A DNA stretch of 64,000 nt from Thermoproteota archaeon (GTDB lineage: Archaea > Korarchaeota > Korarchaeia > Korarchaeales > Korarchaeaceae): assembly GCA_027491435.1 (NCBI GenBank), contig JAOZFG010000004.1:202626-266625 (forward strand). Reading direction: 5' to 3'. The notes beneath the pieces are model-generated. The model ran no database searches. It saw nothing but the letters and a program-made list of their open reading frames with translations, and was not told the DNA's origin. A program made the translations under genes and the position numbers. Each line of letters starts with the position of its first letter. Position 1 is the stretch's first letter. Of the stretch, positions 1 to 64,000 are shown piece after piece.

Positions 1-285
1 GCTGGCCACGTTACCTCCGTAGTACCTGATCACCTTGACTATCTCGTCGTAATCAAGCCCCTCTCCCTCTATGACAAGCCTCAACCTCTCTATGTTAGAG
101 TCGTAGTCCTTAACCTCTATGTCAACCCTCGTGACGTTCTTGAGCTCGGACAACCCCTCCGCTATGTCAACTATCGAGGGGTTGTGGGGCTTCACGACGT
201 CCAAGACCAACCTCTTAACGACGACCCTTTTTTCCTCATCGTCCTCAGAAGACGGGGCTTTGAATCCCAGCAACTCTTCTATCAT
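1..285 (-). CDS. DUF211-like archaeal protein, C-terminus cut by window edge
   Basis: Manual minus-strand translation MIEELLGFKAPSSEDDEEKRVVVKRLVLDVVKPHNPSIVDIAEGLSELKNVTRVDIEVKDYDSNIERLRLVIEGEGLDYDEIVKVIRYYGGNVAS resembles DUF211 (RLVLDVLKPHxPSIVxxA...LDxxEI...GG). G-rich sequence before ATG at 285. Confidence 0.75.
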   Translation of the reverse strand, partial: MIEELLGFKAPSSEDDEEKRVVVKRLVLDVVKPHNPSIVDIAEGLSELKNVTRVDIEVKDYDSNIERLRLVIEGEGLDYDEIVKVIRYYGGNVAS

Positions 286-323
286 CCCCCCGTCTCCCTG
301 GAGGGGAGAGCTTAATTAATTTT

Positions 324-665
324 TCACCTCGTCGATTTCCTCAACTCCATGAAGAGTCGGGCTATTATCTTATTTACGGTCCTTCGGTTCCCTCCTTTAA
401 GCCTGATGACCTTAACCCTGCTTTCGTATCCTTCCGGTACTTCAAAGTCCTTGGAGAATGTGGCTATTATCTTTATTCCCCTCTTCAGGCAGTAGTCCAG
501 TATCTCCTCCTTGCGCCTGTTCCTACCCCTTACTGCACTCCTGGGTTGCCAGACAGCCCCATAACCTAGCATGTTTAACCTCCTCTGCACGCTGAAGTAT
601 AGGTCCCTAGGTACCGTCCTATCGAAGAAGAAAGGCGTCTTATACCTGGGCCTCCTCTTGGGCAT
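324..665 (-). CDS. Small basic protein, possibly PIN-like/DUF5615-type toxin-like fold
   Basis: 113-aa ORF; 'RGIKIIATFSKDFEVPEGYESRVKVIRLKGGNRR' resembles 'D.DF..l....vi.lr' of PIN-like proteins; overlaps dtdA by 26 nt. Confidence 0.5.
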   Translation of the reverse strand: MPKRRPRYKTPFFFDRTVPRDLYFSVQRRLNMLGYGAVWQPRSAVRGRNRRKEEILDYCLKRGIKIIATFSKDFEVPEGYESRVKVIRLKGGNRRTVNKIIARLFMELRKSTR

Positions 666-1455
666 CTCTAAGTAACTTCTTGACCCTTACTCTTTTTAAC
701 CCCAGCTCGTCAAGGGCATCTTCTATTCTGCGCCTGTCATCGCCTCTTAATCCTTTAGCGTCCACTATTGCCAAAGAGGGCTTCTCCCCATTCCTATCGA
801 TGGCCATCTCTATCATAACCTTGTCTACGTGACCGGCGTCGTGCTTACGAGCCGCATGCCCTATCGCTATGTCAGTCATAAGCTCCACCTTGGTGAAGTG
901 ATCGTTCACATGGGGCCCGCCGAAGGCTATTGCTGCCCTGTATTTGTAGGGATTCCAAGACTCTAAAGCCTTTATAACTGCTTTAGCCGCGACCTTTATG
1001 GCCTTAGCGTCATTCCACGCCCTCTCATCACATCCTATTTCCAAGAAGGCCATAGGAACGTCCAAAGTCGGGCCATGATGTGTGGGCTCGAAGCCCACCT
1101 CGTAACCTATCTTCTCGGCCCCTTCCTTCACTGAGAGGAGATATTCCTTCATGAGCGAGGGAATCGCCACTCCAAGCTTGTAGGGCTCGCCCCCGTACCT
1201 AGCTGGACCGAAGTTCCCGGGAACGTGAGCTGTAAATATGGGCCTTCCGGGAGTCCCGCTGTGCCTTGAAAGGACGACTAAATAGTCGAACCCAGTGAAC
1301 TCATCGCCCTTCATGTACAGGACCTCCCTCTCGAAGGAAATGAGTTCGTACTTCCTACCAGACAGCGAGAATTGTTCGCCCATCACGGACTTTATCTCCC
1401 TCGCCATGTTGACTCCTGCAACGTCTCTCAACGAGTATAGCAGACCCACTTTCAT
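640..1455 (-). CDS. dtdA: D-aminoacyl-tRNA deacylase, archaeal/plant type
   Basis: SRHSGTPGRPIFTAHVPGNFGPARYGG, FEPTHHGPTLDVPMAFLEIG, FGGPHVNDHFTK typical of DtdA/GEK1 family. Confidence 0.9.
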   Translation of the reverse strand: MKVGLLYSLRDVAGVNMAREIKSVMGEQFSLSGRKYELISFEREVLYMKGDEFTGFDYLVVLSRHSGTPGRPIFTAHVPGNFGPARYGGEPYKLGVAIPSLMKEYLLSVKEGAEKIGYEVGFEPTHHGPTLDVPMAFLEIGCDERAWNDAKAIKVAAKAVIKALESWNPYKYRAAIAFGGPHVNDHFTKVELMTDIAIGHAARKHDAGHVDKVMIEMAIDRNGEKPSLAIVDAKGLRGDDRRRIEDALDELGLKRVRVKKLLRDAQEEAQV

Positions 1456-1507
1456 AAACTGGTATACTGGCGACTCTTTTTTAAAGGCGAGCCATCAAAC
1501 TAGCTAG

Positions 1508-2068
1508 ATGGACTTACACAGGGCGATAGCACTCACCATATCCCCCATTACAGTGGCAGCCATAACGTCGGCGACCCTACTTAAAGGAGTAGACTTGCTG
1601 GTGGCCATGATACTGCTGGTTTTGCTACCTCCAGCTCCAATAGTACTTAAGTCGGTTAGGGATGAGGAAGGATTCGATCTGCTCGTGCCCGATAGGTTCA
1701 TGAGGGGGAAGTTCTTCCTTTTCGCCCTGATCAGCTATTTCCTGGCCACTGCCTACTTTTACCTCAGAAGGGTGACCCTGGGGACCATGCTATCCCTTTC
1801 CTACCTCTTAGTCACGGCCTCCATGTACCTGTTTAACAAGAGGCTCACTAAGGTGAGCGTTCACGCGGCTGGAATAGTGGGTCCTTCGACCCTGCTCACC
1901 TGCGTCGGCAAGTTAGAAGTAGCGGCGGCCCTATGGGCCTTAACCCCTGTGGTGCTCTGGTCTAGGTGGAAGTCCAAATCGCACAGCATGGGTCAGCTGG
2001 CCTTAGGGGTGACTCTGGCCGTAGCCCTGACCCTGCTCGTCTACTGGACTTTCCTCCCAGTATTTTAG
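1508..2068 (+). CDS. Polytopic membrane protein, possibly PAP2-like
   Basis: 186 aa, several hydrophobic segments, 'KVSVHAAGIVGPSTLL' near a PAP2-like histidine region; overlaps the convergent gene by 66 nt. Confidence 0.5.
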   Translation: MDLHRAIALTISPITVAAITSATLLKGVDLLVAMILLVLLPPAPIVLKSVRDEEGFDLLVPDRFMRGKFFLFALISYFLATAYFYLRRVTLGTMLSLSYLLVTASMYLFNKRLTKVSVHAAGIVGPSTLLTCVGKLEVAAALWALTPVVLWSRWKSKSHSMGQLALGVTLAVALTLLVYWTFLPVF

Positions 2069-2824
2069 AAACAGGTCCTTAGACACTCTGTAGTAGATGT
2101 ACTCGCTCACATGGGGCTCTAAGGTGACGGTGCCCTTGTATCCAACGTCCCTTATCCTTCCTATTACCTCATGCCACGGTATCTTGCCGGCGCCAACGGG
2201 TAAGTGGAGGTCCCTCCTCATGTCATTATCATGGACGTGTATGTGGAGGATCCTGTTTGCGAGGCGCAAGTAGGACTTGAACTTGTCTAACCCCCCGTTA
2301 ATGAACGAATGGGCGACGTCAAATGTCATCCCTAAGTCAGGGATGTTATCCAGCAAGTACCTTATGTCAGATGGTGAGGAGAAGGCGCCGTGATCGACGT
2401 TCTCCACTAAGGGTAGTGAGCTATAGTTCTTGCTCAAGACCACTATCTCTCTAAAACCCTTCAAGTTGTACTCGCGAGCCTTATCCCTAACCGCGGCCAG
2501 CCAACCTGGAGTAAACGGGTGAAATGTTACGTAGGGGGACTCTATCCTGTCAGCAACTCTGAGGATCTCCTCTGCCACCTTCAAGGCCCCCCTCCTCACG
2601 TGCTCGTAGGGATGGCCTATCTCCAGGTACCAGGGCGCGTGTACTAGGAAGAAGGCGCCGGTGGAAGAGACGTCAGACAACCACCTCATCATTGATTCGT
2701 CTACTGTTCCCTTGGGCCATTCAACTGTTATCTCAACGTATTCAAATCCCAAGGACAATATAGATTCCACCTCGTCCTTAAGAGGGAGGTGCGGGTTGTT
2801 CATCACGCCGAACATTAAGTCCAT
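2003..2824 (-). CDS. Sugar phosphate isomerase/epimerase (xylose isomerase-like TIM barrel)
   Basis: FEYVEITVEWP, VTFHPFTPGW, VENVDHGAF, LGMTFDVAHSFINGG, LHIHVHDNDMRRDLHLPVGAGKIPW motifs. Confidence 0.8.
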   Translation of the reverse strand: MDLMFGVMNNPHLPLKDEVESILSLGFEYVEITVEWPKGTVDESMMRWLSDVSSTGAFFLVHAPWYLEIGHPYEHVRRGALKVAEEILRVADRIESPYVTFHPFTPGWLAAVRDKAREYNLKGFREIVVLSKNYSSLPLVENVDHGAFSSPSDIRYLLDNIPDLGMTFDVAHSFINGGLDKFKSYLRLANRILHIHVHDNDMRRDLHLPVGAGKIPWHEVIGRIRDVGYKGTVTLEPHVSEYIYYRVSKDLFLKYWEESPVDEQGQGYGQSHP

Positions 2825-2979
2825 CTAGCTCCCCCTAATTTGAGTAAATCCCGGTAGGGGTCATAACCCTGACCTAGTAAAAACGTAGCTGACCTCCTCA
2901 GCAGGTGAGACGTGACCTCTAATACGGGGCCCCGACAAGAGGGGTCATAATTTTAACTGAAGGACGACGACTAACCCAG

Positions 2980-4188
2980 ATGAACTTATACGAAGCTGTG
3001 CTGGCTAGCGTGTTAGAGTGGTTCCCAGTACAGCCTACAGGCTCCGGACACTTAGCTGGTTTAGCTGGTTTACTCTTACTGAAGGAAAGGAGGATCTCAA
3101 AGGGAAGCGCGATCACTGGGCTGATTACATCAGCGGTTCTAGCTGTGATGGTAGGTTGGTGGGCCAATTACGAGGACGAAGTTATAGGAGGCCTTCTAGG
3201 GGTGGGACTGTCTGTTATAGGCCTATTCGCCCTATTCTTCCTAAAGTTAAACCTTCTCGCTGTTGAAGAGGGCAGATCCCCTGACGTGATGGACGCCTTC
3301 GTCTCCGGCTTTGCCCAAGGGATTAGCACGATAGGTTTCGGTGGAACGGGCCTCTCCATAGCCCTGCTGACCTCTTCAGGGGTGAACTTCAAAGACGCCG
3401 TGCTGCTCTCCTCAATAACATCGATTCCAGTGGCTCTAGTAACCATTAGACTCACTCCCGCGTCGCTAGCCCAATTAGCTTTAGGAGCCCTGATATCGCT
3501 GTCTCTTCACAAAATCGACGTCAAAGCAACTAAAGTAGGCCTGATGTACGACCTAATGATTTTAATGAACCTGAACCAGGTGTGGAAAGTTCAGGAGAGG
3601 ATGGAGTTCTATCAGCAGGTAGAAGAGGAGATAGTCGGCTGGGTTAAGAAGTACGGGGGCGCAGGAGTCTTCATGGCTATGGTAGCACAATCAGTAATTT
3701 CCCCTATACCTGCTGACGCCGTCTTAGTGGCCGCTGGAGCTCTTGGACTTTCTCCTATAGAAGTTGGGATATACGGTGGGCTGGGAATAGTGATTGGTTC
3801 GATGGTGAATTACGGCATAGGTAGGATGTTCGGGAAGAGGTTACTGGACTCTTACTTCAAGGAGGAGTTCTTAGAGGAAGTCCACAAGTGGTTTGACAAG
3901 TGGGGGGGCTGGATAGTCTTCTTTTCGAGGCTAATACCTTTTCTTCCAATAGATATAATCTCTTACGTGGCGGGCGCAACCTACATGAACCCGCTTGTGT
4001 TCTTCATGTCCAACTTGCTGGCCGTGGTGCCTAGAGCCATGTTCTTCGGGTACGTCGGCGAGATGCTTATGAAGGGCAGGTGGGAAATGCTAATAGCGGC
4101 CCTGGCCTTAATAGTTGGAGGGGCCCTAATAGGCTACAAGGTGCAGAGAAGGAGAAGGTCTAAGGGGCCCGTAGCTCAGCAAGGATAG
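2980..4188 (+). CDS. Fusion protein: degenerate UppP/BacA-like N-terminus plus DedA/VTT-domain C-terminus
   Basis: N-terminal EWFPVQPTGSGHLAGL resembles the UppP 'EWLPVSSSGHL' motif; GFAQGISTIGFGGTGLS sits where UppP has PGxSRSG. C-terminal SPIPADAVLVAAGALG...FFSRLIPFLPIDIISYVAGATYMNPLVFFMSN is DedA-like. 3' end lies inside the tRNA gene. Confidence 0.75.
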   Translation: MNLYEAVLASVLEWFPVQPTGSGHLAGLAGLLLLKERRISKGSAITGLITSAVLAVMVGWWANYEDEVIGGLLGVGLSVIGLFALFFLKLNLLAVEEGRSPDVMDAFVSGFAQGISTIGFGGTGLSIALLTSSGVNFKDAVLLSSITSIPVALVTIRLTPASLAQLALGALISLSLHKIDVKATKVGLMYDLMILMNLNQVWKVQERMEFYQQVEEEIVGWVKKYGGAGVFMAMVAQSVISPIPADAVLVAAGALGLSPIEVGIYGGLGIVIGSMVNYGIGRMFGKRLLDSYFKEEFLEEVHKWFDKWGGWIVFFSRLIPFLPIDIISYVAGATYMNPLVFFMSNLLAVVPRAMFFGYVGEMLMKGRWEMLIAALALIVGGALIGYKVQRRRRSKGPVAQQG

Positions 4189-4239
4189 AGCGGCGGCCTT
4201 CGGAGCCGCAGGTCGGGGGTTCAAGTCCCCCCGGGCCCG
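4165..4239 (+). tRNA. tRNA-Arg (anticodon UCG)
   Basis: Cloverleaf: GGGCCCG/CGGGCCC acceptor, GCTC/GAGC D-arm, GCGGC-cTTCGga-GCCGC anticodon arm (anticodon TCG 4200-4202), GGGGG-TTCAAGT-CCCCC T-arm, discriminator G, no encoded CCA, followed by a short T run. Confidence 0.95.
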
Positions 4240-4387
4240 TTTTTGCTCCAACCCTTAGCTGGACCCGCTATTTTAAGAGCTGACGGGCGCGGGCCTTCCT
4301 AAATTCAGTTTACTATACAACGAATATAATGTAAAAGGAATACATTAAAAAACAAAATATAAAAACTAGGGGGAGGCCGGCTGACCT

Positions 4388-4627
4388 TTACTTCTTCCAG
4401 ATAGCCTCGACGGCAAGCTCTATATCCCTGTCGGTTACGGTCTTCCTTTTGGCATGCCTAGCAAGGTCAACAGCATACTTGCTGACCTCATGGGCGAACT
4501 TCTCAAGGTAGTAGGCCAGTCTGGCCTTGGCCTCATCGCTAACCCTCTCGGCACCGGCCTCCTTAATTATCCTATATATGGGAGCTAGGGGTAGGTGCTT
4601 GGTCGGCCGCTGGGGCATACGTCTCAC
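4388..4627 (-). CDS. Archaeal histone (HMfB-type)
   Basis: LPLAPIYRIIKEAGAERVSDEAKARLAYYLEKFAHEVSKYAVDLARHAKRKTVTDRDIELAVEAIWKK histone fold. Confidence 0.95.
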   Translation of the reverse strand: MRRMPQRPTKHLPLAPIYRIIKEAGAERVSDEAKARLAYYLEKFAHEVSKYAVDLARHAKRKTVTDRDIELAVEAIWKK

Positions 4628-4723
4628 CTCTTAACAAACCCTACTATAGGGCTACGTATTCTCGTGGATGGATAAATATAAGTATTTCCCATGAGGGTGC
4701 ATCTCCACCTCCATAAAATCGGG

Positions 4724-4736
4724 TGAAACAGTTTCA
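4724..4736. repeat. 13-nt palindrome TGAAAC-A-GTTTCA
   Basis: Read directly; 97 nt from the histone start in a long intergenic gap. Confidence 0.85.
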
Positions 4737-4755
4737 ACCAGCATCATGATGGGAT

Positions 4756-4795
4756 CAGGTGAAATTATGGGAATTAAGGGGTCAAATCACCTGAG
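4756..4795. repeat. Inverted repeat TCAGGTGA ... TCACCTGA (8-bp arms)
   Basis: Arms at 4756-4763 and 4788-4795, exact reverse complements. Confidence 0.85.
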
Positions 4796-4861
4796 AGCTA
4801 GTATCATATATATCATCAATTATACCAAGAATTACAATCTAAAATAATATTATCCCAATTT

Positions 4862-4890
4862 AGTAACTATTATTTTTGTTAATAGTTATT
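4862..4890. repeat. AT-rich hairpin: TAACTATTA-tttttgt-TAATAGTTA
   Basis: 9-bp perfect arms 4864-4872 and 4880-4888, extendable by one G-T and one A-T pair. Confidence 0.85.
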
Positions 4891-5269
4891 GTTTACCTAA
4901 TTATGTTGATAAGCTCTCTCAATCATTGGATGATCGGTAGAGTCGCCATATGCCGCTATTTCATAGTTATATAAGTAGTTGGATGTATGATCATCGAGCA
5001 TTTGATTCAGGAAGCTTCATAAAGGATATGGCCTACATATGACAGTCACATGGTTAATGGAGCCTCTAATGACGATTATCAAAAAATATAATAATATTGG
5101 AAAATTTAATTAATTATATAAAATTAAAATGTTGACAGATGGACTCTAATTGGTCAATAAACTCCCGCAGGATCTAATTATGTTCCAAGCCGAACGGAGA
5201 TGCCAGAGCCACCACATGTCGGAACGGCACCAATAAATAGGGCCGTGTGGCCATGGAAGTGGGGATCAA

Positions 5270-5953
5270 ATGGAGAGTAAGGTGGCCATTCTCTGCTCAA
5301 CTGATTTCTTTTGGGGGACTGAGCCGGTCGATTTGATAAATTTTCTAAGAAAAAGCGGGTGTGATGGCATAATTTTGTCAACAGAACCTCCTCACTATTT
5401 CCCGCCTAACATGAACAAGGCAACCCTTTTAGAGCTGAGGGCCCTCCTTAAGAGGTTTGAGGGGATAGTGACCGTTAGAGCTCCCACAACAGATGTTAAC
5501 ATGTTTTCGAAAAATCCTTATGTGGCAAAAGCATCTCTCCAGTCCATACTTGAGGGAATTAACCTGGCAGCCAAGCTGGACCCTGACTTCGTTATAGTGA
5601 GGCCGAGTTACAGGCCTGTGGAGATGTCCCCTTACAACACCCACAAACTCAAGTCGCTGATCCAGAGGATCCCCCGTAGCATGTATGTGGCTTTTGAACT
5701 GTTCAACTCGCCAGAAGACCTCTCAATATTTGATGAGAGGACTGCATTAATTTCAGTGGCCGGGTACAGACCCGCTAGGCGGAGGGTCGTGGGAGTGGCC
5801 TACGAAGTTGAGGGTCCAGAGGAGATGAGGCTGATCCCCGGAATAACGTCCTTGAAGTACATGCTCCTTTACCCGAAGAGGAGGTTAATGGACCCAGATT
5901 TCCTGAAAAAAATAGTTGTTAGGGCGAGGGAGCTGAGGGAGAGGATCATTTAG
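5270..5953 (+). CDS. TIM-barrel sugar phosphate isomerase-like protein
   Basis: 227-aa ORF with (beta/alpha)8-like pattern (GCDGIILSTEPPHYFPP, LDPDFVIVRPSYRPVEMSPYNT). Confidence 0.55.
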   Translation: MESKVAILCSTDFFWGTEPVDLINFLRKSGCDGIILSTEPPHYFPPNMNKATLLELRALLKRFEGIVTVRAPTTDVNMFSKNPYVAKASLQSILEGINLAAKLDPDFVIVRPSYRPVEMSPYNTHKLKSLIQRIPRSMYVAFELFNSPEDLSIFDERTALISVAGYRPARRRVVGVAYEVEGPEEMRLIPGITSLKYMLLYPKRRLMDPDFLKKIVVRARELRERII

Positions 5954-6696
5954 AGGTAAACCTCCTGCCTCTCCCATCCCTCCAAAATTCTCTCAATCTC
6001 CTCCTTGATTAGGCCGATCAACCTGTTTGCATACTCCTCAGCTTTTTCAGGTGAAGGCACGAAAACCCTAGTGTTCGGTTCGTAGGTTAGTATGGAGCCA
6101 GGAGCCGGCATGACGGATACTCCTTTGCTGTACTGGTAGACCTCTCCCTCGTCCACATTCCCCTTAACCAGCCTGTGGTCTACAGCCATTATCATGGCCG
6201 TCTCGTCAGTGCCAGCGTGGCCTCCAGGGGTACCAAAAACCTCCTTAGCCACTTCAGAGCCCAGCTCCCACCAATTGATTACGGCGCTCCTAACCCCGTG
6301 TTCCAACCAAGCTCTCTTCATGGCCGATTTTATGGCCTCCATGTGCCCTCCTCCGCCATGTCCGTTTATTATTATCACCTTCTCAAGCCCATTAGCGTGG
6401 AGCTCAACTAGGGCGTCGTAAATCAACGATTCGAAGGTCTCCTTCCTAAGAGTTAGGGACCCCCAGTAGCCGCTGAGGGAGCTGACAACCCCGTACCTTA
6501 TTGGAGGCGCTATAAGGGCGTTCAGGTCCTCAGCTATTCGCTCAGCGATCCACTCAGGTATTAGGAAGTCGGTGCCCAGGGGCAAGTGATTTCCATGGGC
6601 CTCATTTACTCCTACGGGGAGTAGAGCCACATCAGTGTCCTCCAAAGCCTCCCTGAATTCAGGCCAGCTCAAGAGCCACATCCTCCTCTCCATCAC
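5950..6696 (-). CDS. Creatininase/creatinine amidohydrolase family protein
   Basis: LLPVGVNEAHGNHLPLGTDFLI, IIINGHGGGGHMEAI, GGHAGTDETAMIMA motifs. Confidence 0.88.
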   Translation of the reverse strand: MMERRMWLLSWPEFREALEDTDVALLPVGVNEAHGNHLPLGTDFLIPEWIAERIAEDLNALIAPPIRYGVVSSLSGYWGSLTLRKETFESLIYDALVELHANGLEKVIIINGHGGGGHMEAIKSAMKRAWLEHGVRSAVINWWELGSEVAKEVFGTPGGHAGTDETAMIMAVDHRLVKGNVDEGEVYQYSKGVSVMPAPGSILTYEPNTRVFVPSPEKAEEYANRLIGLIKEEIERILEGWERQEVYL

Positions 6697-8027
6697 ATCA
6701 CCTCCTTAAGAAACTCGTCTATAACATCTTCAAGGGTTAGCGGACCTATCTCCTGCAGTTCGTACTTGACGTGCACTGTCGGCTTGTTGACTTTGAGGTA
6801 GCGACCCAGGTCAGTGGGAGTGCCAAGCACTATAGAGTCGGCGGGTATCCTGTTCAATATGTCCTCCAGCTCCTTTATCTGCCTCTTGCTGTAGCCTACG
6901 GCTGGTAGGACCTCCCTAAGGTGGGTGTACTTCTCATAAACCTCCTTGTACGAGCCTGTCACGTAAGGCCTGGGGTCAACGATCTCAGCCCCTAACCTCT
7001 TGGATATCAAGTAACCGGCCCCGTAGCCCATCTCCCCATGGGTCACTGTTGGACCATCCTCGACGACCACTACCCTCTTGCCAGATACCAGATTCGGCTT
7101 GTCCACGATGAAGGGCACGGCAGCCATTATCACCTTGGCCTTCGGGTTCACCTTCCTGACGTTGCTCAACACCTCCTCCACCTGCTCGTTACATGCCGTG
7201 TCCACCTTACTCACTATTATGACGTCGGCCATCCTGACGTTTACGCTTCCTGGCCAATAAGTTAGCTCATGACCAGCCCTCAAGGGATCCACGACGGTTA
7301 TCATGAGGTCTGGCTTGAAGAACGGGAAGTCGTTGTTGCCCCCATCCCACAGAATTACGTCCCCCTCCTTCTCAGCCTCTCTCAACACCTTCTCGTAATC
7401 TACTCCGGCAAGTACAACGTTTCCTAGCCTTATATGGGGCTCATAGTCTTCCCTCTCCTCTATGGTAGCCTCATACCTGTCCAAATCATCCAGACTTGTG
7501 AACTTCTGCACTACCTGTTTTCTAAGGTCTCCATAGGGCATAGGATGCCTTACCACCGCAACCTTTAGCCCCCTGGCCTTCAAGATTTGCGAGACCCTCC
7601 GGCTAGTTGGACTCTTGCCTGCCCCCGTTCTAACCGCCGTTACCGCTATGACTGGCTTTGAGGCCTCTAACATGGTGCTTTTAGGACCTAGGAGCATGAA
7701 ATCAGCTCCATGAGCTTGGGCTAGGGCAGCTCTCTCCATTATGTACTGGTGAGACACGTCGCTGTAGGAGAAGACCACCAGGTCGACGTCGTTCTCCTCA
7801 ATCAGCTTTGGGAGCTCCTCTTCAGGAACTATGGGGATCCCTTCCGGATAAAGTCGGCCCGCCAGCTCTGGCGGATATGTCCGGCCGGCTATCTCAGGCA
7901 GCTGTGCGGCGGTAAAGGCTACTACCCTATAATCCTCGTTATCCCTGAAGAAGACGTTGAAGTTGTGGAAGTCCCTACCGGCCGCACCCATAATTATGAC
8001 TTTCCTTACCATGGTCACCCCCATCAC
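6693..8027 (-). CDS. Cyclic 2,3-diphosphoglycerate synthetase-like P-loop protein
   Basis: MVRKVIIMGAAGRDFHNFNVFFRDN; VTAVRTGAGKSPTSRRVSQIL P-loop; LWDGGNNDFPFFKPDLMITVVDPLRAGHEL. Likely start is the internal MVRK Met. Confidence 0.8.
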   Translation of the reverse strand: MMGVTMVRKVIIMGAAGRDFHNFNVFFRDNEDYRVVAFTAAQLPEIAGRTYPPELAGRLYPEGIPIVPEEELPKLIEENDVDLVVFSYSDVSHQYIMERAALAQAHGADFMLLGPKSTMLEASKPVIAVTAVRTGAGKSPTSRRVSQILKARGLKVAVVRHPMPYGDLRKQVVQKFTSLDDLDRYEATIEEREDYEPHIRLGNVVLAGVDYEKVLREAEKEGDVILWDGGNNDFPFFKPDLMITVVDPLRAGHELTYWPGSVNVRMADVIIVSKVDTACNEQVEEVLSNVRKVNPKAKVIMAAVPFIVDKPNLVSGKRVVVVEDGPTVTHGEMGYGAGYLISKRLGAEIVDPRPYVTGSYKEVYEKYTHLREVLPAVGYSKRQIKELEDILNRIPADSIVLGTPTDLGRYLKVNKPTVHVKYELQEIGPLTLEDVIDEFLKEVM

Positions 8028-8070
8028 CTACTAGGAAAAGGCTTTAACGTTTACCTGCTCGGGAAAGCCC

Positions 8071-9033
8071 GTGAGGGGAGAGGAAGAGTTAATAGACCTA
8101 ATAAGGGAAATTGTCGGGAGGGACGAGGAAGAGCTTCTGGGAATTGGTAGGGACGACGCTTCAGCGAGGAAATTGGACAAAGGCGTGTACGTGTTCAACG
8201 TAGACTCGCTAGCAGAGTCCTCCGACATGCTTCCTGGCATGAGTTTGAGCGACTTCGGCAGGAAGGCCGTCATCTTCAGCTACTCTGATCTAGCCGCTAA
8301 GGGGGCAAGGCCCCTATTCTTTATGGCATCGCTGACGTTACAGAGATGGAGGTCCACGAGGGATTTTGAGGAGATCATCAGGGGGGTAGAGGAGGGAGCA
8401 CGAGAGTACAACACTCACTTGGTGGGAGGGGATCTAGGCTCCGGGGACGAATTAAATATAGCGGGCTTTGCGGTGGGTAAGGTGGTAAATAAGCTGGTGA
8501 GCAGGTCGGGATCAAAGCCCGGTGATCTAATTTACGTGATAGGGAAATTCGGCCTAACTTGGTTGGCCTTCAAACACCTGCTCGAGGGGATGGAGCTCCC
8601 GAAGAGGTTGGCCTCTAGAGCTCTAAGGTCAGTCTACAGGCCAATCGCTAGGGTCAGGGAGGGCCTCCTAATATCGAGTTATGCCACCTCATGCGTAGAC
8701 AGCAGTGACGGCCTGTACAGGTCCTTAAAGGAGCTATCCAAATCGTCGGGGCATGGATTTAATGTGGAGAGGCTCCCCATAGATGAGGAGGTCCTTAAGT
8801 TCGTCGAGAGGAAGGGAATAGACCCGATGGAGCCAACATTTTACGGCGGCGAGGAGTTCCATCTGGTGTTCACGGTTAGCGAGGATGTGGCCCCGGCGAT
8901 GGAGGCGGACCTGAGGAGAGAGGGGCTCTCCCCAATAGCTATAGGGAGGGTGGTAGAAGGTAAGGGGGTACTATATAAAGGAGAGGAGGTTCCAGCTGGC
9001 GGTTGGAACCACTTCTCTCAATCCAACTCGTAA
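8071..9033 (+). CDS. thiL: Thiamine-monophosphate kinase
   Basis: IGRDDASA, VDSLAESSDMLPGMSLSDFGRKAVIFSYSDLAAKGARP, VGGDLGSGDE, DSSDGL; GTG start. Confidence 0.88.
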   Translation: MRGEEELIDLIREIVGRDEEELLGIGRDDASARKLDKGVYVFNVDSLAESSDMLPGMSLSDFGRKAVIFSYSDLAAKGARPLFFMASLTLQRWRSTRDFEEIIRGVEEGAREYNTHLVGGDLGSGDELNIAGFAVGKVVNKLVSRSGSKPGDLIYVIGKFGLTWLAFKHLLEGMELPKRLASRALRSVYRPIARVREGLLISSYATSCVDSSDGLYRSLKELSKSSGHGFNVERLPIDEEVLKFVERKGIDPMEPTFYGGEEFHLVFTVSEDVAPAMEADLRREGLSPIAIGRVVEGKGVLYKGEEVPAGGWNHFSQSNS

Positions 9034-9653
9034 ACCCTCCCTGGTTCAGGCACTATAACCTGGGTCTCCAGCCCCATGGCCTTCACCTTAATTGAGAAGT
9101 CCTCCATCTCCTGAGGCTCCCCGTGTATTGGCACAGATACCAGGGGGACGAGCTCTTTCGCCATTTTTGACGCATCTTTAGGGCTTGCATTGGGGGAAGG
9201 TTTACCTACTGGTAGAAAAGCCACATCAACCGGGGAAAACGCCTGGAAATAAGAGGAGTATCCGGAGCTGTCCCCATGGAATATGGCCTTCCCTCCGACC
9301 TCGATCAGGTATACCAGCGGATGAACCCCCGGGTGAACGGCCCTAAGGGCATGCACTTTAGCGAAGTCCAAGTCCACCATCTCGCCTGCCTTGAGCTTGG
9401 TTAACTTATCGTCAGGAACCTTTCTCCTTATCAGCTTAAAAACGCCCTTATTGACGACTAAGTGGGGCCTATGAGCCTCGTATATAGCCTTTAGGTTCAT
9501 ATAATCGTAATGGCCACTGTGTTCGTGCGTGTAGAGTAGGAGGTCTACTCTATCCACATCGCTGGGCTTCACGAGGTCTCCTGGGTCCACCAATATTGAT
9601 ATTCCCTCAACCTCTAGGAAAACAGCAGAACGCCCTGCCCAGAAGAACTTCAA
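9018..9653 (-). CDS. MBL-fold metallohydrolase (UlaG/RomA-like)
   Basis: LLYTHEHSGHYDYMNL, AIFHGDSSGYSSYFQ, VSVPIHGEPQEMEDF. Confidence 0.8.
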   Translation of the reverse strand: MKFFWAGRSAVFLEVEGISILVDPGDLVKPSDVDRVDLLLYTHEHSGHYDYMNLKAIYEAHRPHLVVNKGVFKLIRRKVPDDKLTKLKAGEMVDLDFAKVHALRAVHPGVHPLVYLIEVGGKAIFHGDSSGYSSYFQAFSPVDVAFLPVGKPSPNASPKDASKMAKELVPLVSVPIHGEPQEMEDFSIKVKAMGLETQVIVPEPGRVYELD

Positions 9654-10036
9654 TCAGATCCCCTCTTCAACTTGACCAGCTTCCCCGTGTACAGCCTCTC
9701 TAAAACTTCAAGTCCCTCTACAACCTTTCCTAGGTAGCTTACCGGTTCTTTGAGCTTGGCGTCCCTCAACGCTATCACTATCATGCCCTTTGCCGGGGAA
9801 TAGCCGACTTGCCCCTTCCTTAGGAACCTCTTCTCCTTCTCTATCCTGGTCTCTATAGGAAATCTTATGTAGACCAAGTCTTTATCCTTCACGATCATCC
9901 CGGTCCTTGGGAGGTTTCCGAAAATCCTCTCGGAGGTGAAGGGAGAGAGGTGCCTTAAGAGCTCCAGCCTGACCCTATCTTGGCCCTCCTCAATCAATAT
10001 TGTGTACTTCTCAAGCCCTTCCTGTTTAGCTCTCAA
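9650..10036 (-). CDS. Cyclophilin-like fold protein
   Basis: TSERIFGNLPRTGMIVKDKDLVYIRFPIETRIEKEKRFLRKGQVGYSPAKGMIVIAL. Confidence 0.6.
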   Translation of the reverse strand: MRAKQEGLEKYTILIEEGQDRVRLELLRHLSPFTSERIFGNLPRTGMIVKDKDLVYIRFPIETRIEKEKRFLRKGQVGYSPAKGMIVIALRDAKLKEPVSYLGKVVEGLEVLERLYTGKLVKLKRGSD

Positions 10037-10207
10037 AAGCTTTAACCACCTCCTACATCGGATGGGAGGTCAAATCAGCCAGTAGAGTGTGAGTGAGGTA
10101 ACTAAATAAAGTTTCCCTTCAGATTCGCGTGCCCACTCAAATCAATTAATTTAACCGGAGAGAGATTGCACGAAATTAACTATAAATTGGGGGGCCTTAA
10201 GGTACCT

Positions 10208-10477
10208 CTAAGATCCCTCAGACTCCCTTTCAACCTTGACTTTTGCCTTGGCCCCTCTATATATCCTCAACCTTGAGTTGCCGTCCACGTAGACGACTAG
10301 TCCCTCCTCCTGGAACTGCCTCAACAACTTCCTAGCGACGCTCACCCTTATGTTGTACTTCATGGCCAGCGACTGAGGGGTCACAACCCTAGCCCTGGAA
10401 ACTTCCTTTCTTATCTGCTCCATGACCTTAGGGGAAACTTCTAGCTCCCTAGTTACCTTCTCAGCCTCGGCGCTCAT
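10208..10477 (-). CDS. rps25e: Ribosomal protein eS25
   Basis: VMEQIRKEVSRARVVTPQSLAMKYNIRVSVARKLLRQFQEEGLVVYVDGNSRLRIYRG winged helix of S25e. Confidence 0.85.
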   Translation of the reverse strand: MSAEAEKVTRELEVSPKVMEQIRKEVSRARVVTPQSLAMKYNIRVSVARKLLRQFQEEGLVVYVDGNSRLRIYRGAKAKVKVERESEGS

Positions 10478-10567
10478 ACCGACACCGGGTTATCCACAAC
10501 ACGTCAGTATAAAAACTCGCCGCCTGACGCGTGGAACTAGAAAATTAGGGAAAGGGGATTGCTCCCC

Positions 10568-11674
10568 CTACTCAGATCCCTTCTCGGCCTTATAGCCGAC
10601 AACCTTGTCCTTGATCTCCTCAATTCTCTTCCTAGAAAGTGGCAGCTCTGGGCGCTCCGGCAGTATTCCCTGAGGCCTGAAGAGGGCTATGAGTACTATT
10701 ATTGAACCTATTAACATGTACTCAAGCCAGTTCGGGTTTATTGGTATGTAGTTGGTCAGCTCCGACTTGTAAGCGTATATCAAGCTCCTGAATATTGAGA
10801 ATATCAGAGTTCCCAAGACTATGCCGTAGTTGTTACCGGTCCCCCCTAACATCATGAAGGCCCATGGCCAGAAGGTCCAGGTCAACCTGTTGTAAGTCAG
10901 GGCCTTAAAGCTACCGGTGTATGTGGCCCAAAGGGCTCCTCCTATAGCTGCTAGAGCTCCACCTATTATAAGGGCTTGAGCCCTCAGCTTAACTATGTCC
11001 TTGCCGTACACCTTAGCGGCCAGCTCATTATCCCTCATGGCCTTGAGGGCCCTTCCAAACGGGGACTTAGCCAAGCTCTGAACGTAAATTAGAACTAGTA
11101 TTGCTATCCCCAGTATTATCATGGTGCTCCCAAGGTACTTTATCTTACCTGTGCCAACGAACCTGAACAGGTCGGGGACAACTATACCAGCAGTACCGCC
11201 AGCTAGCGGGTCATAGTACTTCCCTATTATCTGGAGAGCGTCTCCGAAGGCGAGGAGGGTTATCCCTAGGTAAGCCTCTTTAAGCCTTATGGCAGGGTAC
11301 GAGACTATGTAGCCTATGAAGCCGCCAAAGGCTGCAGCTATTATCAGGGACATGATCAACATAGCTATTGAGAGTCCAGGATTCTGGGAGAATATTGAGT
11401 TCAGCTTCTCCACTATCTGTAGGTTCTGATCCCCTACGTATTCCACGCCCCAAGGCATTCCGAACATGGCCGCCATTATCCTTCCTGCTATCGCTCCAGC
11501 AGCTATCGCTCCAGCTAGTACAGCAAGCACCCTGCCGAACTGAGGTATGCCGGCGAACCCAGTCTCTAGGTTAAGGCTCAGGGTCACTATAAGGAATATG
11601 GCCATGTTTATTAGAATGCTTAACAGGAGTGGGTTAGTTAGTAAGTCCAACACATCGCTCAACATAGGAATCAC
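10568..11674 (-). CDS. livM: Branched-chain amino acid-type ABC transporter permease (LivM-like)
   Basis: Polytopic; GRALKAMRDNELAAKVYGKDIVKLRAQALIIGGALAAIGGALWA is the LivM EAA region. Confidence 0.88.
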   Translation of the reverse strand: MIPMLSDVLDLLTNPLLLSILINMAIFLIVTLSLNLETGFAGIPQFGRVLAVLAGAIAAGAIAGRIMAAMFGMPWGVEYVGDQNLQIVEKLNSIFSQNPGLSIAMLIMSLIIAAAFGGFIGYIVSYPAIRLKEAYLGITLLAFGDALQIIGKYYDPLAGGTAGIVVPDLFRFVGTGKIKYLGSTMIILGIAILVLIYVQSLAKSPFGRALKAMRDNELAAKVYGKDIVKLRAQALIIGGALAAIGGALWATYTGSFKALTYNRLTWTFWPWAFMMLGGTGNNYGIVLGTLIFSIFRSLIYAYKSELTNYIPINPNWLEYMLIGSIIVLIALFRPQGILPERPELPLSRKRIEEIKDKVVGYKAEKGSE

Positions 11675-12630
11675 CTCCTCTTTAACTTACTGAAGACCTT
11701 CTCCCAGTTTATCCCTGCCAATCCCTGCGGGTATACTAGGAGCGTGGCGGCCATGGCGAGTAGAGGGATCAAGGGCTCATAGACCACTAGTTGCCTACCG
11801 AAGATGCTGGCTATTAAGTTTATCAGAATGTACTCGCTAAGGCCTATCAGATATCCGCCTAGAAAGGACCCGTATATGGAGTAGAGACCACCGACTATGG
11901 AGGCAGCGAACTCAGGAACTATCACCACGTTACCTGTGTATGGGTTGCCACTTATGACTAGGGAAAGGACAGCCCCACCTAGTCCGGCCAAGGCCCCTCC
12001 AACGAACCAGGATACTAAGTATATCACCTCGGTGTTAATTCCTAGGATTGAGGCTAAGTCTGGGTTCTCCACGGTGACTCTGAAAGCTATACCAAACTTG
12101 GTTCTGGTTAGCGTGAAGTAAAAGAACAGCGCTATGGCTACCACTATCAGCACTGATACTATGGTTATCGCCTTCAATTTGAAACCAGCTACCTCGCCCA
12201 ACACCATGTCGTGAGTGGTGAGCACTATTAGCCTTGAGTTAACCTTGTATTCACTCGTCAGATAATCGGCGAACACGTTTATAAATGCAAAGAATATAAG
12301 GTCTATGCCTAGAGTTGACATCATTAAGGTGACCATGTCGGCCCCCTTCTTCAAGAGCCACTTGTTGACTACCACGTAAGTTATGACTCCCAAAATTCCT
12401 GAGAACAGAAAGGCTACTGGGAAGTAATAGTAGGGGTTCCCTCCGAAGAAGACCTTGTAGAGGGAGAATATTATGTAGAAGCCCCACGCCGTCATTGACG
12501 CGTGAGCGAAGTTGAAGGTGCCTGTGGTCATGTAGATTAGCGTAATACCAGCAGCTGCGAGGGCTATTCCCCCGGAGTAGCCTATGGCCGTCATGATCAC
12601 CTGAATGAAAGAGCTTGAAACCATCAGCAT
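11671..12630 (-). CDS. livH: Branched-chain amino acid-type ABC transporter permease (LivH-like)
   Basis: GIALAAAGITLIYMTTGTFNFAHASMTAWGFY; FGIAFRVTVENPDLASILGINTEVIYLVSWFVGGALAGLGG. Confidence 0.88.
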   Translation of the reverse strand: MLMVSSSFIQVIMTAIGYSGGIALAAAGITLIYMTTGTFNFAHASMTAWGFYIIFSLYKVFFGGNPYYYFPVAFLFSGILGVITYVVVNKWLLKKGADMVTLMMSTLGIDLIFFAFINVFADYLTSEYKVNSRLIVLTTHDMVLGEVAGFKLKAITIVSVLIVVAIALFFYFTLTRTKFGIAFRVTVENPDLASILGINTEVIYLVSWFVGGALAGLGGAVLSLVISGNPYTGNVVIVPEFAASIVGGLYSIYGSFLGGYLIGLSEYILINLIASIFGRQLVVYEPLIPLLAMAATLLVYPQGLAGINWEKVFSKLKRR

Positions 12631-12810
12631 ATTTACAACCTCCCGCCGAGGCTGGGGACGTGAATTGTGTCGGACCTACATATTATAAAACTTAAAGGTT
12701 TGTCTAAAGGGCCTTAAAGCCTGTTTTCTAGGTCCCGTTTACCTGATACTCAAAATCTAATACTTTTGGGTTCGAAAACGCTTCCGAAAGCCCCCGCTTA
12801 CATAGAAACG

Positions 12811-12822
12811 GTTATATATAAC
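12811..12822 (+). promoter_or_regulatory. Putative TATA box for the substrate-binding protein gene
   Basis: gttatatataac upstream of the ATG at 12873. Confidence 0.6.
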
Positions 12823-12872
12823 ACTTCCCTCGATGCCCGGGGTTATTCCCCGACGTATGATGGGGTGATATT

Positions 12873-14276
12873 ATGTCCCAGAAAACCGCCTACGTACTCA
12901 TGTTAGTACTCCTTCTAGTGGGCATTGGAATAGGATACGCCATCGGAGGTGGAGGAGGCGCTGCCAAGACCGTCACCGTCACCGGTCCTGCCAAGACTGT
13001 CACAGTCACGATTACCAAGACCGCTGCCACAACTCCTGCTAAGACCACCACCCAAGCTCCAGCAAGCAAGCTCAAGGGTGAGATACCCATAGGGGCTCTG
13101 CTCGGCCTGACTGGAGGTTTGTCTTCCTACGGAGAGAATAGCAAGGCAGCCTTGGAGCTGGCTGAGAAGGAGATAAATGACTGGCTCGCCTCTAAGGGAG
13201 CTGCCTGGAGGATAAAGGTCTACTATGAGGACACCGCCACTGACCCCAAGACCGCTCTGGACAAGGTTCAGGCCCTGCAGGCCAGAGGCGTCAAGATATT
13301 CATAGGTCCCATGAGCAGCGCCGAGGTTAAGGAGATAAAGAGCTACGCAGATAGCAACAAGTTGCTGATAATATCCCAGTCCTCAACTTCACCTAGGCTG
13401 GCCATACCCAACGATATGATATACAGGTTCTGTCCCACCGACGAGATACAGGGTCCTGCCACCGCCACTGCTATGTATGAGTTGGGAGTTAGGTACGTCG
13501 TCCAGGTCTGGAGAGGCGACGAGTGGGGTGACGCTCTAGCCGCTAGGATAGACGAAGACTTCGAGGCCATACTTAAGAAGAAGGGTGAGCAGGGCGAGAT
13601 ATACGGCAAGAAGAACGGCAAGGGTATAAGGTATGACCCGCAGGCCGCTGAGTTCTCTGCAGTCGTGGCTCAGCTTGATGCCCTCGTCAGCGAGCTCATA
13701 GACAAGTACGGAGCCGACAAGGTTGGAGTCTCCTTCATAGGGTTCAACGAGTACGTGCAGTTTGCCGCCGTTGCCTCTCAGTACGAGTCCCTCAAGAAGG
13801 TCAAGTGGTTCGGATCTGATGGGACTGCTCTGCTCAGTGAGATAGTTGAGAACAAGGATGCTGCAGCCTTCGGATACGAGACCAAGTTCATAAGCCCGAT
13901 ATTCGGTGCTGAGTCCCCGGTGAAGAAGAAGGTCGAGGAGTACGTCAAGAAGAAGCTCGGTAGGGCACCTGACAGCTACGCCTACGCTGCTTATGACGCT
14001 CTCTGGGCTGTTGCTAAGGCCCTCGATCAGATAGGTGAGTACGATCCCGTTAAGGTCGCCAAGCTCCTGCCCGAGATAGTGAAGAACCTCAACGGAGCCA
14101 CCGGAAACTTCGAGCTCAACGAGAACGGCGATAGGGCCGCTTCAGACTACCTGTTCTGGATGCCCTACAAGAAGTCCGACGGCACCTACGAGTGGAGGCT
14201 TGCCGGCATCTACAAGTACACCACTTCCAGCATGGTCTGGGAGGACTGGTTCTTAAAAGAGATTGGCAGGAAATAA
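12873..14276 (+). CDS. livJ: ABC transporter substrate-binding protein (LivJ-like), N-terminal TM anchor and Thr-rich stalk
   Basis: TM segment then AKTVTVTGPAKTVTVTITKTAATTPAKTTTQAPAS; IPIGALLGLTGGLSSYGENSKAALELAEKEIN receptor-ligand domain. Confidence 0.88.
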   Translation: MSQKTAYVLMLVLLLVGIGIGYAIGGGGGAAKTVTVTGPAKTVTVTITKTAATTPAKTTTQAPASKLKGEIPIGALLGLTGGLSSYGENSKAALELAEKEINDWLASKGAAWRIKVYYEDTATDPKTALDKVQALQARGVKIFIGPMSSAEVKEIKSYADSNKLLIISQSSTSPRLAIPNDMIYRFCPTDEIQGPATATAMYELGVRYVVQVWRGDEWGDALAARIDEDFEAILKKKGEQGEIYGKKNGKGIRYDPQAAEFSAVVAQLDALVSELIDKYGADKVGVSFIGFNEYVQFAAVASQYESLKKVKWFGSDGTALLSEIVENKDAAAFGYETKFISPIFGAESPVKKKVEEYVKKKLGRAPDSYAYAAYDALWAVAKALDQIGEYDPVKVAKLLPEIVKNLNGATGNFELNENGDRAASDYLFWMPYKKSDGTYEWRLAGIYKYTTSSMVWEDWFLKEIGRK

Positions 14277-14359
14277 ACAAAAATACTCATCTTCTCTATT
14301 TTTATATTGATTGTTATTGACTATATATCATTGATTCGTATATGCTTATACCAAAATTT

Positions 14360-14399
14360 TACTGATCGATTCCATAAACTTATTATTTATACTGATCGA
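14360..14399. repeat. Direct repeat TACTGATCGA, two copies 30 bp apart
   Basis: 14360-14369 and 14390-14399, immediately upstream of the livG-like ORF. Confidence 0.85.
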
Positions 14400-14407
14400 G
14401 TAGCGAG

Positions 14408-15184
14408 GTGGTGGGCTTGACCAACGAGAAATCCGAGTACATCTTGATCACTGAGAACCTCACCAAGAGGTTCGGTGGGCTAATAGCAGTGAACAATGTG
14501 TCAATTAAGGTTAAGAGGAACTCCCTGACCATGTTGATGGGCCCCAACGGTGCTGGTAAATCCACTTTCGTTAATACTTGTACTGGAGTGCTCAAGCCTG
14601 ATGGAGGGAAGGTAATATTCGACGGCGTCGACATAACTGGATGGCCGCCCCACAAAGTTTACAGGGCCGGCTTCGTGAGAACTTTCCAAATTCCAGCCCC
14701 CTTCCAGAAGCTTACTGTGCTTGAAAACGTGCTTGCTTCAATGAGTCACAGTGGAGAAAGCCCGATAAGGGCTCCAATAAGGCCTCTTTGGATCAAAGAG
14801 GAAGAGGAGAAGGTTGAAAGGGCGTTTGAAATACTGAAGAACGTGGGCCTAGAGGATCACTGGGACGTCGAGGCCTTCAGGCTTGGAGGGGGGCAACTTA
14901 AGATGTTGGAGGTCTCAAGAGCGTTAGCTACGGGAGCTAAGCTAATAGCCCTGGACGAGCCGATAGGAGGAGTGGACCCAGCCTACGCCGGAAACATACT
15001 AACCTACGTGAGCAACTTAAGGAAGAAGTGGGATGTCACCTTCCTGTTGATAGAGCACAGAATAGACATAGCTCTGCCCTTCGCCGATTACGTTTATGTG
15101 ATGGACAGGGGCAAGCTGATAGCGGAAGGCCTACCGGATGAGGTTGCAAATAACCCGAAGGTTATAGAAATATACATAGGGTGA
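14408..15184 (+). CDS. livG: ABC transporter ATP-binding protein (LivG-like)
   Basis: MGPNGAGKSTFVN Walker A; LGGGQLKMLEVSRALATGAKLIALDEPIGGVDP. Confidence 0.9.
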   Translation: MVGLTNEKSEYILITENLTKRFGGLIAVNNVSIKVKRNSLTMLMGPNGAGKSTFVNTCTGVLKPDGGKVIFDGVDITGWPPHKVYRAGFVRTFQIPAPFQKLTVLENVLASMSHSGESPIRAPIRPLWIKEEEEKVERAFEILKNVGLEDHWDVEAFRLGGGQLKMLEVSRALATGAKLIALDEPIGGVDPAYAGNILTYVSNLRKKWDVTFLLIEHRIDIALPFADYVYVMDRGKLIAEGLPDEVANNPKVIEIYIG

Positions 15185-15188
15185 TCCT

Positions 15189-15905
15189 ATGGTCCTTCTG
15201 GAGACAAAAAATCTTTACTCAGGTTATGGCAAACTCAAGGTTCTTTTTGATATAAACTTCCAAGCCAGGGAGGGGGAGATCACCGTAGTGGTAGGCCCTA
15301 ACGGGGCCGGCAAGACGACCCTTCTTAACAGCATAATGGGCATAGCCACAATTCACAGCGGTAACGTTTACTTTGAGGGACAGGATGTAACTAGAATTCC
15401 CCCCTATAAGAAGGCTAGGATGGGTATCGCCTACCTACCACAGCTAGGCAACGTAGCGGCTGGCTTGAGCGTGGAGGAGAATCTGAAAATAGCTGGTTAC
15501 CTAATGCCTAAGGATGAGGTTCCTGAGAGAGTTGAGGAAATACTTGATATGTTTCCTAAGCTAAGAGAGCTTAGGAAGAGAAAGGCTGGCACTCTAAGTG
15601 GTGGAGAGAGGCGTATGTTGGCTATAGGCATGGCCCTCATGAGGAAGCCCAAAATACTTATGCTGGACGAGATGACCACGGACTTAGCACCAATACTCGT
15701 CAAGCAGGTCCTCAACACAGTAGTTGAGCTGAGGGATGAGCACAAACAGACCATACTCATGGTGGAGCAGCACGCTAAGAGGGCCCTCGAGATAGGGGAC
15801 AGAGGGTACTTGCTGGTCAGCGGTGAGATAAGGTATGAAGGCAACGCTAAGGAACTTCTCGAGCACCCGCAGTTCGCCAAACTGTACCTGGGTATAATAA
15901 GGTGA
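15189..15905 (+). CDS. livF: ABC transporter ATP-binding protein (LivF-like)
   Basis: VGPNGAGKTTLLNSIMG, TLSGGERRMLAIGMALMRKPKILMLDEMTTDLAPILV. Confidence 0.9.
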   Translation: MVLLETKNLYSGYGKLKVLFDINFQAREGEITVVVGPNGAGKTTLLNSIMGIATIHSGNVYFEGQDVTRIPPYKKARMGIAYLPQLGNVAAGLSVEENLKIAGYLMPKDEVPERVEEILDMFPKLRELRKRKAGTLSGGERRMLAIGMALMRKPKILMLDEMTTDLAPILVKQVLNTVVELRDEHKQTILMVEQHAKRALEIGDRGYLLVSGEIRYEGNAKELLEHPQFAKLYLGIIR

Positions 15906-15949
15906 GTGCCCTACCACACACAATCTTTATTAGACTCTAACCTGGGAGT

Positions 15950-16390
15950 GTGGTCGAGGAGATACCCTTGGATAAAGTGGAGGAGATAGGGATAAACTGG
16001 AACAAAATAGCTGAGAGGATCAACGAGGACCCCTATGAATTCTTGGAGATGGGTCCCACCAGAATGAGGAAACTGGTAATGGAGAACCTGAAGCCGCTGG
16101 CGCGCTTCGTCGGTGCCAAGGCAATAGTCTACGAGTGCGGCAAGTGGTACGCTAGAATTGAGAGGGTCGAGCTCGATGAGGACTACCCAGAGGTGAGCGA
16201 GGTGATAGACAAGGAGTGCTATGTATCACTTGAAGACGAAAACGGCTGCGAGGTCGTAGTGCTGGCTATCAGGGAGGACGAGACCGGTGAGTTGGAGGGC
16301 TTTGCCAGGTCGGCTGGCGAAATACTGGAGATCTTCTTGAGGGGGCAGGTCTGTGACAGCCAAGACCTAGACTTCGACGACGCGTGGTGA
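15950..16390 (+). CDS. Uncharacterised acidic protein
   Basis: 146-aa ORF with GTG start; ends one base before the CDF start, suggesting coupling. Confidence 0.6.
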   Translation: MVEEIPLDKVEEIGINWNKIAERINEDPYEFLEMGPTRMRKLVMENLKPLARFVGAKAIVYECGKWYARIERVELDEDYPEVSEVIDKECYVSLEDENGCEVVVLAIREDETGELEGFARSAGEILEIFLRGQVCDSQDLDFDDAW

Positions 16391-16391
16391 G

Positions 16392-17264
16392 ATGAGACTA
16401 GCTGAGAGGGTAGCCATAGCCTCCTTGCTAGTTTCATTGATAATAGCCTTAACAAAGGTTTATATATTCCTAGTCACCAGCAGCGTCGTCGTACTAGCTG
16501 AGACTGTTGACTCCTTAGGAGATGTGTTAACCTCTGCTATAGCGTTAATTAGTGTGAGGTTCTCGGGGGTTCCCCCGGACGAGGACCACCCTTACGGACA
16601 TGAAAAGATTGACAGCCTCTTCGGGATGCTCTCCTCCTTTCTCCTAATAGAGCTAGAGATTGTTGTCTTATTTAACGCTTTGACCTCTCTAGTAAAGGGC
16701 CCTAACCCCCCTAGGGTTGACAATTGGGTCCTGGCGACCTTCGCATCGCTCTCATTGGTAAACCTCTTAAGGTCTCTATACCTCTGGAGGGCGGGAGAAG
16801 AGGAGACCAGCAGGACTCTTAAATCAGAGGCAATAAATTACGGTTGGGATTCGGGCAGGACTATTTTGGTGGCCGGCTTACTTCTTATAGCTAGGGAGTT
16901 TGCGCCTTGGGTTGATCCGACCTCGGCCCTGGTTATAACATCTCTAGTTATTCCATCAACCCTGAGGGTGTTCATCTCCTCAGCAAAGGACCTGATAGAT
17001 ATGATAGAACCTAAGATCCTAGTGGAGGTTGGCTCGGTGATAGGCTCCATCAAGGGAGTGAGGTCGGTGAAGTACGTTAGGGCTAGGAGGGTCGGTGGAA
17101 AGCTGTTTGTTGACTCCTTGATATGCGTGGAAGACCACATGAAGCCCGAGGATATAAAGAGGATGCATAGGGAGGTGAGGGCCGAGTTGGAGAGGAGGTT
17201 TGGTAAGGTGGACGTGGTACTTTCAGTCACCCCACCTGAAACTCACAGTTTGAACTCCTCATAA
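16392..17264 (+). CDS. Cation diffusion facilitator family transporter
   Basis: AETVDSLGDVLTSAIALISVRFSGVPPDEDHPYGHEKIDSL, C-terminal cytoplasmic domain. Confidence 0.9.
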   Translation: MRLAERVAIASLLVSLIIALTKVYIFLVTSSVVVLAETVDSLGDVLTSAIALISVRFSGVPPDEDHPYGHEKIDSLFGMLSSFLLIELEIVVLFNALTSLVKGPNPPRVDNWVLATFASLSLVNLLRSLYLWRAGEEETSRTLKSEAINYGWDSGRTILVAGLLLIAREFAPWVDPTSALVITSLVIPSTLRVFISSAKDLIDMIEPKILVEVGSVIGSIKGVRSVKYVRARRVGGKLFVDSLICVEDHMKPEDIKRMHREVRAELERRFGKVDVVLSVTPPETHSLNSS

Positions 17265-18595
17265 ATTGCTCTGGCTGCCTCAACCCCATCCTTCCCATCT
17301 ACCACGAAGGATATATTTATCTCGGAGGATCCCTGGGATATCATCTTCACGTTAATACCCCTCTCGGCAACCGCTTTAAAGACCCTGGCAGCAACCCCTG
17401 GGGTGCCCCTCATACCGGCCCCTATGGCTGAAACCACCGACAAGTTATCCTCAACACTTATCTCAGAGAATATAGGCCCTAGCAGCAAGTCCTCAAGCAC
17501 GTTAGAGGTCATGGAAGAGTCCTTTCCGTCTACAACTAAGGATATGGACGACTCAGAGACACTCTGAGAGATCATCAACACGTTAATTCCGTGATCTCCC
17601 AACACCGTGAACAACCTTCCAGCCGTCCCGGGCCTCCCTATCATCCCCACTCCCCTCACTGTTATTATGGAAACGTCCTCTCTGAGACCTACGGCCTTAA
17701 CTATGCCCTCCTTCACCTCCTCCTCTTTACTGACTAGCGTTCCCGGGTCCTCTCTCTTCCAGAAGTTCCTTATCCTGACGGGGACCTCCTTTCTCATCGC
17801 AGGCTCCAGAAACTTGGGGTGCATTCCCTTTGCCCCGAAGAAGGAGAGCTCAATTGCCTCCCTGTAGGAGACCTTCCTTAAGACCCTGGGATTCTTGACA
17901 ACTTTAGGGCTCACTGACAGGAGGCCGTCTACGTCAGTCCATAGCACGACTTCATCAGCCCTCAAGGCTGCCCCAATTAAGGTGGCCGTTAAGTCGCTAC
18001 CTCCCCTGCCTAGAGTAGTTACCCTGCCATCTTGGGTTTCCCCAGTGAATCCAGCGACTACTGGAAGGGTGTCAGGCAGCAAAGCCCCAAGCCTATTCCT
18101 TATGTAGACTTCTGAAGCCCTGTAAAGGGGGTTAGCGTCTCCAAACCTGTCATCTGTTACAATTCCAGCCTCCCCTCCCATCATGAACCTGGCGTTTATC
18201 CCCCTCCTCCTCAGCTCCTTGACCACTATATTACCGACGAGCCTTTCACCGAAAGATGCTACGAAATCCCTGGACTTGGGGCTCAACTCTCCCAAGTAGA
18301 AGATGCCAGTTAACGCCCTCTCCAATATTGAGAGGTCCTCGTCTATCGCGCCTCTAAGGTCTAAAGCCGCCATAACTTCATCGTGTATCTCCCTAAGCTT
18401 TAGAAACTTGTTTTTGAGCTCCTCTTCCTTTCCTTCACTGGCTAAGTAAGCCATGTCTAGCAGCAAATCTGTGACCCCCTTAACGGCCGAGACTACAGCT
18501 ACATTTCCCTGGCCTTGACCCTCGAGGTAGTCTATTACCTTCAGGACGTCCTCAGGTAGCCTCATCACCGAGCCTCCAAATTTCATTACAAGCAT
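17243..18595 (-). CDS. lysC: Aspartate kinase with C-terminal ACT domains
   Basis: VMKFGGSVM, ASFGERL, VVAGFTGETQDGRVTTLGRGGSDLTATLIGAAL, two ACT repeats. Confidence 0.93.
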   Translation of the reverse strand: MLVMKFGGSVMRLPEDVLKVIDYLEGQGQGNVAVVSAVKGVTDLLLDMAYLASEGKEEELKNKFLKLREIHDEVMAALDLRGAIDEDLSILERALTGIFYLGELSPKSRDFVASFGERLVGNIVVKELRRRGINARFMMGGEAGIVTDDRFGDANPLYRASEVYIRNRLGALLPDTLPVVAGFTGETQDGRVTTLGRGGSDLTATLIGAALRADEVVLWTDVDGLLSVSPKVVKNPRVLRKVSYREAIELSFFGAKGMHPKFLEPAMRKEVPVRIRNFWKREDPGTLVSKEEEVKEGIVKAVGLREDVSIITVRGVGMIGRPGTAGRLFTVLGDHGINVLMISQSVSESSISLVVDGKDSSMTSNVLEDLLLGPIFSEISVEDNLSVVSAIGAGMRGTPGVAARVFKAVAERGINVKMISQGSSEINISFVVDGKDGVEAARAIYEEFKL

Positions 18596-19596
18596 CTCCC
18601 ATCACCTGCAAGCCTGACCTTTAACTCTACCAAGTCCCTGATAACGGCGGCAGCGGTCTCCCTGCCGCCAGCACCCTTACCGACTAAAGTTTGTTTGCCA
18701 GAGATCTCCGCCTCAACTTGAAGGGCGTTTAAAGCCCCCTTCACGTTTAAGGGGCTCTTCAAGCTGATCCTCTGGGGTTTCACGAGGTGACTTTCCCCGT
18801 CGGAGTAGGCGATGAGCTTGTAGGTTTCGCCATTTCTTAAGGCATCGCTCACGTTTTCAAGCCCTATGTCCCTAATTCCCTCTACTTCGACGTCTCTTAA
18901 GGTTACCCCGCTCTGAAACGCCACGTTCGACAGGATTACGAGCTTGGCAGCGGAGTCCCACCCATCGACGTCGGCGCTGGGATCAGCCTCGGCATACCCC
19001 AATTTCTGAGCCTCTTTCAACGCTTTCTCAAAGCTAAGGCCCTCTTCCATCCTAGTCAGGATGTAGTTAGTGGTCCCATTTATTATCCCCCTGATTCTGA
19101 TAACTCTCTCGCCTAGGAGGCACCTGCTAACGAACCTTATGAAGGGAGTACCTCCTCCCACAGCCCCGCTGAACAGGAAGTGAACCCCGTTATATTCGGC
19201 CAGCTCCATCAGAGCTGGCATCTCGACGGCTAACGGGCCTTTATTGGCGGTGATCACATGCTTGCCCGCCGAGAGGGCCTCCCTTATGTACCTCACTGCT
19301 GGCATCCCGTCTTTCAGGTTAGTTGGGGTGAGCTCCACTAAGACGTCCGTACCCCCCTTGATCAACTCGGTCAGGCTAGCTCTGTTAGGATGGTCGTTCA
19401 GGATCCCCCTTTCCTTCATCTTCAGGATCTCTGCTATGTTAAGGCCTTCTTCGTTATACACGGCGGTCTTCGAGTCGGCAACTCCCACCACCTTCAAGTT
19501 TAACCCATATTTGCTCTTCAACTCATGCCCTCTCTCCTGTACTTCCCTCAGCAGGGCCCTACCTACTGTCCCAAGCCCTATGATCACCGCTTTCAT
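18586..19596 (-). CDS. hom: Homoserine dehydrogenase
   Basis: IIGLGTVGRALL, GKHVITANKGPLA, IRGIINGTTNYILTRMEEG, GYAEADPSADVDGWDSAAKLVIL. Confidence 0.93.
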   Translation of the reverse strand: MKAVIIGLGTVGRALLREVQERGHELKSKYGLNLKVVGVADSKTAVYNEEGLNIAEILKMKERGILNDHPNRASLTELIKGGTDVLVELTPTNLKDGMPAVRYIREALSAGKHVITANKGPLAVEMPALMELAEYNGVHFLFSGAVGGGTPFIRFVSRCLLGERVIRIRGIINGTTNYILTRMEEGLSFEKALKEAQKLGYAEADPSADVDGWDSAAKLVILSNVAFQSGVTLRDVEVEGIRDIGLENVSDALRNGETYKLIAYSDGESHLVKPQRISLKSPLNVKGALNALQVEAEISGKQTLVGKGAGGRETAAAVIRDLVELKVRLAGDGRCL

Positions 19597-19647
19597 TAAC
19601 CATGCCTAATAGTCTAGAATTAAAAAGGGGAGGCCCCTAAAATACCA

Positions 19648-20298
19648 GTGATAAAAATGTCGCTGATTAAGGAGGAGATAAAAATCTTATTGTATGAGAT
19701 CAGGAAATTGAGTAATATTGCATTGGAGTTAACGGGACTTTGCGTAGAAGTTTTCGTCAATAAGAGAAAAGTAGACGGGTTAGTTAAGCAGGTGGAGGAG
19801 AAGAGCAACGTGATAAGTTTCTCATACATGGAGCTTAAGGAGAAGGTTTCTCAGGTTATAGCCAGGTATCAGCCGATGGCTGATGACCTGAGAACCCTGA
19901 TCTCCATCATGGAGATTGGGTACGGGCTTAATAGGCTGGGCAGGTACTCAAGGAATATAGCTCAGGTGTTGGAGGCCTTCCAAGAGGTGGAGAGGTGCGA
20001 CACGTCAATAGTGGTGACCCCGGCTGAAGTGGTCAACAGGATGGTTGAGATGGCCCTGAAGGCCTACGAGGAGAGGGACGCTTCCTTGGCTAGGGAGGTT
20101 ATCTCCATGGACGACACAGTGGATGGAGCTTACAACTCCTACATGAAGAAGGTTATCGAGGGTGAGGAGAAAGATCCCAAGTGCGCCGTGGCCAACACCC
20201 TCATACTCAGGTATCTGGAGAGGATGGCGGATCACGCCGTTCAGATAGCCGAAGAGTCCCTCTACATGATAGAGGGCTCCTATCTAATCGGACGCTAG
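19648..20298 (+). CDS. PhoU-like regulator
   Basis: PhoU helical repeats: IMEIGYGLNRLGRYSRNIA and LILRYLERMADHAVQIAEESLYMIEG. Confidence 0.82.
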   Translation: MIKMSLIKEEIKILLYEIRKLSNIALELTGLCVEVFVNKRKVDGLVKQVEEKSNVISFSYMELKEKVSQVIARYQPMADDLRTLISIMEIGYGLNRLGRYSRNIAQVLEAFQEVERCDTSIVVTPAEVVNRMVEMALKAYEERDASLAREVISMDDTVDGAYNSYMKKVIEGEEKDPKCAVANTLILRYLERMADHAVQIAEESLYMIEGSYLIGR

Positions 20299-21309
20299 CC
20301 TCTTCCTCAGCTCTTCTAATAGGAGGGGGATCACCTCTCTGTAATCTGCCACCACCCCATAGTCACAACTCTCGAATATGGGGGCTTTGGGGTCCCTGTT
20401 TATGGCCACTATCACCTTGGCCGATTGGACGCCGACCATGTGCTGGGAGGTACCTGATATGCCTACAGCTATGTAGAGGTCCGGCCTTATGGTCTTCCCA
20501 GTCTGTCCAACTTGTCTACTTCTGGGAAGCCATCCCAGGTCTACTATCTTCCTGCTACCGGCCAAGGCCCCGCCCAATAGGCGAGCCAGCTCCCTTAACA
20601 TTTCCAGCCCTTTAGGGATGCCCAACCCGTATCCGCCTGCGACCACCACCTTGGCCTTGTCGATGGGCATCTCAACCTGAGACGTCTCCCTAAACTCCAG
20701 AAGCTCAACTTCTGAGGGATCAACCTTAACGGGCTCTCTTATTACCTCACCACTTCTGTTCTCATCTCTCGGCGGTGTTGGAAAGACGTTGGGCCTGACT
20801 GAGGCCATCTGAGGCCTCCTATCTGGCGTCACTATCTTAGCAAATATCTTGCCGCCGAAGGCGGGCCTAATCTGGATCAAGTTTCCCCTCTCATCCACGT
20901 CAAAGGCGGTGCAGTCGGCAGTCAACCCCGTCCTCAAGGGAATAGCTACTGAGCTAGCAACCTCCCTGCCCCTTCTCGTCCCGGGAAAGAGCACTATTTC
21001 GGGTTTGTACTTCACTATTAGTTTGTAGAGGGCTTGGGAGTACTTCTGTGGGTTATACGTGAGTAAATCGGGACTATCAGCGACGATCACCTGATCGGCC
21101 CCCCGATAAATGGCCTCCTTGGGCAGATCTCCCAGATCATGCCCTACGATTATTCCCGTTAGGGGAACCTCCAACCTGTCAGCCAGCCTTCTCCCCTCTC
21201 CTAAGAGTTGGAGGGACGCCTCCTCTATCGAGTCTCCCCAAGTCTCCAGGAAGACCCATACGCCCCTCCACTCATCCTTGTTGACGGGGGGCCATTCCTT
21301 ACAGACCAC
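20284..21309 (-). CDS. etfA: Electron transfer flavoprotein alpha subunit
   Basis: VVAGGYGLG; SRQVGQTGKTIRPDLYIAVGISGTSQHMVGVQSAKVIVAINRDPKAPIFESCDYGVVADYREVIPLL. Confidence 0.92.
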   Translation of the reverse strand: MVCKEWPPVNKDEWRGVWVFLETWGDSIEEASLQLLGEGRRLADRLEVPLTGIIVGHDLGDLPKEAIYRGADQVIVADSPDLLTYNPQKYSQALYKLIVKYKPEIVLFPGTRRGREVASSVAIPLRTGLTADCTAFDVDERGNLIQIRPAFGGKIFAKIVTPDRRPQMASVRPNVFPTPPRDENRSGEVIREPVKVDPSEVELLEFRETSQVEMPIDKAKVVVAGGYGLGIPKGLEMLRELARLLGGALAGSRKIVDLGWLPRSRQVGQTGKTIRPDLYIAVGISGTSQHMVGVQSAKVIVAINRDPKAPIFESCDYGVVADYREVIPLLLEELRKRLASD

Positions 21310-22087
21310 CCTTCAACACCTCCAGAATCTTATCCGCCAACCACTTAGCAGCCTCAGCCGCCTCGCCCTGAAAGATCTCCCCCCTCCTCTTAGGAGGCTC
21401 TACCACAACCATGTCAACTACTCTAGTGGGAGATCCGGGAAATCCTACGCACTCGGGATCTATTCCAAGGTCATCCAAGCTCCAGAAATCGATGGCCCTC
21501 TTGGCCCTTATCTTACCCCTTATGGTGGGCCTCCTCGGCTTGTTCGCCCCTAGCACTACGGTTAGCAGGGCGGGAAGCCCAAGCCTCCAGACTTCAACCC
21601 CTCTCTCGCTTTCCCTCTCAACGGTTATGCTCTCATCCCCTATCTCAAGCACCTTGTGAACGTAGCTTATGAACGGAATCCCTAGGTGAACTGCAATTCC
21701 AGGTCCAACTTGACCGGTGGCGCTATCTATAGTCTCCTCACCGACCAATATCAGATCAGCCTTCAACTTCTTGGCGGCTTCAGCCAACACCCTTGAGGTG
21801 GCTAGGGTATCAGCCCCCGCCATTCTCCTATCCGTTAGCAGGATTCCCCTATCAGCCCCCATGGACACGGCTTCCATCAGCCCCTCCTTAGCCACTGGAG
21901 GGGCCATGCTAACGGCTATGACCTCCCCTCCAACCTTATCCCTTATCTGAAGGCCCATCTCCAGGGCGTTTAAGTCTGGGGGGTTTACTACGCTCTCTAC
22001 CCCGACTCTAACCAAAGTCTTAGTCACCGGGTCGAACTTCATCTGGTCTACTCTGGGCACCCACTTTATTCCAACCAGAATTCTCAT
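21299..22087 (-). CDS. etfB: Electron transfer flavoprotein beta subunit
   Basis: MRILVGIKWVPRVDQ; NPPDLNALEMGLQI; VGEETIDSATGQVGPGIAVHLGIP. Start placed at the conserved internal Met (22087); the extension overlaps the upstream gene. Confidence 0.9.
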   Translation of the reverse strand: MRILVGIKWVPRVDQMKFDPVTKTLVRVGVESVVNPPDLNALEMGLQIRDKVGGEVIAVSMAPPVAKEGLMEAVSMGADRGILLTDRRMAGADTLATSRVLAEAAKKLKADLILVGEETIDSATGQVGPGIAVHLGIPFISYVHKVLEIGDESITVERESERGVEVWRLGLPALLTVVLGANKPRRPTIRGKIRAKRAIDFWSLDDLGIDPECVGFPGSPTRVVDMVVVEPPKRRGEIFQGEAAEAAKWLADKILEVLKGGL

Positions 22088-22115
22088 TTTTAAAGCCCCT
22101 AAAAAAGAAAAGGGG

Positions 22116-23318
22116 TTACTTTTTGTAGGGAAGGTGCTCCTTACCCAGCAGGAACCTGGCAATTATCAACCTCATTATGTTCTGTCCGCCCTCAGCTCCG
22201 ACGTAGTAACTCATGACTCCTCTAAGGGCCATCTCTAGTGGGGTATCCTTAGTATAACCGTAGGCACCTGTGGCCTTCATGAACTCCTTTATAGCATCAA
22301 CTGAGAGTTCTGGAGCCAGCAGCTTAGCCATAGCAGCCCATAAACCTACTTCCTTTATTGTAGCGTTACCCTTGTCAAATTGATCTATCATCCAAGCGGC
22401 CTTGTATATCACCAGCCTAGTAGCTTCCAGCTTAGAGTAGTAATCCACCAGCGGGAACTGTATACCCTCGAAGGAGGCTAAAGACCTACCAAAGACGTTC
22501 CTGTTCTTCACGTACTCAGCAGTATAATCGAACATGCCCATTGCAGCCCCAGTGCAACCAGCAGCTACGAATACTCTAGCCCTGTTGAACCCCTCCATGG
22601 CTATCTTGAACCCCTCGTTAACCTCACCTATCAGGTAGTCGTCCGGCAGCTTGACGTTGTTTAACCTCATCCACCCGGTGCTTATCCCGCACCTGCCCAT
22701 ATCCTCGAAGAGCCCTGTTTCTATCCCAGGAGCGTCTATGGGAAGCCAGAAGATGCTCATCCCCCTGGAACCAGCCTCCGGCTTTGTCTTAACTAGCGTA
22801 ACGTAGCCTCCACCCAGCTCTTGTGCCTCAACTATGCCACTTATGAAGGTCTTCTCCCCGTTTAACACCCAGTGGTCGTCCTCCTTCTTAGCTAATGTCT
22901 TGAAACCGGCCACGTCACTTCCGCTCTGAGGCTCAGTTGAGTTAATCCCTACAAACCCCTCCCCCCTAGCCGCCTTACTCAGGACCTCCTTAGCCAACTC
23001 GGGCTTAGCGTATCTCTCCACTATTTTACCCCAAGAGGCCTCCACCAAGTGGAACACGGCAGTAGCCACGCTGGGATCAGCCCGAGCTAACTCCTCGGTG
23101 GCGATGGTTCCCATGACCCAGCTCGCACCCTGCCCTCCATACTCGGGCTTTATCGTCAACAGCAAAATTCCATTCTCTGCTAAGGCCTTTATGACTTCCT
23201 CAGGAATTCTGCATTTGGTGTCAATCTCCCTAGCCCTCGGAGCCAGAACCTCTGAGAGGAGTTCCCTCAAACTAGACCTGAAGACCTCTTCCTCCTCAGT
23301 AAAACCAAAGTCCACCAA
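22116..23318 (-). CDS. Acyl-CoA dehydrogenase
   Basis: VGINSTEPQSGSDVAGFKTLAKKEDDHWVLNGEKTFISG; FGRSLASFEGIQFPLVDYYSKLEATRL. Confidence 0.92.
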   Translation of the reverse strand: MVDFGFTEEEEVFRSSLRELLSEVLAPRAREIDTKCRIPEEVIKALAENGILLLTIKPEYGGQGASWVMGTIATEELARADPSVATAVFHLVEASWGKIVERYAKPELAKEVLSKAARGEGFVGINSTEPQSGSDVAGFKTLAKKEDDHWVLNGEKTFISGIVEAQELGGGYVTLVKTKPEAGSRGMSIFWLPIDAPGIETGLFEDMGRCGISTGWMRLNNVKLPDDYLIGEVNEGFKIAMEGFNRARVFVAAGCTGAAMGMFDYTAEYVKNRNVFGRSLASFEGIQFPLVDYYSKLEATRLVIYKAAWMIDQFDKGNATIKEVGLWAAMAKLLAPELSVDAIKEFMKATGAYGYTKDTPLEMALRGVMSYYVGAEGGQNIMRLIIARFLLGKEHLPYKK

Positions 23319-23364
23319 TCGGGGTTCACCCCGTCCCTATTAAACAGGAAAAATTTAAAGTATC

Positions 23365-23661
23365 TTAACCGAACCGGTAGACCACTCCCTTGCCTCCCCT
23401 AGGGTAGCTCCAATGCAAATTGTTGTAAGGACATATTAGGAGGCAGGTGCCACACTCTAAGCAGCCCTCGTAGTTGTACATCATCTCGTTCGTGTGGGAG
23501 TTCCACTCATAAAGCTTAGCTGGACATCCCCTCTCACAGGCTCTAGTTTCACATTTTCTGCAGACTTCCTGATCAAGTATCCATATGTGGGGCTCCTCAT
23601 CAACCTCGAAGTGGGTGGAAGCTAGCTTATCCTCCACGGAGAGCTCGAACAGCTTAGACAT
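23365..23661 (-). CDS. fixX: Ferredoxin-like protein (FixX-like)
   Basis: CRKCETRACERGCPAKLYEW...YEGCLECGTCLLICPYNNLHWSYPRGGKGVVYRFG. Confidence 0.9.
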   Translation of the reverse strand: MSKLFELSVEDKLASTHFEVDEEPHIWILDQEVCRKCETRACERGCPAKLYEWNSHTNEMMYNYEGCLECGTCLLICPYNNLHWSYPRGGKGVVYRFG

Positions 23662-23734
23662 GTTAACCCCTGTTAACTGAAGGCCATAACTAATAATTTT
23701 TTGATATTCCCCTTCCTAGACAGCCGGTGATCCC

Positions 23735-24511
23735 ATGAACATAGCGGTTCTCCTTAAGCAGTCAATTGACGTTCAGGAGCTTATGGTAGATCCAGACTCA
23801 GATAAGATCTACCTGGAGGAAGCTCCGACGAAACCTGGGGAGATAGACCTCAATGCCGTGGAAGAGGCCGTCAGGATTAAGGAGAAGGTCGGGGGCAAGG
23901 CCACTCTTATAATGTTGTCCACTTGGGGATCGTCAGGGAAGAGGAAGAGGGAAGCGAGGGAGGCGATTAAGCGGTCTCTAGCCATGGGCCTCGACGACGC
24001 CATCTTCATATTTGGAGCCGATGGCAGGGAGGTAGACACCTACGTTTCAGCCAAGGTGATCGCCGAGAAGGTTAGGGAGATAGAAGCTAATCTAGTTCTG
24101 GCTGGGGAGGGAAGTGAGGACAACTTCACAGGCCTTCTACCAGCTAGGGTAGCTGCTGAGCTGGGCTGGCCCTACGTGGCCTACGCCACCTCGATAGAGG
24201 TTGAGGGAGATCACCTAATAGTGACCAGAAGCCTGGAGGACTACGAGGAGAAGGTTAAGGTGAAGCTGCCCGCCGTTATCTCAGTTACCCAGGAGATAAA
24301 CAAGCCCAGGATACCCAAGCTGATGGAGATAGTAAAGGCTGGGAAAAAACCTGTTAAAGAGGAGGAATTTAATAAGAAACATGAATCAAAACTGAAGATT
24401 AAGTCTATAAAAGTTCCTAAAGTAGAGAGGAAAAAAGTGGTTATTGAGGGAGATTTAGACGAGGTCCTGGACAAACTCCTGCAGGCTCTCAAAGAGGAGG
24501 GAGTGATATAG
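23735..24511 (+). CDS. fixA: ETF beta-like subunit of Fix-type system
   Basis: MNIAVLLKQSIDVQE...GEIDLNAVEEAVRIKEKVGG; divergent from fixX, followed by fixB- and fixC-like ORFs. Confidence 0.85.
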   Translation: MNIAVLLKQSIDVQELMVDPDSDKIYLEEAPTKPGEIDLNAVEEAVRIKEKVGGKATLIMLSTWGSSGKRKREAREAIKRSLAMGLDDAIFIFGADGREVDTYVSAKVIAEKVREIEANLVLAGEGSEDNFTGLLPARVAAELGWPYVAYATSIEVEGDHLIVTRSLEDYEEKVKVKLPAVISVTQEINKPRIPKLMEIVKAGKKPVKEEEFNKKHESKLKIKSIKVPKVERKKVVIEGDLDEVLDKLLQALKEEGVI

Positions 24512-24523
24512 GGGGGCGTTGTC

Positions 24524-25417
24524 ATGAGGGTGGTCATCTATTCTGACGTGTTGGACCTGGCCAAAGAGCTTATTGGGCTTGCTAACGAGCTTAATGCTGA
24601 AACTGAGCTAATTTTAGCTGGAATGGAGCCTGATAACGTGGTGGGAGTCGATAGAATCACGCTTTACAGGGGCATTTCTCCGGAGGACCAGGAACTAGTG
24701 TTAGAGGCGCTGAAACAGGCTGAAGCAGACCTCTACCTGCTCTCTAATGACAGAAGGGGTAGGGAGTTAGTGGGGTTGCTGGCCCACTCTAAAGGAGGGG
24801 CTTCAATTGTAGATGCCACCAGCGTTAAGGTGGAAGGGGACAGGGTGATAGCCGAGAGGATGACTCTGGGCGGTAAGGGCGTGGCCGTGGAGGAGGCCAA
24901 GATGCCTGCGGTCATATCTGTGATGGCAGGCAAGTACAAGCCGCCAGAGGAGGGTAAATCCCCTGAAATAATTGAGAAGGAAGCTCCTTCAATAGAGAGG
25001 AGGGTTGAACTCGTCGACAAGAAGGAAAAGCCCAAGGTAGGGGTTCCCCTGGATAAGGCGGATGTGGTGATAGCTGTAGGCAGGGGCTTCAAGAAGAAGG
25101 AGGATCTTAAGATGGCCTACGAGCTGGCCGAAATCCTGGGGGGCGTGGTCGGCGCCACCAGGCCACTGGCCGCTGACCTCAAGTGGATGCCCGAGGAGGT
25201 CTGGATAGGAATAAGCGGAGTTAGGATAAGGCCAAAGCTCCTCATAGTCATTGGGGCATCTGGACAACAGCAGTTCTCGGCAGGCATAATGGACTCCAAG
25301 GTTGTCGTGGCCATAAACAACGACGAGAAGGCCCCCATATTTGAGGTCTCCGACTACGGCATAGTGGCTGACTTGTATGAGGCGGTTCCCAAGCTTATAG
25401 AGAAGCTGAAAAGGTGA
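24524..25417 (+). CDS. fixB: ETF alpha-like subunit of Fix-type system
   Basis: C-terminal ADVVIAVGRGF...RIRPKLLIVIGASGQQQFSAGIMDSKVVVAINNDEKAPIFEVSDYGIVADLYEAVPKLIEKL. Confidence 0.85.
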   Translation: MRVVIYSDVLDLAKELIGLANELNAETELILAGMEPDNVVGVDRITLYRGISPEDQELVLEALKQAEADLYLLSNDRRGRELVGLLAHSKGGASIVDATSVKVEGDRVIAERMTLGGKGVAVEEAKMPAVISVMAGKYKPPEEGKSPEIIEKEAPSIERRVELVDKKEKPKVGVPLDKADVVIAVGRGFKKKEDLKMAYELAEILGGVVGATRPLAADLKWMPEEVWIGISGVRIRPKLLIVIGASGQQQFSAGIMDSKVVVAINNDEKAPIFEVSDYGIVADLYEAVPKLIEKLKR

Positions 25418-26709
25418 ACTTGATGGCTGATTTCGACGTAATAGTTGTGGGCGCGGGCCCTGCCGGGTCCGTCGCCTCCTACCTACTAGCTAAAAAGGGG
25501 TACACCGTGCTACTAGTTGATAGAGGGAAGAGGGTAGGCTCCAAGAACATGTTCGGTGGGAGGCTGTACGCTTGGTCCCTTCAGGAGGTCTTCCCTAACT
25601 TCTGGGAAGAAGCTCCAGTAGAGAGAGAGGTTAAGAAGGAAGTTTTGGGATTCATCTCGGGAAACGAGGGGGTGGAGGTATCCCTGAGCTGGGAACCTCA
25701 GGCTAAGAGCTTCACTCTCCTCAGGGCCAAATTCGACGAGTGGCTCTCACAGAAGGCTGAAGACGCTGGAGTTGAGGTTATATCAGGCATAAGGGTGGAA
25801 AGTCCGCTAATAGAAGGCGGCAAGGTTAAGGGGATAGTGGCGGAAGGGGATGAGCGACTGGAATCAGAGGTGGTGGTGGCTGCTGACGGGGTCCTCAGTT
25901 TTATGGCAGAGAAAGCGGGTCTGCGACCGCCCTTAAGGAAAGAAGACTTTGCAGTTGGCGTTAAAGAGGTAATTGAGCTTCCCAAGGAGAAGATAGAGGA
26001 CAGGTTCGGGCTGGAAGGTAAGGAAGGCGCAGCTCAACTTTACATAGGCTTCACGGGAGGGGTTATAGGAGGTGGCTTCATATACACGAACCTGAACACG
26101 ATATCCCTGGGAGTGGTGGCCAGAATAGGCTCCCTTTACGAGAGCTTGGACAAGGTTCAGTACTCAATGTGGAACTTGCTGGATGAGTTTAAAGCGCACC
26201 CCATGATCAGGAAGTACGTGAGGGGCGGTAAGCTCGTTGAGTACTCTGCACACCTGATACCTGAGACGCAGTTCCTTAGGGAGGTAAAGCTCTATAGCGA
26301 TGGGATAGTCTTAGTAGGCGACGCCGCTGGTTTCTGCGTTAACTACGGAGTCACCGTCAGGGGAATGGACTTCGCAATAGAGAGCGCCAAGGCAGCCGCC
26401 GAAGCAATAGATCATGCCCTCAAATCTGGAGGGGCTACCTCATCTAACTTGTCCAAATATCTGGAGCTGCTCAACAAGGGCATGATGAGGGAGCTGGACC
26501 AGGCTAAGAAAGCAGTAGATCTGATGGAGAACCCCAGAATATACACCTCCTACCCGAACCTAATCATTAAGCTTATGAAGCACATGTTCCACGTTAGTGG
26601 TAGGCCCAGGAAGAGCCTCTACGAAGCTTCAAAGGAGTTCATGAAGGAAGAAAGCATTTCCTTGTTTACAGCAATTAGGGACATCTGGAAAATGTTAAGG
26701 AGCTTGTAG
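25414..26709 (+). CDS. fixC: FixC-like ETF:quinone oxidoreductase flavoprotein
   Basis: DFDVIVVGAGPAGSVASYLLAKKGYTVLLVDRGKRVGSKNMFGGRLYAWSLQEVFPNFWEEAPVER; VLVGDAAGFCVNYGVTVRGMDFAIESA. Confidence 0.92.
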   Translation: MNLMADFDVIVVGAGPAGSVASYLLAKKGYTVLLVDRGKRVGSKNMFGGRLYAWSLQEVFPNFWEEAPVEREVKKEVLGFISGNEGVEVSLSWEPQAKSFTLLRAKFDEWLSQKAEDAGVEVISGIRVESPLIEGGKVKGIVAEGDERLESEVVVAADGVLSFMAEKAGLRPPLRKEDFAVGVKEVIELPKEKIEDRFGLEGKEGAAQLYIGFTGGVIGGGFIYTNLNTISLGVVARIGSLYESLDKVQYSMWNLLDEFKAHPMIRKYVRGGKLVEYSAHLIPETQFLREVKLYSDGIVLVGDAAGFCVNYGVTVRGMDFAIESAKAAAEAIDHALKSGGATSSNLSKYLELLNKGMMRELDQAKKAVDLMENPRIYTSYPNLIIKLMKHMFHVSGRPRKSLYEASKEFMKEESISLFTAIRDIWKMLRSL

Positions 26710-26721
26710 CAGGGTGATCTT

Positions 26722-27909
26722 ATGGAGGTGGGCGAGGTTTACATAGTAGGCATGGCTAGAACTCCCATAGGGAAGTTCGGCAAATCCCTAGTTAAGTACT
26801 CGGCCACAGACCTTGGGGCCGTGGCGATATCCGCGGCCCTCAGGAGGAGTGGCCTAGATCCATCGGATGTGGATGAGGTGATAATGGGAAATGTTCTTCA
26901 AGCCCTATTGGGTCAGAACCCAGCTAGACAGGCTGCCTTAAAGGCAGGAATACCTGTACATGTCCCAGGGTACACCGTCAACAAGGTGTGCGCGTCGAGC
27001 CTTAAAGCAGTCTCCCTGGCAGCCCAGAGCATAGCCTTAGGCGAGAACAGGGTAGTGGTAGCGGGCGGAATGGAAAGCATGAGCAACGCCCCCTATGCGC
27101 TACCTTCAGCCTGGAGGAGGGGGGTCAGATTCTCCTTCGCCGGCGAGAAGATTTACGACGTGATGATACACGACGGCTTGACGGACCCCCATACGGGTAT
27201 GCTCATGGGCGAGGAGGCCGAGCTGACGGCGAGGAAGTGGGGGATAACCAGGGAGGAGTCGGATGAGTTCGCAGTGATGAGTCACATGAGGGCGGCCGAG
27301 GCCACGAAGAGAGGCTACTTCTCTAGGGAGATAGAGCCCATCAAGCGGGGAGACGAGGTGATTCTGGATTACGACGAGGGAATAAGGCCTGACACTAGCA
27401 TAGAGGCAGTAGCTAAGTTGAAACCCGTGTTCAGGCCGGACGGGATAATAACCGCAGCTAATGCCTCTCAGCTGAGCGACGGGGCTGCCGCCTTGGTGCT
27501 AGCCTCCAAAGAGGTTGTAGAGGAGAAAGGGCTCAGACCTCTGGCTAGGATACTAGGGTACGCCTCTGCCTCGGTGGAGCCCCAGGACTTCGTTGAAGCT
27601 CCCATATACGCCACTAAAAAACTGTTAAACAGGCTTAACATGAACATAAATGAATTCGATCTCATAGAGGACAATGAGGCCTTTGCTCTAGCGGTCTTAG
27701 TGGTGGCGCGCGGCCTCGGAATCTCCTTGGATAAAGTCAACGTGTTCGGCGGAGCGGTTGCCTTGGGACACCCAATAGGGGCTAGCGGGGCTAGGATACT
27801 AGTAACGTTAATAAACGCTCTGTCCATCAGGGGAGGTAAGAAGGGCCTAGCCACCATATGCCACGGCGGCGGAGGCGCCCACAGCTTGGCAATAGAGCTA
27901 GTGACTTAG
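26722..27909 (+). CDS. Acetyl-CoA C-acetyltransferase (thiolase)
   Basis: VNKVCASSLKAVSLAAQSI, AGGMESMSNAPY, NASQLSDGAAALVLAS, GGAVALGHPIGASGARILVTL, ATICHGGGGAHSLAIE. Confidence 0.95.
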   Translation: MEVGEVYIVGMARTPIGKFGKSLVKYSATDLGAVAISAALRRSGLDPSDVDEVIMGNVLQALLGQNPARQAALKAGIPVHVPGYTVNKVCASSLKAVSLAAQSIALGENRVVVAGGMESMSNAPYALPSAWRRGVRFSFAGEKIYDVMIHDGLTDPHTGMLMGEEAELTARKWGITREESDEFAVMSHMRAAEATKRGYFSREIEPIKRGDEVILDYDEGIRPDTSIEAVAKLKPVFRPDGIITAANASQLSDGAAALVLASKEVVEEKGLRPLARILGYASASVEPQDFVEAPIYATKKLLNRLNMNINEFDLIEDNEAFALAVLVVARGLGISLDKVNVFGGAVALGHPIGASGARILVTLINALSIRGGKKGLATICHGGGGAHSLAIELVT

Positions 27910-27964
27910 ACAAATGTCGTTTTTTCCACGTACAATAAACGTTTTTATAGAGGAGCCGCTGGAT

Positions 27965-28186
27965 ATGGTCAAGGTGAGATTCATGAACCAGCAGGTGACG
28001 CTGAGCGTTGAGAGAGATCTCATCGATGCCATCGATGCTCTCGTAGCTGAGGGGATGTTTAAGAGTAGATCTGAGGCCATAAAGGCTGCTCTCTTAGGCT
28101 TCATAAGGACTAAGAACGCTGAAAGGGTTAAGGAGCTTTTCGAGCAGGCCATTGATGATGTTATTTCCGATTACAGGAGGAAGTAG
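27965..28186 (+). CDS. Ribbon-helix-helix (CopG-like) DNA-binding protein
   Basis: QVTLSVERDLIDAIDALVAEGMFKSRSEAIKAALLGFI; start chosen at ATG 27965 because a TATA-like sequence (tttttata) lies in the ORF-track extension. Confidence 0.75.
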   Translation: MVKVRFMNQQVTLSVERDLIDAIDALVAEGMFKSRSEAIKAALLGFIRTKNAERVKELFEQAIDDVISDYRRK

Positions 28187-28247
28187 GACCTATTTCACCT
28201 ATCGTCAGCCTTGAGCTTTTTATTTTTCTCCACATTGAGGATTAGAG

Positions 28248-28889
28248 ATGCCCATCTCGATTAAGGGGTTCAGGTTAACCGCCTCCCTTGACCTTGATGA
28301 GGCCCTAGACAAGATGTCGAAATGGGCCGAGGTTCAGGAGAGAGAAGGGTTTAAGCTGACGACAAATTTCGAGGAACTTGTCCTGGGGGATTACTATTTG
28401 CAGGGAGTCCTCCTCAAAGATTCTTTAAGGACTAATAGGAGCAGGTTAGGGACTCAGAGGGTCATCGTGACGGAATCACACCCATTCAGAATATCAGAAG
28501 TTGACGACTCTCGCTACGTGATGATCTCATCTAACAGGAAGCAAGCCTACAACCTCGCCTCCAAGATCCTCTCTCCCTTGAAACTGATCGGAGAGCTAGA
28601 GGATTGCGTGATATCGGAGCTCGAATCCTTGGGATCAGACTATAGGGCGGTACACCTCTCCGGGGTTGGCGGCCTATCCAGGCTAGTGATGGTAGGGCGC
28701 TCAGTTGACGCCACATTCATTTACAGAGAGCTCTCCAAAGGGGCGAGGATAACTTACGTTCAGTTTTACGATGACGAGTTGGGGGCAACCGTGGGAGTAA
28801 GCTGGGACATGTCGATCCTCATATTCTCTAGGGTCGATTTAGATGCTGCCTTCAACTACGTAGAGGGATTAATGGGCAGGCTGTGTTAA
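28248..28889 (+). CDS. Uncharacterised protein
   Basis: 213-aa ORF with ATG after a TATA-like AT-rich stretch; no family recognised. Confidence 0.65.
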   Translation: MPISIKGFRLTASLDLDEALDKMSKWAEVQEREGFKLTTNFEELVLGDYYLQGVLLKDSLRTNRSRLGTQRVIVTESHPFRISEVDDSRYVMISSNRKQAYNLASKILSPLKLIGELEDCVISELESLGSDYRAVHLSGVGGLSRLVMVGRSVDATFIYRELSKGARITYVQFYDDELGATVGVSWDMSILIFSRVDLDAAFNYVEGLMGRLC

Positions 28890-28920
28890 CCTTTTAGGGA
28901 GGGTAATTCCTTCTCCCCCT

Positions 28921-29163
28921 ATGGAACTCAGGTTACAGAGGGGCCCCCTAACGGTGAAATGCGAGCTAAATGAAAATATCTTAAGATTAATCCTGTATAG
29001 AGGATCAAGAATAGGACTCAGAATCCATGAAAGGTTAAAGAACGTGTTGAAGGATGTGAGGGAGCTCAGGTCCAGGCCGAGGTGGCTAGGGGAGGATAGC
29101 GATTCTCTCATCAGGGAGTGCCTGCTGAAACTAGAGGAGATGATCAGGGATGAGGAAGGCTAA
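28921..29163 (+). CDS. Uncharacterised small protein
   Basis: 80-aa ORF overlapping the next ORF by 14 nt. Confidence 0.5.
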   Translation: MELRLQRGPLTVKCELNENILRLILYRGSRIGLRIHERLKNVLKDVRELRSRPRWLGEDSDSLIRECLLKLEEMIRDEEG

Positions 29164-29440
29164 GCTACTAAAGAAGATAAGCATGATATGCGTCGGAGCA
29201 AACAGAGTTGACTCTTATGAGGCCGAAGGTTATGTGGTGAGGGACGGCTCCAGGTATCTCACGTTCATTGTGGAGAAAGAGCGGGATAAAACTGAGAAGG
29301 TCTTGGGAGTGTGGTTTGGGGAGTTCTCCAGCCTGGACGAGGCCCTTAAGACCATGAGGAACATCCAATACGATTTAGGAAGGATGAATGACAGGGGCTT
29401 CGGTTGTCATGAGGCCATCGACTACTCCAATGACGCATAA
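29150..29440 (+). CDS. Uncharacterised small protein
   Basis: 96-aa ORF in probable operon with the preceding ORF. Confidence 0.5.
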   Translation: MRKAKLLKKISMICVGANRVDSYEAEGYVVRDGSRYLTFIVEKERDKTEKVLGVWFGEFSSLDEALKTMRNIQYDLGRMNDRGFGCHEAIDYSNDA

Positions 29441-29490
29441 CTTTATTAACGCGTCGAGGGTAAAGTTGCAATTCGTAACGGGCGAGTCGT

Positions 29491-29895
29491 ATGTCTGTCG
29501 AGAAGAAGGTATCTGATTTGAAGCCCGGCGAGGACGGAGTCAACCTGAAAGTCCGAGTTTTAAGCGTTGGCGAGTCAAGGGTTGTCGAGACGAGGAGTGG
29601 CCCGAGAACCCTCTCTGAGGCTATTGTAGGGGACGAAACTGGTAGAGTTACCCTCACCCTCTGGGGAGATCACGCGGGTGCGCTTGAAGAAGGTCAGGCT
29701 GTGGAGGTTCAGAACGCCTTCACCACAGTCTTCAGGGGAAAGGTTCAGCTCAACGTAGGCAGGAGGGGTAAACTCGAACAAATAGATGATTCGGAAGTGG
29801 TATCAGCTGAAGAAGTTCCTGAGAGCTTTCCTGAGGCTCCCGACGGGTATAGACCCTACAAGAGAAGGTATGGGGGTTACCGGAAGAGGTGGTAA
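29491..29895 (+). CDS. ssb: Single-stranded DNA-binding protein, OB-fold, crenarchaeal-like
   Basis: VSDLKPGEDGVNLKVRVLSVGESRVVETRSGPRTLSEAIVGDETGRVTLTLWGDHAGALEEGQAVEVQNAFTTVFRGKVQLNVGRRGKLE. Confidence 0.88.
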   Translation: MSVEKKVSDLKPGEDGVNLKVRVLSVGESRVVETRSGPRTLSEAIVGDETGRVTLTLWGDHAGALEEGQAVEVQNAFTTVFRGKVQLNVGRRGKLEQIDDSEVVSAEEVPESFPEAPDGYRPYKRRYGGYRKRW

Positions 29896-29953
29896 CTCCC
29901 CTCTCTTTTTAAGTTCGATCCCACTACCTAACAGCTAAAACTTAAGTTATTCA

Positions 29954-31258
29954 GTGGGGCACCCATCAAGGGTGTTTCAACTGGTTAACGTGGAGTTCGC
30001 AGAATGGACCAAGCTGATACCAGAATCTGAGATTAGGAGGCTCCTCAGGTATAAAGTGAAGTATTACTTTGCTGGAGGCAAGCCAGGAGTTTTACCCCTC
30101 GGCGCGTTTCCACTAATAATGATGGAGATAGCCAAGGCGGAGCTTGAAGCTATATTCTCGGGTCACGAGAAGAGGGTGATCGACGATTACAATTACGGAC
30201 CAACTGAGGGGCTTCCAGAGGTCAGGAAGGTTATGGCTAGGATAATGAGGGAAAGGGACGGCCTAGATCTGGATCCCGAAGAGGGTTGGAAGGACGTGCT
30301 CATCACTACTGGATCACAGCAGGCGATACACCTTATAATGGACGTTCTTACGAACCCTGGAGACCTTGTGGTTGTCCCTCAGCCCGTCTACTTGGGCTTC
30401 GTCAACGTGGTCAGCAAGTTCCTATCCAACGTGATAACAGTTCCCTCAGATCTCAATGGAGTAATTCCTGAGTACGTTGAGGAGGCGATTACAGCGGCTG
30501 AGAAGCAGTTGGGCAAGAAGCCTAAGATGGTTTACGTGGTTCCGGACTCGGACAACCCTTCGGGGACTACCATGCCAGAGGACAGGAGGAGGAAGCTCTT
30601 GGACATAGTTAAGGACAAGGACATCTACCTGGTGGAGGACGCTGCCTATAGGGAGATACAGTTCAGGGGAGAGAAGCTCAAGCCGATAAGGCACCTGGAT
30701 AAGGAGGGGACTCACGTGATATACTTGAGGTCCACAAGCAAGGAGGTCGCCGTGCTCAGGGTTGGCTACAGCTTGATGCCTCCGGAGGTTAGGGAGCAGG
30801 TGATAAAAGCCAAGGGTTACAACGACCTGTGTACTCCAACCATAACTCAGAAGATAGCGGCCCTCTACTACGAGAGGTACTTTGAGGAGTACATAAAGAA
30901 GGTCAGAGAGGGCTACAGGAAGAGGTACGAGGCCATGGCCAAGGCGATAGATGAAAACTTCCCGGAGGGCATTAGGACTGATCCAACAGGGGGCTTCTTC
31001 ATATGGTGGATCTCCGAAAACAAGGAGTTCGACGCTAAGAAGTTCTTGGAGGAGGTGGCCATACCAAACGAAGTACTTTATGTCCCTGGAGAGGCCTTCT
31101 ACCCAATAAAGGGGTACTCTTACGACCCGGAGAGCGGCAAGCTAGTCAATGCCACGAGGAAGAAGAACGAGATGAGGTTAAGCTACTCCTACTCCACCGT
31201 GGAGGAGATAGAGGAGGGCATCTCCTTCCTAGGGAGGCTGCTCAGGCAGCACTCCTAA
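29954..31258 (+). CDS. PLP-dependent aminotransferase, class I/II
   Basis: DDYNYGPTEGLPEVRKVMA, LITTGSQQAIHLIMDVLTNPGD, VVPDSDNPSGTTMPEDRR, YLRSTSKEVAVLRVGY. Confidence 0.88.
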   Translation: MGHPSRVFQLVNVEFAEWTKLIPESEIRRLLRYKVKYYFAGGKPGVLPLGAFPLIMMEIAKAELEAIFSGHEKRVIDDYNYGPTEGLPEVRKVMARIMRERDGLDLDPEEGWKDVLITTGSQQAIHLIMDVLTNPGDLVVVPQPVYLGFVNVVSKFLSNVITVPSDLNGVIPEYVEEAITAAEKQLGKKPKMVYVVPDSDNPSGTTMPEDRRRKLLDIVKDKDIYLVEDAAYREIQFRGEKLKPIRHLDKEGTHVIYLRSTSKEVAVLRVGYSLMPPEVREQVIKAKGYNDLCTPTITQKIAALYYERYFEEYIKKVREGYRKRYEAMAKAIDENFPEGIRTDPTGGFFIWWISENKEFDAKKFLEEVAIPNEVLYVPGEAFYPIKGYSYDPESGKLVNATRKKNEMRLSYSYSTVEEIEEGISFLGRLLRQHS

Positions 31259-31341
31259 CACCACAAAATTTTTAACGACCGTTTTCCCGGCCGGATAACT
31301 ATAAATTAAAGCCTTTTCCTTTTCCTGAGGGGGTAACCCCG

Positions 31342-32220
31342 ATGAGTGACTTGAGAGAGTCTCTTATCAATGGAGTGTTCGAGATGATGAAACTCGCTGC
31401 TTTTAACGTCCCCGACGACGTTAAAAATGCCCTTAAGAGGGCATATGAGATAGAAGATAACCCAGTAGCCAAGGCCAACCTAGGCGCCATCGTTAGGAAC
31501 TTGGAAGTAGCGTCAACCGAGAGGATACCCATATGTCAGGACACAGGTACACCAACTTTCTTTGTGGAGCTGGGCGAGGACTTCCCGTTGAAAGCAGGTC
31601 TCAGGGAGATAATTGAACAGGCAACCGTAAAGGCTACCCAGGAGATCCCCCTGAGACCTAACGCAGTTAATCCCTGGACTTATGAGAACTCAGGGAACAA
31701 CGTTGGGAGGTTCGTCCCAATCATACACTGGGAGGTGGTACCCGGAGATGAGCTGAAGATAACATACCTGGCTAAGGGAGGGGGTAGCGAGAACACCAGC
31801 AAACTGTACATGTTAAGCCCAGTTCTCGGACTTAAGGGTATAAAGAAGGCTGTAATAGACGCTGTTGTGGAAGCGGGCCCCAAACCATGTCCACCGATAA
31901 TAGTGGGCGTGGGAGTGGGCGGAGGAGCCGATATGGCCATGAAGTTAGCTAAGAAGGCCACTCTCAGGAGGTTAGATGACAAGAACCCAGATCCCAAGCT
32001 GGCAGAGCTTGAAGAGGAGCTCCTACATAAGATAAACTCCTTAGGCCTCGGACCTATGGGCCTAGGTGGAAAGACCTACGCCTTAGCTGTCAAAATAGAG
32101 TGGGCCCACAAACACCCTGCCAGCTTGCCAGTGGGCATATCCACCTTGTGTTGGGCAGCTAGGAAGTCCATAGCCGTGTTCAAACCGGATGGAAGCATGA
32201 AGGTGCTTATGCCTCCATGA
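31342..32220 (+). CDS. fumA: Fumarate hydratase class I, alpha subunit
   Basis: PICQDTGTPTFFVELGEDF, YLAKGGGSENTSKLYML, PPIIVGVGVGGGADMAMKLAKKA, LGLGPMGLGGKTYALAVKIE. Confidence 0.93.
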   Translation: MSDLRESLINGVFEMMKLAAFNVPDDVKNALKRAYEIEDNPVAKANLGAIVRNLEVASTERIPICQDTGTPTFFVELGEDFPLKAGLREIIEQATVKATQEIPLRPNAVNPWTYENSGNNVGRFVPIIHWEVVPGDELKITYLAKGGGSENTSKLYMLSPVLGLKGIKKAVIDAVVEAGPKPCPPIIVGVGVGGGADMAMKLAKKATLRRLDDKNPDPKLAELEEELLHKINSLGLGPMGLGGKTYALAVKIEWAHKHPASLPVGISTLCWAARKSIAVFKPDGSMKVLMPP

Positions 32221-32223
32221 GAG

Positions 32224-32832
32224 GTGATGGTTATGGCCGAGTATAGGTTGAAGACTCCCTTATCGGAGGAGGATGTTAGGCAGCTCAAGGTTGGTGATAT
32301 AGTCTACATATCCGGGATAATAGTTACGGGCAGGGATCAGGTTCACAGGAGGGCCTTAGAGCTAGCAGCAAAAGGGGAGAAAGACAAGGTTCCAGTTAAC
32401 CTTGAAGGGGCAGTCCTCTATCACTGCGGTCCCATAGTTAAGAAGGTGGACGGTGAGTGGAAGATATTCGGGTTCGGCCCAACCACTAGCGCTAGGATGG
32501 AGAGCGTAGAGGCCGATTTCATAAAGGAGTTTGGGGTTAGGGCGATAATAGGTAAAGGAGGGATGTTCGAGAGGACTACTCAAGCCATGAAGGAGTACGG
32601 GGCAGTTTACCTCGCTCACCCAGGGGGCGTGTCTGCGGTGGCCACTAAATCAGTCAAGAGGGTGATAGACGTCCACTGGCTTGATCTTGGCACTCCAGAG
32701 GCTATGTGGGTAGTTGAGGTGGAGAACTTCGGTCCTACAATGGTTGCCATAGACTCTCACGGGAACAACCTGTTCCTGGACGTCATGAACAAGGCCAAGG
32801 AGAAAGTCCAGGAAGTCTATAAGACCCTCTAA
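32224..32832 (+). CDS. fumB: Fumarate hydratase class I, beta subunit
   Basis: VGDIVYISGIIVTGRDQVHRRALELA, LYHCGPIVKK, GPTTSARMES, IIGKGGM. Confidence 0.93.
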   Translation: MMVMAEYRLKTPLSEEDVRQLKVGDIVYISGIIVTGRDQVHRRALELAAKGEKDKVPVNLEGAVLYHCGPIVKKVDGEWKIFGFGPTTSARMESVEADFIKEFGVRAIIGKGGMFERTTQAMKEYGAVYLAHPGGVSAVATKSVKRVIDVHWLDLGTPEAMWVVEVENFGPTMVAIDSHGNNLFLDVMNKAKEKVQEVYKTL

Positions 32833-32867
32833 CACCCATTTTTATATTTCTGACAATTTTACTCGCG

Positions 32868-33788
32868 ATGAAGGTAAGGCCCATTCTAGTGATCTTGCTG
32901 TTGTTGCCCTTTGTTGAACTCGGAGCCTCAGGACCTGAGATAATAGATGAGATAGACGCTCGTGACGGGTTGATTGCAGTTGTTTACGTGAGGGATGGGC
33001 TAAAGCAGCTAGTAGTTTACAGGGACTCTAGAGCTATCTGGAGCTCGGCAAGGTACAGGCACTTAGAGTTCAACTGGTCGTCCAAAGGGGTTTTAGCGGT
33101 GAGGCTTTGTGAGGAACCATGTTACAACATGAACAGGCAGATGGTGCAGGTGTTCGATCCTTACACTATGCTAACCTGGAATTCCTCGGAGGGAAGGCTT
33201 ACAAGGTTCTGGTGGTCCCCTACAGGGAAGCTAGCCGTGGTCATATGGAGAAGTCCCTGTGGAGATTACAGAGAACACTGGATAGAAGTTTACGACCCCT
33301 CCACTGGCAGGGTCAGCAGGTCTGAGATGAAGGGATACCTCTACGTTACCTGGTCCCCAGATGGAAACCTCGTAGCGGCTACAGTTAAGGGGAAGAAAGG
33401 TTACTACGTGGAGGTGATGGACTCTCACTTAAACAGTTTATGGAAGAGTTACGAGGCCGGAATTGCCGACTTCAGGTGGTCTAACGACGGTAAACTTGCG
33501 GTAAGGCTTCAAGAAAACGGAACTCAATGGTTAGAAGTCTACATCAGGGGCACAACTTGGAGATCTGAGAGGGCTAGGGAGGTCAGGTACGACTGGACTG
33601 AGGACGGCAGGCTAATCTACTCCCTAGACGGAGAACTCAGGGTGGAGGACTTCTTAGGATCAGATCTGCTGTTCTTGGCCCTAGCCGTCATAATTCTGTT
33701 GGCAATAGCCTTAGCATCCGTCAAGCTGATCAACAGGAAGATAGGCATATCTTGTCCAGAAGAAGGGGGTGTGGAACTCCCCTGCTAA
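32868..33788 (+). CDS. Secreted/membrane-anchored beta-propeller-like protein
   Basis: Signal-like N-terminus; repeated WSSKGVLAVRL / WSPTGKLAVVIW / WSPDGNLVAATV / WSNDGKLAVRLQ / WTEDGRLIYSL; C-terminal TM plus basic tail. Confidence 0.65.
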   Translation: MKVRPILVILLLLPFVELGASGPEIIDEIDARDGLIAVVYVRDGLKQLVVYRDSRAIWSSARYRHLEFNWSSKGVLAVRLCEEPCYNMNRQMVQVFDPYTMLTWNSSEGRLTRFWWSPTGKLAVVIWRSPCGDYREHWIEVYDPSTGRVSRSEMKGYLYVTWSPDGNLVAATVKGKKGYYVEVMDSHLNSLWKSYEAGIADFRWSNDGKLAVRLQENGTQWLEVYIRGTTWRSERAREVRYDWTEDGRLIYSLDGELRVEDFLGSDLLFLALAVIILLAIALASVKLINRKIGISCPEEGGVELPC

Positions 33789-33958
33789 TGTTTGACCCTT
33801 TCAACCCTAACTCTGCTCAACTTCTTAACTATAATTTCAGATACCGCCAGCAAGGCCGCCACCTCTTCCCTGTTCTCAAAGTGTATTTCTTCAAGCTTCT
33901 TCATGTACTCCCGAACCCTTCTGTTGAATAGACGTTCATCTCTACTCGTTAAATCCAT
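33785..33958 (-). CDS. Small uncharacterised protein, 57 aa (below ORF-track cutoff)
   Basis: Manual translation MDLTSRDERLFNRRVREYMKKLEEIHFENREEVAALLAVSEIIVKKLSRVRVERVKH*; fills the gap between flanking genes. Confidence 0.55.
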   Translation of the reverse strand: MDLTSRDERLFNRRVREYMKKLEEIHFENREEVAALLAVSEIIVKKLSRVRVERVKH

Positions 33959-34027
33959 GGTTCACCTCTAATATCATACCCGGGTATCTCTAAAAAGGAT
34001 TTCTAGGGAATTGGACGTTAAAATGAT

Positions 34028-34783
34028 CTATTTCGTTAAGTCACCATCTCTAGTTATCAGTTTACCTTCTGGCGTCAGGGCTATTTTTGGAAAAATATTG
34101 TTTGAATAAAGCCTCCTCTTAACCCCCTCATAAAGCACTATTATCTCAGGTTCGAAGCTCTCGACGAGCTCCTCGCTCAGGTTGGTCAGGATGCCAAGCA
34201 ATCTAACTAACCTATCTTTACTTGTGAAGCTTACAACTGCTGAAACGTGCACGCTAACGCCGGCTTCTACCAAATTTCTTACTCCCTCTATCTGCGACCA
34301 GAAGAACTCTGGCCTAGCTCCCGTAAGCCTAGAGAACTCCTCTGGGTTTGTCCCCTTTAGAGAGACCCTTACGTGTAGATTTTTGAACCCTGAAAGTTCA
34401 CTCGCGTAGTTCCTATCTATCAGTATCCCATTGGTCTCCAAGATGAAGTGCAGGTCGGGAGGGACTTCCCTTAATACGGAGATTAGGTGCTCCTTGCCGA
34501 TAGTGGGCTCAGCCCCGCTTATCCTTACCCTCTTGTAACCGCGCCTGCGGGCCCCTTCCGTTAGAATCTTAGCCACTTCATGGCTGCCGTAAAACTTTCC
34601 CTGGGTCAGGTCGCTGGCGTACCTGTAGCTCCAGCAAAAGATGCACCTCAGATTACACCCCACAGCATCAGCAGTATAAATCCCGCCATAGTACCTTGAA
34701 GGCCTGAACCTGTAGTACTTCCTCCGGTCACCCGAGACGACCTGTCTTTCCACCGCCCTCGCCAACTCTAGGGGGTCGTACAT
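34028..34783 (-). CDS. Radical SAM protein
   Basis: DAVGCNLRCIFCWSY (CxxxCxxC), VRISGAEPTIG, FILETNGILID. Confidence 0.9.
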   Translation of the reverse strand: MYDPLELARAVERQVVSGDRRKYYRFRPSRYYGGIYTADAVGCNLRCIFCWSYRYASDLTQGKFYGSHEVAKILTEGARRRGYKRVRISGAEPTIGKEHLISVLREVPPDLHFILETNGILIDRNYASELSGFKNLHVRVSLKGTNPEEFSRLTGARPEFFWSQIEGVRNLVEAGVSVHVSAVVSFTSKDRLVRLLGILTNLSEELVESFEPEIIVLYEGVKRRLYSNNIFPKIALTPEGKLITRDGDLTK

Positions 34784-34784
34784 T

Positions 34785-36182
34785 CTAGAGCCTCTTGGCT
34801 ATATCCCTTCCTATCCACACCCCTGAGGCGGCCGCTTGAACTAGGCCTCTAGACACGCCTGCCCCGTCCCCTCCGGCGTAAAGTCCTCTCACATTTCTAA
34901 TCTCTAAGTTCTCCTTCAAATCAAGCTTGGCTGTGTGAAGCTTAACCTCTATTCCGTAAAGGAGCGTGTGATCACTTGCTATCCCTGGCATTATCTCGTT
35001 TAACGCTTCTAGCATTTCTATCACGTCCTTAAGGTATCTGTAAGGCAGGACGAAGCTCAAATCTCCGGGGACAGCTGACTCCAGCGTGGGCCTGACTATG
35101 CTCCTTTTCAACCTCTCTTGAGTGGACCTCCTACCCCTCCTCAAATCTCCATACCTCTGAACCAGAGGTTGGTTCCCAGCTATGTTATTAGCCATCTTAG
35201 CTATGCTCAAGGCGTAGGATATGGTGTCCTTGTAAGGCTCGGTGAACTTGGTGGTAACCAGTATGGCGAAGTTCGTGTTGTCTGTCTTGTAATCCTCTCT
35301 AGCCATCCCGTTGACGGTGACTATTCCCCAATAGGATTCAGCGACTACAACTCCTCCTGGGTTAACGCAGAACACCCTCACCCTATCGTCAAACGTTTCG
35401 CTGTAGTAGATCAACTTAGGCTCGTATAGCACGTCTGTGAACTCGCTCATCACCTCAGACGGGACCTCTACCCTAACTCCGAGGTCTACTTTGCCCTCCT
35501 CAACTCTGATCCCCAACCTTTTAGCCTCTTTAACCAACCAGCTCGATCCAACCCTGCCAGGGGCCACCACTACGAACCTGCTGGTGAGTTCCTGCCCGTC
35601 ATTCAGGGTGACGCCCTTAACCACGCCTCCCTGGACGTTTATTCTCTCAACTCTCTTGTTGAAGATGAACTCCACGTTAAGCCTCTTAAGCTCCCTCTTG
35701 AAGTTCTGAAGGACCCTGAACCCGCCATCGCTGCCCATGTGTCTTATCTTAAAGGGTATCAACAGCAGCCCATGTCTCAAGGCCTTTCTCCTCAGCCTCT
35801 CTACTTCCCTTTCGTCAGTCCCGTAGAGTTTTTGAGGGGCGCCCATCTCTAGAAATACCTTATCTACGTAGTTTATCAGCTCTATAACTCTAGAATGGTC
35901 TCCTATAACTGTGTCAAGCTCGCCTCCCACCTCGGTGGTCAGGTTGAGCTTACCGTCGCTAAAGGTTCCCGCCCCGCCGAAGCCAGACACTATGTCGCAT
36001 ACGGGACAAGTTATACACCTTCCAACTTTGCTTATTGGGCAGTTCCTCCTCTCCAAATCCTTGCCCATCTCGATTATCAACACCCTGGCGTCAGGCTTAG
36101 CCCTCTTTATCTCTAAAGCGGCGAAAAGTCCTGTAGGGCCGGCACCAACTATCAAGACGTCCCAGTCAACGTCCCCTTTCAA
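34785..36182 (-). CDS. FAD-dependent dehydrogenase (COG2509-like)
   Basis: DVLIVGAGPTGLFAALEI; CPISKVGRCITCPVCDIVSGFGGAGTFSDGKLNL; RGLYAGGDGAGVSRGLVQAAASGVWIGRDIA. Confidence 0.9.
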   Translation of the reverse strand: MKGDVDWDVLIVGAGPTGLFAALEIKRAKPDARVLIIEMGKDLERRNCPISKVGRCITCPVCDIVSGFGGAGTFSDGKLNLTTEVGGELDTVIGDHSRVIELINYVDKVFLEMGAPQKLYGTDEREVERLRRKALRHGLLLIPFKIRHMGSDGGFRVLQNFKRELKRLNVEFIFNKRVERINVQGGVVKGVTLNDGQELTSRFVVVAPGRVGSSWLVKEAKRLGIRVEEGKVDLGVRVEVPSEVMSEFTDVLYEPKLIYYSETFDDRVRVFCVNPGGVVVAESYWGIVTVNGMAREDYKTDNTNFAILVTTKFTEPYKDTISYALSIAKMANNIAGNQPLVQRYGDLRRGRRSTQERLKRSIVRPTLESAVPGDLSFVLPYRYLKDVIEMLEALNEIMPGIASDHTLLYGIEVKLHTAKLDLKENLEIRNVRGLYAGGDGAGVSRGLVQAAASGVWIGRDIAKRL

Positions 36183-36915
36183 CAGGTTTCCCTTTTTCTC
36201 TGCGGGACCCCCTAGAGAATTTATGTTTTTCTATCAGCTCGCCTAGCACACCTATGAGTTCACCGCTTAAATCAAAGACATACGCCTCATCAAGATCCAC
36301 GCATTTAGGAAATATCGGCCCCTTTACTTCCAAGTTATTTAACATCCCGTAGCCTGTAAGCTCGTTAAATGGAGGCATTATCAACACCTTGGGAGGAACC
36401 CCCTCGCATGAGGTCTCCGCCAGCACCCAAACAGGTTCAGAGAACCCCCTAACCCTGATAGTCGGGTGAACGTGGCCCATTATCCCTATTCTAAAGTTGC
36501 TTGACTCCTCCGGCGGCATAGCGTGGCCATGGAATAGCCAAGAGTCATCCAGCGGGAGCCCCCTTCCATCCACAACTTTAGTTTCCTGTGTATTCACCAA
36601 CCCGCCGTCGTGGTTACCCTTTACCACAACTACCTCATCGAACTGCTCCCTCACGACCTCAAAGAACCTAGATACCCTATCCAGGGAAGAGGAGGTCAGA
36701 CCAATGTCGTGCTTTAAATCACCATTGACGACGAGCTTCCTTGCTCCTGTGAGCTTTCCAAGTGAGATCACCCTCCTAGCCAGTTTTTCCGTCTGATCTG
36801 GCAGATATACCCCCGAGAACATTAATTCTAGCTCAAACCCGAGGTGTAGATCGCTGATCACAAGGGTCCCACCTTTAATTATGACTGCCCTCTCCTTCCA
36901 CAGGGGTTCTATCAT
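36166..36915 (-). CDS. Metallophosphoesterase (ICC-like)
   Basis: LVISDLHLGFELEL, LVVNGDLKH, VVVKGNHDGGL, WLFHGH, IMGHVHP. Confidence 0.9.
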   Translation of the reverse strand: MIEPLWKERAVIIKGGTLVISDLHLGFELELMFSGVYLPDQTEKLARRVISLGKLTGARKLVVNGDLKHDIGLTSSSLDRVSRFFEVVREQFDEVVVVKGNHDGGLVNTQETKVVDGRGLPLDDSWLFHGHAMPPEESSNFRIGIMGHVHPTIRVRGFSEPVWVLAETSCEGVPPKVLIMPPFNELTGYGMLNNLEVKGPIFPKCVDLDEAYVFDLSGELIGVLGELIEKHKFSRGSRREKGKPVERGR

Positions 36916-37000
36916 TTCAGACGAGGCCTCCTACATATTTGAGGTGCTGAGGGAATTACCTTGGGCAAGCTCTATAAAAGCTCTTAAGGCGGCCTTGGGG

Positions 37001-37270
37001 ATGAAGGTTAGGAAGGTGAGGTTCAAACCAAGCAATAGGACCCTTCACCTGGTTTCAGGTGTTACGGGGGATCACTTAGTCACCGACTGGTACTGTAGCT
37101 GTCTCGACTTCTACGTTAGAGTTCTAGTCAGGGAGGAGAGGAATTACTGCTACCACATTGCTGCAAAGAAAATAGCGGAAAAATTAAATTTAATAATTGA
37201 AAATAAGGTAACTGACAGAAAGTACCCTGAAATAATACTTAAAGTAGCCAGGGACGACAATATATTGTAG
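37001..37270 (+). CDS. SWIM zinc-finger protein
   Basis: DWYCSCLDFYVRVLVREERNYCYHI (CxC...CxH). Start moved to ATG 37001 because a TATA-like tctataaaag lies at 36971-36980. Confidence 0.75.
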   Translation: MKVRKVRFKPSNRTLHLVSGVTGDHLVTDWYCSCLDFYVRVLVREERNYCYHIAAKKIAEKLNLIIENKVTDRKYPEIILKVARDDNIL

Positions 37271-37330
37271 ATTTAACCTCGACAAATAACGTAATCCTTA
37301 TATTACCAAATCTCCCTATTTAAGTAGTGG

Positions 37331-38101
37331 ATGAAAATGTCTCTTGATATAGAGGATGACCAGGAGATCCTCTCCACTTACCACAGGAGGATTCTCAAAG
37401 AGATGGTCGCGAAGAAGATAGCAGGCGACATATTGTTCAGTCAGAACATAGGAATGGCCATGAGGAAGTGGAGAGAATATTTCGGCGTTAAGCAAAGTGA
37501 ACTGGCCAGGATGCTCGGCGTGTCAGCTTCCGTGGTCTCCGACTATGAGTCCAGCAGGAGGAAGAGCCCTGGATCCTTAGTTTTGAGGAGGTTCATCCTT
37601 ACCCTGATAGAGGAGGATGAGAAGAGAGGGGGCAACGTGATAAAAACCCTGGCGAAGACCTCAGGCATGATACCGATGCTCTCAAGCGTCATTGATATGA
37701 ACGAGCTGACCGTCCCGATGGAGCTGGATAAGTTCATTGAGATAATAGATGGTATCCTGCTGGTGGAAGCGCCTCAAAAGACCTACATTCACGGTTACAC
37801 AGTGATAGACAGTCTTAAGGCCATAGAAAACCTTTCAGGTAATGACTTCATGAGGTTATTCGGCATGTCCACCGAGAGGGCCCTCATATTCACTAAGGTG
37901 ACCATTGGGAGGAGCCCCATGGTGGCCTTAAAGGTCACAGACATAAGGCCAAGCCTAGTGGTCCTTCATGGGCCTGATCCAGACAAGGTGGATAGGCTGG
38001 GCATAAAGCTAGCCCACCTTATGAGGATCCCCTTAGCAGTTACCAGAATTGAAAACATTTATAATTTGGTGGAGAGGCTCAGGTCTCACCTAGGTGAGTA
38101 G
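37331..38101 (+). CDS. XRE-type helix-turn-helix transcriptional regulator with archaeal C-terminal domain
   Basis: AMRKWREYFGVKQSELARMLGVSASVVSDYESSRRKSPGSLVLRRFI HTH. Confidence 0.85.
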   Translation: MKMSLDIEDDQEILSTYHRRILKEMVAKKIAGDILFSQNIGMAMRKWREYFGVKQSELARMLGVSASVVSDYESSRRKSPGSLVLRRFILTLIEEDEKRGGNVIKTLAKTSGMIPMLSSVIDMNELTVPMELDKFIEIIDGILLVEAPQKTYIHGYTVIDSLKAIENLSGNDFMRLFGMSTERALIFTKVTIGRSPMVALKVTDIRPSLVVLHGPDPDKVDRLGIKLAHLMRIPLAVTRIENIYNLVERLRSHLGE

Positions 38102-38593
38102 ATGAACACGAGAGAGGTCACGCTGTCCGCCGTAATAGCAGCCGCTTACGCGGCCTTAACCCTGTTACTGGCTCCAATATCATACTACCAAGTGCAAGTA
38201 AGAGTCGCAGACTCCTTACTAGCCCTATCTTTGTTGTTCGGATGGCCTTCCATAGTAGGGGTGACTGTGGGTTGCTTCATAGCAAATATCTTAGGTCCCT
38301 TCGGGCTAGTAGACGCTGTGGGAGGGAGCATAGCTAATTTAGTGGCTACACTGATTGGATGGAAGCTCAGAAGAAACAAACTCGTCTCTTTAGTTTCTAT
38401 GGCGGTGGTGGTGTCGGCTATAGTTTCATCTTACCTCTACGCGCTGTTCAACGTTCCCTATCTTGTGACATTCGCTTATATACTCGCGGGATCATTAATA
38501 TCGATAACAGGTATAGGGTACGTCCTCCTCAAAGCTTTAGAGAGGACCACCAGGGCGATCAGGCTAGAGGCTGCCGTTCACAATCTTAGCTAA
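38102..38593 (+). CDS. QueT-family transporter (putative queuosine/archaeosine precursor transporter)
   Basis: LSAVIAAAYAALTLLLAPISYYQVQVRVADSLLALSLLFGWPSIVGVTVGCFIANILGPFGLVDAVGGSIANLVATLIG. Confidence 0.82.
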   Translation: MNTREVTLSAVIAAAYAALTLLLAPISYYQVQVRVADSLLALSLLFGWPSIVGVTVGCFIANILGPFGLVDAVGGSIANLVATLIGWKLRRNKLVSLVSMAVVVSAIVSSYLYALFNVPYLVTFAYILAGSLISITGIGYVLLKALERTTRAIRLEAAVHNLS

Positions 38594-38799
38594 AAGCTCC
38601 AAAACTTCCCCCCGTTTTCTAAAATTAATGTTTCTGAAAACTCTAAATTAGGATATCTTCAACCTACCAGACACGTTAAGAGATAGTTAATTTAATTCGT
38701 TAATCGTTGATTTTCGTCTAAAACATAAATATTTTTAGATTATCCCCGCGGGACCCCGAGGTCTCCTATAGGACCTATTCTCCCGATTCTATAAGAGCC

Positions 38800-39897
38800 T
38801 TGGTGGGTGATATGAAACCGAGCAGAGAAGTAGGCATCGTAGGATGGGGGGTATACGTTCCTCAATGGAGGATAACTTCAGAGGAGCTCGCTAGAGGGTG
38901 GGGCAGGGAGTGGAAGAGGTACGCCGCTGGCATAATGGTGGAAGAGAAGAGCCTACCTGGCCTTGACGAGGACACATTCACCATAGCCTATGAAGCATCT
39001 GTGAACGCTCTAAAGAGGGCTAGGATAGACCCCGCAAAGATAAGGGCCGTATACGTTGGGACCGAGTCCAAACCCTACGCGGTAAAGACCACAGCTTCGA
39101 TACTAGTCGAGGCCCTAGGTGCCGGTGGCGATGCTAGGATGACCACTGGGGCGGACTACGAGTTCGCGTGCAAGGCCGGGACGGAGGCAATACAGACCTC
39201 CATAGGGCTGATAGGTTCGGGCATGATCGACTACGCCCTGGTGGTGGGAGCTGACACGGCTCAGGGCGCGCCTGGAGATGCCCTAGAGTACACAGCTTCA
39301 GCAGGAGGGGCCGCATTTGTGCTGGGCCCATCTTCTGAGTCCGTAGCGGTTATCAAAGCGTCCTTGTCACACGTGACCGACACTCCTGACTTCTGGAGGA
39401 GGCAGCATGAGAGGTATCCGGCCCACACCAGGTCATTTACCGGCGAGCCAGCCTATTTCAAACACATAATGGCTGCTGCGAAAGCACTAATGGAGGAGGT
39501 AGGCACCACGCCGGACGATTACGATTACGCCATATTCCACCAGCCCAACGGGAAGTTTCCCCTCAGGGTGGGGCAACGGCTGGGCTTCACCCCCGACAAG
39601 ATAAAACCAGGCCTGATAACCCCCTACATAGGTAACACCTACAGCGGCTCGGCCTTAGTGGGCCTGTCTGCTGTGCTGGATCAGGCTGAACCGGGCAGCA
39701 AGATACTGATGGTATCCTTCGGTTCAGGGGCCGGAAGCGACGCTTTTCACATAGAGGTCACCGACAAGGTGGTGGAAGTGAGGGACCTTGCCCCTAAGGT
39801 CATGGATTACGTTAACAGGAAGAGGTACGTGGATTACTCCACCTACGCCAGGTACAGGAGGATGATAAAGATGTTACACGACTTCAGCTCGTACTGA
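38800..39897 (+). CDS. Hydroxymethylglutaryl-CoA synthase, archaeal
   Basis: [76 protein letters not shown]. Start may be the internal Met MKPSREVG. Confidence 0.93.
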
Positions 39898-39906
39898 GGT
39901 GATGAT

Positions 39907-41055
39907 ATGAGGGATGTTTACGTTGTAGGGGCTGGTCTAACCCCTGTGGGCAACCACTGGAGGCTAGGGATTAGAGATCTGGCAGTTCAGGCATCGATAA
40001 AGGCTATGGAAGCCGCTGATAATCCGAAAATAGACTATATAGTGGTGGCTAACGCCTTATCCGGTATAGTGGACGGACAGGAGAACTTAGGGGCCTTAAT
40101 AAGCGACTACTTAGGGATGATAGGAACACCCTCACTAAAGGTTGAGGCAGCTGGAGCTTCAGGAGCCGCTGCCGCCGTCACGGCAGCTGGCCTGATAAAG
40201 TCCGGCATGGCTGACAACGTTTTGCTGGTTGGCGTTGAAAAGATGACTGATTATACGGCCCTTGAGGACTCTAACATGGCGTTGAGCACGTCTATCGAGA
40301 GGGAATATGAGGCTTTCTTCGGGGCCACCTTGGAAAGCTTACACGCCATGGTCATGCGCTCCTACATGAGGAAGTATAACGTAGAGGAGGAGGCCTTCGC
40401 GGCAGTACCGGTTCTAATGCATGAGCACGCCTCTACAAACCCATACGCGCAGTTCAAGTTCAAGCTGAAGAGAGAGTCTTACATGAGGTCCCCCTACCTG
40501 GCCGAACCGCTCAAACTTCTGGACGCTCCCTCTATAGGGGATGGGGCCGCAGCTGTAATCCTTTCAGTCTCACCCAACTCTCCCGGGGGTGCCGTCAGGG
40601 TTTCATCATGGGGTCAGGCCACTGACCACGTGAGCCTTTACATGAGGAAAAGCGTGACCGAATTCCCAGCTGTTAGGCTCGCTGTTAAAAGGGCCTTGGA
40701 GAGGGCCGACCTTAAGCTCAGCGACATCTCCTTCTACAAGATACACGATAGCTCATCAGTAGCTGCTCTCATAGAGATTGAAGAAATGGGCTTAACTGAG
40801 AGGGGCAAGGCCATAGAGCTGGTTGACAGCGAGGACTCCAGGAGAAATGGGTCAACTCCGATAAACCCTGACGGAGGTCTTAAAGCCAGGGGACATCCCT
40901 TGGGAGCCACTGGAGTTTATCAGATAGCTGAAACCTATCTACAGCTCACTGACAAGGCAGAGGGGACCCAGGTTAGCGGGGCTAGAAGGGCCCTACTACT
41001 ATCAGCCGGAGGGTTGGCCTCTAACGTGGTGGTTCACGTTCTAGAGAGGGTGTGA
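39907..41055 (+). CDS. Acetyl-CoA acetyltransferase-type thiolase (archaeal mevalonate cluster)
   Basis: EAAGASGAAAAVTAAGLIKSG, PDGGLKARGHPLGATGVYQIAETYLQL, ALLLSAGGLASNVVVHVLE. Confidence 0.9.
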   Translation: MRDVYVVGAGLTPVGNHWRLGIRDLAVQASIKAMEAADNPKIDYIVVANALSGIVDGQENLGALISDYLGMIGTPSLKVEAAGASGAAAAVTAAGLIKSGMADNVLLVGVEKMTDYTALEDSNMALSTSIEREYEAFFGATLESLHAMVMRSYMRKYNVEEEAFAAVPVLMHEHASTNPYAQFKFKLKRESYMRSPYLAEPLKLLDAPSIGDGAAAVILSVSPNSPGGAVRVSSWGQATDHVSLYMRKSVTEFPAVRLAVKRALERADLKLSDISFYKIHDSSSVAALIEIEEMGLTERGKAIELVDSEDSRRNGSTPINPDGGLKARGHPLGATGVYQIAETYLQLTDKAEGTQVSGARRALLLSAGGLASNVVVHVLERV

Positions 41056-41468
41056 CCATGTGGGCCTACTGGTTAAGCGTTCCCGAACACTGGAGGGAGA
41101 TCCCCGCGAGGTATAGGCTGGAAGGAGGACAGTGTGAAGACTGCGGATTTAAAATGATACCTAAGAGGGACGTCTGTCCCAGATGTGGATCTAAAAACGT
41201 GAAGACAGTCAAGCTCCCTAGGAGAGGGAGGGTTCTGGAGTACACCAAAGTCTGGAACCCGCCTAGAGGGTATGAGTACTACACCCCCTACGTGATAGCC
41301 TTGGTGGAGTTAGAGGACGGTACAAGGCTGACCGCCCAGCTAACGGACGTGGACCCCGACGAGGTCGAGGAGGGCATGGAAGTGGAGATGGTCCTCAGGA
41401 AAGTGAGGGTCAGCGGAGAATCAGGCCTCATAGCCTACGCCTACAAGTTCAGGCCGCTTCTTAAATGA
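41052..41468 (+). CDS. DUF35 OB-fold/zinc-ribbon protein
   Basis: YRLEGGQCEDCGFKMIPKRDVCPRCGSKNVKTVKLPRRGRVLEYTKV; third member of the HMGCS-thiolase-DUF35 triad. Confidence 0.92.
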   Translation: MTMWAYWLSVPEHWREIPARYRLEGGQCEDCGFKMIPKRDVCPRCGSKNVKTVKLPRRGRVLEYTKVWNPPRGYEYYTPYVIALVELEDGTRLTAQLTDVDPDEVEEGMEVEMVLRKVRVSGESGLIAYAYKFRPLLK

Positions 41469-41504
41469 TTAATAAATCCCCTCCCCATTTTTTCGTGTGG
41501 TTAC

Positions 41505-42845
41505 ATGCTCCACTACAGGGGAAGGGCTAAACGGGTTCTGGAATCCCTGGGCATACAGGATTACGACAGGATACGCGTTAGGAGGGGCAGATTAACATAT
41601 GAGGGAATCTTGATACCTCGGCCTGAGATACTGGACGACGATCACATAATCCTCAAACTGGACAACGGCTATAACGTAGGAATAAGCCTAAATGGGGCTG
41701 AGATAGAGCTTGTTAAGAGAAGCTCCATTATCAAGGAGGAGAGGGCGGAGCTAGGCAGGTTTGACCCCAGGAAACCGAAGGTCCCGCTGATAGTGACGGG
41801 AGGTACCATAACTTCTAGGGTAGAGTACTCAACCGGGGCGGTCAAATCTTATGAGAGGCCTGAGGAGCTACTGGATAAAGTTCCAGAACTTGCCGACATA
41901 GCCTACGTTGAGTATGTTCCACTATTCGCCGAGTTCAGCGAGAACCTGACCAAGGATCACTGGACTAGAATAGCTGAAGAGGTGTATAAAATGCTGAAGG
42001 GGGGCGCGGAAGGGGTGATAATAGCCCACGGAACTGATACGATGCACTACACCGCTGCGGCCCTCTCCTTCATGTTGAGAAACTTGGACAAGCCCGTCAT
42101 ACTGGTTGGGTCTCAGAGGTCTATAGACAGGCCTTCCTCAGATGCCGTACTTAACCTGATAGCTTCAGCTAAGATGGCAGCCGAAGGGGAAATAGCTGAC
42201 GTAATGATAGTTATGCATGGGAGCCCGTCAGATGAATTCGCCTACGCTATCAGGGGGACCAGGGCTAGGAAGATGCATACCTCGAGGAGGGACGCCTTCC
42301 AACCGGTTAACGAGCCTCCCCTGGCCTTAGTGAGCAGGAACTCCATAAAGGTGATCAACCCTAGGTACAGGAGGAGAGTTAAGGGGGAGAGCCATGTGTT
42401 TTTAGACGCTAAGATGGACGATAAGGTCGCCTTGCTTTATGTATGGCCTGGAATGCCTGCAGAGCTCTTATCTGACGTGGCAGATAGGTTCAACGGTTTT
42501 GTCCTGGCGGGAACTGGTTTAGGACATACTCCCAAGTGGATAATTCCGAAAATTAAGGAAATAGTTGGAATGGGGAAGCCGGTGGTGATAGCCTCCCAAT
42601 GCCTCTTTGGCAGAGTTGACTTGAAGGTCTATGAGACTGGAAGGAGGCTTCTAGAGGCGGGAGCGATTCCAGCTGATGACATGTTACCTGAAGTGGCCTT
42701 GGTGAAGCTTATGTACGTTTTAGGTCACACGAAGGACATGGATGAGGTCTCCAAGATGATGAGGGCCAACCTCTCCTTTGAGATAGGGTCTAGAATCAGC
42801 TTGAGGGACTTCCCCCCGTGCTGGGGTGTCTGCAATGGACTATAG
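41505..42845 (+). CDS. gatD: Glutamyl-tRNA(Gln) amidotransferase subunit D
   Basis: PLIVTGGTITSRVEYSTGAV, GVIIAHGTDTMHYTAAALSFML, VILVGSQRSIDRPSSDA. Confidence 0.94.
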   Translation: MLHYRGRAKRVLESLGIQDYDRIRVRRGRLTYEGILIPRPEILDDDHIILKLDNGYNVGISLNGAEIELVKRSSIIKEERAELGRFDPRKPKVPLIVTGGTITSRVEYSTGAVKSYERPEELLDKVPELADIAYVEYVPLFAEFSENLTKDHWTRIAEEVYKMLKGGAEGVIIAHGTDTMHYTAAALSFMLRNLDKPVILVGSQRSIDRPSSDAVLNLIASAKMAAEGEIADVMIVMHGSPSDEFAYAIRGTRARKMHTSRRDAFQPVNEPPLALVSRNSIKVINPRYRRRVKGESHVFLDAKMDDKVALLYVWPGMPAELLSDVADRFNGFVLAGTGLGHTPKWIIPKIKEIVGMGKPVVIASQCLFGRVDLKVYETGRRLLEAGAIPADDMLPEVALVKLMYVLGHTKDMDEVSKMMRANLSFEIGSRISLRDFPPCWGVCNGL

Positions 42846-44736
42846 GGGGCTAGGTCTTAAGGTGGGGTTGGAGATCCACCAAAGGCTCAAGACTCACAAG
42901 CTGTTCTGTGGGTGCCCCTCTCACCTGAGGGAAGACGAACCCCATCAGTGGGTTAAGAGGAAGCTCGGCGTCTCGTACAGCGAGCTAGGGGCCATAGATC
43001 CAGCTGCGAGGTTTGAGTCAATCAGGGCCAGAGATTTCTTCTATGGGGTGTACCACGACACCACGTGCGAGGTTGAGATAGACGAAGCCCCTCCCGTTCC
43101 CCTCAATAGGGAAGCCCTAGAAATCTCACTTCAGATAGCTGAGATGTTCAACATGGAAGTGGTGGACGAGGTACACGTGATGAGGAAGATAGTGGTGGAC
43201 GGAAGCAATACGACCGGGTTCCAGAGGACGGCTCTAGTAGCTTTAGGTGGAGATTTCAGCGCAATATCAACTAAGTGGGGTGACGTCAGGATAGCAACCT
43301 TGTGTCTAGAGGAAGAATCCGCCTACATAGTTGAGAGCAAGCCCTCTTACGCCAAGTACAGGCTGGACCGATTGGGTATACCCCTTGTTGAGATAGCCAC
43401 CTACCCGGACATATGGCACCCCGATCAGGCCAAGGAAGCGGCCCTTAAGATAGGCAGGATGTTGAGGGCCACCGACAGGGTGCTTAGGGGGATAGGAACC
43501 ATAAGGCAGGACATAAACGTCAGCATAGAGGAGGGGGCTAGGCAGGAGATAAAAGGGGTGCAGGAGCTAGATCTCATCCCCAAGATAATTGAAAGGGAAG
43601 TCCAGAGGCAGCTGAACCTGCTCAAGATCAGGGATGCGATGAGGGGTAGGGGGTTAGGCGAGGGAGACTTCAACCAGTCCGTGAGGGACGTCACTCACCT
43701 GCTTGTGGAATCTAAGTCGAAGCTGGTTAGGAAAGCCCTATCCTCCGGTAAAAAAGCCCTGGCAGTCAGGCTTCCTGGGATGAAGGGGCTCTTAGGCGTG
43801 GAACTCCAGCCTAACAGGAGGTTTGGCACCGAGCTTTCAGATTACGCCAAGGTTTTCGGCGGCGTTAAGGGCATACTTCACGGGGACGAACTGCCTGGCT
43901 ACGGGATAAGTGAAGAGAAGGTCTCAGCAGTTAGGGAGGAGCTAGACTGCCAGGGAGATGACAACTTCGTTATAGTGCTAGCCGATCCCGACAGCGGGAA
44001 GTTGGCTCTACAGGCCGTTTTGGATAGGGTAAAGCAGGCCCTTAAAGGAGTTCCAAACGAGACCAGGAGAGCACTACCTGACGGTAATACATCCTTCCTG
44101 AGGCCGATGCCAGGATCAGCCAGGATGTACCCGGAAACGGACATACTGCCTGTGATAACCAGGCCTTACTTAGAGGTGGTCAGGTCTGTCAGGGTGAAGA
44201 CCCCCGAGCAAGTCATCGGGGAACTCGTGGAGGGCTACGGGCTCACTGAAGAACTGGCCTGGGAACTCTTTGATTCAGAGAAGGACAGGCTGTTCATCAG
44301 GGCTTACTTAGAAAACAAGGGCCTTCCCTCCAGGTTCTTCGCCTCCGTTCTAACGGGCCTAATGAAGTCCTTGAAGAGGGAGGGCTTTGACGTTGACAGG
44401 ATCAGCGATAAGCACCTGCTGGATATAGCCACCCTGCTGGCCAAAGGTGAGCTGGCTAAGGAGGCGGTAGAGGAGGTGCTCAAGGGGATTGCTCAGGGTA
44501 AATACAAGGACGTCCTACAGTACCTGAGAGAGGCCAGGATATCAGACCAGGAGCTTGAGAGGGTCGTGGACGAGGCTATTAACAGGTTGGAGGCGAAGAT
44601 AAAGGAGAAGGGCGAGAGGGCTTTCAGCGCAGTGATGGGCGAGGTCATGAAAGTGGTTAGGGGTAAGGTGGACGGGGCCAAGGTGAGCAAGCTGGTCAGG
44701 AGGAAGATAAAGGAGAAGTTAGAAGAAGTCAGTTAG
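42826..44736 (+). CDS. gatE: Glutamyl-tRNA(Gln) amidotransferase subunit E
   Basis: LKVGLEIHQRLKTHKLFCGCPS; IDEAPPVPLN; GSNTTGFQRTALVA; IGTIRQDINVSIEEG. Confidence 0.95.
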   Translation: MSAMDYRGLGLKVGLEIHQRLKTHKLFCGCPSHLREDEPHQWVKRKLGVSYSELGAIDPAARFESIRARDFFYGVYHDTTCEVEIDEAPPVPLNREALEISLQIAEMFNMEVVDEVHVMRKIVVDGSNTTGFQRTALVALGGDFSAISTKWGDVRIATLCLEEESAYIVESKPSYAKYRLDRLGIPLVEIATYPDIWHPDQAKEAALKIGRMLRATDRVLRGIGTIRQDINVSIEEGARQEIKGVQELDLIPKIIEREVQRQLNLLKIRDAMRGRGLGEGDFNQSVRDVTHLLVESKSKLVRKALSSGKKALAVRLPGMKGLLGVELQPNRRFGTELSDYAKVFGGVKGILHGDELPGYGISEEKVSAVREELDCQGDDNFVIVLADPDSGKLALQAVLDRVKQALKGVPNETRRALPDGNTSFLRPMPGSARMYPETDILPVITRPYLEVVRSVRVKTPEQVIGELVEGYGLTEELAWELFDSEKDRLFIRAYLENKGLPSRFFASVLTGLMKSLKREGFDVDRISDKHLLDIATLLAKGELAKEAVEEVLKGIAQGKYKDVLQYLREARISDQELERVVDEAINRLEAKIKEKGERAFSAVMGEVMKVVRGKVDGAKVSKLVRRKIKEKLEEVS

Positions 44737-47664
44737 GGAGGTGCTCTTCCTCTTACTCACTATCTCGTCGAAGTCCACGTCGAGGGCGTCCAAGATCTGC
44801 TCGAAGGTGCTCCTCATAATCTCCACATATTTGTCTACGTCTATGTCGCTCTTCTTAGCCATCTCCACAGGATACACCCCCTCTCCTCCCCTAACCTTCA
44901 CGTAACTTATTACCTGACCGGGGACCACCACCACACCACGGGCCCTCAACATCCTAGCCACCTTAACGTGTTGGGGCGTGGTCTTTACGTAGCTGTCCAA
45001 ATCCTTGGTTAACATTGTCCTGAAGGCTAAATCCTCGACTTTAAAGTCACCCGATTTGAGCCTCTCCACGTAATCCCTTATTATCTGGGATATCTTCTCC
45101 TTGGCCCTCTCGAAGTCTTCGGGGGTCTCAACCTCTTTTAGGACGTTCAAGACCTCCTGAAAAGCCTGCTTTACGAAGTCAGGTATGTTCCTCTTCTTTC
45201 CAAGAAGCCCCTTGACCACAACGGCCCCATCTTTAGTGACTCCCAGGTAGTTCTTCTTGAGGCTGGAGAAGACCACGTACCTGAACCAGTTGTCCAACTC
45301 CAAGTCAATGCCCAGTAGGCTTTCCACCCTCTCCTCAAGCCTCCTTATCTGCTCTTCAGTGGCGTCCTTTATGAACAGAGAGTCCGTATTGTGAAGCAGA
45401 ATCCCGTTTCCGAAGAACGTGTGGGTGCCTTCCACCTCCAGATCGTAGACGTACTCAGGCGTGTCAACCCTTGAGACTTGAAGGGGCCTCACCTTCTGGA
45501 CTTTGTAAGCTAAGAGGCCGCTATCTTCTACGGGGACAAGCCTCACCAGGTAGCCTCTAAGAGCTTTGGGTTTTGCTGGCCTTAGGGAGCCGTCTAGCAC
45601 CATTAAAGAGTGGTCCTCGGTTACGTCCACGTGCCCTCCAGGAAACTCCACCCTGTACATCTCCTTGTCGGTCCTGTGCCTCATCACGTATCTCACCCTC
45701 TTAAAGGCCGGCTCGCCGGAATCAAGCGATAGAACGTAGAGGTCTTCTGGGAAGTAGTACTCCTTGCCGCCCGAGACTAGATGGACCTCCTTGAAGAGGT
45801 CCTCTATCCTAACCTGACCGTCCCTTGTGATGACCAAGGTGTCAGGGGATACGCTGTCCCCATATATGACCTTTAACCCCATCTCCTCAGCCATCTTAAC
45901 TGAAAGGGTTATTGCCTTCCTTCCTAAAGCCGTTATCATCTCAGCCACTGGGGGCGAGTAAAGCGGGAAGTTTTCGTAACCGAAGACGCCGTAAGAGGCG
46001 TTCAGAAACACCTTAAGGCTACTCTGGACGGTGTCATACCACTCCTTAAGCTCCCCTTGGCTTGTCTTAGCGAGCCTCTTGTACCTCTTAACCCTCACGT
46101 CCCTCAGGGCCCTTATGATCTTCGGTATTATGCCAAGGTCCTTAGTACAGATCCAATGCGGAAGCTCTTCCACTGGCCTGTTTTCCCTACACTCCTTGTG
46201 GGGGCAATTAATGGTCTCGAAGCTCACACCCCACCTCCCTATTATCGAGGGGTACAGGCTAGCGAAGTCCATGACAGCAACCCTGAAGTGCACCCCAGGC
46301 ACGGGGTTCAGCACTATCGCTCCCATGTACTTCTTGCCCTTTATTAGGGCCTTTGAGTAAGTCCTCTCCCCTCTAACCTTCATAATCTCCTCCTTCTCGG
46401 GGATTAGCCAGTTCCTCCTCCTGTACTCGAAGAATATCATGTTCTTTATCCACTGAGACACTCCCTGCCTGGAGACCTCCTCCAGGGACATCTTGCTTAT
46501 CCTGGCGAGCAGGAAGAGGAGTCTGATTATCTCTCCAGAGTTTATGTTTCCGAGCTTATGAGTGAGGACGGCGTCTTGGAGGCAGTACTTGGCCAAGGTC
46601 ACGCTATCCACTTTGGAGAAGTCGTAAGTGCTTATCTCAACTTTCCTCTCCCCCAACAAGGCTTCCGATATCTCGTCCAGCGTGTATCCCAGGTACCTGT
46701 TTTTGAAGACGTACCCCTGAATGGACCTGTTGTTGAAGAACTTGTACAGGTCTACGTGTATTCCCGTATCCAGTAGAGCCCTATCCCTCTCAAGCCTTAT
46801 GGGCTTGGGGCTAACCCCGAGCTCCTTGGCCCTCCTGGCCAGATACGGGAAGTCGAAGTTATCCCCGTTATAAGTGAACACCAATGGGTAGGAGGAGATC
46901 AGATCTAAGGCGTCCCTGAGCATCTTCCCTTCAGACTCATAAACCCTCACCTTCGCCCCGTTAAGTTCTTCAGGGGGCTCCTTACCCCTGCTTAACATGA
47001 AAACTTCCCTTCTGCCATCACTTCCTACAAAAGCTATGGCCAACACGGGCTTAACTGGGTTAGAGGGGTCAGGAACCTTTCCCTCGGTGGTCAGGACCTC
47101 TATGTCCACCGCCAAGTTCCTCAGGTTTGGCGATGGCTGGTCGAAGAGCGGCATCAAGCCCTCAAGTATCCTAACGGTCTCTTGGTCTAGATCCCTGAAC
47201 TCCTCCCCAATTTCCCCCCTCTCATGTATCCTCTTTACCTCATCACCCACTTCATAGTAACAGCCGGGTACGAGCTGTCTGTCGTAGACGTAACAATCGT
47301 AGTACTTTATCTTGGCCTCCCACACCCTGTATCCCTTCTTGGAGAGCTCCTCCCTTATGTTCTTCCCAGAGCCGCCTATTGCTAAGGGGTCCTTGGCCTC
47401 AAGTTTGGTGAGCTCAACCCATCTATCCCTCAACACGTCGTACTTCTTCACCCTGTAGGCCCCCTCAACCCTAGCCTGCAGGTTTCCTGGTAAAAGCTCT
47501 TCAATCTTGTCGTGGGGAGCGTCTGTCAGCAGGTAGGGCCTATGACCAGTATTGTCCTTTATCAGGAAGACCTCGTCCCTCTCAGGATCGTAAAACTTCA
47601 TGACCGCGGACCTATCATCTCCAGAGTAGAACACCGACAGGAGCACACCTTTCCTAACGCCCAT
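44719..47664 (-). CDS. polB: Family B DNA polymerase precursor with intein
   Basis: Exo I NLAVDIEVLTT, Exo II VFTYNGDNFDFPYL, motif A VAVMDFASLYPSII, motif C YGD/TDS split by the intein. Start at the internal Met MGVRKG after a GGAGG sequence. Confidence 0.93.
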   Translation of the reverse strand: MGVRKGVLLSVFYSGDDRSAVMKFYDPERDEVFLIKDNTGHRPYLLTDAPHDKIEELLPGNLQARVEGAYRVKKYDVLRDRWVELTKLEAKDPLAIGGSGKNIREELSKKGYRVWEAKIKYYDCYVYDRQLVPGCYYEVGDEVKRIHERGEIGEEFRDLDQETVRILEGLMPLFDQPSPNLRNLAVDIEVLTTEGKVPDPSNPVKPVLAIAFVGSDGRREVFMLSRGKEPPEELNGAKVRVYESEGKMLRDALDLISSYPLVFTYNGDNFDFPYLARRAKELGVSPKPIRLERDRALLDTGIHVDLYKFFNNRSIQGYVFKNRYLGYTLDEISEALLGERKVEISTYDFSKVDSVTLAKYCLQDAVLTHKLGNINSGEIIRLLFLLARISKMSLEEVSRQGVSQWIKNMIFFEYRRRNWLIPEKEEIMKVRGERTYSKALIKGKKYMGAIVLNPVPGVHFRVAVMDFASLYPSIIGRWGVSFETINCPHKECRENRPVEELPHWICTKDLGIIPKIIRALRDVRVKRYKRLAKTSQGELKEWYDTVQSSLKVFLNASYGVFGYENFPLYSPPVAEMITALGRKAITLSVKMAEEMGLKVIYGDSVSPDTLVITRDGQVRIEDLFKEVHLVSGGKEYYFPEDLYVLSLDSGEPAFKRVRYVMRHRTDKEMYRVEFPGGHVDVTEDHSLMVLDGSLRPAKPKALRGYLVRLVPVEDSGLLAYKVQKVRPLQVSRVDTPEYVYDLEVEGTHTFFGNGILLHNTDSLFIKDATEEQIRRLEERVESLLGIDLELDNWFRYVVFSSLKKNYLGVTKDGAVVVKGLLGKKRNIPDFVKQAFQEVLNVLKEVETPEDFERAKEKISQIIRDYVERLKSGDFKVEDLAFRTMLTKDLDSYVKTTPQHVKVARMLRARGVVVVPGQVISYVKVRGGEGVYPVEMAKKSDIDVDKYVEIMRSTFEQILDALDVDFDEIVSKRKSTSLTDFF
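45388..45855 (-). other. Mini-intein in PolB motif C, 156 aa
   Basis: Begins Ser (SVSPDTLVITRDGQVRIEDLF), internal HVDVTEDHSL block, ends YVYDLEVEGTHTFFGNGILLHN followed by Thr; exteins join as VIYGD|TDSLFI. No LAGLIDADG-like insert visible. Confidence 0.93.
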
Positions 47665-47797
47665 TTCCCTCCTACTAGGAGAGAGCACACTAAAAATGTG
47701 CCGTCTTAAAGTCGACCGGGAGATTACGACCTTATGGATAAGCTAATTCGCCGAGCCCTTGCAATGCTTAAATAAAGGGGCGGGGTCTGGTGAAGGG

Positions 47798-48769
47798 GTG
47801 CTCCTGTTGAAAAGGGCGCTAACGTTTGCGTTGCTACTGCTCATTGTCCCGCTGATCCGACTGGATGCTCAACCGAGGGGCCCTAGGATTAGCGTTGTAA
47901 TCGACGAGAGCCTCAGGGCTCACGTGAAGGCCGAGCTGATAAGGGTAATCCATCACTCCGAGTCCATATACTTGAGCAACAAGCTTAAGATACCCCTGAT
48001 GCCCTGGCTCCACTACAAGGGCAACGTGACGGCGAAGAACGAGGGAGGGAGGTTAACGGGCACATACCAGGTGCTGGTGATACCCAGGCCGGGACAGGCC
48101 AAGGTGAGAGCTCTTTTCTTCCCCAACATCAGGGCTAGAGGACTTCTGACTAACGTGACCGTCTACGGCATGATGAAGTTCTTGTACGGCTCCTCCCTGA
48201 CATACTACGGGCTGAACTGGTACTTCGTCAACGTGACTTACCAGGTATCGCCCAACATAAATTACACGGGAATAGCCGGCGTTGTAACTTTGTCGGACCC
48301 TGACAGCTACATAGATACCCTGAACGTCTCATTTGACTCCTTCAACGAACCTGACGAGAACACCTTGGTCATCAGGTACACGATAGACGCTGTAAGCGTT
48401 CCACTTAAACTTCAGGAGGCTGAGGAAGGCTACTTAACGCTAGACCTGAGCCCCGTTCTAAAGATAATCCCAGATGACGTTGCTGGAGTCCTTCAGGTGA
48501 ACTTCACAGATCCGTCCATAGAGGTGTTAGGCGGAGTTCCAGCGCCTAAACTGACCCTGTGGAACTCGGCAACGTGGGAGTACGTCCCTCAGCTACAGGA
48601 TACCGGAAAGGGTGTGGTCGTGATAGTGAAGAAACCCGGCGCCGTGATAAACCCCTCATACCTGCTGTCCTTCATCCTGCCCGTGGTAGTGGGCACCTAC
48701 CTTTACTGGAGGCGCGAGTACGAGGCCAAATCAAAGGGAGTTAAGGAGAAGGGCCAGAGCAAGGGTTAG
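47798..48769 (+). CDS. Uncharacterised secreted protein with C-terminal TM anchor
   Basis: N-terminal hydrophobic signal (LLLKRALTFALLLLIVPL), C-terminal LLSFILPVVVGTYLYWRREYEAK; GTG start chosen because TATA-like ttaaataaa lies in the ORF-track extension. Confidence 0.65.
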   Translation: MLLLKRALTFALLLLIVPLIRLDAQPRGPRISVVIDESLRAHVKAELIRVIHHSESIYLSNKLKIPLMPWLHYKGNVTAKNEGGRLTGTYQVLVIPRPGQAKVRALFFPNIRARGLLTNVTVYGMMKFLYGSSLTYYGLNWYFVNVTYQVSPNINYTGIAGVVTLSDPDSYIDTLNVSFDSFNEPDENTLVIRYTIDAVSVPLKLQEAEEGYLTLDLSPVLKIIPDDVAGVLQVNFTDPSIEVLGGVPAPKLTLWNSATWEYVPQLQDTGKGVVVIVKKPGAVINPSYLLSFILPVVVGTYLYWRREYEAKSKGVKEKGQSKG

Positions 48770-49432
48770 ACTCTCTCCGTAACCTCTTCCCGGGGCAACG
48801 AAGTCCGCTCTCCTTTTTACCTCTTCTGGGGACTGGGGTAAAGTTATAGAGGTTCCAGCCACTTCGAACATGTCCACGTCGTTGTAGGAGTCGCCTATCG
48901 CCACAACCTTGGAGCAAGGAGTTCCGGTCATTAGACACAACTGCTTCAGCCCGGAACCCTTGTTCACACCCTTGGGCATGATGTGCAGGGCGTAACCGCT
49001 GTACCTGATCACGGCTTCAGGGAACTCCCCCTGTAGCTCCTCTTGTACCCTTAAAAGAATTCTTTCATCGCCTCTCAAGGCCAGATCAGCTGCCCTGAGG
49101 TAGGAATCCTCAGAAATTAGCCCCTCATACCCCCTCTCCCTCAAGTAGCTTAACAAGCGTTTCCTCAGCTCGCCCCCATCCACCTTCCTTACCTCATCAC
49201 CGACAATTACCACGCAACCGTTCTCCGCAATTATAAGCCTCTCTTTGGACGGCCTGACGTACCTGAATATGGATATAGCTATAGGGTAGGCGTTCCCGGT
49301 AACTAACGCCACCTTCACCTTTTTCCCCAGCTCCCTCAACGCCTTGACTGCAGTGAGATCCAGGCTCAAATCCGGACCTGTAATGGTACCGTCAACATCA
49401 ACTGCGATTAGCTCAAAGTCCCGGACCATCAT
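48731..49432 (-). CDS. Phosphoglycolate phosphatase, archaeal HAD type
   Basis: LIAVDVDGTITGPDLSLD, ALVTGNAYPIA, ENGCVV, KGSGLKQLC, VAIGDSYNDVDMFEVAGTSI. Confidence 0.88.
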   Translation of the reverse strand: MMVRDFELIAVDVDGTITGPDLSLDLTAVKALRELGKKVKVALVTGNAYPIAISIFRYVRPSKERLIIAENGCVVIVGDEVRKVDGGELRKRLLSYLRERGYEGLISEDSYLRAADLALRGDERILLRVQEELQGEFPEAVIRYSGYALHIMPKGVNKGSGLKQLCLMTGTPCSKVVAIGDSYNDVDMFEVAGTSITLPQSPEEVKRRADFVAPGRGYGESLTLALALLLNSL

Positions 49433-49476
49433 TCTTTATAAACGCCCTCCCTTCCATCCATGTGAGGGGATAAGGC

Positions 49477-49953
49477 TTGCCTTCATGGGGATACTCCTAT
49501 AAAACCTTAAATGAGAGACAGGCTAAAGCCTCTGGAAGAGACCTGAGAGTCTCTTTCAAGGAGATGGTGGAGCTCCTCAGGGAGATTAGGGGAAAGAAGC
49601 TTGAGGATGCCTACAAACTTCTAGACGACGTGATAGCCCTGAAGAGGGCCATACCCTTCAAGAGGTACAAGAAGGGAGTAGGGCATAGGAGGGAGCTCAC
49701 CGGCTGGAAGCCCGGGAGATACCCAGTAAAGGCCGCAAAGTTGGTCAAGAAAGTGCTAAAGAACGCTGAACATAACGCTATGGAGAAGGGGCTTGAGGCG
49801 GACAACCTATATATAGTACACGCCGCCGCTCAGCAAGGAAGGAAGTTGAGGAGGATATTCTACAGGGCCTACGGTAGGGCCACCCCCAGAATAGAGCAGC
49901 TGGTCCACGTGGAGATTGTGGTGGAGGAGCGGACTGAGGAGGGTGAGGAGTGA
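49477..49953 (+). CDS. rpl22: Ribosomal protein uL22
   Basis: KASGRDLRVSFKEMVELLREIRGKKLEDAYKLLDDVIALKRAIPFKRYKKGVGHRR. Confidence 0.93.
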   Translation: MPSWGYSYKTLNERQAKASGRDLRVSFKEMVELLREIRGKKLEDAYKLLDDVIALKRAIPFKRYKKGVGHRRELTGWKPGRYPVKAAKLVKKVLKNAEHNAMEKGLEADNLYIVHAAAQQGRKLRRIFYRAYGRATPRIEQLVHVEIVVEERTEEGEE

Positions 49954-50726
49954 TGACCTTCTACAAGAAGTTCGTTCAGGACGGCCTGGTTAAGTACGCC
50001 CTTCATGAGCTAATGGAGAGGCACCTGGAGAGAGCGGGCTTTCACAAAGTGGAACTGTCCAGCACGGCTGTCAGGGACGTGATAACGATATACGTGGAGA
50101 AGCCTGGCATAGTAATAGGGAGAGGAGGTAGGGCGTCGAAGAAGCTCGGAGAGATCGTGAAAGAGAAGATAGGGATACAGAACCCTTACATACAGGCGAA
50201 GAAGGTCGAGGAACCCTTCCTAAGCGCTAAGATAGTCGCCTCCTATATAGCCAGGAGGATAGCCAAGGGAGAGAGGCACAAGAGGGTGGCCTTCGCCGCC
50301 CTGAGGAGGGTCATGGCTGCCGGCGCTAAGGGAGTTGAGATAAGGCTTTCAGGGAAGTTCGGAAGCCAGAGGGCTAGGGAGGAGAGGTTCAGGGCCGGTG
50401 TGATATACAGGTGTGGGCAGGATCAGATAGAGAAGACCGAATACGCTGTGAAACACGTGATCATGCCCCAAGGCGTGATAGGAGTTAGGGTCAGGATCAT
50501 AAGGCCTGACGTGACAAGCCCTGATAAGCTCGTACTCAAAGAGGATAAGGTGGAGGAGTTGCTAGAAAAGATGAGGGCCGAGTCCTCCTCTGAGGTCGTG
50601 GAGGTTGAGATACCGGAGGAGCTTAAGGAGGAGGTGGAGGCCGTTAAGTCCGAGGGCGGAGGTTCAGAGGAGAGTGGAGAGGAGAAAGGTGAGGAGGTGA
50701 GCGGAGATGCCGTCGAAGGAAGCTGA
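49950..50726 (+). CDS. rps3: Ribosomal protein uS3
   Basis: KH domain VEKPGIVIGRGGRASKKLGEIVKEKIG; FRAGVIYRCGQDQIEKTEYAV; acidic C-terminal tail. Confidence 0.94.
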   Translation: MMTFYKKFVQDGLVKYALHELMERHLERAGFHKVELSSTAVRDVITIYVEKPGIVIGRGGRASKKLGEIVKEKIGIQNPYIQAKKVEEPFLSAKIVASYIARRIAKGERHKRVAFAALRRVMAAGAKGVEIRLSGKFGSQRAREERFRAGVIYRCGQDQIEKTEYAVKHVIMPQGVIGVRVRIIRPDVTSPDKLVLKEDKVEELLEKMRAESSSEVVEVEIPEELKEEVEAVKSEGGGSEESGEEKGEEVSGDAVEGS

Positions 50727-50910
50727 GGAGCTGAGGGGTTTATCCATAGAGGAGCTCCTGGAGAAGCTTAGGGAGGTTAAAAGGGAACAGTTCCTCGAGG
50801 AAATGAAGTTCAAGGTAGGGGCAGCTGAGAAGCCTCACCTAAGGAGGGCTCTAAGGAGGAGAAGGGCCAGGATTCTGACCATACTCAGGGAGAGGGGAGT
50901 TAAGCTATAA
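50707..50910 (+). CDS. rpl29: Ribosomal protein uL29
   Basis: LRGLSIEELLEKLREVKREQFLEEMKFKVGAAEKPHLRRALRRRRARILTILRERG. Confidence 0.88.
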   Translation: MPSKEAEELRGLSIEELLEKLREVKREQFLEEMKFKVGAAEKPHLRRALRRRRARILTILRERGVKL

Positions 50911-51170
50911 GGCGACCGACGGACCTGCTCTACCACGAGCTAATAGGCTATAGGGTGAAGGTCGTGAGATCCCCTAACTTCCATGAGCTGGGTATGGAGG
51001 GCCTGATCCTTTATGAGACTAGGAATACCTTTATAATCAGGACTGATCGGGGTGACAAGGTAATACCTAAGGCCGGGAGGATCTTCGTGATAGACGTAGG
51101 CGGGGTTAAATACACCCTGCTGGGAGATCGCCTGGTAGGTAGGCCTGAGGAAAGGGTGAAGAGAGCATGA
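50907..51170 (+). CDS. rnp1: RNase P protein component 1 (p29/Rpp29-like); start codon uncertain
   Basis: Frame from 50907: (I)RRPTDLLYHELIGYRVKVVRSPNFHELGMEGLILYETRNTFIIRTDRGDKVIPKAGRIFVIDVGGVKYTLLGDRLVGRPEERVKRA; lies between uL29 and uS17. Confidence 0.8.
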   Translation: MRRPTDLLYHELIGYRVKVVRSPNFHELGMEGLILYETRNTFIIRTDRGDKVIPKAGRIFVIDVGGVKYTLLGDRLVGRPEERVKRA

Positions 51171-51511
51171 GCTTACTGAGAAAGCTCCCTGAGAGCTTAA
51201 TATATGATGTAATCCCCCCGGATAAGGAATGTGATGACGATAAGTGCCCATGGCATGGGAACATATCGCTCAGGACCAGGACGATAGTGGGTAAGGTGGT
51301 CTCCACTAAGATGACCAGAACCGTCACCGTGCTGGTTGAGTACCTTCACTACATCCCCAAGTATAAGAGGTATGAGAGAAAGAGGAGCAAGATACACGCC
51401 CACCTTCCCCCGTGTATAGAGGTCAAGGAGGGCGATGTGGTAAAAATAGTGGAGACGAGGAGGCTGGCCAAGACAGTAAGTCACGTGGTCTTAGGGAAGG
51501 TCAAGAAGTAG
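51167..51511 (+). CDS. rps17: Ribosomal protein uS17
   Basis: CDDDKCPWHGNISLRTRTIVGKVVSTKMTRTVTVLVEYLHYIPKYKRYERKRSKIHAHLPPCIEVKEGDVVKI. Confidence 0.93.
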   Translation: MSLLRKLPESLIYDVIPPDKECDDDKCPWHGNISLRTRTIVGKVVSTKMTRTVTVLVEYLHYIPKYKRYERKRSKIHAHLPPCIEVKEGDVVKIVETRRLAKTVSHVVLGKVKK

Positions 51512-52625
51512 GAGGAGCAGGAACCTTCCTCCTCCACCCATACTTGTCCTCATCGTAGAAGGGCATCTTGTGAACCCTAACCTTTATTTCCTTGACTCCC
51601 TTGACCAGAAGTTCGGTTCCCTCCTCTGAATACTTCTTAATTACGTATCCCATGGCAATGCCCCTCCTCACCGTAGGACTATAGTTCCCGCTGGTGATGA
51701 ACCCCACTTCCTCCCCCTTTAGGTTGGTTATCACGTTACCCGGCCTTGGGGCGCTTCTTCCCTCGCTTAGGAGGCCCACTCTAACTTTCTCAACCTCCCT
51801 GTTGATTAGGGCTTCTTTACCGAAGAATTCCTTGCTCATATCCACTGCGAAGTCCAGCCTGGCCTCGAACGGGTTTGTCTCCTCGTTTATGTCGTTACCG
51901 TAGAGTACGAGGCCTGCTTCCAGCCTAAGTATGTCCCTAGCCACTAGCCCGCAGGGCCTAACCCCTTGACTCACTAGGGATCTGACGAACTCCTCTGCCA
52001 GTTCCACGTCCCCGAATATCAACTCGTATCCGTCCTCCCCCGTATAACCGGTCCTGCTAATCAGAACCTTCTTCCCGCGATGCTCGACCTCCCTAACCCG
52101 AAACTTCTTCACCTTTACATCAAAACCCAGAATTTGGTGGACCTTCTGCCTGGCCCTGGGGCCCTGGATTGCTACCATGATCGTCTCCTCGGTTACGTCC
52201 TCAACTTTAACTTCGAAGTCTGAATTTCCCAACAGATGGCCGAACCAGTTCAATATCTTCTCCCTGTTGGCAGCGTTGACTACGAACAGCAAGGGGTCAA
52301 CCAAGAAGGCAACGTTGTCGTCCTTTATCCCCCCTAACTCGTTGAGGGTTAGCGTGTACCTAGTCCTGCCACCTTCAACCATTAAGTTAGAGGTGGTAGC
52401 CCAATTCAGAAATTTGAGGGCGTCTCGACCCCTCAGCACGAACCTGGCCATGTGGGACACGTCGAAGAAGCCAGCATCCTCCCTAACGGCCATCGCCTCC
52501 TTTATGGAATTAGTGTACTTCATAGGGGTTCTCCACCCCGCAAACTCGAAGAAATGGGCCCCCAACTCTTCGTGTAAAGGCTCTAAAGGCAACGTTTTTA
52601 TCATTAGAAACCCCCTTCCATACAT
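51501..52625 (-). CDS. gcvT: Glycine cleavage system T protein (aminomethyltransferase)
   Basis: FEFAGWRTPMKY, FFDVSHMARFVLRGRDALKFLNWATTSN, ISRTGYTGEDGYELIF, LRLEAGLVLYGNDINEETNPFEARLDFAVD. Confidence 0.92.
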   Translation of the reverse strand: MYGRGFLMIKTLPLEPLHEELGAHFFEFAGWRTPMKYTNSIKEAMAVREDAGFFDVSHMARFVLRGRDALKFLNWATTSNLMVEGGRTRYTLTLNELGGIKDDNVAFLVDPLLFVVNAANREKILNWFGHLLGNSDFEVKVEDVTEETIMVAIQGPRARQKVHQILGFDVKVKKFRVREVEHRGKKVLISRTGYTGEDGYELIFGDVELAEEFVRSLVSQGVRPCGLVARDILRLEAGLVLYGNDINEETNPFEARLDFAVDMSKEFFGKEALINREVEKVRVGLLSEGRSAPRPGNVITNLKGEEVGFITSGNYSPTVRRGIAMGYVIKKYSEEGTELLVKGVKEIKVRVHKMPFYDEDKYGWRRKVPAPPTS

Positions 52626-52683
52626 TAGGGGTAAAGGTTATTACGATTCTCACCGGTTGGTCCTGGAAGTTGCGGGTGTTACG

Positions 52684-54012
52684 ATGGAAGAACTGGTTGG
52701 GAAGTTAGAAGGAATTCTCGGGGAAGGGGAAGTTCTGACTGATGAGATAAGCCTAGCTTCCTACTCATACGACGCCTCAGGCTACATATATAGACCAGAA
52801 GTAGTCATCAGGCCAGGAAATATTGACGAACTCACCGAAGTCGTGAAGGTTCTGATGGATTACAGAGTCCCCATAACCCCAAGGGGGGCCGGCACCTCCC
52901 TGGTTGGAGGGCCCCTGCCAGTTAACGGAGGCGCGGTTATAGACCTACAGATGTTAAACGAAGTCTTGGAAGTTGATGAGGATCAGGGGATAGTGCAGGT
53001 AGAAGCCGGGGTCAAAGTAGCTGAGCTCAATGAGCTTATAGACGGTAGGTTCATGCCAATAAACCCGGATGGAACGGGTTCGTCCACTATAGGGGGCCTA
53101 GCGGCTGAGGACGCGGCCTCCCCACTGTCCTCGGTTTACGGAACCGTTAAAGACCTGATCTTGGGGATGGAGGTCCTCCTGCCCAACGGAGACCTAGTCT
53201 CCCTGGACGGGCCGGTCAATCGGAGCAGGAGGAACTTGATTGACCTGCTCATTGGCTCTGAGGGGACCTTGGGAATAGTGACTTCCGTTACCCTCAAGCT
53301 CCCCACCGAACCCGAGGAGAGGATGGCTTACGAGATAACCTTCAACGACCTAATGGACGCCATGTCCCTGGCAGAAGAGATGGAGAAGGCCGGAATAAGG
53401 CAGGCTGCCTTTGAAGTCTACCACAACCTGGGGCTGGTGATGGGCTCAGCCGAGACCGAGGCGGTAGGTTACCTGGAGATAATGGGCCCCCCGGAGTGCG
53501 TGAACGCATGGGACTCAAGGATCAGGGAGCTCTCTAACAGGGTGGGGGTTACATCAATAAACCCGATAGACCCCTACGAAGCCGATACGATATGGAAGGA
53601 GAGGGCGAAGATCTATGAAGTGGCTAAAGCCACCAAGAGCGCCCTAAAGGTAGGGAGCTTCAAGGTTAGCCCTTCGTCCACAAGGGATTTTGTCCAAGAA
53701 GTTGACAGGACGTCCAACAGGATGAAGCTCAAGAGCATCAGCGTGATCAACCCTTTGCTGGGTTGGGTAATAGCTATCTTGCTTCACAAAAGGTCCGAAT
53801 CTAAAGAGGTGGAGAGGGCCGAGAAGGGGATGTCTGAGATAGTAAGGATCTCCAACAACATGGAATCCTCCATGGGCTATGGGTTGGGCGTGGGGATAAA
53901 CAGGATCTCTGCTGATATAGATGAGGGATTCGTTCAGATATACTCGGCTATAAAGAGGAGCTTTGATCCTTACTGGCTGTTCAACCCTGGAAAGCTTATA
54001 GAGAGGGATTGA
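52684..54012 (+). CDS. FAD-linked oxidase (GlcD/D-lactate dehydrogenase type)
   Basis: PEVVIRPGNIDELTEVVKVLMDYRVPITPRGAGTSLVGGPLPVNGGAVIDLQ; LIGSEGTLGIVTSVTLKL; C-terminal DPYWLFNPGKLI. Start at ATG 52684. Confidence 0.9.
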   Translation: MEELVGKLEGILGEGEVLTDEISLASYSYDASGYIYRPEVVIRPGNIDELTEVVKVLMDYRVPITPRGAGTSLVGGPLPVNGGAVIDLQMLNEVLEVDEDQGIVQVEAGVKVAELNELIDGRFMPINPDGTGSSTIGGLAAEDAASPLSSVYGTVKDLILGMEVLLPNGDLVSLDGPVNRSRRNLIDLLIGSEGTLGIVTSVTLKLPTEPEERMAYEITFNDLMDAMSLAEEMEKAGIRQAAFEVYHNLGLVMGSAETEAVGYLEIMGPPECVNAWDSRIRELSNRVGVTSINPIDPYEADTIWKERAKIYEVAKATKSALKVGSFKVSPSSTRDFVQEVDRTSNRMKLKSISVINPLLGWVIAILLHKRSESKEVERAEKGMSEIVRISNNMESSMGYGLGVGINRISADIDEGFVQIYSAIKRSFDPYWLFNPGKLIERD

Positions 54013-54016
54013 GGTT

Positions 54017-55099
54017 ATGATGTTAGGAGAAGACTTATCCTTTGAGGTCAACAGGTGCATATCCTGCGGAGCCTGTAATATAGTCTGTCCTCTTTTCATA
54101 GTCACCGGCTTTCAGGAAACGGCCGGCCCAAGGGCTAGGCTCAGGCTTCTATCCATGGTGAACACGGGCGCCCTGGAATTCTCAGTCGAGTTCCTAGAGT
54201 ACCTTTATGATTGCATGTCCTGTGGTAAGTGTAACGAAGCTTGCCCCGTGGAATTGAAGATCTCCGACCTAATAGTCAAGGTCAGGGAGTTCTTCATAGG
54301 CCAAGGGTACGTGCCCCCCTTCAACATAGTTCAGCTCCCCAGAAAGGTTAAGGACTCCAACTCATTCTTCGGGGATTCTCAGGCGAAGGGAGTCTGGTTG
54401 CCTCCGGACTTCAAGCCGGAGAAGGCTTCCATCCTGTACTACGCGGGTTGCTGGGCTCAGGAGTACCCTGAGATACCCCTATCCTCCTTCGAGCTGATAA
54501 AGAGGGTAGAGGGGAACGTCACCACCTTGGGTTATGAGGAGCCGTGCTCAGGCCGCATACTTGAGATGGCCGGTTACTCCGACGTCGTTGAGGAGATTAG
54601 GCCCAGGCTTGTTGAGAGGGTGAGGGAAGTCTCCCCAGAGAAGGTGGTATCCTCTTGTAGCGTCAGCGTCAGGGCTTTCAAGTTTATGGGCCTTGAAGCA
54701 ACTTCTCTCTCTAACTTCCTGCTGGAGGCCCTGAGATCAGGGAAGATAAAGCTGAAGCAACCCATCAGGTTGAGAAAGCACAAGGTGTCCGTTATACCAT
54801 CTTGCCAGAGCGAATGGGAGGCCAAGGAGATAGTGGAGATGGTAGAAGGGGAGAATTTTACAGAGCTTCCCGACTGGGCGTGTTGCGATTGTGGGGCGGT
54901 GCTCTCTTCTCTACTTGACGGGAGCTCATTCAATAAGTGGGCGGAGAGGGTGCTGAAGGAGGCCAAGGAGAGGCAGGTCAACGTACTTGTAGTAGAGGAA
55001 CCATCATGCTTTGGGCTTATAACAAAATATATCAATGAGAATAAGGTAAAGGGGATAAAGATTATACCATTATCCCAGTTTATACTTAATAGAACTTAA
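54017..55099 (+). CDS. Fe-S oxidoreductase with CCG-like domain (GlcF/HdrD-like)
   Basis: CISCGACNIVCPLF, CMSCGKCNEACPVE, YYAGCWAQEYPE, PSCQSEWEAKEI...CCDCGAVLSS. Confidence 0.9.
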   Translation: MMLGEDLSFEVNRCISCGACNIVCPLFIVTGFQETAGPRARLRLLSMVNTGALEFSVEFLEYLYDCMSCGKCNEACPVELKISDLIVKVREFFIGQGYVPPFNIVQLPRKVKDSNSFFGDSQAKGVWLPPDFKPEKASILYYAGCWAQEYPEIPLSSFELIKRVEGNVTTLGYEEPCSGRILEMAGYSDVVEEIRPRLVERVREVSPEKVVSSCSVSVRAFKFMGLEATSLSNFLLEALRSGKIKLKQPIRLRKHKVSVIPSCQSEWEAKEIVEMVEGENFTELPDWACCDCGAVLSSLLDGSSFNKWAERVLKEAKERQVNVLVVEEPSCFGLITKYINENKVKGIKIIPLSQFILNRT

Positions 55100-56455
55100 T
55101 TTCTTTGTGAGGGGGCTGACCCTCAACGGGGCCCCGGGCCCTACGTATATAAACCCGGCCTCCTCAGCCTCCCTTCTGGTAAACATCATCCTCCCATCGA
55201 AAAGGACAGCCACTCCGTTGCCAATTATCTCCCTATATTTCTTAAGGTTCGTGTACTTGAACACGTCGTGGTCAGCCAAGAAGGCCACGGCCACTGAACC
55301 CTCAAGGGCCTCCTCTAAGTTCTCCGCCTTGGGGGCGCCGAACGACTCTTCGGTGAACGGGTCGTAAACAACTACTTCCATGCCCCTCTCCATAAGCCTC
55401 CTTATAAAGTCCCTGGCAGGCGACTCCCTGGTGTCCGACACGTTTCCCTTATAGGTCACCCCCAAGACCGCCACCTTCCCTCTCTTAATGCCCAGTATGG
55501 AGAGGGCCTTTATCAGCTGGTCAGCGCTGTACAAAGGCATCTCGTCATTTATCCTTCTAGACTCTAGTATTACCCTAGGCTCGAAGCCTCTGTCCGTGCT
55601 GGCCCAGTAGAGGAACAGTGGATCCTTCGTCAGACAGCTCCCGCCCACTCCTACTCCAGGCCTTAACATGTTGACCCTGGGGTGCTTGTTAGCGAGCTCT
55701 ATCACTCTGTGGACGTCTATTCCTAGGACGTCGCATATTCTAGCCACTTCGTTGGCGAAAGCTATGTTAACATCCCTGAAAGAGTTCTCCACAAGCTTTA
55801 CCACCTCAACTACCCTGACGTCCTCCAGTATTATCTCCCCTTCCACGAAGTAGCTGTAAAGCAGCCTGGTGGCCTCTCCAGAGTACCTATCGAGGGAACC
55901 TATTATCCTGTAATTCTCCCTCAGCTCCCTTATCAGCTTGCCGGGGAGGGCTCTCTCTGGGCAGTAAGACATGAACAGATCAACTCCTACCTTGAAACCC
56001 CTCCTCTCCGCTCTCCTAACCAAAGAGTCGAAAGTGCCAGGTGGGAGGGTGCTCTCTACCACTATTAGGCCTCCTCTGCCTACCGACTCTAAAGCCGTGT
56101 CGAATGCTGAGAGGAGCATGGACAAGTTGGGCCCGTCCTTAGATTTCGGGGTGGGCACAGCAATTATTATGACGTCCGAGCCCTTAACGTCCTCAGCCTT
56201 AGAGGTGGGTCGGTATCTCTCAGCCACTAAATTCCTTTTGAGCATGTCCTCTAGCCCGTCCTCTTGGAAGGGCGTCTTACCCTTACTTAGTAGGTCTATA
56301 AGCCTCTCGTTTATATCGTACCCTATCACCTTAAATCCGGAGTCAGCTATTAGGAGGGCGGTCGGCAGGCCTATGTAACCCTGGCCCACGACAGATACCT
56401 TAGCCGTCTTCCTGCTGATCTTCCCTATTAAGCCAGGCTCCCCTGGAATGGTCAT
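55070..56455 (-). CDS. Nucleotide-sugar dehydrogenase (UDP-ManNAc dehydrogenase-like)
   Basis: VSVVGQGYIGLPTALLIADSGFKVIGYDIN, VVESTLPPGT, CPERALPG, NSFRDVNIAFANEVARICDVLGIDV, GVGVGGSCLTKDPLFL. Confidence 0.92.
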   Translation of the reverse strand: MTIPGEPGLIGKISRKTAKVSVVGQGYIGLPTALLIADSGFKVIGYDINERLIDLLSKGKTPFQEDGLEDMLKRNLVAERYRPTSKAEDVKGSDVIIIAVPTPKSKDGPNLSMLLSAFDTALESVGRGGLIVVESTLPPGTFDSLVRRAERRGFKVGVDLFMSYCPERALPGKLIRELRENYRIIGSLDRYSGEATRLLYSYFVEGEIILEDVRVVEVVKLVENSFRDVNIAFANEVARICDVLGIDVHRVIELANKHPRVNMLRPGVGVGGSCLTKDPLFLYWASTDRGFEPRVILESRRINDEMPLYSADQLIKALSILGIKRGKVAVLGVTYKGNVSDTRESPARDFIRRLMERGMEVVVYDPFTEESFGAPKAENLEEALEGSVAVAFLADHDVFKYTNLKKYREIIGNGVAVLFDGRMMFTRREAEEAGFIYVGPGAPLRVSPLTKKLSSIKYKLG

Positions 56456-56539
56456 TTTACATCGTGGTAAACTGGAATATCAGGGGATAAAGGGTACCCC
56501 TGAAAACTTAGAAATCGACAGAAAATGAGGTTAAAGAGC

Positions 56540-56743
56540 TCAAACCAGGGTTCCCTGGAGCTCCCTTACCTTTAATCTCGTGATATAACCGGCAATTCTG
56601 TTCCTGTAGACCTTAGATTTGATTTCAGCTATCTCGGACAACACCTTCTTGTTATGCTCGAAATCGGTGGTCCAGAGGTTCGGATACTCCTTTACCAGCT
56701 TATAGGCAGTCCTCTTTATTATCTTCTCCCTCACAGTCCCCAT
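56540..56743 (-). CDS. rps17e: Ribosomal protein eS17
   Basis: MGTVREKIIKRTAYKLVKEYPNLWTTDFEHNKKVLSEIAEIKSKVYRNRIAGYITRL. Confidence 0.93.
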   Translation of the reverse strand: MGTVREKIIKRTAYKLVKEYPNLWTTDFEHNKKVLSEIAEIKSKVYRNRIAGYITRLKVRELQGTLV

Positions 56744-56885
56744 GCTTTCACCACGGGGTAGTGTGGACAAGGACGTTAATAAGCTTTCCCACTAGGAGGA
56801 ACCTAATCTGGGCCCTAAGTGCTTGAGCACTGGTATTTAACCTTTTATTTTTCAGTTCGGAGCAGCTAGCGGAAGGTGGCTTTTA

Positions 56886-57836
56886 ATGGGAAAGTACTTG
56901 AGATCTCTACTTGAGCCCTTTGGAGGCTTAAGGGAGGACGAGAGGTTTTTGGACCTAATCTTCACAAATCAAAAGTTGATCGAGTTGATGAAACCTCTCA
57001 ACTCGTTCTCACAGCTAGTCTCATCTCTAGACGAAGAGACCAAAACTCTGGCCAGGGAGTACCTCAGGCTTAGGAGGGAGAGCCTCCAAAACGCGGATAA
57101 ACTCGTTAAGAAGGCGTGTGAGAACGTGGAAGAAAATAAGGGGCACTGTTACACTGCTAAGGATAGGGAGGAGGCCAGAAAGATAATAGGGGAGGTTGTA
57201 GGTGAAGGGGTGGTTGTAAGATCCTTAGACTTGACCGTCGAGGAGGTTAACGTGGACTTAGCCCTAAAGGAGAACGAGGTGGTAGAGTCTTTCCTACCCT
57301 CCCTAGCCGAGAGGTTAAGTAAAGCTGGGTATAACGTCGGCAGTCCCATGGGTAAAGGCCTGTTATCCTTCATCAGGGAGAAGCTGTACGAGGCCCATGC
57401 GGGCATCACAGGGGTTACGGCCTTCGCCGCCGACCCCGGATCTATGTTCATAGTCTCAGACACCGGGCTGGATAGGCTGGCGTCTATGACCCCCTTGATT
57501 CACGTAGCCATAGTTGGGTACGATGAGGTGCTCCCCAGCTACTCTGATGCCTTCAAGGTTTCGGAGTTTGTAGTGAGGGCTACTAACTCCCTGTACCTGG
57601 GGGTGATAGGAGGGCCCAGCAAGACGGGCGATATAGAGAAGAGGGTGACCTACGGAGCCCACGGGCCCAAAGAGGTTCACGTCATATTCCTGGATGACGG
57701 AAGGACCAACGCCGAGGAGGACAGGGTGAGCTGCCTGAGGGTGGGCAAGCTGCCCTTTGTGAGCACCTATCAAACTTGGAAAAAGATGATCGGAGAGGGT
57801 GGGGAGTGGGGGGAGGAGTGCAAGGTGAACTCATAA
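56886..57836 (+). CDS. LUD-domain protein, apparently lacking the ferredoxin domain
   Basis: HAGITGVTAFAADPGSMFIVSDTGLDRLASMTPLIHVAIVGYDEVLPSYSDA...GPKEVHVIFLDDGRTNAEEDRVSCLRVGKL; aligns by eye to the neighbouring LutB-like protein. Confidence 0.82.
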   Translation: MGKYLRSLLEPFGGLREDERFLDLIFTNQKLIELMKPLNSFSQLVSSLDEETKTLAREYLRLRRESLQNADKLVKKACENVEENKGHCYTAKDREEARKIIGEVVGEGVVVRSLDLTVEEVNVDLALKENEVVESFLPSLAERLSKAGYNVGSPMGKGLLSFIREKLYEAHAGITGVTAFAADPGSMFIVSDTGLDRLASMTPLIHVAIVGYDEVLPSYSDAFKVSEFVVRATNSLYLGVIGGPSKTGDIEKRVTYGAHGPKEVHVIFLDDGRTNAEEDRVSCLRVGKLPFVSTYQTWKKMIGEGGEWGEECKVNS

Positions 57837-59021
57837 CTTCTCCATGAGCCTCTTCCTTATTTCCCTCAGCACCTTCGGCTGATCTATCTTCATGGGACAG
57901 GCCTCCTTACACCTCCCGCACAGTAGGCAGGCGAAAGCATGATAGGAGGCCTGAACCTCATCCTCGGTTATGTACTCCCACATGACCCCTATCCCGCCTG
58001 AGTATGCCGAGCTGAGGCCAGCCCAGAATCCCCCAACAACTCCGAATACGGGGCACATGTACTGGCAGGCTCCACACCTAAGGCAGTACAACGTCTCCTT
58101 TAACACGGGGTCTTTAGAGGCATTAAGCCTCCCATTGTCGAGGAAGATCACATGATACTCTTTGGGCCCTAAGTCATTCTCAGCAGCTGGACCTCTGACC
58201 AGGCTTACGTAGGAGGTCACCTTGTAGCCTCCGAACCTGGTTATCACCTCAACAACTTTCCAGGCATCCTCCATGGTCGGGACCACCTTCTCCATCCCCA
58301 CCACAGCTATGTGCTTCTCAGGCAACGAAATGCTCAGCCTTATGTTGGATTCGTTCTCTATCAGGAAGAGCCCCCCATCGGCCGAGAAGACGTTGGCCCC
58401 GCTTATGCCCACGTCTGCCCTGAAGTACTTGTCCCTGAGGAACTTCCTGACCAGAGCTACCATGCCCTCTATGTCGTCCTTGTCAACCTCCACCTTCATG
58501 AACTCCCTCAGGAACTCGGCAACCTTCTCCCTGGTTATGTGAATGGCAGGGGAGATGAAGTGCATAGGCTTGGTCTTGAGGAACTGTATCAGGAACTCCC
58601 CTAAGTCCGTCTCGTAGACCTCATTCCCCATCTCTATGAGGTACTCCCTGAGCTTTAACTCCTCCGTGGTCATGCTCTTCGCCTTCACAATAGTTTTACC
58701 CGTCCCCACAACTTCTCCTATTATCCTCCTGGCCTCATCGGCAGTCTTAGCCACGTAGGCCCTACCGCCCTGCCTTTCAACGCTTTCTACAGCCATATTC
58801 ACGAGCTCTTCCATCCTGGCCACGGAATCCTCCTTTATCCTCCTGACCTCCTCGGCAAGATCGAGCACGTAAGGGTACCTTTCCAGCACGGCCTTCCTCT
58901 TCTTCCAGTAGGAGGATATCCCCCTATCTAAACCAGTCCTGAGGACAGGATCTCTGCTGGCCTTAACTAGAAGCTTACTAACGTCTGAAATGTCCATACG
59001 ATCACCCCAAAAACTCGGCAA
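57831..59021 (-). CDS. LutB-like LUD domain plus Fe-S cluster protein
   Basis: TIVKAKSMTTEELKLREYL, ADVGISGANVFSADGGLFLIENESN, LYCLRCGACQYMCPVFGVVGG, CLLCGRCKEACPMKIDQP. Confidence 0.9.
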   Translation of the reverse strand: MPSFWGDRMDISDVSKLLVKASRDPVLRTGLDRGISSYWKKRKAVLERYPYVLDLAEEVRRIKEDSVARMEELVNMAVESVERQGGRAYVAKTADEARRIIGEVVGTGKTIVKAKSMTTEELKLREYLIEMGNEVYETDLGEFLIQFLKTKPMHFISPAIHITREKVAEFLREFMKVEVDKDDIEGMVALVRKFLRDKYFRADVGISGANVFSADGGLFLIENESNIRLSISLPEKHIAVVGMEKVVPTMEDAWKVVEVITRFGGYKVTSYVSLVRGPAAENDLGPKEYHVIFLDNGRLNASKDPVLKETLYCLRCGACQYMCPVFGVVGGFWAGLSSAYSGGIGVMWEYITEDEVQASYHAFACLLCGRCKEACPMKIDQPKVLREIRKRLMEKL

Positions 59022-59952
59022 GGTCCAGGACCTCCATACCCAGCTTGCCAGCCTCCCTTCCCAGGTTTGTCAGGCATATCGGGCACATGACCACTACCCT
59101 GTTAGCCCCCGTCTCCTTGAGCTCGTGGAGCCTCTTCTCGGCTATAGTAGAGGCTAATGTGGGGAACAGAGACTCAATGGGTCCACCACAACATCCCGTG
59201 AACTTCTTAGTAAACTCGGGCTCCCTGACCTCAACGCTCATGGACTCCAGTAGGCTCCTGGGCTCCTCAAGTATTCCGTTCCACCTCGCTAAGTAGCATG
59301 GATCATGTATGGCCACCACTCCCCCCTTAGGACTCCCCCTGTAGCCCTTGCTGTGTAAGAGCTCTAGGTAATGGACTACCTCAACGTTCCAATCGTCTAC
59401 GAACTCGGGGATCAGTTGCCTGAGAGAGTAGGTGGTGTGAGGATCGACCGTGATAACTCTCTTAGCTCCGGAAGCCTTTATCTTGTCAGCTATCCTCATG
59501 GCTTGAACCTCGAAGAGCTTGTCCATCCCCAAGTCGTGGTAAAGCACGCCGTTGTATGGCTCTTCCCTGAGGTAAGCAAACTCCACGCCTGCCTGCCTCA
59601 AAGAGGTCGCTATGTTCCTGAGTATCCTGTGGTACCTCTCCTTGCTAACCCCTATCATCAAGATTTTTGATAAATCAATCCCGATCCTTCTGAGTCCTAT
59701 AGTTAATTTGAGGGACACGCTGAAAATCGTCCCCCCTAATGACTCGAGCTTCTTCAACATTTTGGAGAAGGACTCTATATAAGGAACCATCTGGTAGAGA
59801 CATCCGGTGTAGAGGAGGGTCTCCCCCCTCTCCGGCAGGTTAAGCCCCCTAGCCCACTCTGAGCAGCTGGATTCCCTAACCCCCAGGGGATTCCAGGTCC
59901 TTTTAGCGTTATCCTCCAGCAGGGTTTTTACCGCCTTGAGGCTCATCAACAC
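59002..59952 (-). CDS. CCG-domain (LutA/HdrB-like) protein
   Basis: YTGCLYQMVPYIESF; IHDPCYLARWNGILEEPRSLLES; KFTGCCGGPIESLFPTLA. Confidence 0.87.
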   Translation of the reverse strand: MLMSLKAVKTLLEDNAKRTWNPLGVRESSCSEWARGLNLPERGETLLYTGCLYQMVPYIESFSKMLKKLESLGGTIFSVSLKLTIGLRRIGIDLSKILMIGVSKERYHRILRNIATSLRQAGVEFAYLREEPYNGVLYHDLGMDKLFEVQAMRIADKIKASGAKRVITVDPHTTYSLRQLIPEFVDDWNVEVVHYLELLHSKGYRGSPKGGVVAIHDPCYLARWNGILEEPRSLLESMSVEVREPEFTKKFTGCCGGPIESLFPTLASTIAEKRLHELKETGANRVVVMCPICLTNLGREAGKLGMEVLDLAEFLG

Positions 59953-60334
59953 ATCGCCCAGTCCCCAGTGAGGGTAAAAATAATAATCGCTTCTTTCAAC
60001 GCCATCCTAGTCAGGTTGGAAACCCATATAGTGTCAGAGAAGTTCGCTATTTCCTTAATATACAATAATTCTCTCACCTTATCGCCTATTACTAACCAGT
60101 TTTGTAGTAAAAATCAATTTCATGTTATAAACTATTACTTCAGCAGACTCTAATATAACCGCTTAACCTTATCATAAATTGCCGGTTATTCATCTAAAGG
60201 TAACGGGATTATCGTAGATTTAATTATAGGGTTGTAACTTTACCGCCTTTTGACGGTCAATTGGGTGGACATCCTGCAGTCAGGGAGCCAACTACGATTT
60301 TAACTTTTTTAATGAGCGGTTCTACTGTGTACCC

Positions 60335-60805
60335 GTGTCAAGACATAAGGGAAAAACAGGAAAACTGGATGAGCTAGACCTGAACATACTCAAGATACTT
60401 CAGAGGAATTCACGGGAATCATTTTCCGAAATATCCAAGAAGTTGGGCGTTCCTGAGGCCACCATCAGGTACAGGGTCAAAAAGTTAGTTAACTCTGGCG
60501 TGATAAAGGGTTTCTACGCCTTAATCGATCCCAGGAAAGTGGGCCTGCCATTCTCCATGATCATATTGATAGATACAGATCCGGGTCACCTGGATGATAT
60601 ATTCGAGAAACTAAAATCCATGCCCGAGACGAGCCACGCGTTCAGACTGACCGGCAAGTACAACGTCGTAGCGATATTTCATGCTAGAGACATGGAACAC
60701 GTTAACATGATAAACGAAAGGGTTAGGTCTTTCAAGGGAATAAGGTCTGTCGAGACGCTGCTAGTCACGGGCCTGGTCTACATAAACCCTGAGCTACCTC
60801 TTTAA
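60335..60805 (+). CDS. Lrp/AsnC-family transcriptional regulator
   Basis: LDELDLNILKILQRNSRESFSEISKKLGVPEATIRYRVKKLVNSGVIKGFYALIDPRKVG plus RAM-like C-terminal domain. Confidence 0.93.
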   Translation: MSRHKGKTGKLDELDLNILKILQRNSRESFSEISKKLGVPEATIRYRVKKLVNSGVIKGFYALIDPRKVGLPFSMIILIDTDPGHLDDIFEKLKSMPETSHAFRLTGKYNVVAIFHARDMEHVNMINERVRSFKGIRSVETLLVTGLVYINPELPL

Positions 60806-60833
60806 GTATAACCGGTCGTACCGCTGGATAGGA

Positions 60834-62216
60834 ATGAAAAGTAAAACCAAGATAGTGGCGACCATAGGGCCCTCCTCAGAGAGTAAAGAGGTAATTGCCG
60901 CCATGATAAGGGAGGGCATGTCCGTTGCCAGGATGAACTTCTCCCATGGCACCCTTGAGGAGAAAGTGAGGCACATAAGGGCTGTGAAGGAGGCCTCTGC
61001 AGAGATGGGCGCGACAGTTGGACTCATGTCGGACCTTCAGGGTCCCGAGGTAAGGACTCATATGGGCAGGAAGGAGCTTAAGGTGAACGAGGGAGACGTG
61101 GTAACGGTCTCGGGCAAAGAGGGATACGGCGAAATAAAGATAAAGCCCTCCAGCGTCTTAGCCGAAGTCCAAGAGGGAGATGAGCTCTACATAGATGGAG
61201 GTAAAATAGTCCTTCTAGTTAAGGAGAAGGAGGAAGGGCTGCTTAAGTGTGAGGTCGTGCACGGAGGCGTTATAAAGGATAGGAGGTCCGTGCACTCCTC
61301 TAGGACGTTCAACCTGAGGGGGCTCACGGAGGAGGACAAAGAGGCCATAAAGGTTTCAATAGCCGAGGGCGTGGACTTCATAGCACTGTCTTTTGTGAAG
61401 ACTCCCGAGGACGTCTTAGAGGCCAAAGAGTTCATGAAATCGCTAACTGATGACCCTCCAGAGATAATAGCTAAAATAGAAACCGAAGAGGCCGTTAAGA
61501 ACATAAAGGGAATACTTGAGGAATCTTACGGTATCATGGTCGCCAGAGGCGACCTGGGAGTAGAAATCCCCCTTCAGGAGGTCCCTAACGTTCAGAAGAA
61601 GCTAATAAGACTGGCCAATGAGTACGCCAAACCGGTTATAACGGCTACTGAAATGCTGGAGTCGATGACATCCAGCCCAGTGCCTACTAGAGCTGAGGTT
61701 ACTGACGTGTTCAACGCCATACTGGACGGCAGCGACGCTGTGATGCTATCTGCCGAGACGGCGGTAGGCAAGTACCCAGTCCTGAGCGTAAGGTGGATGA
61801 GGCTAATAGCCTTGGAAGCTGAGAAGAGGTTAGAAGCTAAACTAGACTACCCCATAGATAGGGTAGATGCGTTCATAGGTAAGGCCGCCGTAGAGGCGGC
61901 TGAGCTCCTGAAAAGTCCTCTCATAGCCTGTTTCACTTACTCAGGATTCACCGCTAGAAACGTGGTTAGACACAGGCCTAAGGCCAGGATACTGGCCTTA
62001 GTCAGTAGGGAGAGGACCAAGAGAATTCTAACGATAAGCTGGGGCGTGGAGTCCATTGAAGTTGGTGAGGAAGAGGAGCTAGCAGTACGACAGGCCATAC
62101 AGTACGGCATGAGGGAAGGGTTCCTGAGGGAGGGAGACAAACTGGTTCTGACGATGGGTTACCCACACGGTAAGGCCAAGACGAACACTCTAAGGATAAT
62201 TGAAGTGACCAAATAG
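60834..62216 (+). CDS. pyk: Pyruvate kinase
   Basis: TKIVATIGPSSES, ARMNFSHGTLEE, MSDLQGPEVRT, IMVARGDLGVEIPLQEVPNVQKKLI, VITATEMLESMTSSPVPTRAEVTDVFNAILDGSDAVMLSAETAVGKYP. Confidence 0.96.
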   Translation: MKSKTKIVATIGPSSESKEVIAAMIREGMSVARMNFSHGTLEEKVRHIRAVKEASAEMGATVGLMSDLQGPEVRTHMGRKELKVNEGDVVTVSGKEGYGEIKIKPSSVLAEVQEGDELYIDGGKIVLLVKEKEEGLLKCEVVHGGVIKDRRSVHSSRTFNLRGLTEEDKEAIKVSIAEGVDFIALSFVKTPEDVLEAKEFMKSLTDDPPEIIAKIETEEAVKNIKGILEESYGIMVARGDLGVEIPLQEVPNVQKKLIRLANEYAKPVITATEMLESMTSSPVPTRAEVTDVFNAILDGSDAVMLSAETAVGKYPVLSVRWMRLIALEAEKRLEAKLDYPIDRVDAFIGKAAVEAAELLKSPLIACFTYSGFTARNVVRHRPKARILALVSRERTKRILTISWGVESIEVGEEEELAVRQAIQYGMREGFLREGDKLVLTMGYPHGKAKTNTLRIIEVTK

Positions 62217-62398
62217 GTAACCAACAGCTTCCTAACTTGGAGCGAAGTCTCCTGGAAAGGAGGGTGGGGGATGTCCAACTATAGGGCATGGGAATCTAAC
62301 GGTATTTTAGAAGTGATCGAGAGGGACCATTTAAAGACCTTTGACGAGTCAGTAGCATTTCACTAAGGCAATGCATCAGTTAAAGCGCTGAAAATGCG

Positions 62399-62947
62399 CT
62401 AAGGCGGGACGTAAACGTAGATCGACTTGACGGCTCCAGGGCCAATTACCATCACCGTGAACATCTCATTTGGGTCCTGGGCCATTCCGGGGTAATAGAT
62501 GGCCCACATCTCCCCTGGATCTAGGTCTGGGGATACGTCATCCCCGCCAACGGTTTTAGCACAAGTGGTCCAGAGATCCCTGTTCCCATAAAGTCCAGTC
62601 TCGTTTCTGACCATGACAGGCCACCTCACCAGCGGGCCTCCTGTGTACCAACAAGTCCCGGGGTTGTCATCCTTTATTGTAGTCCTGGGTATTGGTCGAT
62701 CTCCCTCGTTTACCACGTAAACTGCTAGAGCCGGCCCATATGATGAATAGCCAGGGTAGCTATCATCGTAAGGGTTTACGTTAACTATTTTTAGCTTGTA
62801 ATTCGGGGAGGTAGAGGGAGTCATACCCAGTATACCGAATATGTAGGTGCCAGCTGGAGTAAAAGCCATTATGACGAGCATCACTCCAAGGACAAGTATT
62901 AGAGATTCAGCAACTAACTTCGAGATCCCAGCCCTCAAAAACATCAC
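62399..62947 (-). CDS. Type IV pilin/archaellin-like membrane-anchored protein
   Basis: MFLRAG/ISKLVAESLILVLGVMLVIMAFTPAGTYIFG: short basic leader then hydrophobic helix; paralog of next ORF. Confidence 0.6.
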   Translation of the reverse strand: MMFLRAGISKLVAESLILVLGVMLVIMAFTPAGTYIFGILGMTPSTSPNYKLKIVNVNPYDDSYPGYSSYGPALAVYVVNEGDRPIPRTTIKDDNPGTCWYTGGPLVRWPVMVRNETGLYGNRDLWTTCAKTVGGDDVSPDLDPGEMWAIYYPGMAQDPNEMFTVMVIGPGAVKSIYVYVPP

Positions 62948-62948
62948 C

Positions 62949-63512
62949 TCACGGCGAGTATAGGTAATTGGCTTGAGTACCTTCTGGCCCGCTTACCTCT
63001 ACTTTTATTGAGATAGTCTTGGGATTCGCTAACTCTAAACTCCACAGAACCCATATCTCCACATGGTTGAAGTCGTAATAGTTGCCTGAATCGTACCAGG
63101 CGGCCACTAAGTAGTGCTGAGCAGCGTACCTGCCGGTGGAGTTTTCAATCACTATAAGCCATTTACTCTCAGCTCCTGGTCCCCCAATTCCTGTCAGGTC
63201 CTTGGGTCCGACGTTCATTACATAAATCCACATTGCAGGCCTGTCAAGCAGATAGGACCTCAGAGCTGGATCGTTACAGGGCCATTCAGTTGAAGTCTCG
63301 GTGCATATGGGCCTACTGGGATCCACACCTATTATCTCAATCCTAGTGGAGCCCGTGAGCGAGCTTGTTTTAGCGTAGGATCCTAATATGTAGCCACCAA
63401 GAGGTGTAAACATCATTAATACAAAGAAGGTCACCATGACCACTAGTATCACTTCCACGACTGCCCTGGAAAGCCCTGCTCTTTTCAATTTTTCACCTTT
63501 TAAAGTGGTCAT
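62949..63512 (-). CDS. Type IV pilin/archaellin-like membrane-anchored protein
   Basis: LKRAG/LSRAVVEVILVVMVTFFVLMMFTPLGGYILG; start moved to the internal Met (MTTLKGEK) after TATA-like AT-rich sequence. Confidence 0.6.
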   Translation of the reverse strand: MTTLKGEKLKRAGLSRAVVEVILVVMVTFFVLMMFTPLGGYILGSYAKTSSLTGSTRIEIIGVDPSRPICTETSTEWPCNDPALRSYLLDRPAMWIYVMNVGPKDLTGIGGPGAESKWLIVIENSTGRYAAQHYLVAAWYDSGNYYDFNHVEIWVLWSLELANPKTISIKVEVSGPEGTQANYLYSP

Positions 63513-63639
63513 AGCTAAATTAAAAAGGTGGCCTTTCAGCCGGTCACCCGTAAGTGCTCTCGGTGGGCTCTGTAACTTAAGGTTCCTCATGCTTTGACCA
63601 CAGTAAATTTTAGTTGTAGGCCGATCAACCGCTTAATTT

Positions 63640-64000
63640 TCTCAAGGGATACGCTAACGAATTTTAGGATGAACCAAAGCTTCTCCAACTTGTTAGCAGT
63701 AGTGCTTGTTTAGATAGAGCAACCTCAGCTTGTCTTAAGCCTCCTAGATAAATGTTCTCTCACTCTAACGTACTTCTAAAGAACTGCATCACCCTCTCTT
63801 CACTTCTTGGAAGGATTGTCCTTATCTTATGCTTTTCTCGCTCCTTAGCTAGATCAAGCTCAGTGAAACCCTACAGCAAAGTTATAGATTTCGTCTAAAA
63901 TGTCACACCATTTTTCGACGTCATAACCAGTCAATCGACCCCAAAGTACACTCCCTATGCTATGACCTAGCAAGGCGAAGCTGTTGATATGCCAGGGGTC
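63640..64000 (-). pseudogene. Decayed coding remnant (frameshift and in-frame stop), possibly HEPN-like; runs off the window edge
   Basis: Minus strand from 64000: DPWHINSFALLGHSIGSVLWGRLTGYDVEKWCDILDEIYNFAVGFH*, then in another frame LDLAKEREKHKIRTILPRSEERVMQFFRSTLE*ENIYLGGLRQAEVALSKQALLLTSWRSFGSS*. Confidence 0.4.

Follow-up and report, generated by a model that had tools for sequence, protein, structure and literature searches.

The window, by which we mean the whole 64,000-nucleotide stretch of archaeal DNA that was analyzed, contains an open reading frame at positions 2980 to 4188 of the forward strand that is uninterrupted from its ATG to its stop codon and encodes a single polypeptide of 402 residues. 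A sequence-only reading had claimed that this polypeptide joins a degenerate UppP-like domain to a DedA-like domain, and the claim was borne out, with the first half recognized by PF02673, hhalign, profile searches and Foldseek and the second by PF09335. We call the first half a UppP-derived module rather than UppP because catalytic features that define the enzyme were checked and found to be absent. The features of the locus are as follows.

1508 to 2068, forward strand: probable PAP2-like membrane phosphatase beside the TIM-barrel gene (orthologues in genomes G019 and G022 overlap PF01569; synteny).
2003 to 2824, reverse strand: divergent neighbor, a xylose-isomerase-like TIM barrel (AP_endonuc_2; Pfam E 1.3e-27; synteny).
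2980 to 4188, forward strand: fusion gene, 402 amino acids (open reading frame; orthologues in 13 of the 29 genomes of the phylum; dN/dS 0.03 to 0.33 per half).
2980 to 3597, forward strand: UppP/BacA-derived module, residues 1 to 206, catalytically degenerate and without helix H3 (PF02673, hhalign, hmmsearch, Foldseek).
3016 to 3051, forward strand: remnant of UppP motif 1, E13 to H24, EWFPVQPTGSGH (alignment with E. coli and archaeal BacA; column counts).
3328 to 3357, forward strand: remnant of UppP motif 2, TIGFGGTGLS, residues 117 to 126 (alignment; column counts).
3598 to 3657, forward strand: linker and charged helix between the halves, residues 207 to 226 (AlphaFold secondary structure).
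3706 to 4062, forward strand: VTT/DedA domain, residues 243 to 361, COG0398/YdjZ-like by sequence (PF09335, YdjZ at 97.5 bits, tree, alignment).
4165 to 4239, forward strand: tRNA-Arg(TCG), which shares sequence with the final codons of the fusion frame and forms the downstream edge of the locus (ARAGORN).

Because the tRNA gene overlaps the end of the frame, the last eight residues of the fusion protein are tRNA sequence; in some relatives (loci L017, L019 and L026) the frame stops upstream of the tRNA. The TIM-barrel gene adjoins the fusion in every fusion-bearing locus inspected. The PAP2-like protein has altered motifs (VSVHAAG and SRWKSKSH), and Pfam misses the window copy; weak PF01569 matches overlap its orthologues in G019 (E 5.7e-5) and G022 (E 3.2e-4). 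It is present in 24 of the 29 genomes of the phylum and was rejected as an obligate partner, as it occurs without the fusion and is located elsewhere in the G016 and G020 genomes. Far from this locus, a family B DNA polymerase frame (44719 to 47688, reverse strand) has an intein-like insertion at YGDTDS, where YGD is followed by SVSPDTLVITRDG and, at the other end of the insertion, FFGNGILLHN is followed by TDSLF.

With residues 1 to 206 as the query, Pfam matched PF02673 over residues 44 to 159 at an E value of 1.4e-4 and 22.1 bits, which falls below the gathering score of 33.4 bits. BacA was not matched by Pfam when the N-terminal half was cut at 197 residues but was matched with 206 residues and in orthologues, that of G018 giving E 3e-6. 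Profile-profile alignment with hhalign found the BacA/UppP relationship that had been anticipated, at 98% probability against archaeal BacA. Moreover, a profile of the N-terminal halves of thirteen orthologues, searched against 314 open reading frames of BacA-bearing loci plus E. coli BacA, ranked the genome's own intact BacA first (E 2.6e-10) and almost every other archaeal BacA protein after it. PDB sequence searches with the whole protein or its profile returned no match. Consistent with the profiles, an AlphaFold model of the N-terminal half (pLDDT 68.5, pTM 0.74) had the BacA structures 5oon (probability 1.00) and 6fmt (0.99) as its top two Foldseek matches, and none of the others among the fifty listed exceeded a probability of 0.5. 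The E values of the Foldseek matches were weak, at about 0.01, and the TM-score reached 0.51 at best; we therefore take the fold match as support and not as proof, and rest the case on the sequence profiles. We conclude that the N-terminal half derives from UppP.

The same architecture, for which the sequence-only reading had recommended a search, was found in other genomes. The full-length fusion occupies one syntenic locus in 13 of the 29 genomes of the window's phylum, probably Korarchaeota (10 of the 16 in its genus, plus three from two further genera of the family), relatives that a single-protein scan of the genome contigs did not find and an alignment-based scan did. In the loci inspected, the fusion lies between the opposite-strand TIM-barrel gene and the tRNA-Arg(TCG) gene; in the fusion-less genomes G009, G011 and G012, that tRNA gene comes immediately after the same TIM-barrel gene. 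Since G009, G011 and other near-complete relatives lack it, the fusion is dispensable in the genus. Its occupation of a single site in three genera, set against its absence from some members of the genus, suggests a gene of long standing in the family that was later lost. An assembly or reading-frame artefact might be suspected, since the genome comprises 43 contigs and those of relatives are largely metagenome assembled, but that explanation is refuted by an architecture common to thirteen genomes at one syntenic locus and by dN/dS ratios well below 1, and we give it practically no weight.

One further UppP-VTT fusion was the only other one among the matches listed from 394 sampled archaeal genomes, 182 of them with BacA, and from 228 genomes of the phylum in which it occurs. 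This protein, of genome G038 in another archaeal phylum, has 491 residues (L049, 793 to 2265, reverse strand), matches both Pfam domains far above their cutoffs and has intact catalytic motifs (EWLPVSSQG and PGLSRSG) in its UppP half. Its VTT half is similar to that of the window protein (E 1e-38) and is YdjZ-like. When a common origin of the G038 and korarchaeal-type fusions was evaluated, the AU test gave p 0.34 for G038 and the others forming one clade and p 0.37 for YdjZ with the others. In the sister genome G060, the UppP frame ends at a contig end and nothing matched the VTT half, so that it counts neither for nor against. Long BacA frames in the archaea G343, G498 and G305 were rejected as fusions, being merely long open frames without a VTT domain.

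In E. coli UppP, Ser27 is the nucleophile and Glu21 the base, and Arg174 and Ser173 complete the active site; S27A abolished activity, and mutation of Arg174 and Ser173 reduced it about 1000-fold and about 50-fold, respectively (PMC5861054; residue roles also from PMC5852022). Residues were mapped by aligning the fusion with E. coli BacA and eight archaeal BacA rows. The proposed match of residues 13 to 24 to the first UppP motif proved partial: agreement extends to Glu21, Pro24 and Gly-His, whereas the two serines of PVSSTGH, one of them the nucleophile Ser27, have given way to Q/W-P-x-x with a two-residue insertion at the Ser26/Ser27 site. The general base is retained as E13 in 13 of 13 orthologues by column counts. 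At the second motif, TIGFGGTGLS stands in place of PGxSRSG exactly as had been read; in the alignment, Pro170 is deleted, Ser173 is replaced by G121 and Arg174 by G122, and no intact PGxSRS occurs anywhere else in the protein. The loss is more complete than claimed and extends beyond Ser-Arg-Ser to Ser27 and to the third UppP helix, H3 (segment LHLGT..A..Y), whose deletion amounts in the alignment to a net of about 33 residues. Consequently, the UppP standard of two repeats, each with a re-entrant pair and three transmembrane helices, does not apply here, and the predicted models place, at moderate confidence, two transmembrane helices in the first repeat. We conclude from the alignment that the phosphatase residues Ser27, Ser173 and Arg174 and one helix have been lost.

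The replacement motif has itself been conserved. All thirteen orthologues have G[FY]GG[ST]G instead of PGxSRSG, with a single F-to-Y change, and column counts show G119, G121, G122 and G124 to be invariant in 13 of 13. Calculated for each half separately between close relatives, dN/dS was 0.08 to 0.33 for the N-terminal half and 0.03 to 0.31 for the C-terminal half. Because the motif is conserved in every orthologue and dN/dS is well below 1, we conclude that both halves are maintained under purifying selection and that neither is decaying.

The second half is DedA/VTT type, as previously read: residues 243 to 361 match PF09335 at E 3e-24 and 86.1 bits, against a gathering score of 33.9. A profile of the thirteen orthologous C-terminal halves gave 97.5 bits for E. 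coli YdjZ, 41 bits for YdjX and, at E 10, no match to YabI or YqjA (COG0586). The second re-entrant tip has the COG0398 motif R[LI]xPFxPxDxxSYxAG and not the R..x..RT of undecaprenyl-phosphate (UndP) flippases. When flippase positions were aligned, Glu39 corresponded to Q237, Asp51 to D246, Arg130 to R317 and Arg136 to P323. Invariant in the half are D246, R317, D325 and R352, as well as Q237, which lies shortly before the start of the Pfam match. The first tip has Q237 as in COG0398, a group without acidic residues there, yet D246 is invariant; D246 and R352 are unusual for COG0398, as YdjZ has Phe and Ala at these positions and the G038 fusion has Glu and Arg. In trees in which the E. coli rows were long branched, the half grouped with YdjZ and the G038 fusion and away from the UptA-like proteins that the fusion-bearing genomes also encode. 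By these sequence comparisons, the DedA half is COG0398/YdjZ-like and not of the UptA (undecaprenyl-phosphate flippase) type.

DedA proteins of the COG0398 type are related to eukaryotic scramblases, and their relatives include TMEM41B and VMP1. COG0398 proteins are considered unlikely UndP flippases, and phospholipid scrambling has been raised as a possibility for them (Todor et al., PMC10127716). The suggestion that the DedA half is of the undecaprenyl-phosphate-recycling kind was not supported, and the chain from DedA to carrier recycling is weakened both by the subfamily assignment and by that view of it.

The genome also encodes a separate intact BacA (L001, 1483 to 2220, forward strand) and a separate UptA-like DedA/VTT protein (G000:C5:177592) with the E, E, R, R set, and the fusion is therefore an additional protein. 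None of the 29 genomes of the phylum encodes the alternative flippase DUF368/PopT. Judging from these sequences, ordinary carrier dephosphorylation and flipping have candidate genes of their own outside the fusion. The separate BacA reads QGILEWLPVSSEGQ, with Gln at the positions of E. coli Glu17 and His30, a substitution also seen in several other archaeal BacA proteins with otherwise intact motifs.

The most likely interpretation is that the fusion is a lipid translocase with a noncatalytic UppP-derived module, its substrate and activity being putative. More specifically, we tentatively propose, with a nearly even chance of being right, a COG0398 (YdjZ/TVP38)-type DedA translocase whose UppP module has lost its phosphatase residues and serves to bind or gate an isoprenoid lipid that carries phosphate. 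The re-entrant tip GFGG[ST]G, conserved and rich in glycine, would still hold the phosphate headgroup of the lipid by means of backbone amides at the N terminus of a helix, the N-terminal half would present or gate the lipid for the VTT half, and the VTT half would move it across the membrane without chemistry. The intact BacA and UptA-like DedA encoded elsewhere would perform dephosphorylation and standard carrier recycling. The N termini of UppP helices 2 and 7 have been proposed to hold substrate phosphates with backbone amides (PMC5861054), and the tip could for that reason keep a phosphate-holding role without catalysis. Re-entrant loops, a typical feature of transporters, occur in both the UppP and the DedA fold (PMC5852022, PMC7818093). 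A coupling of lipid-phosphate binding to transport, with dolichol phosphate as the putative substrate, had likewise been envisaged in the sequence-only reading. Historically, an ancestral UppP-DedA fusion may have coupled dephosphorylation to carrier translocation, with G038 as the surviving intact version, and the enzyme half here may have become a noncatalytic lipid-phosphate site feeding a COG0398 scramblase; we regard this scenario as rather doubtful.

Counting for the translocase reading are the UppP homology of the N-terminal half, the catalytic loss mapped against E. coli BacA, the conservation rather than decay of the replacement motif, the YdjZ-like VTT half, the separate intact BacA and UptA-like protein of the genome, the re-entrant loops of both folds and the intact-motif fusion of G038. 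Counting against it, the phosphate site may not survive, given that the Ser and Arg residues and helix H3 are gone and that most of residues 1 to 21 have pLDDT below 50 in the model; moreover, an anionic polyprenyl phosphate may not be the lipid of the VTT half, as the Arg136 and Glu39 equivalents are missing. The dispensability of the gene in the genus is a further point against this reading. The chief alternative, unlikely though still a serious contender, shares the same anatomy and parts from it over ligand binding by the GFGG loop: the VTT half would be an ordinary archaeal phospholipid scramblase and the N-terminal half a structural or dimerization scaffold that binds no lipid phosphate. 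Loss of helix H3 and of all catalytic residues but one is consistent with a scaffold, as are the intact UppP and UptA-like proteins elsewhere in the genome and a VTT half from a subfamily suggested to include possible phospholipid scramblases (Todor et al., PMC10127716). The former active-site loop with its four invariant glycines is, however, among the best-conserved parts of the N-terminal half, for which a pure scaffold has no obvious need.

Freed of catalysis, the N-terminal half could instead have evolved from its transporter-like inverted-repeat fold into an independent transporter of small molecules or ions. Outside UppP, transporters and channels are the only proteins for which its interdigitated inverted repeat has been reported (PMC5852022; see also PMC5861054), and the re-entrant tip is rich in glycine, but the tips have no charged residue except E13 and the first repeat is short of one helix, making this origin improbable. 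Still less credible is a surviving phosphatase that uses E13, S22 and H24. E13 is invariant, and S22 and H24 occur in 12 and 10 of the 13 orthologues, respectively; H24 is nevertheless Arg in G016, G018 and G020, S22 is Gly in G018, and Arg174, Ser173 and Ser27, critical in E. coli (PMC5861054), are all absent. Because of the residues lost, retained phosphatase activity is very unlikely.

To our knowledge, no substrate has been established for prokaryotic members of COG0398, the DedA type to which TMEM41B and VMP1 are related, and we know of no defined archaeal machinery that returns the dolichyl or polyprenyl phosphate carrier. A natural fusion of a UppP-derived module to a COG0398 DedA protein suggests lipid-carrier handling without chemistry and makes an isoprenoid lipid bearing phosphate a candidate substrate. 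If the pseudo-enzyme translocase reading is true, a COG0398 protein would have polyprenyl phosphate or a related lipid phosphate as its substrate. The intact-motif fusion of G038 and the inactivated fusion form a direct comparison pair for phosphatase-dependent and phosphatase-free translocation.

The N-terminal half resembles UppP/BacA (PF02673; E. coli BacA, PDB 5oon/6cb2) in sequence profile, in fold match and in the order of its elements, an E..P..GH loop followed by a G..QG..G loop, but differs in lacking Ser27, Ser173, Arg174, Pro170 and helix H3, in its shortened first re-entrant pair and in being joined to a VTT domain. The C-terminal half resembles COG0398 DedA proteins (E. coli YdjZ/YdjX, TVP38/TMEM64 type; TMEM41B/VMP1 relatives) in its YdjZ profile match and R[LI]xPFxPxDxxSYxAG motif and is unlike them in D246 and R352 (Phe and Ala in YdjZ) and in the attached module. 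With the COG0586 UndP flippases (UptA, YqjA, YabI), it shares the VTT fold and the presence at the tips of an acidic residue (D246) and an arginine (R317), but Q237 and P323 replace Glu39 and Arg136, and the YabI and YqjA profile matches are absent. The G038 fusion has the same domain order and a similar VTT half, whereas its UppP half retains both catalytic motifs. No report of a UppP-DedA fusion was found in the full article text of open-licence papers. Phosphatase-flippase fusions are already known as PAP2-DedA, PAP2-DUF368 and DUF368-BacA (PMC9876793, PMC10127716), and these likewise join a lipid-pyrophosphate phosphatase domain to a flippase-type domain; in contrast, the protein described here has UppP and not PAP2, a COG0398 and not a COG0586 VTT domain, and a phosphatase half that is inactivated. 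We conclude that although the principle of fusing phosphatase and flippase is known, the combination of an inactivated UppP module and a COG0398 VTT domain in one protein is rare and, as far as the open-licence papers searched show, not previously described.
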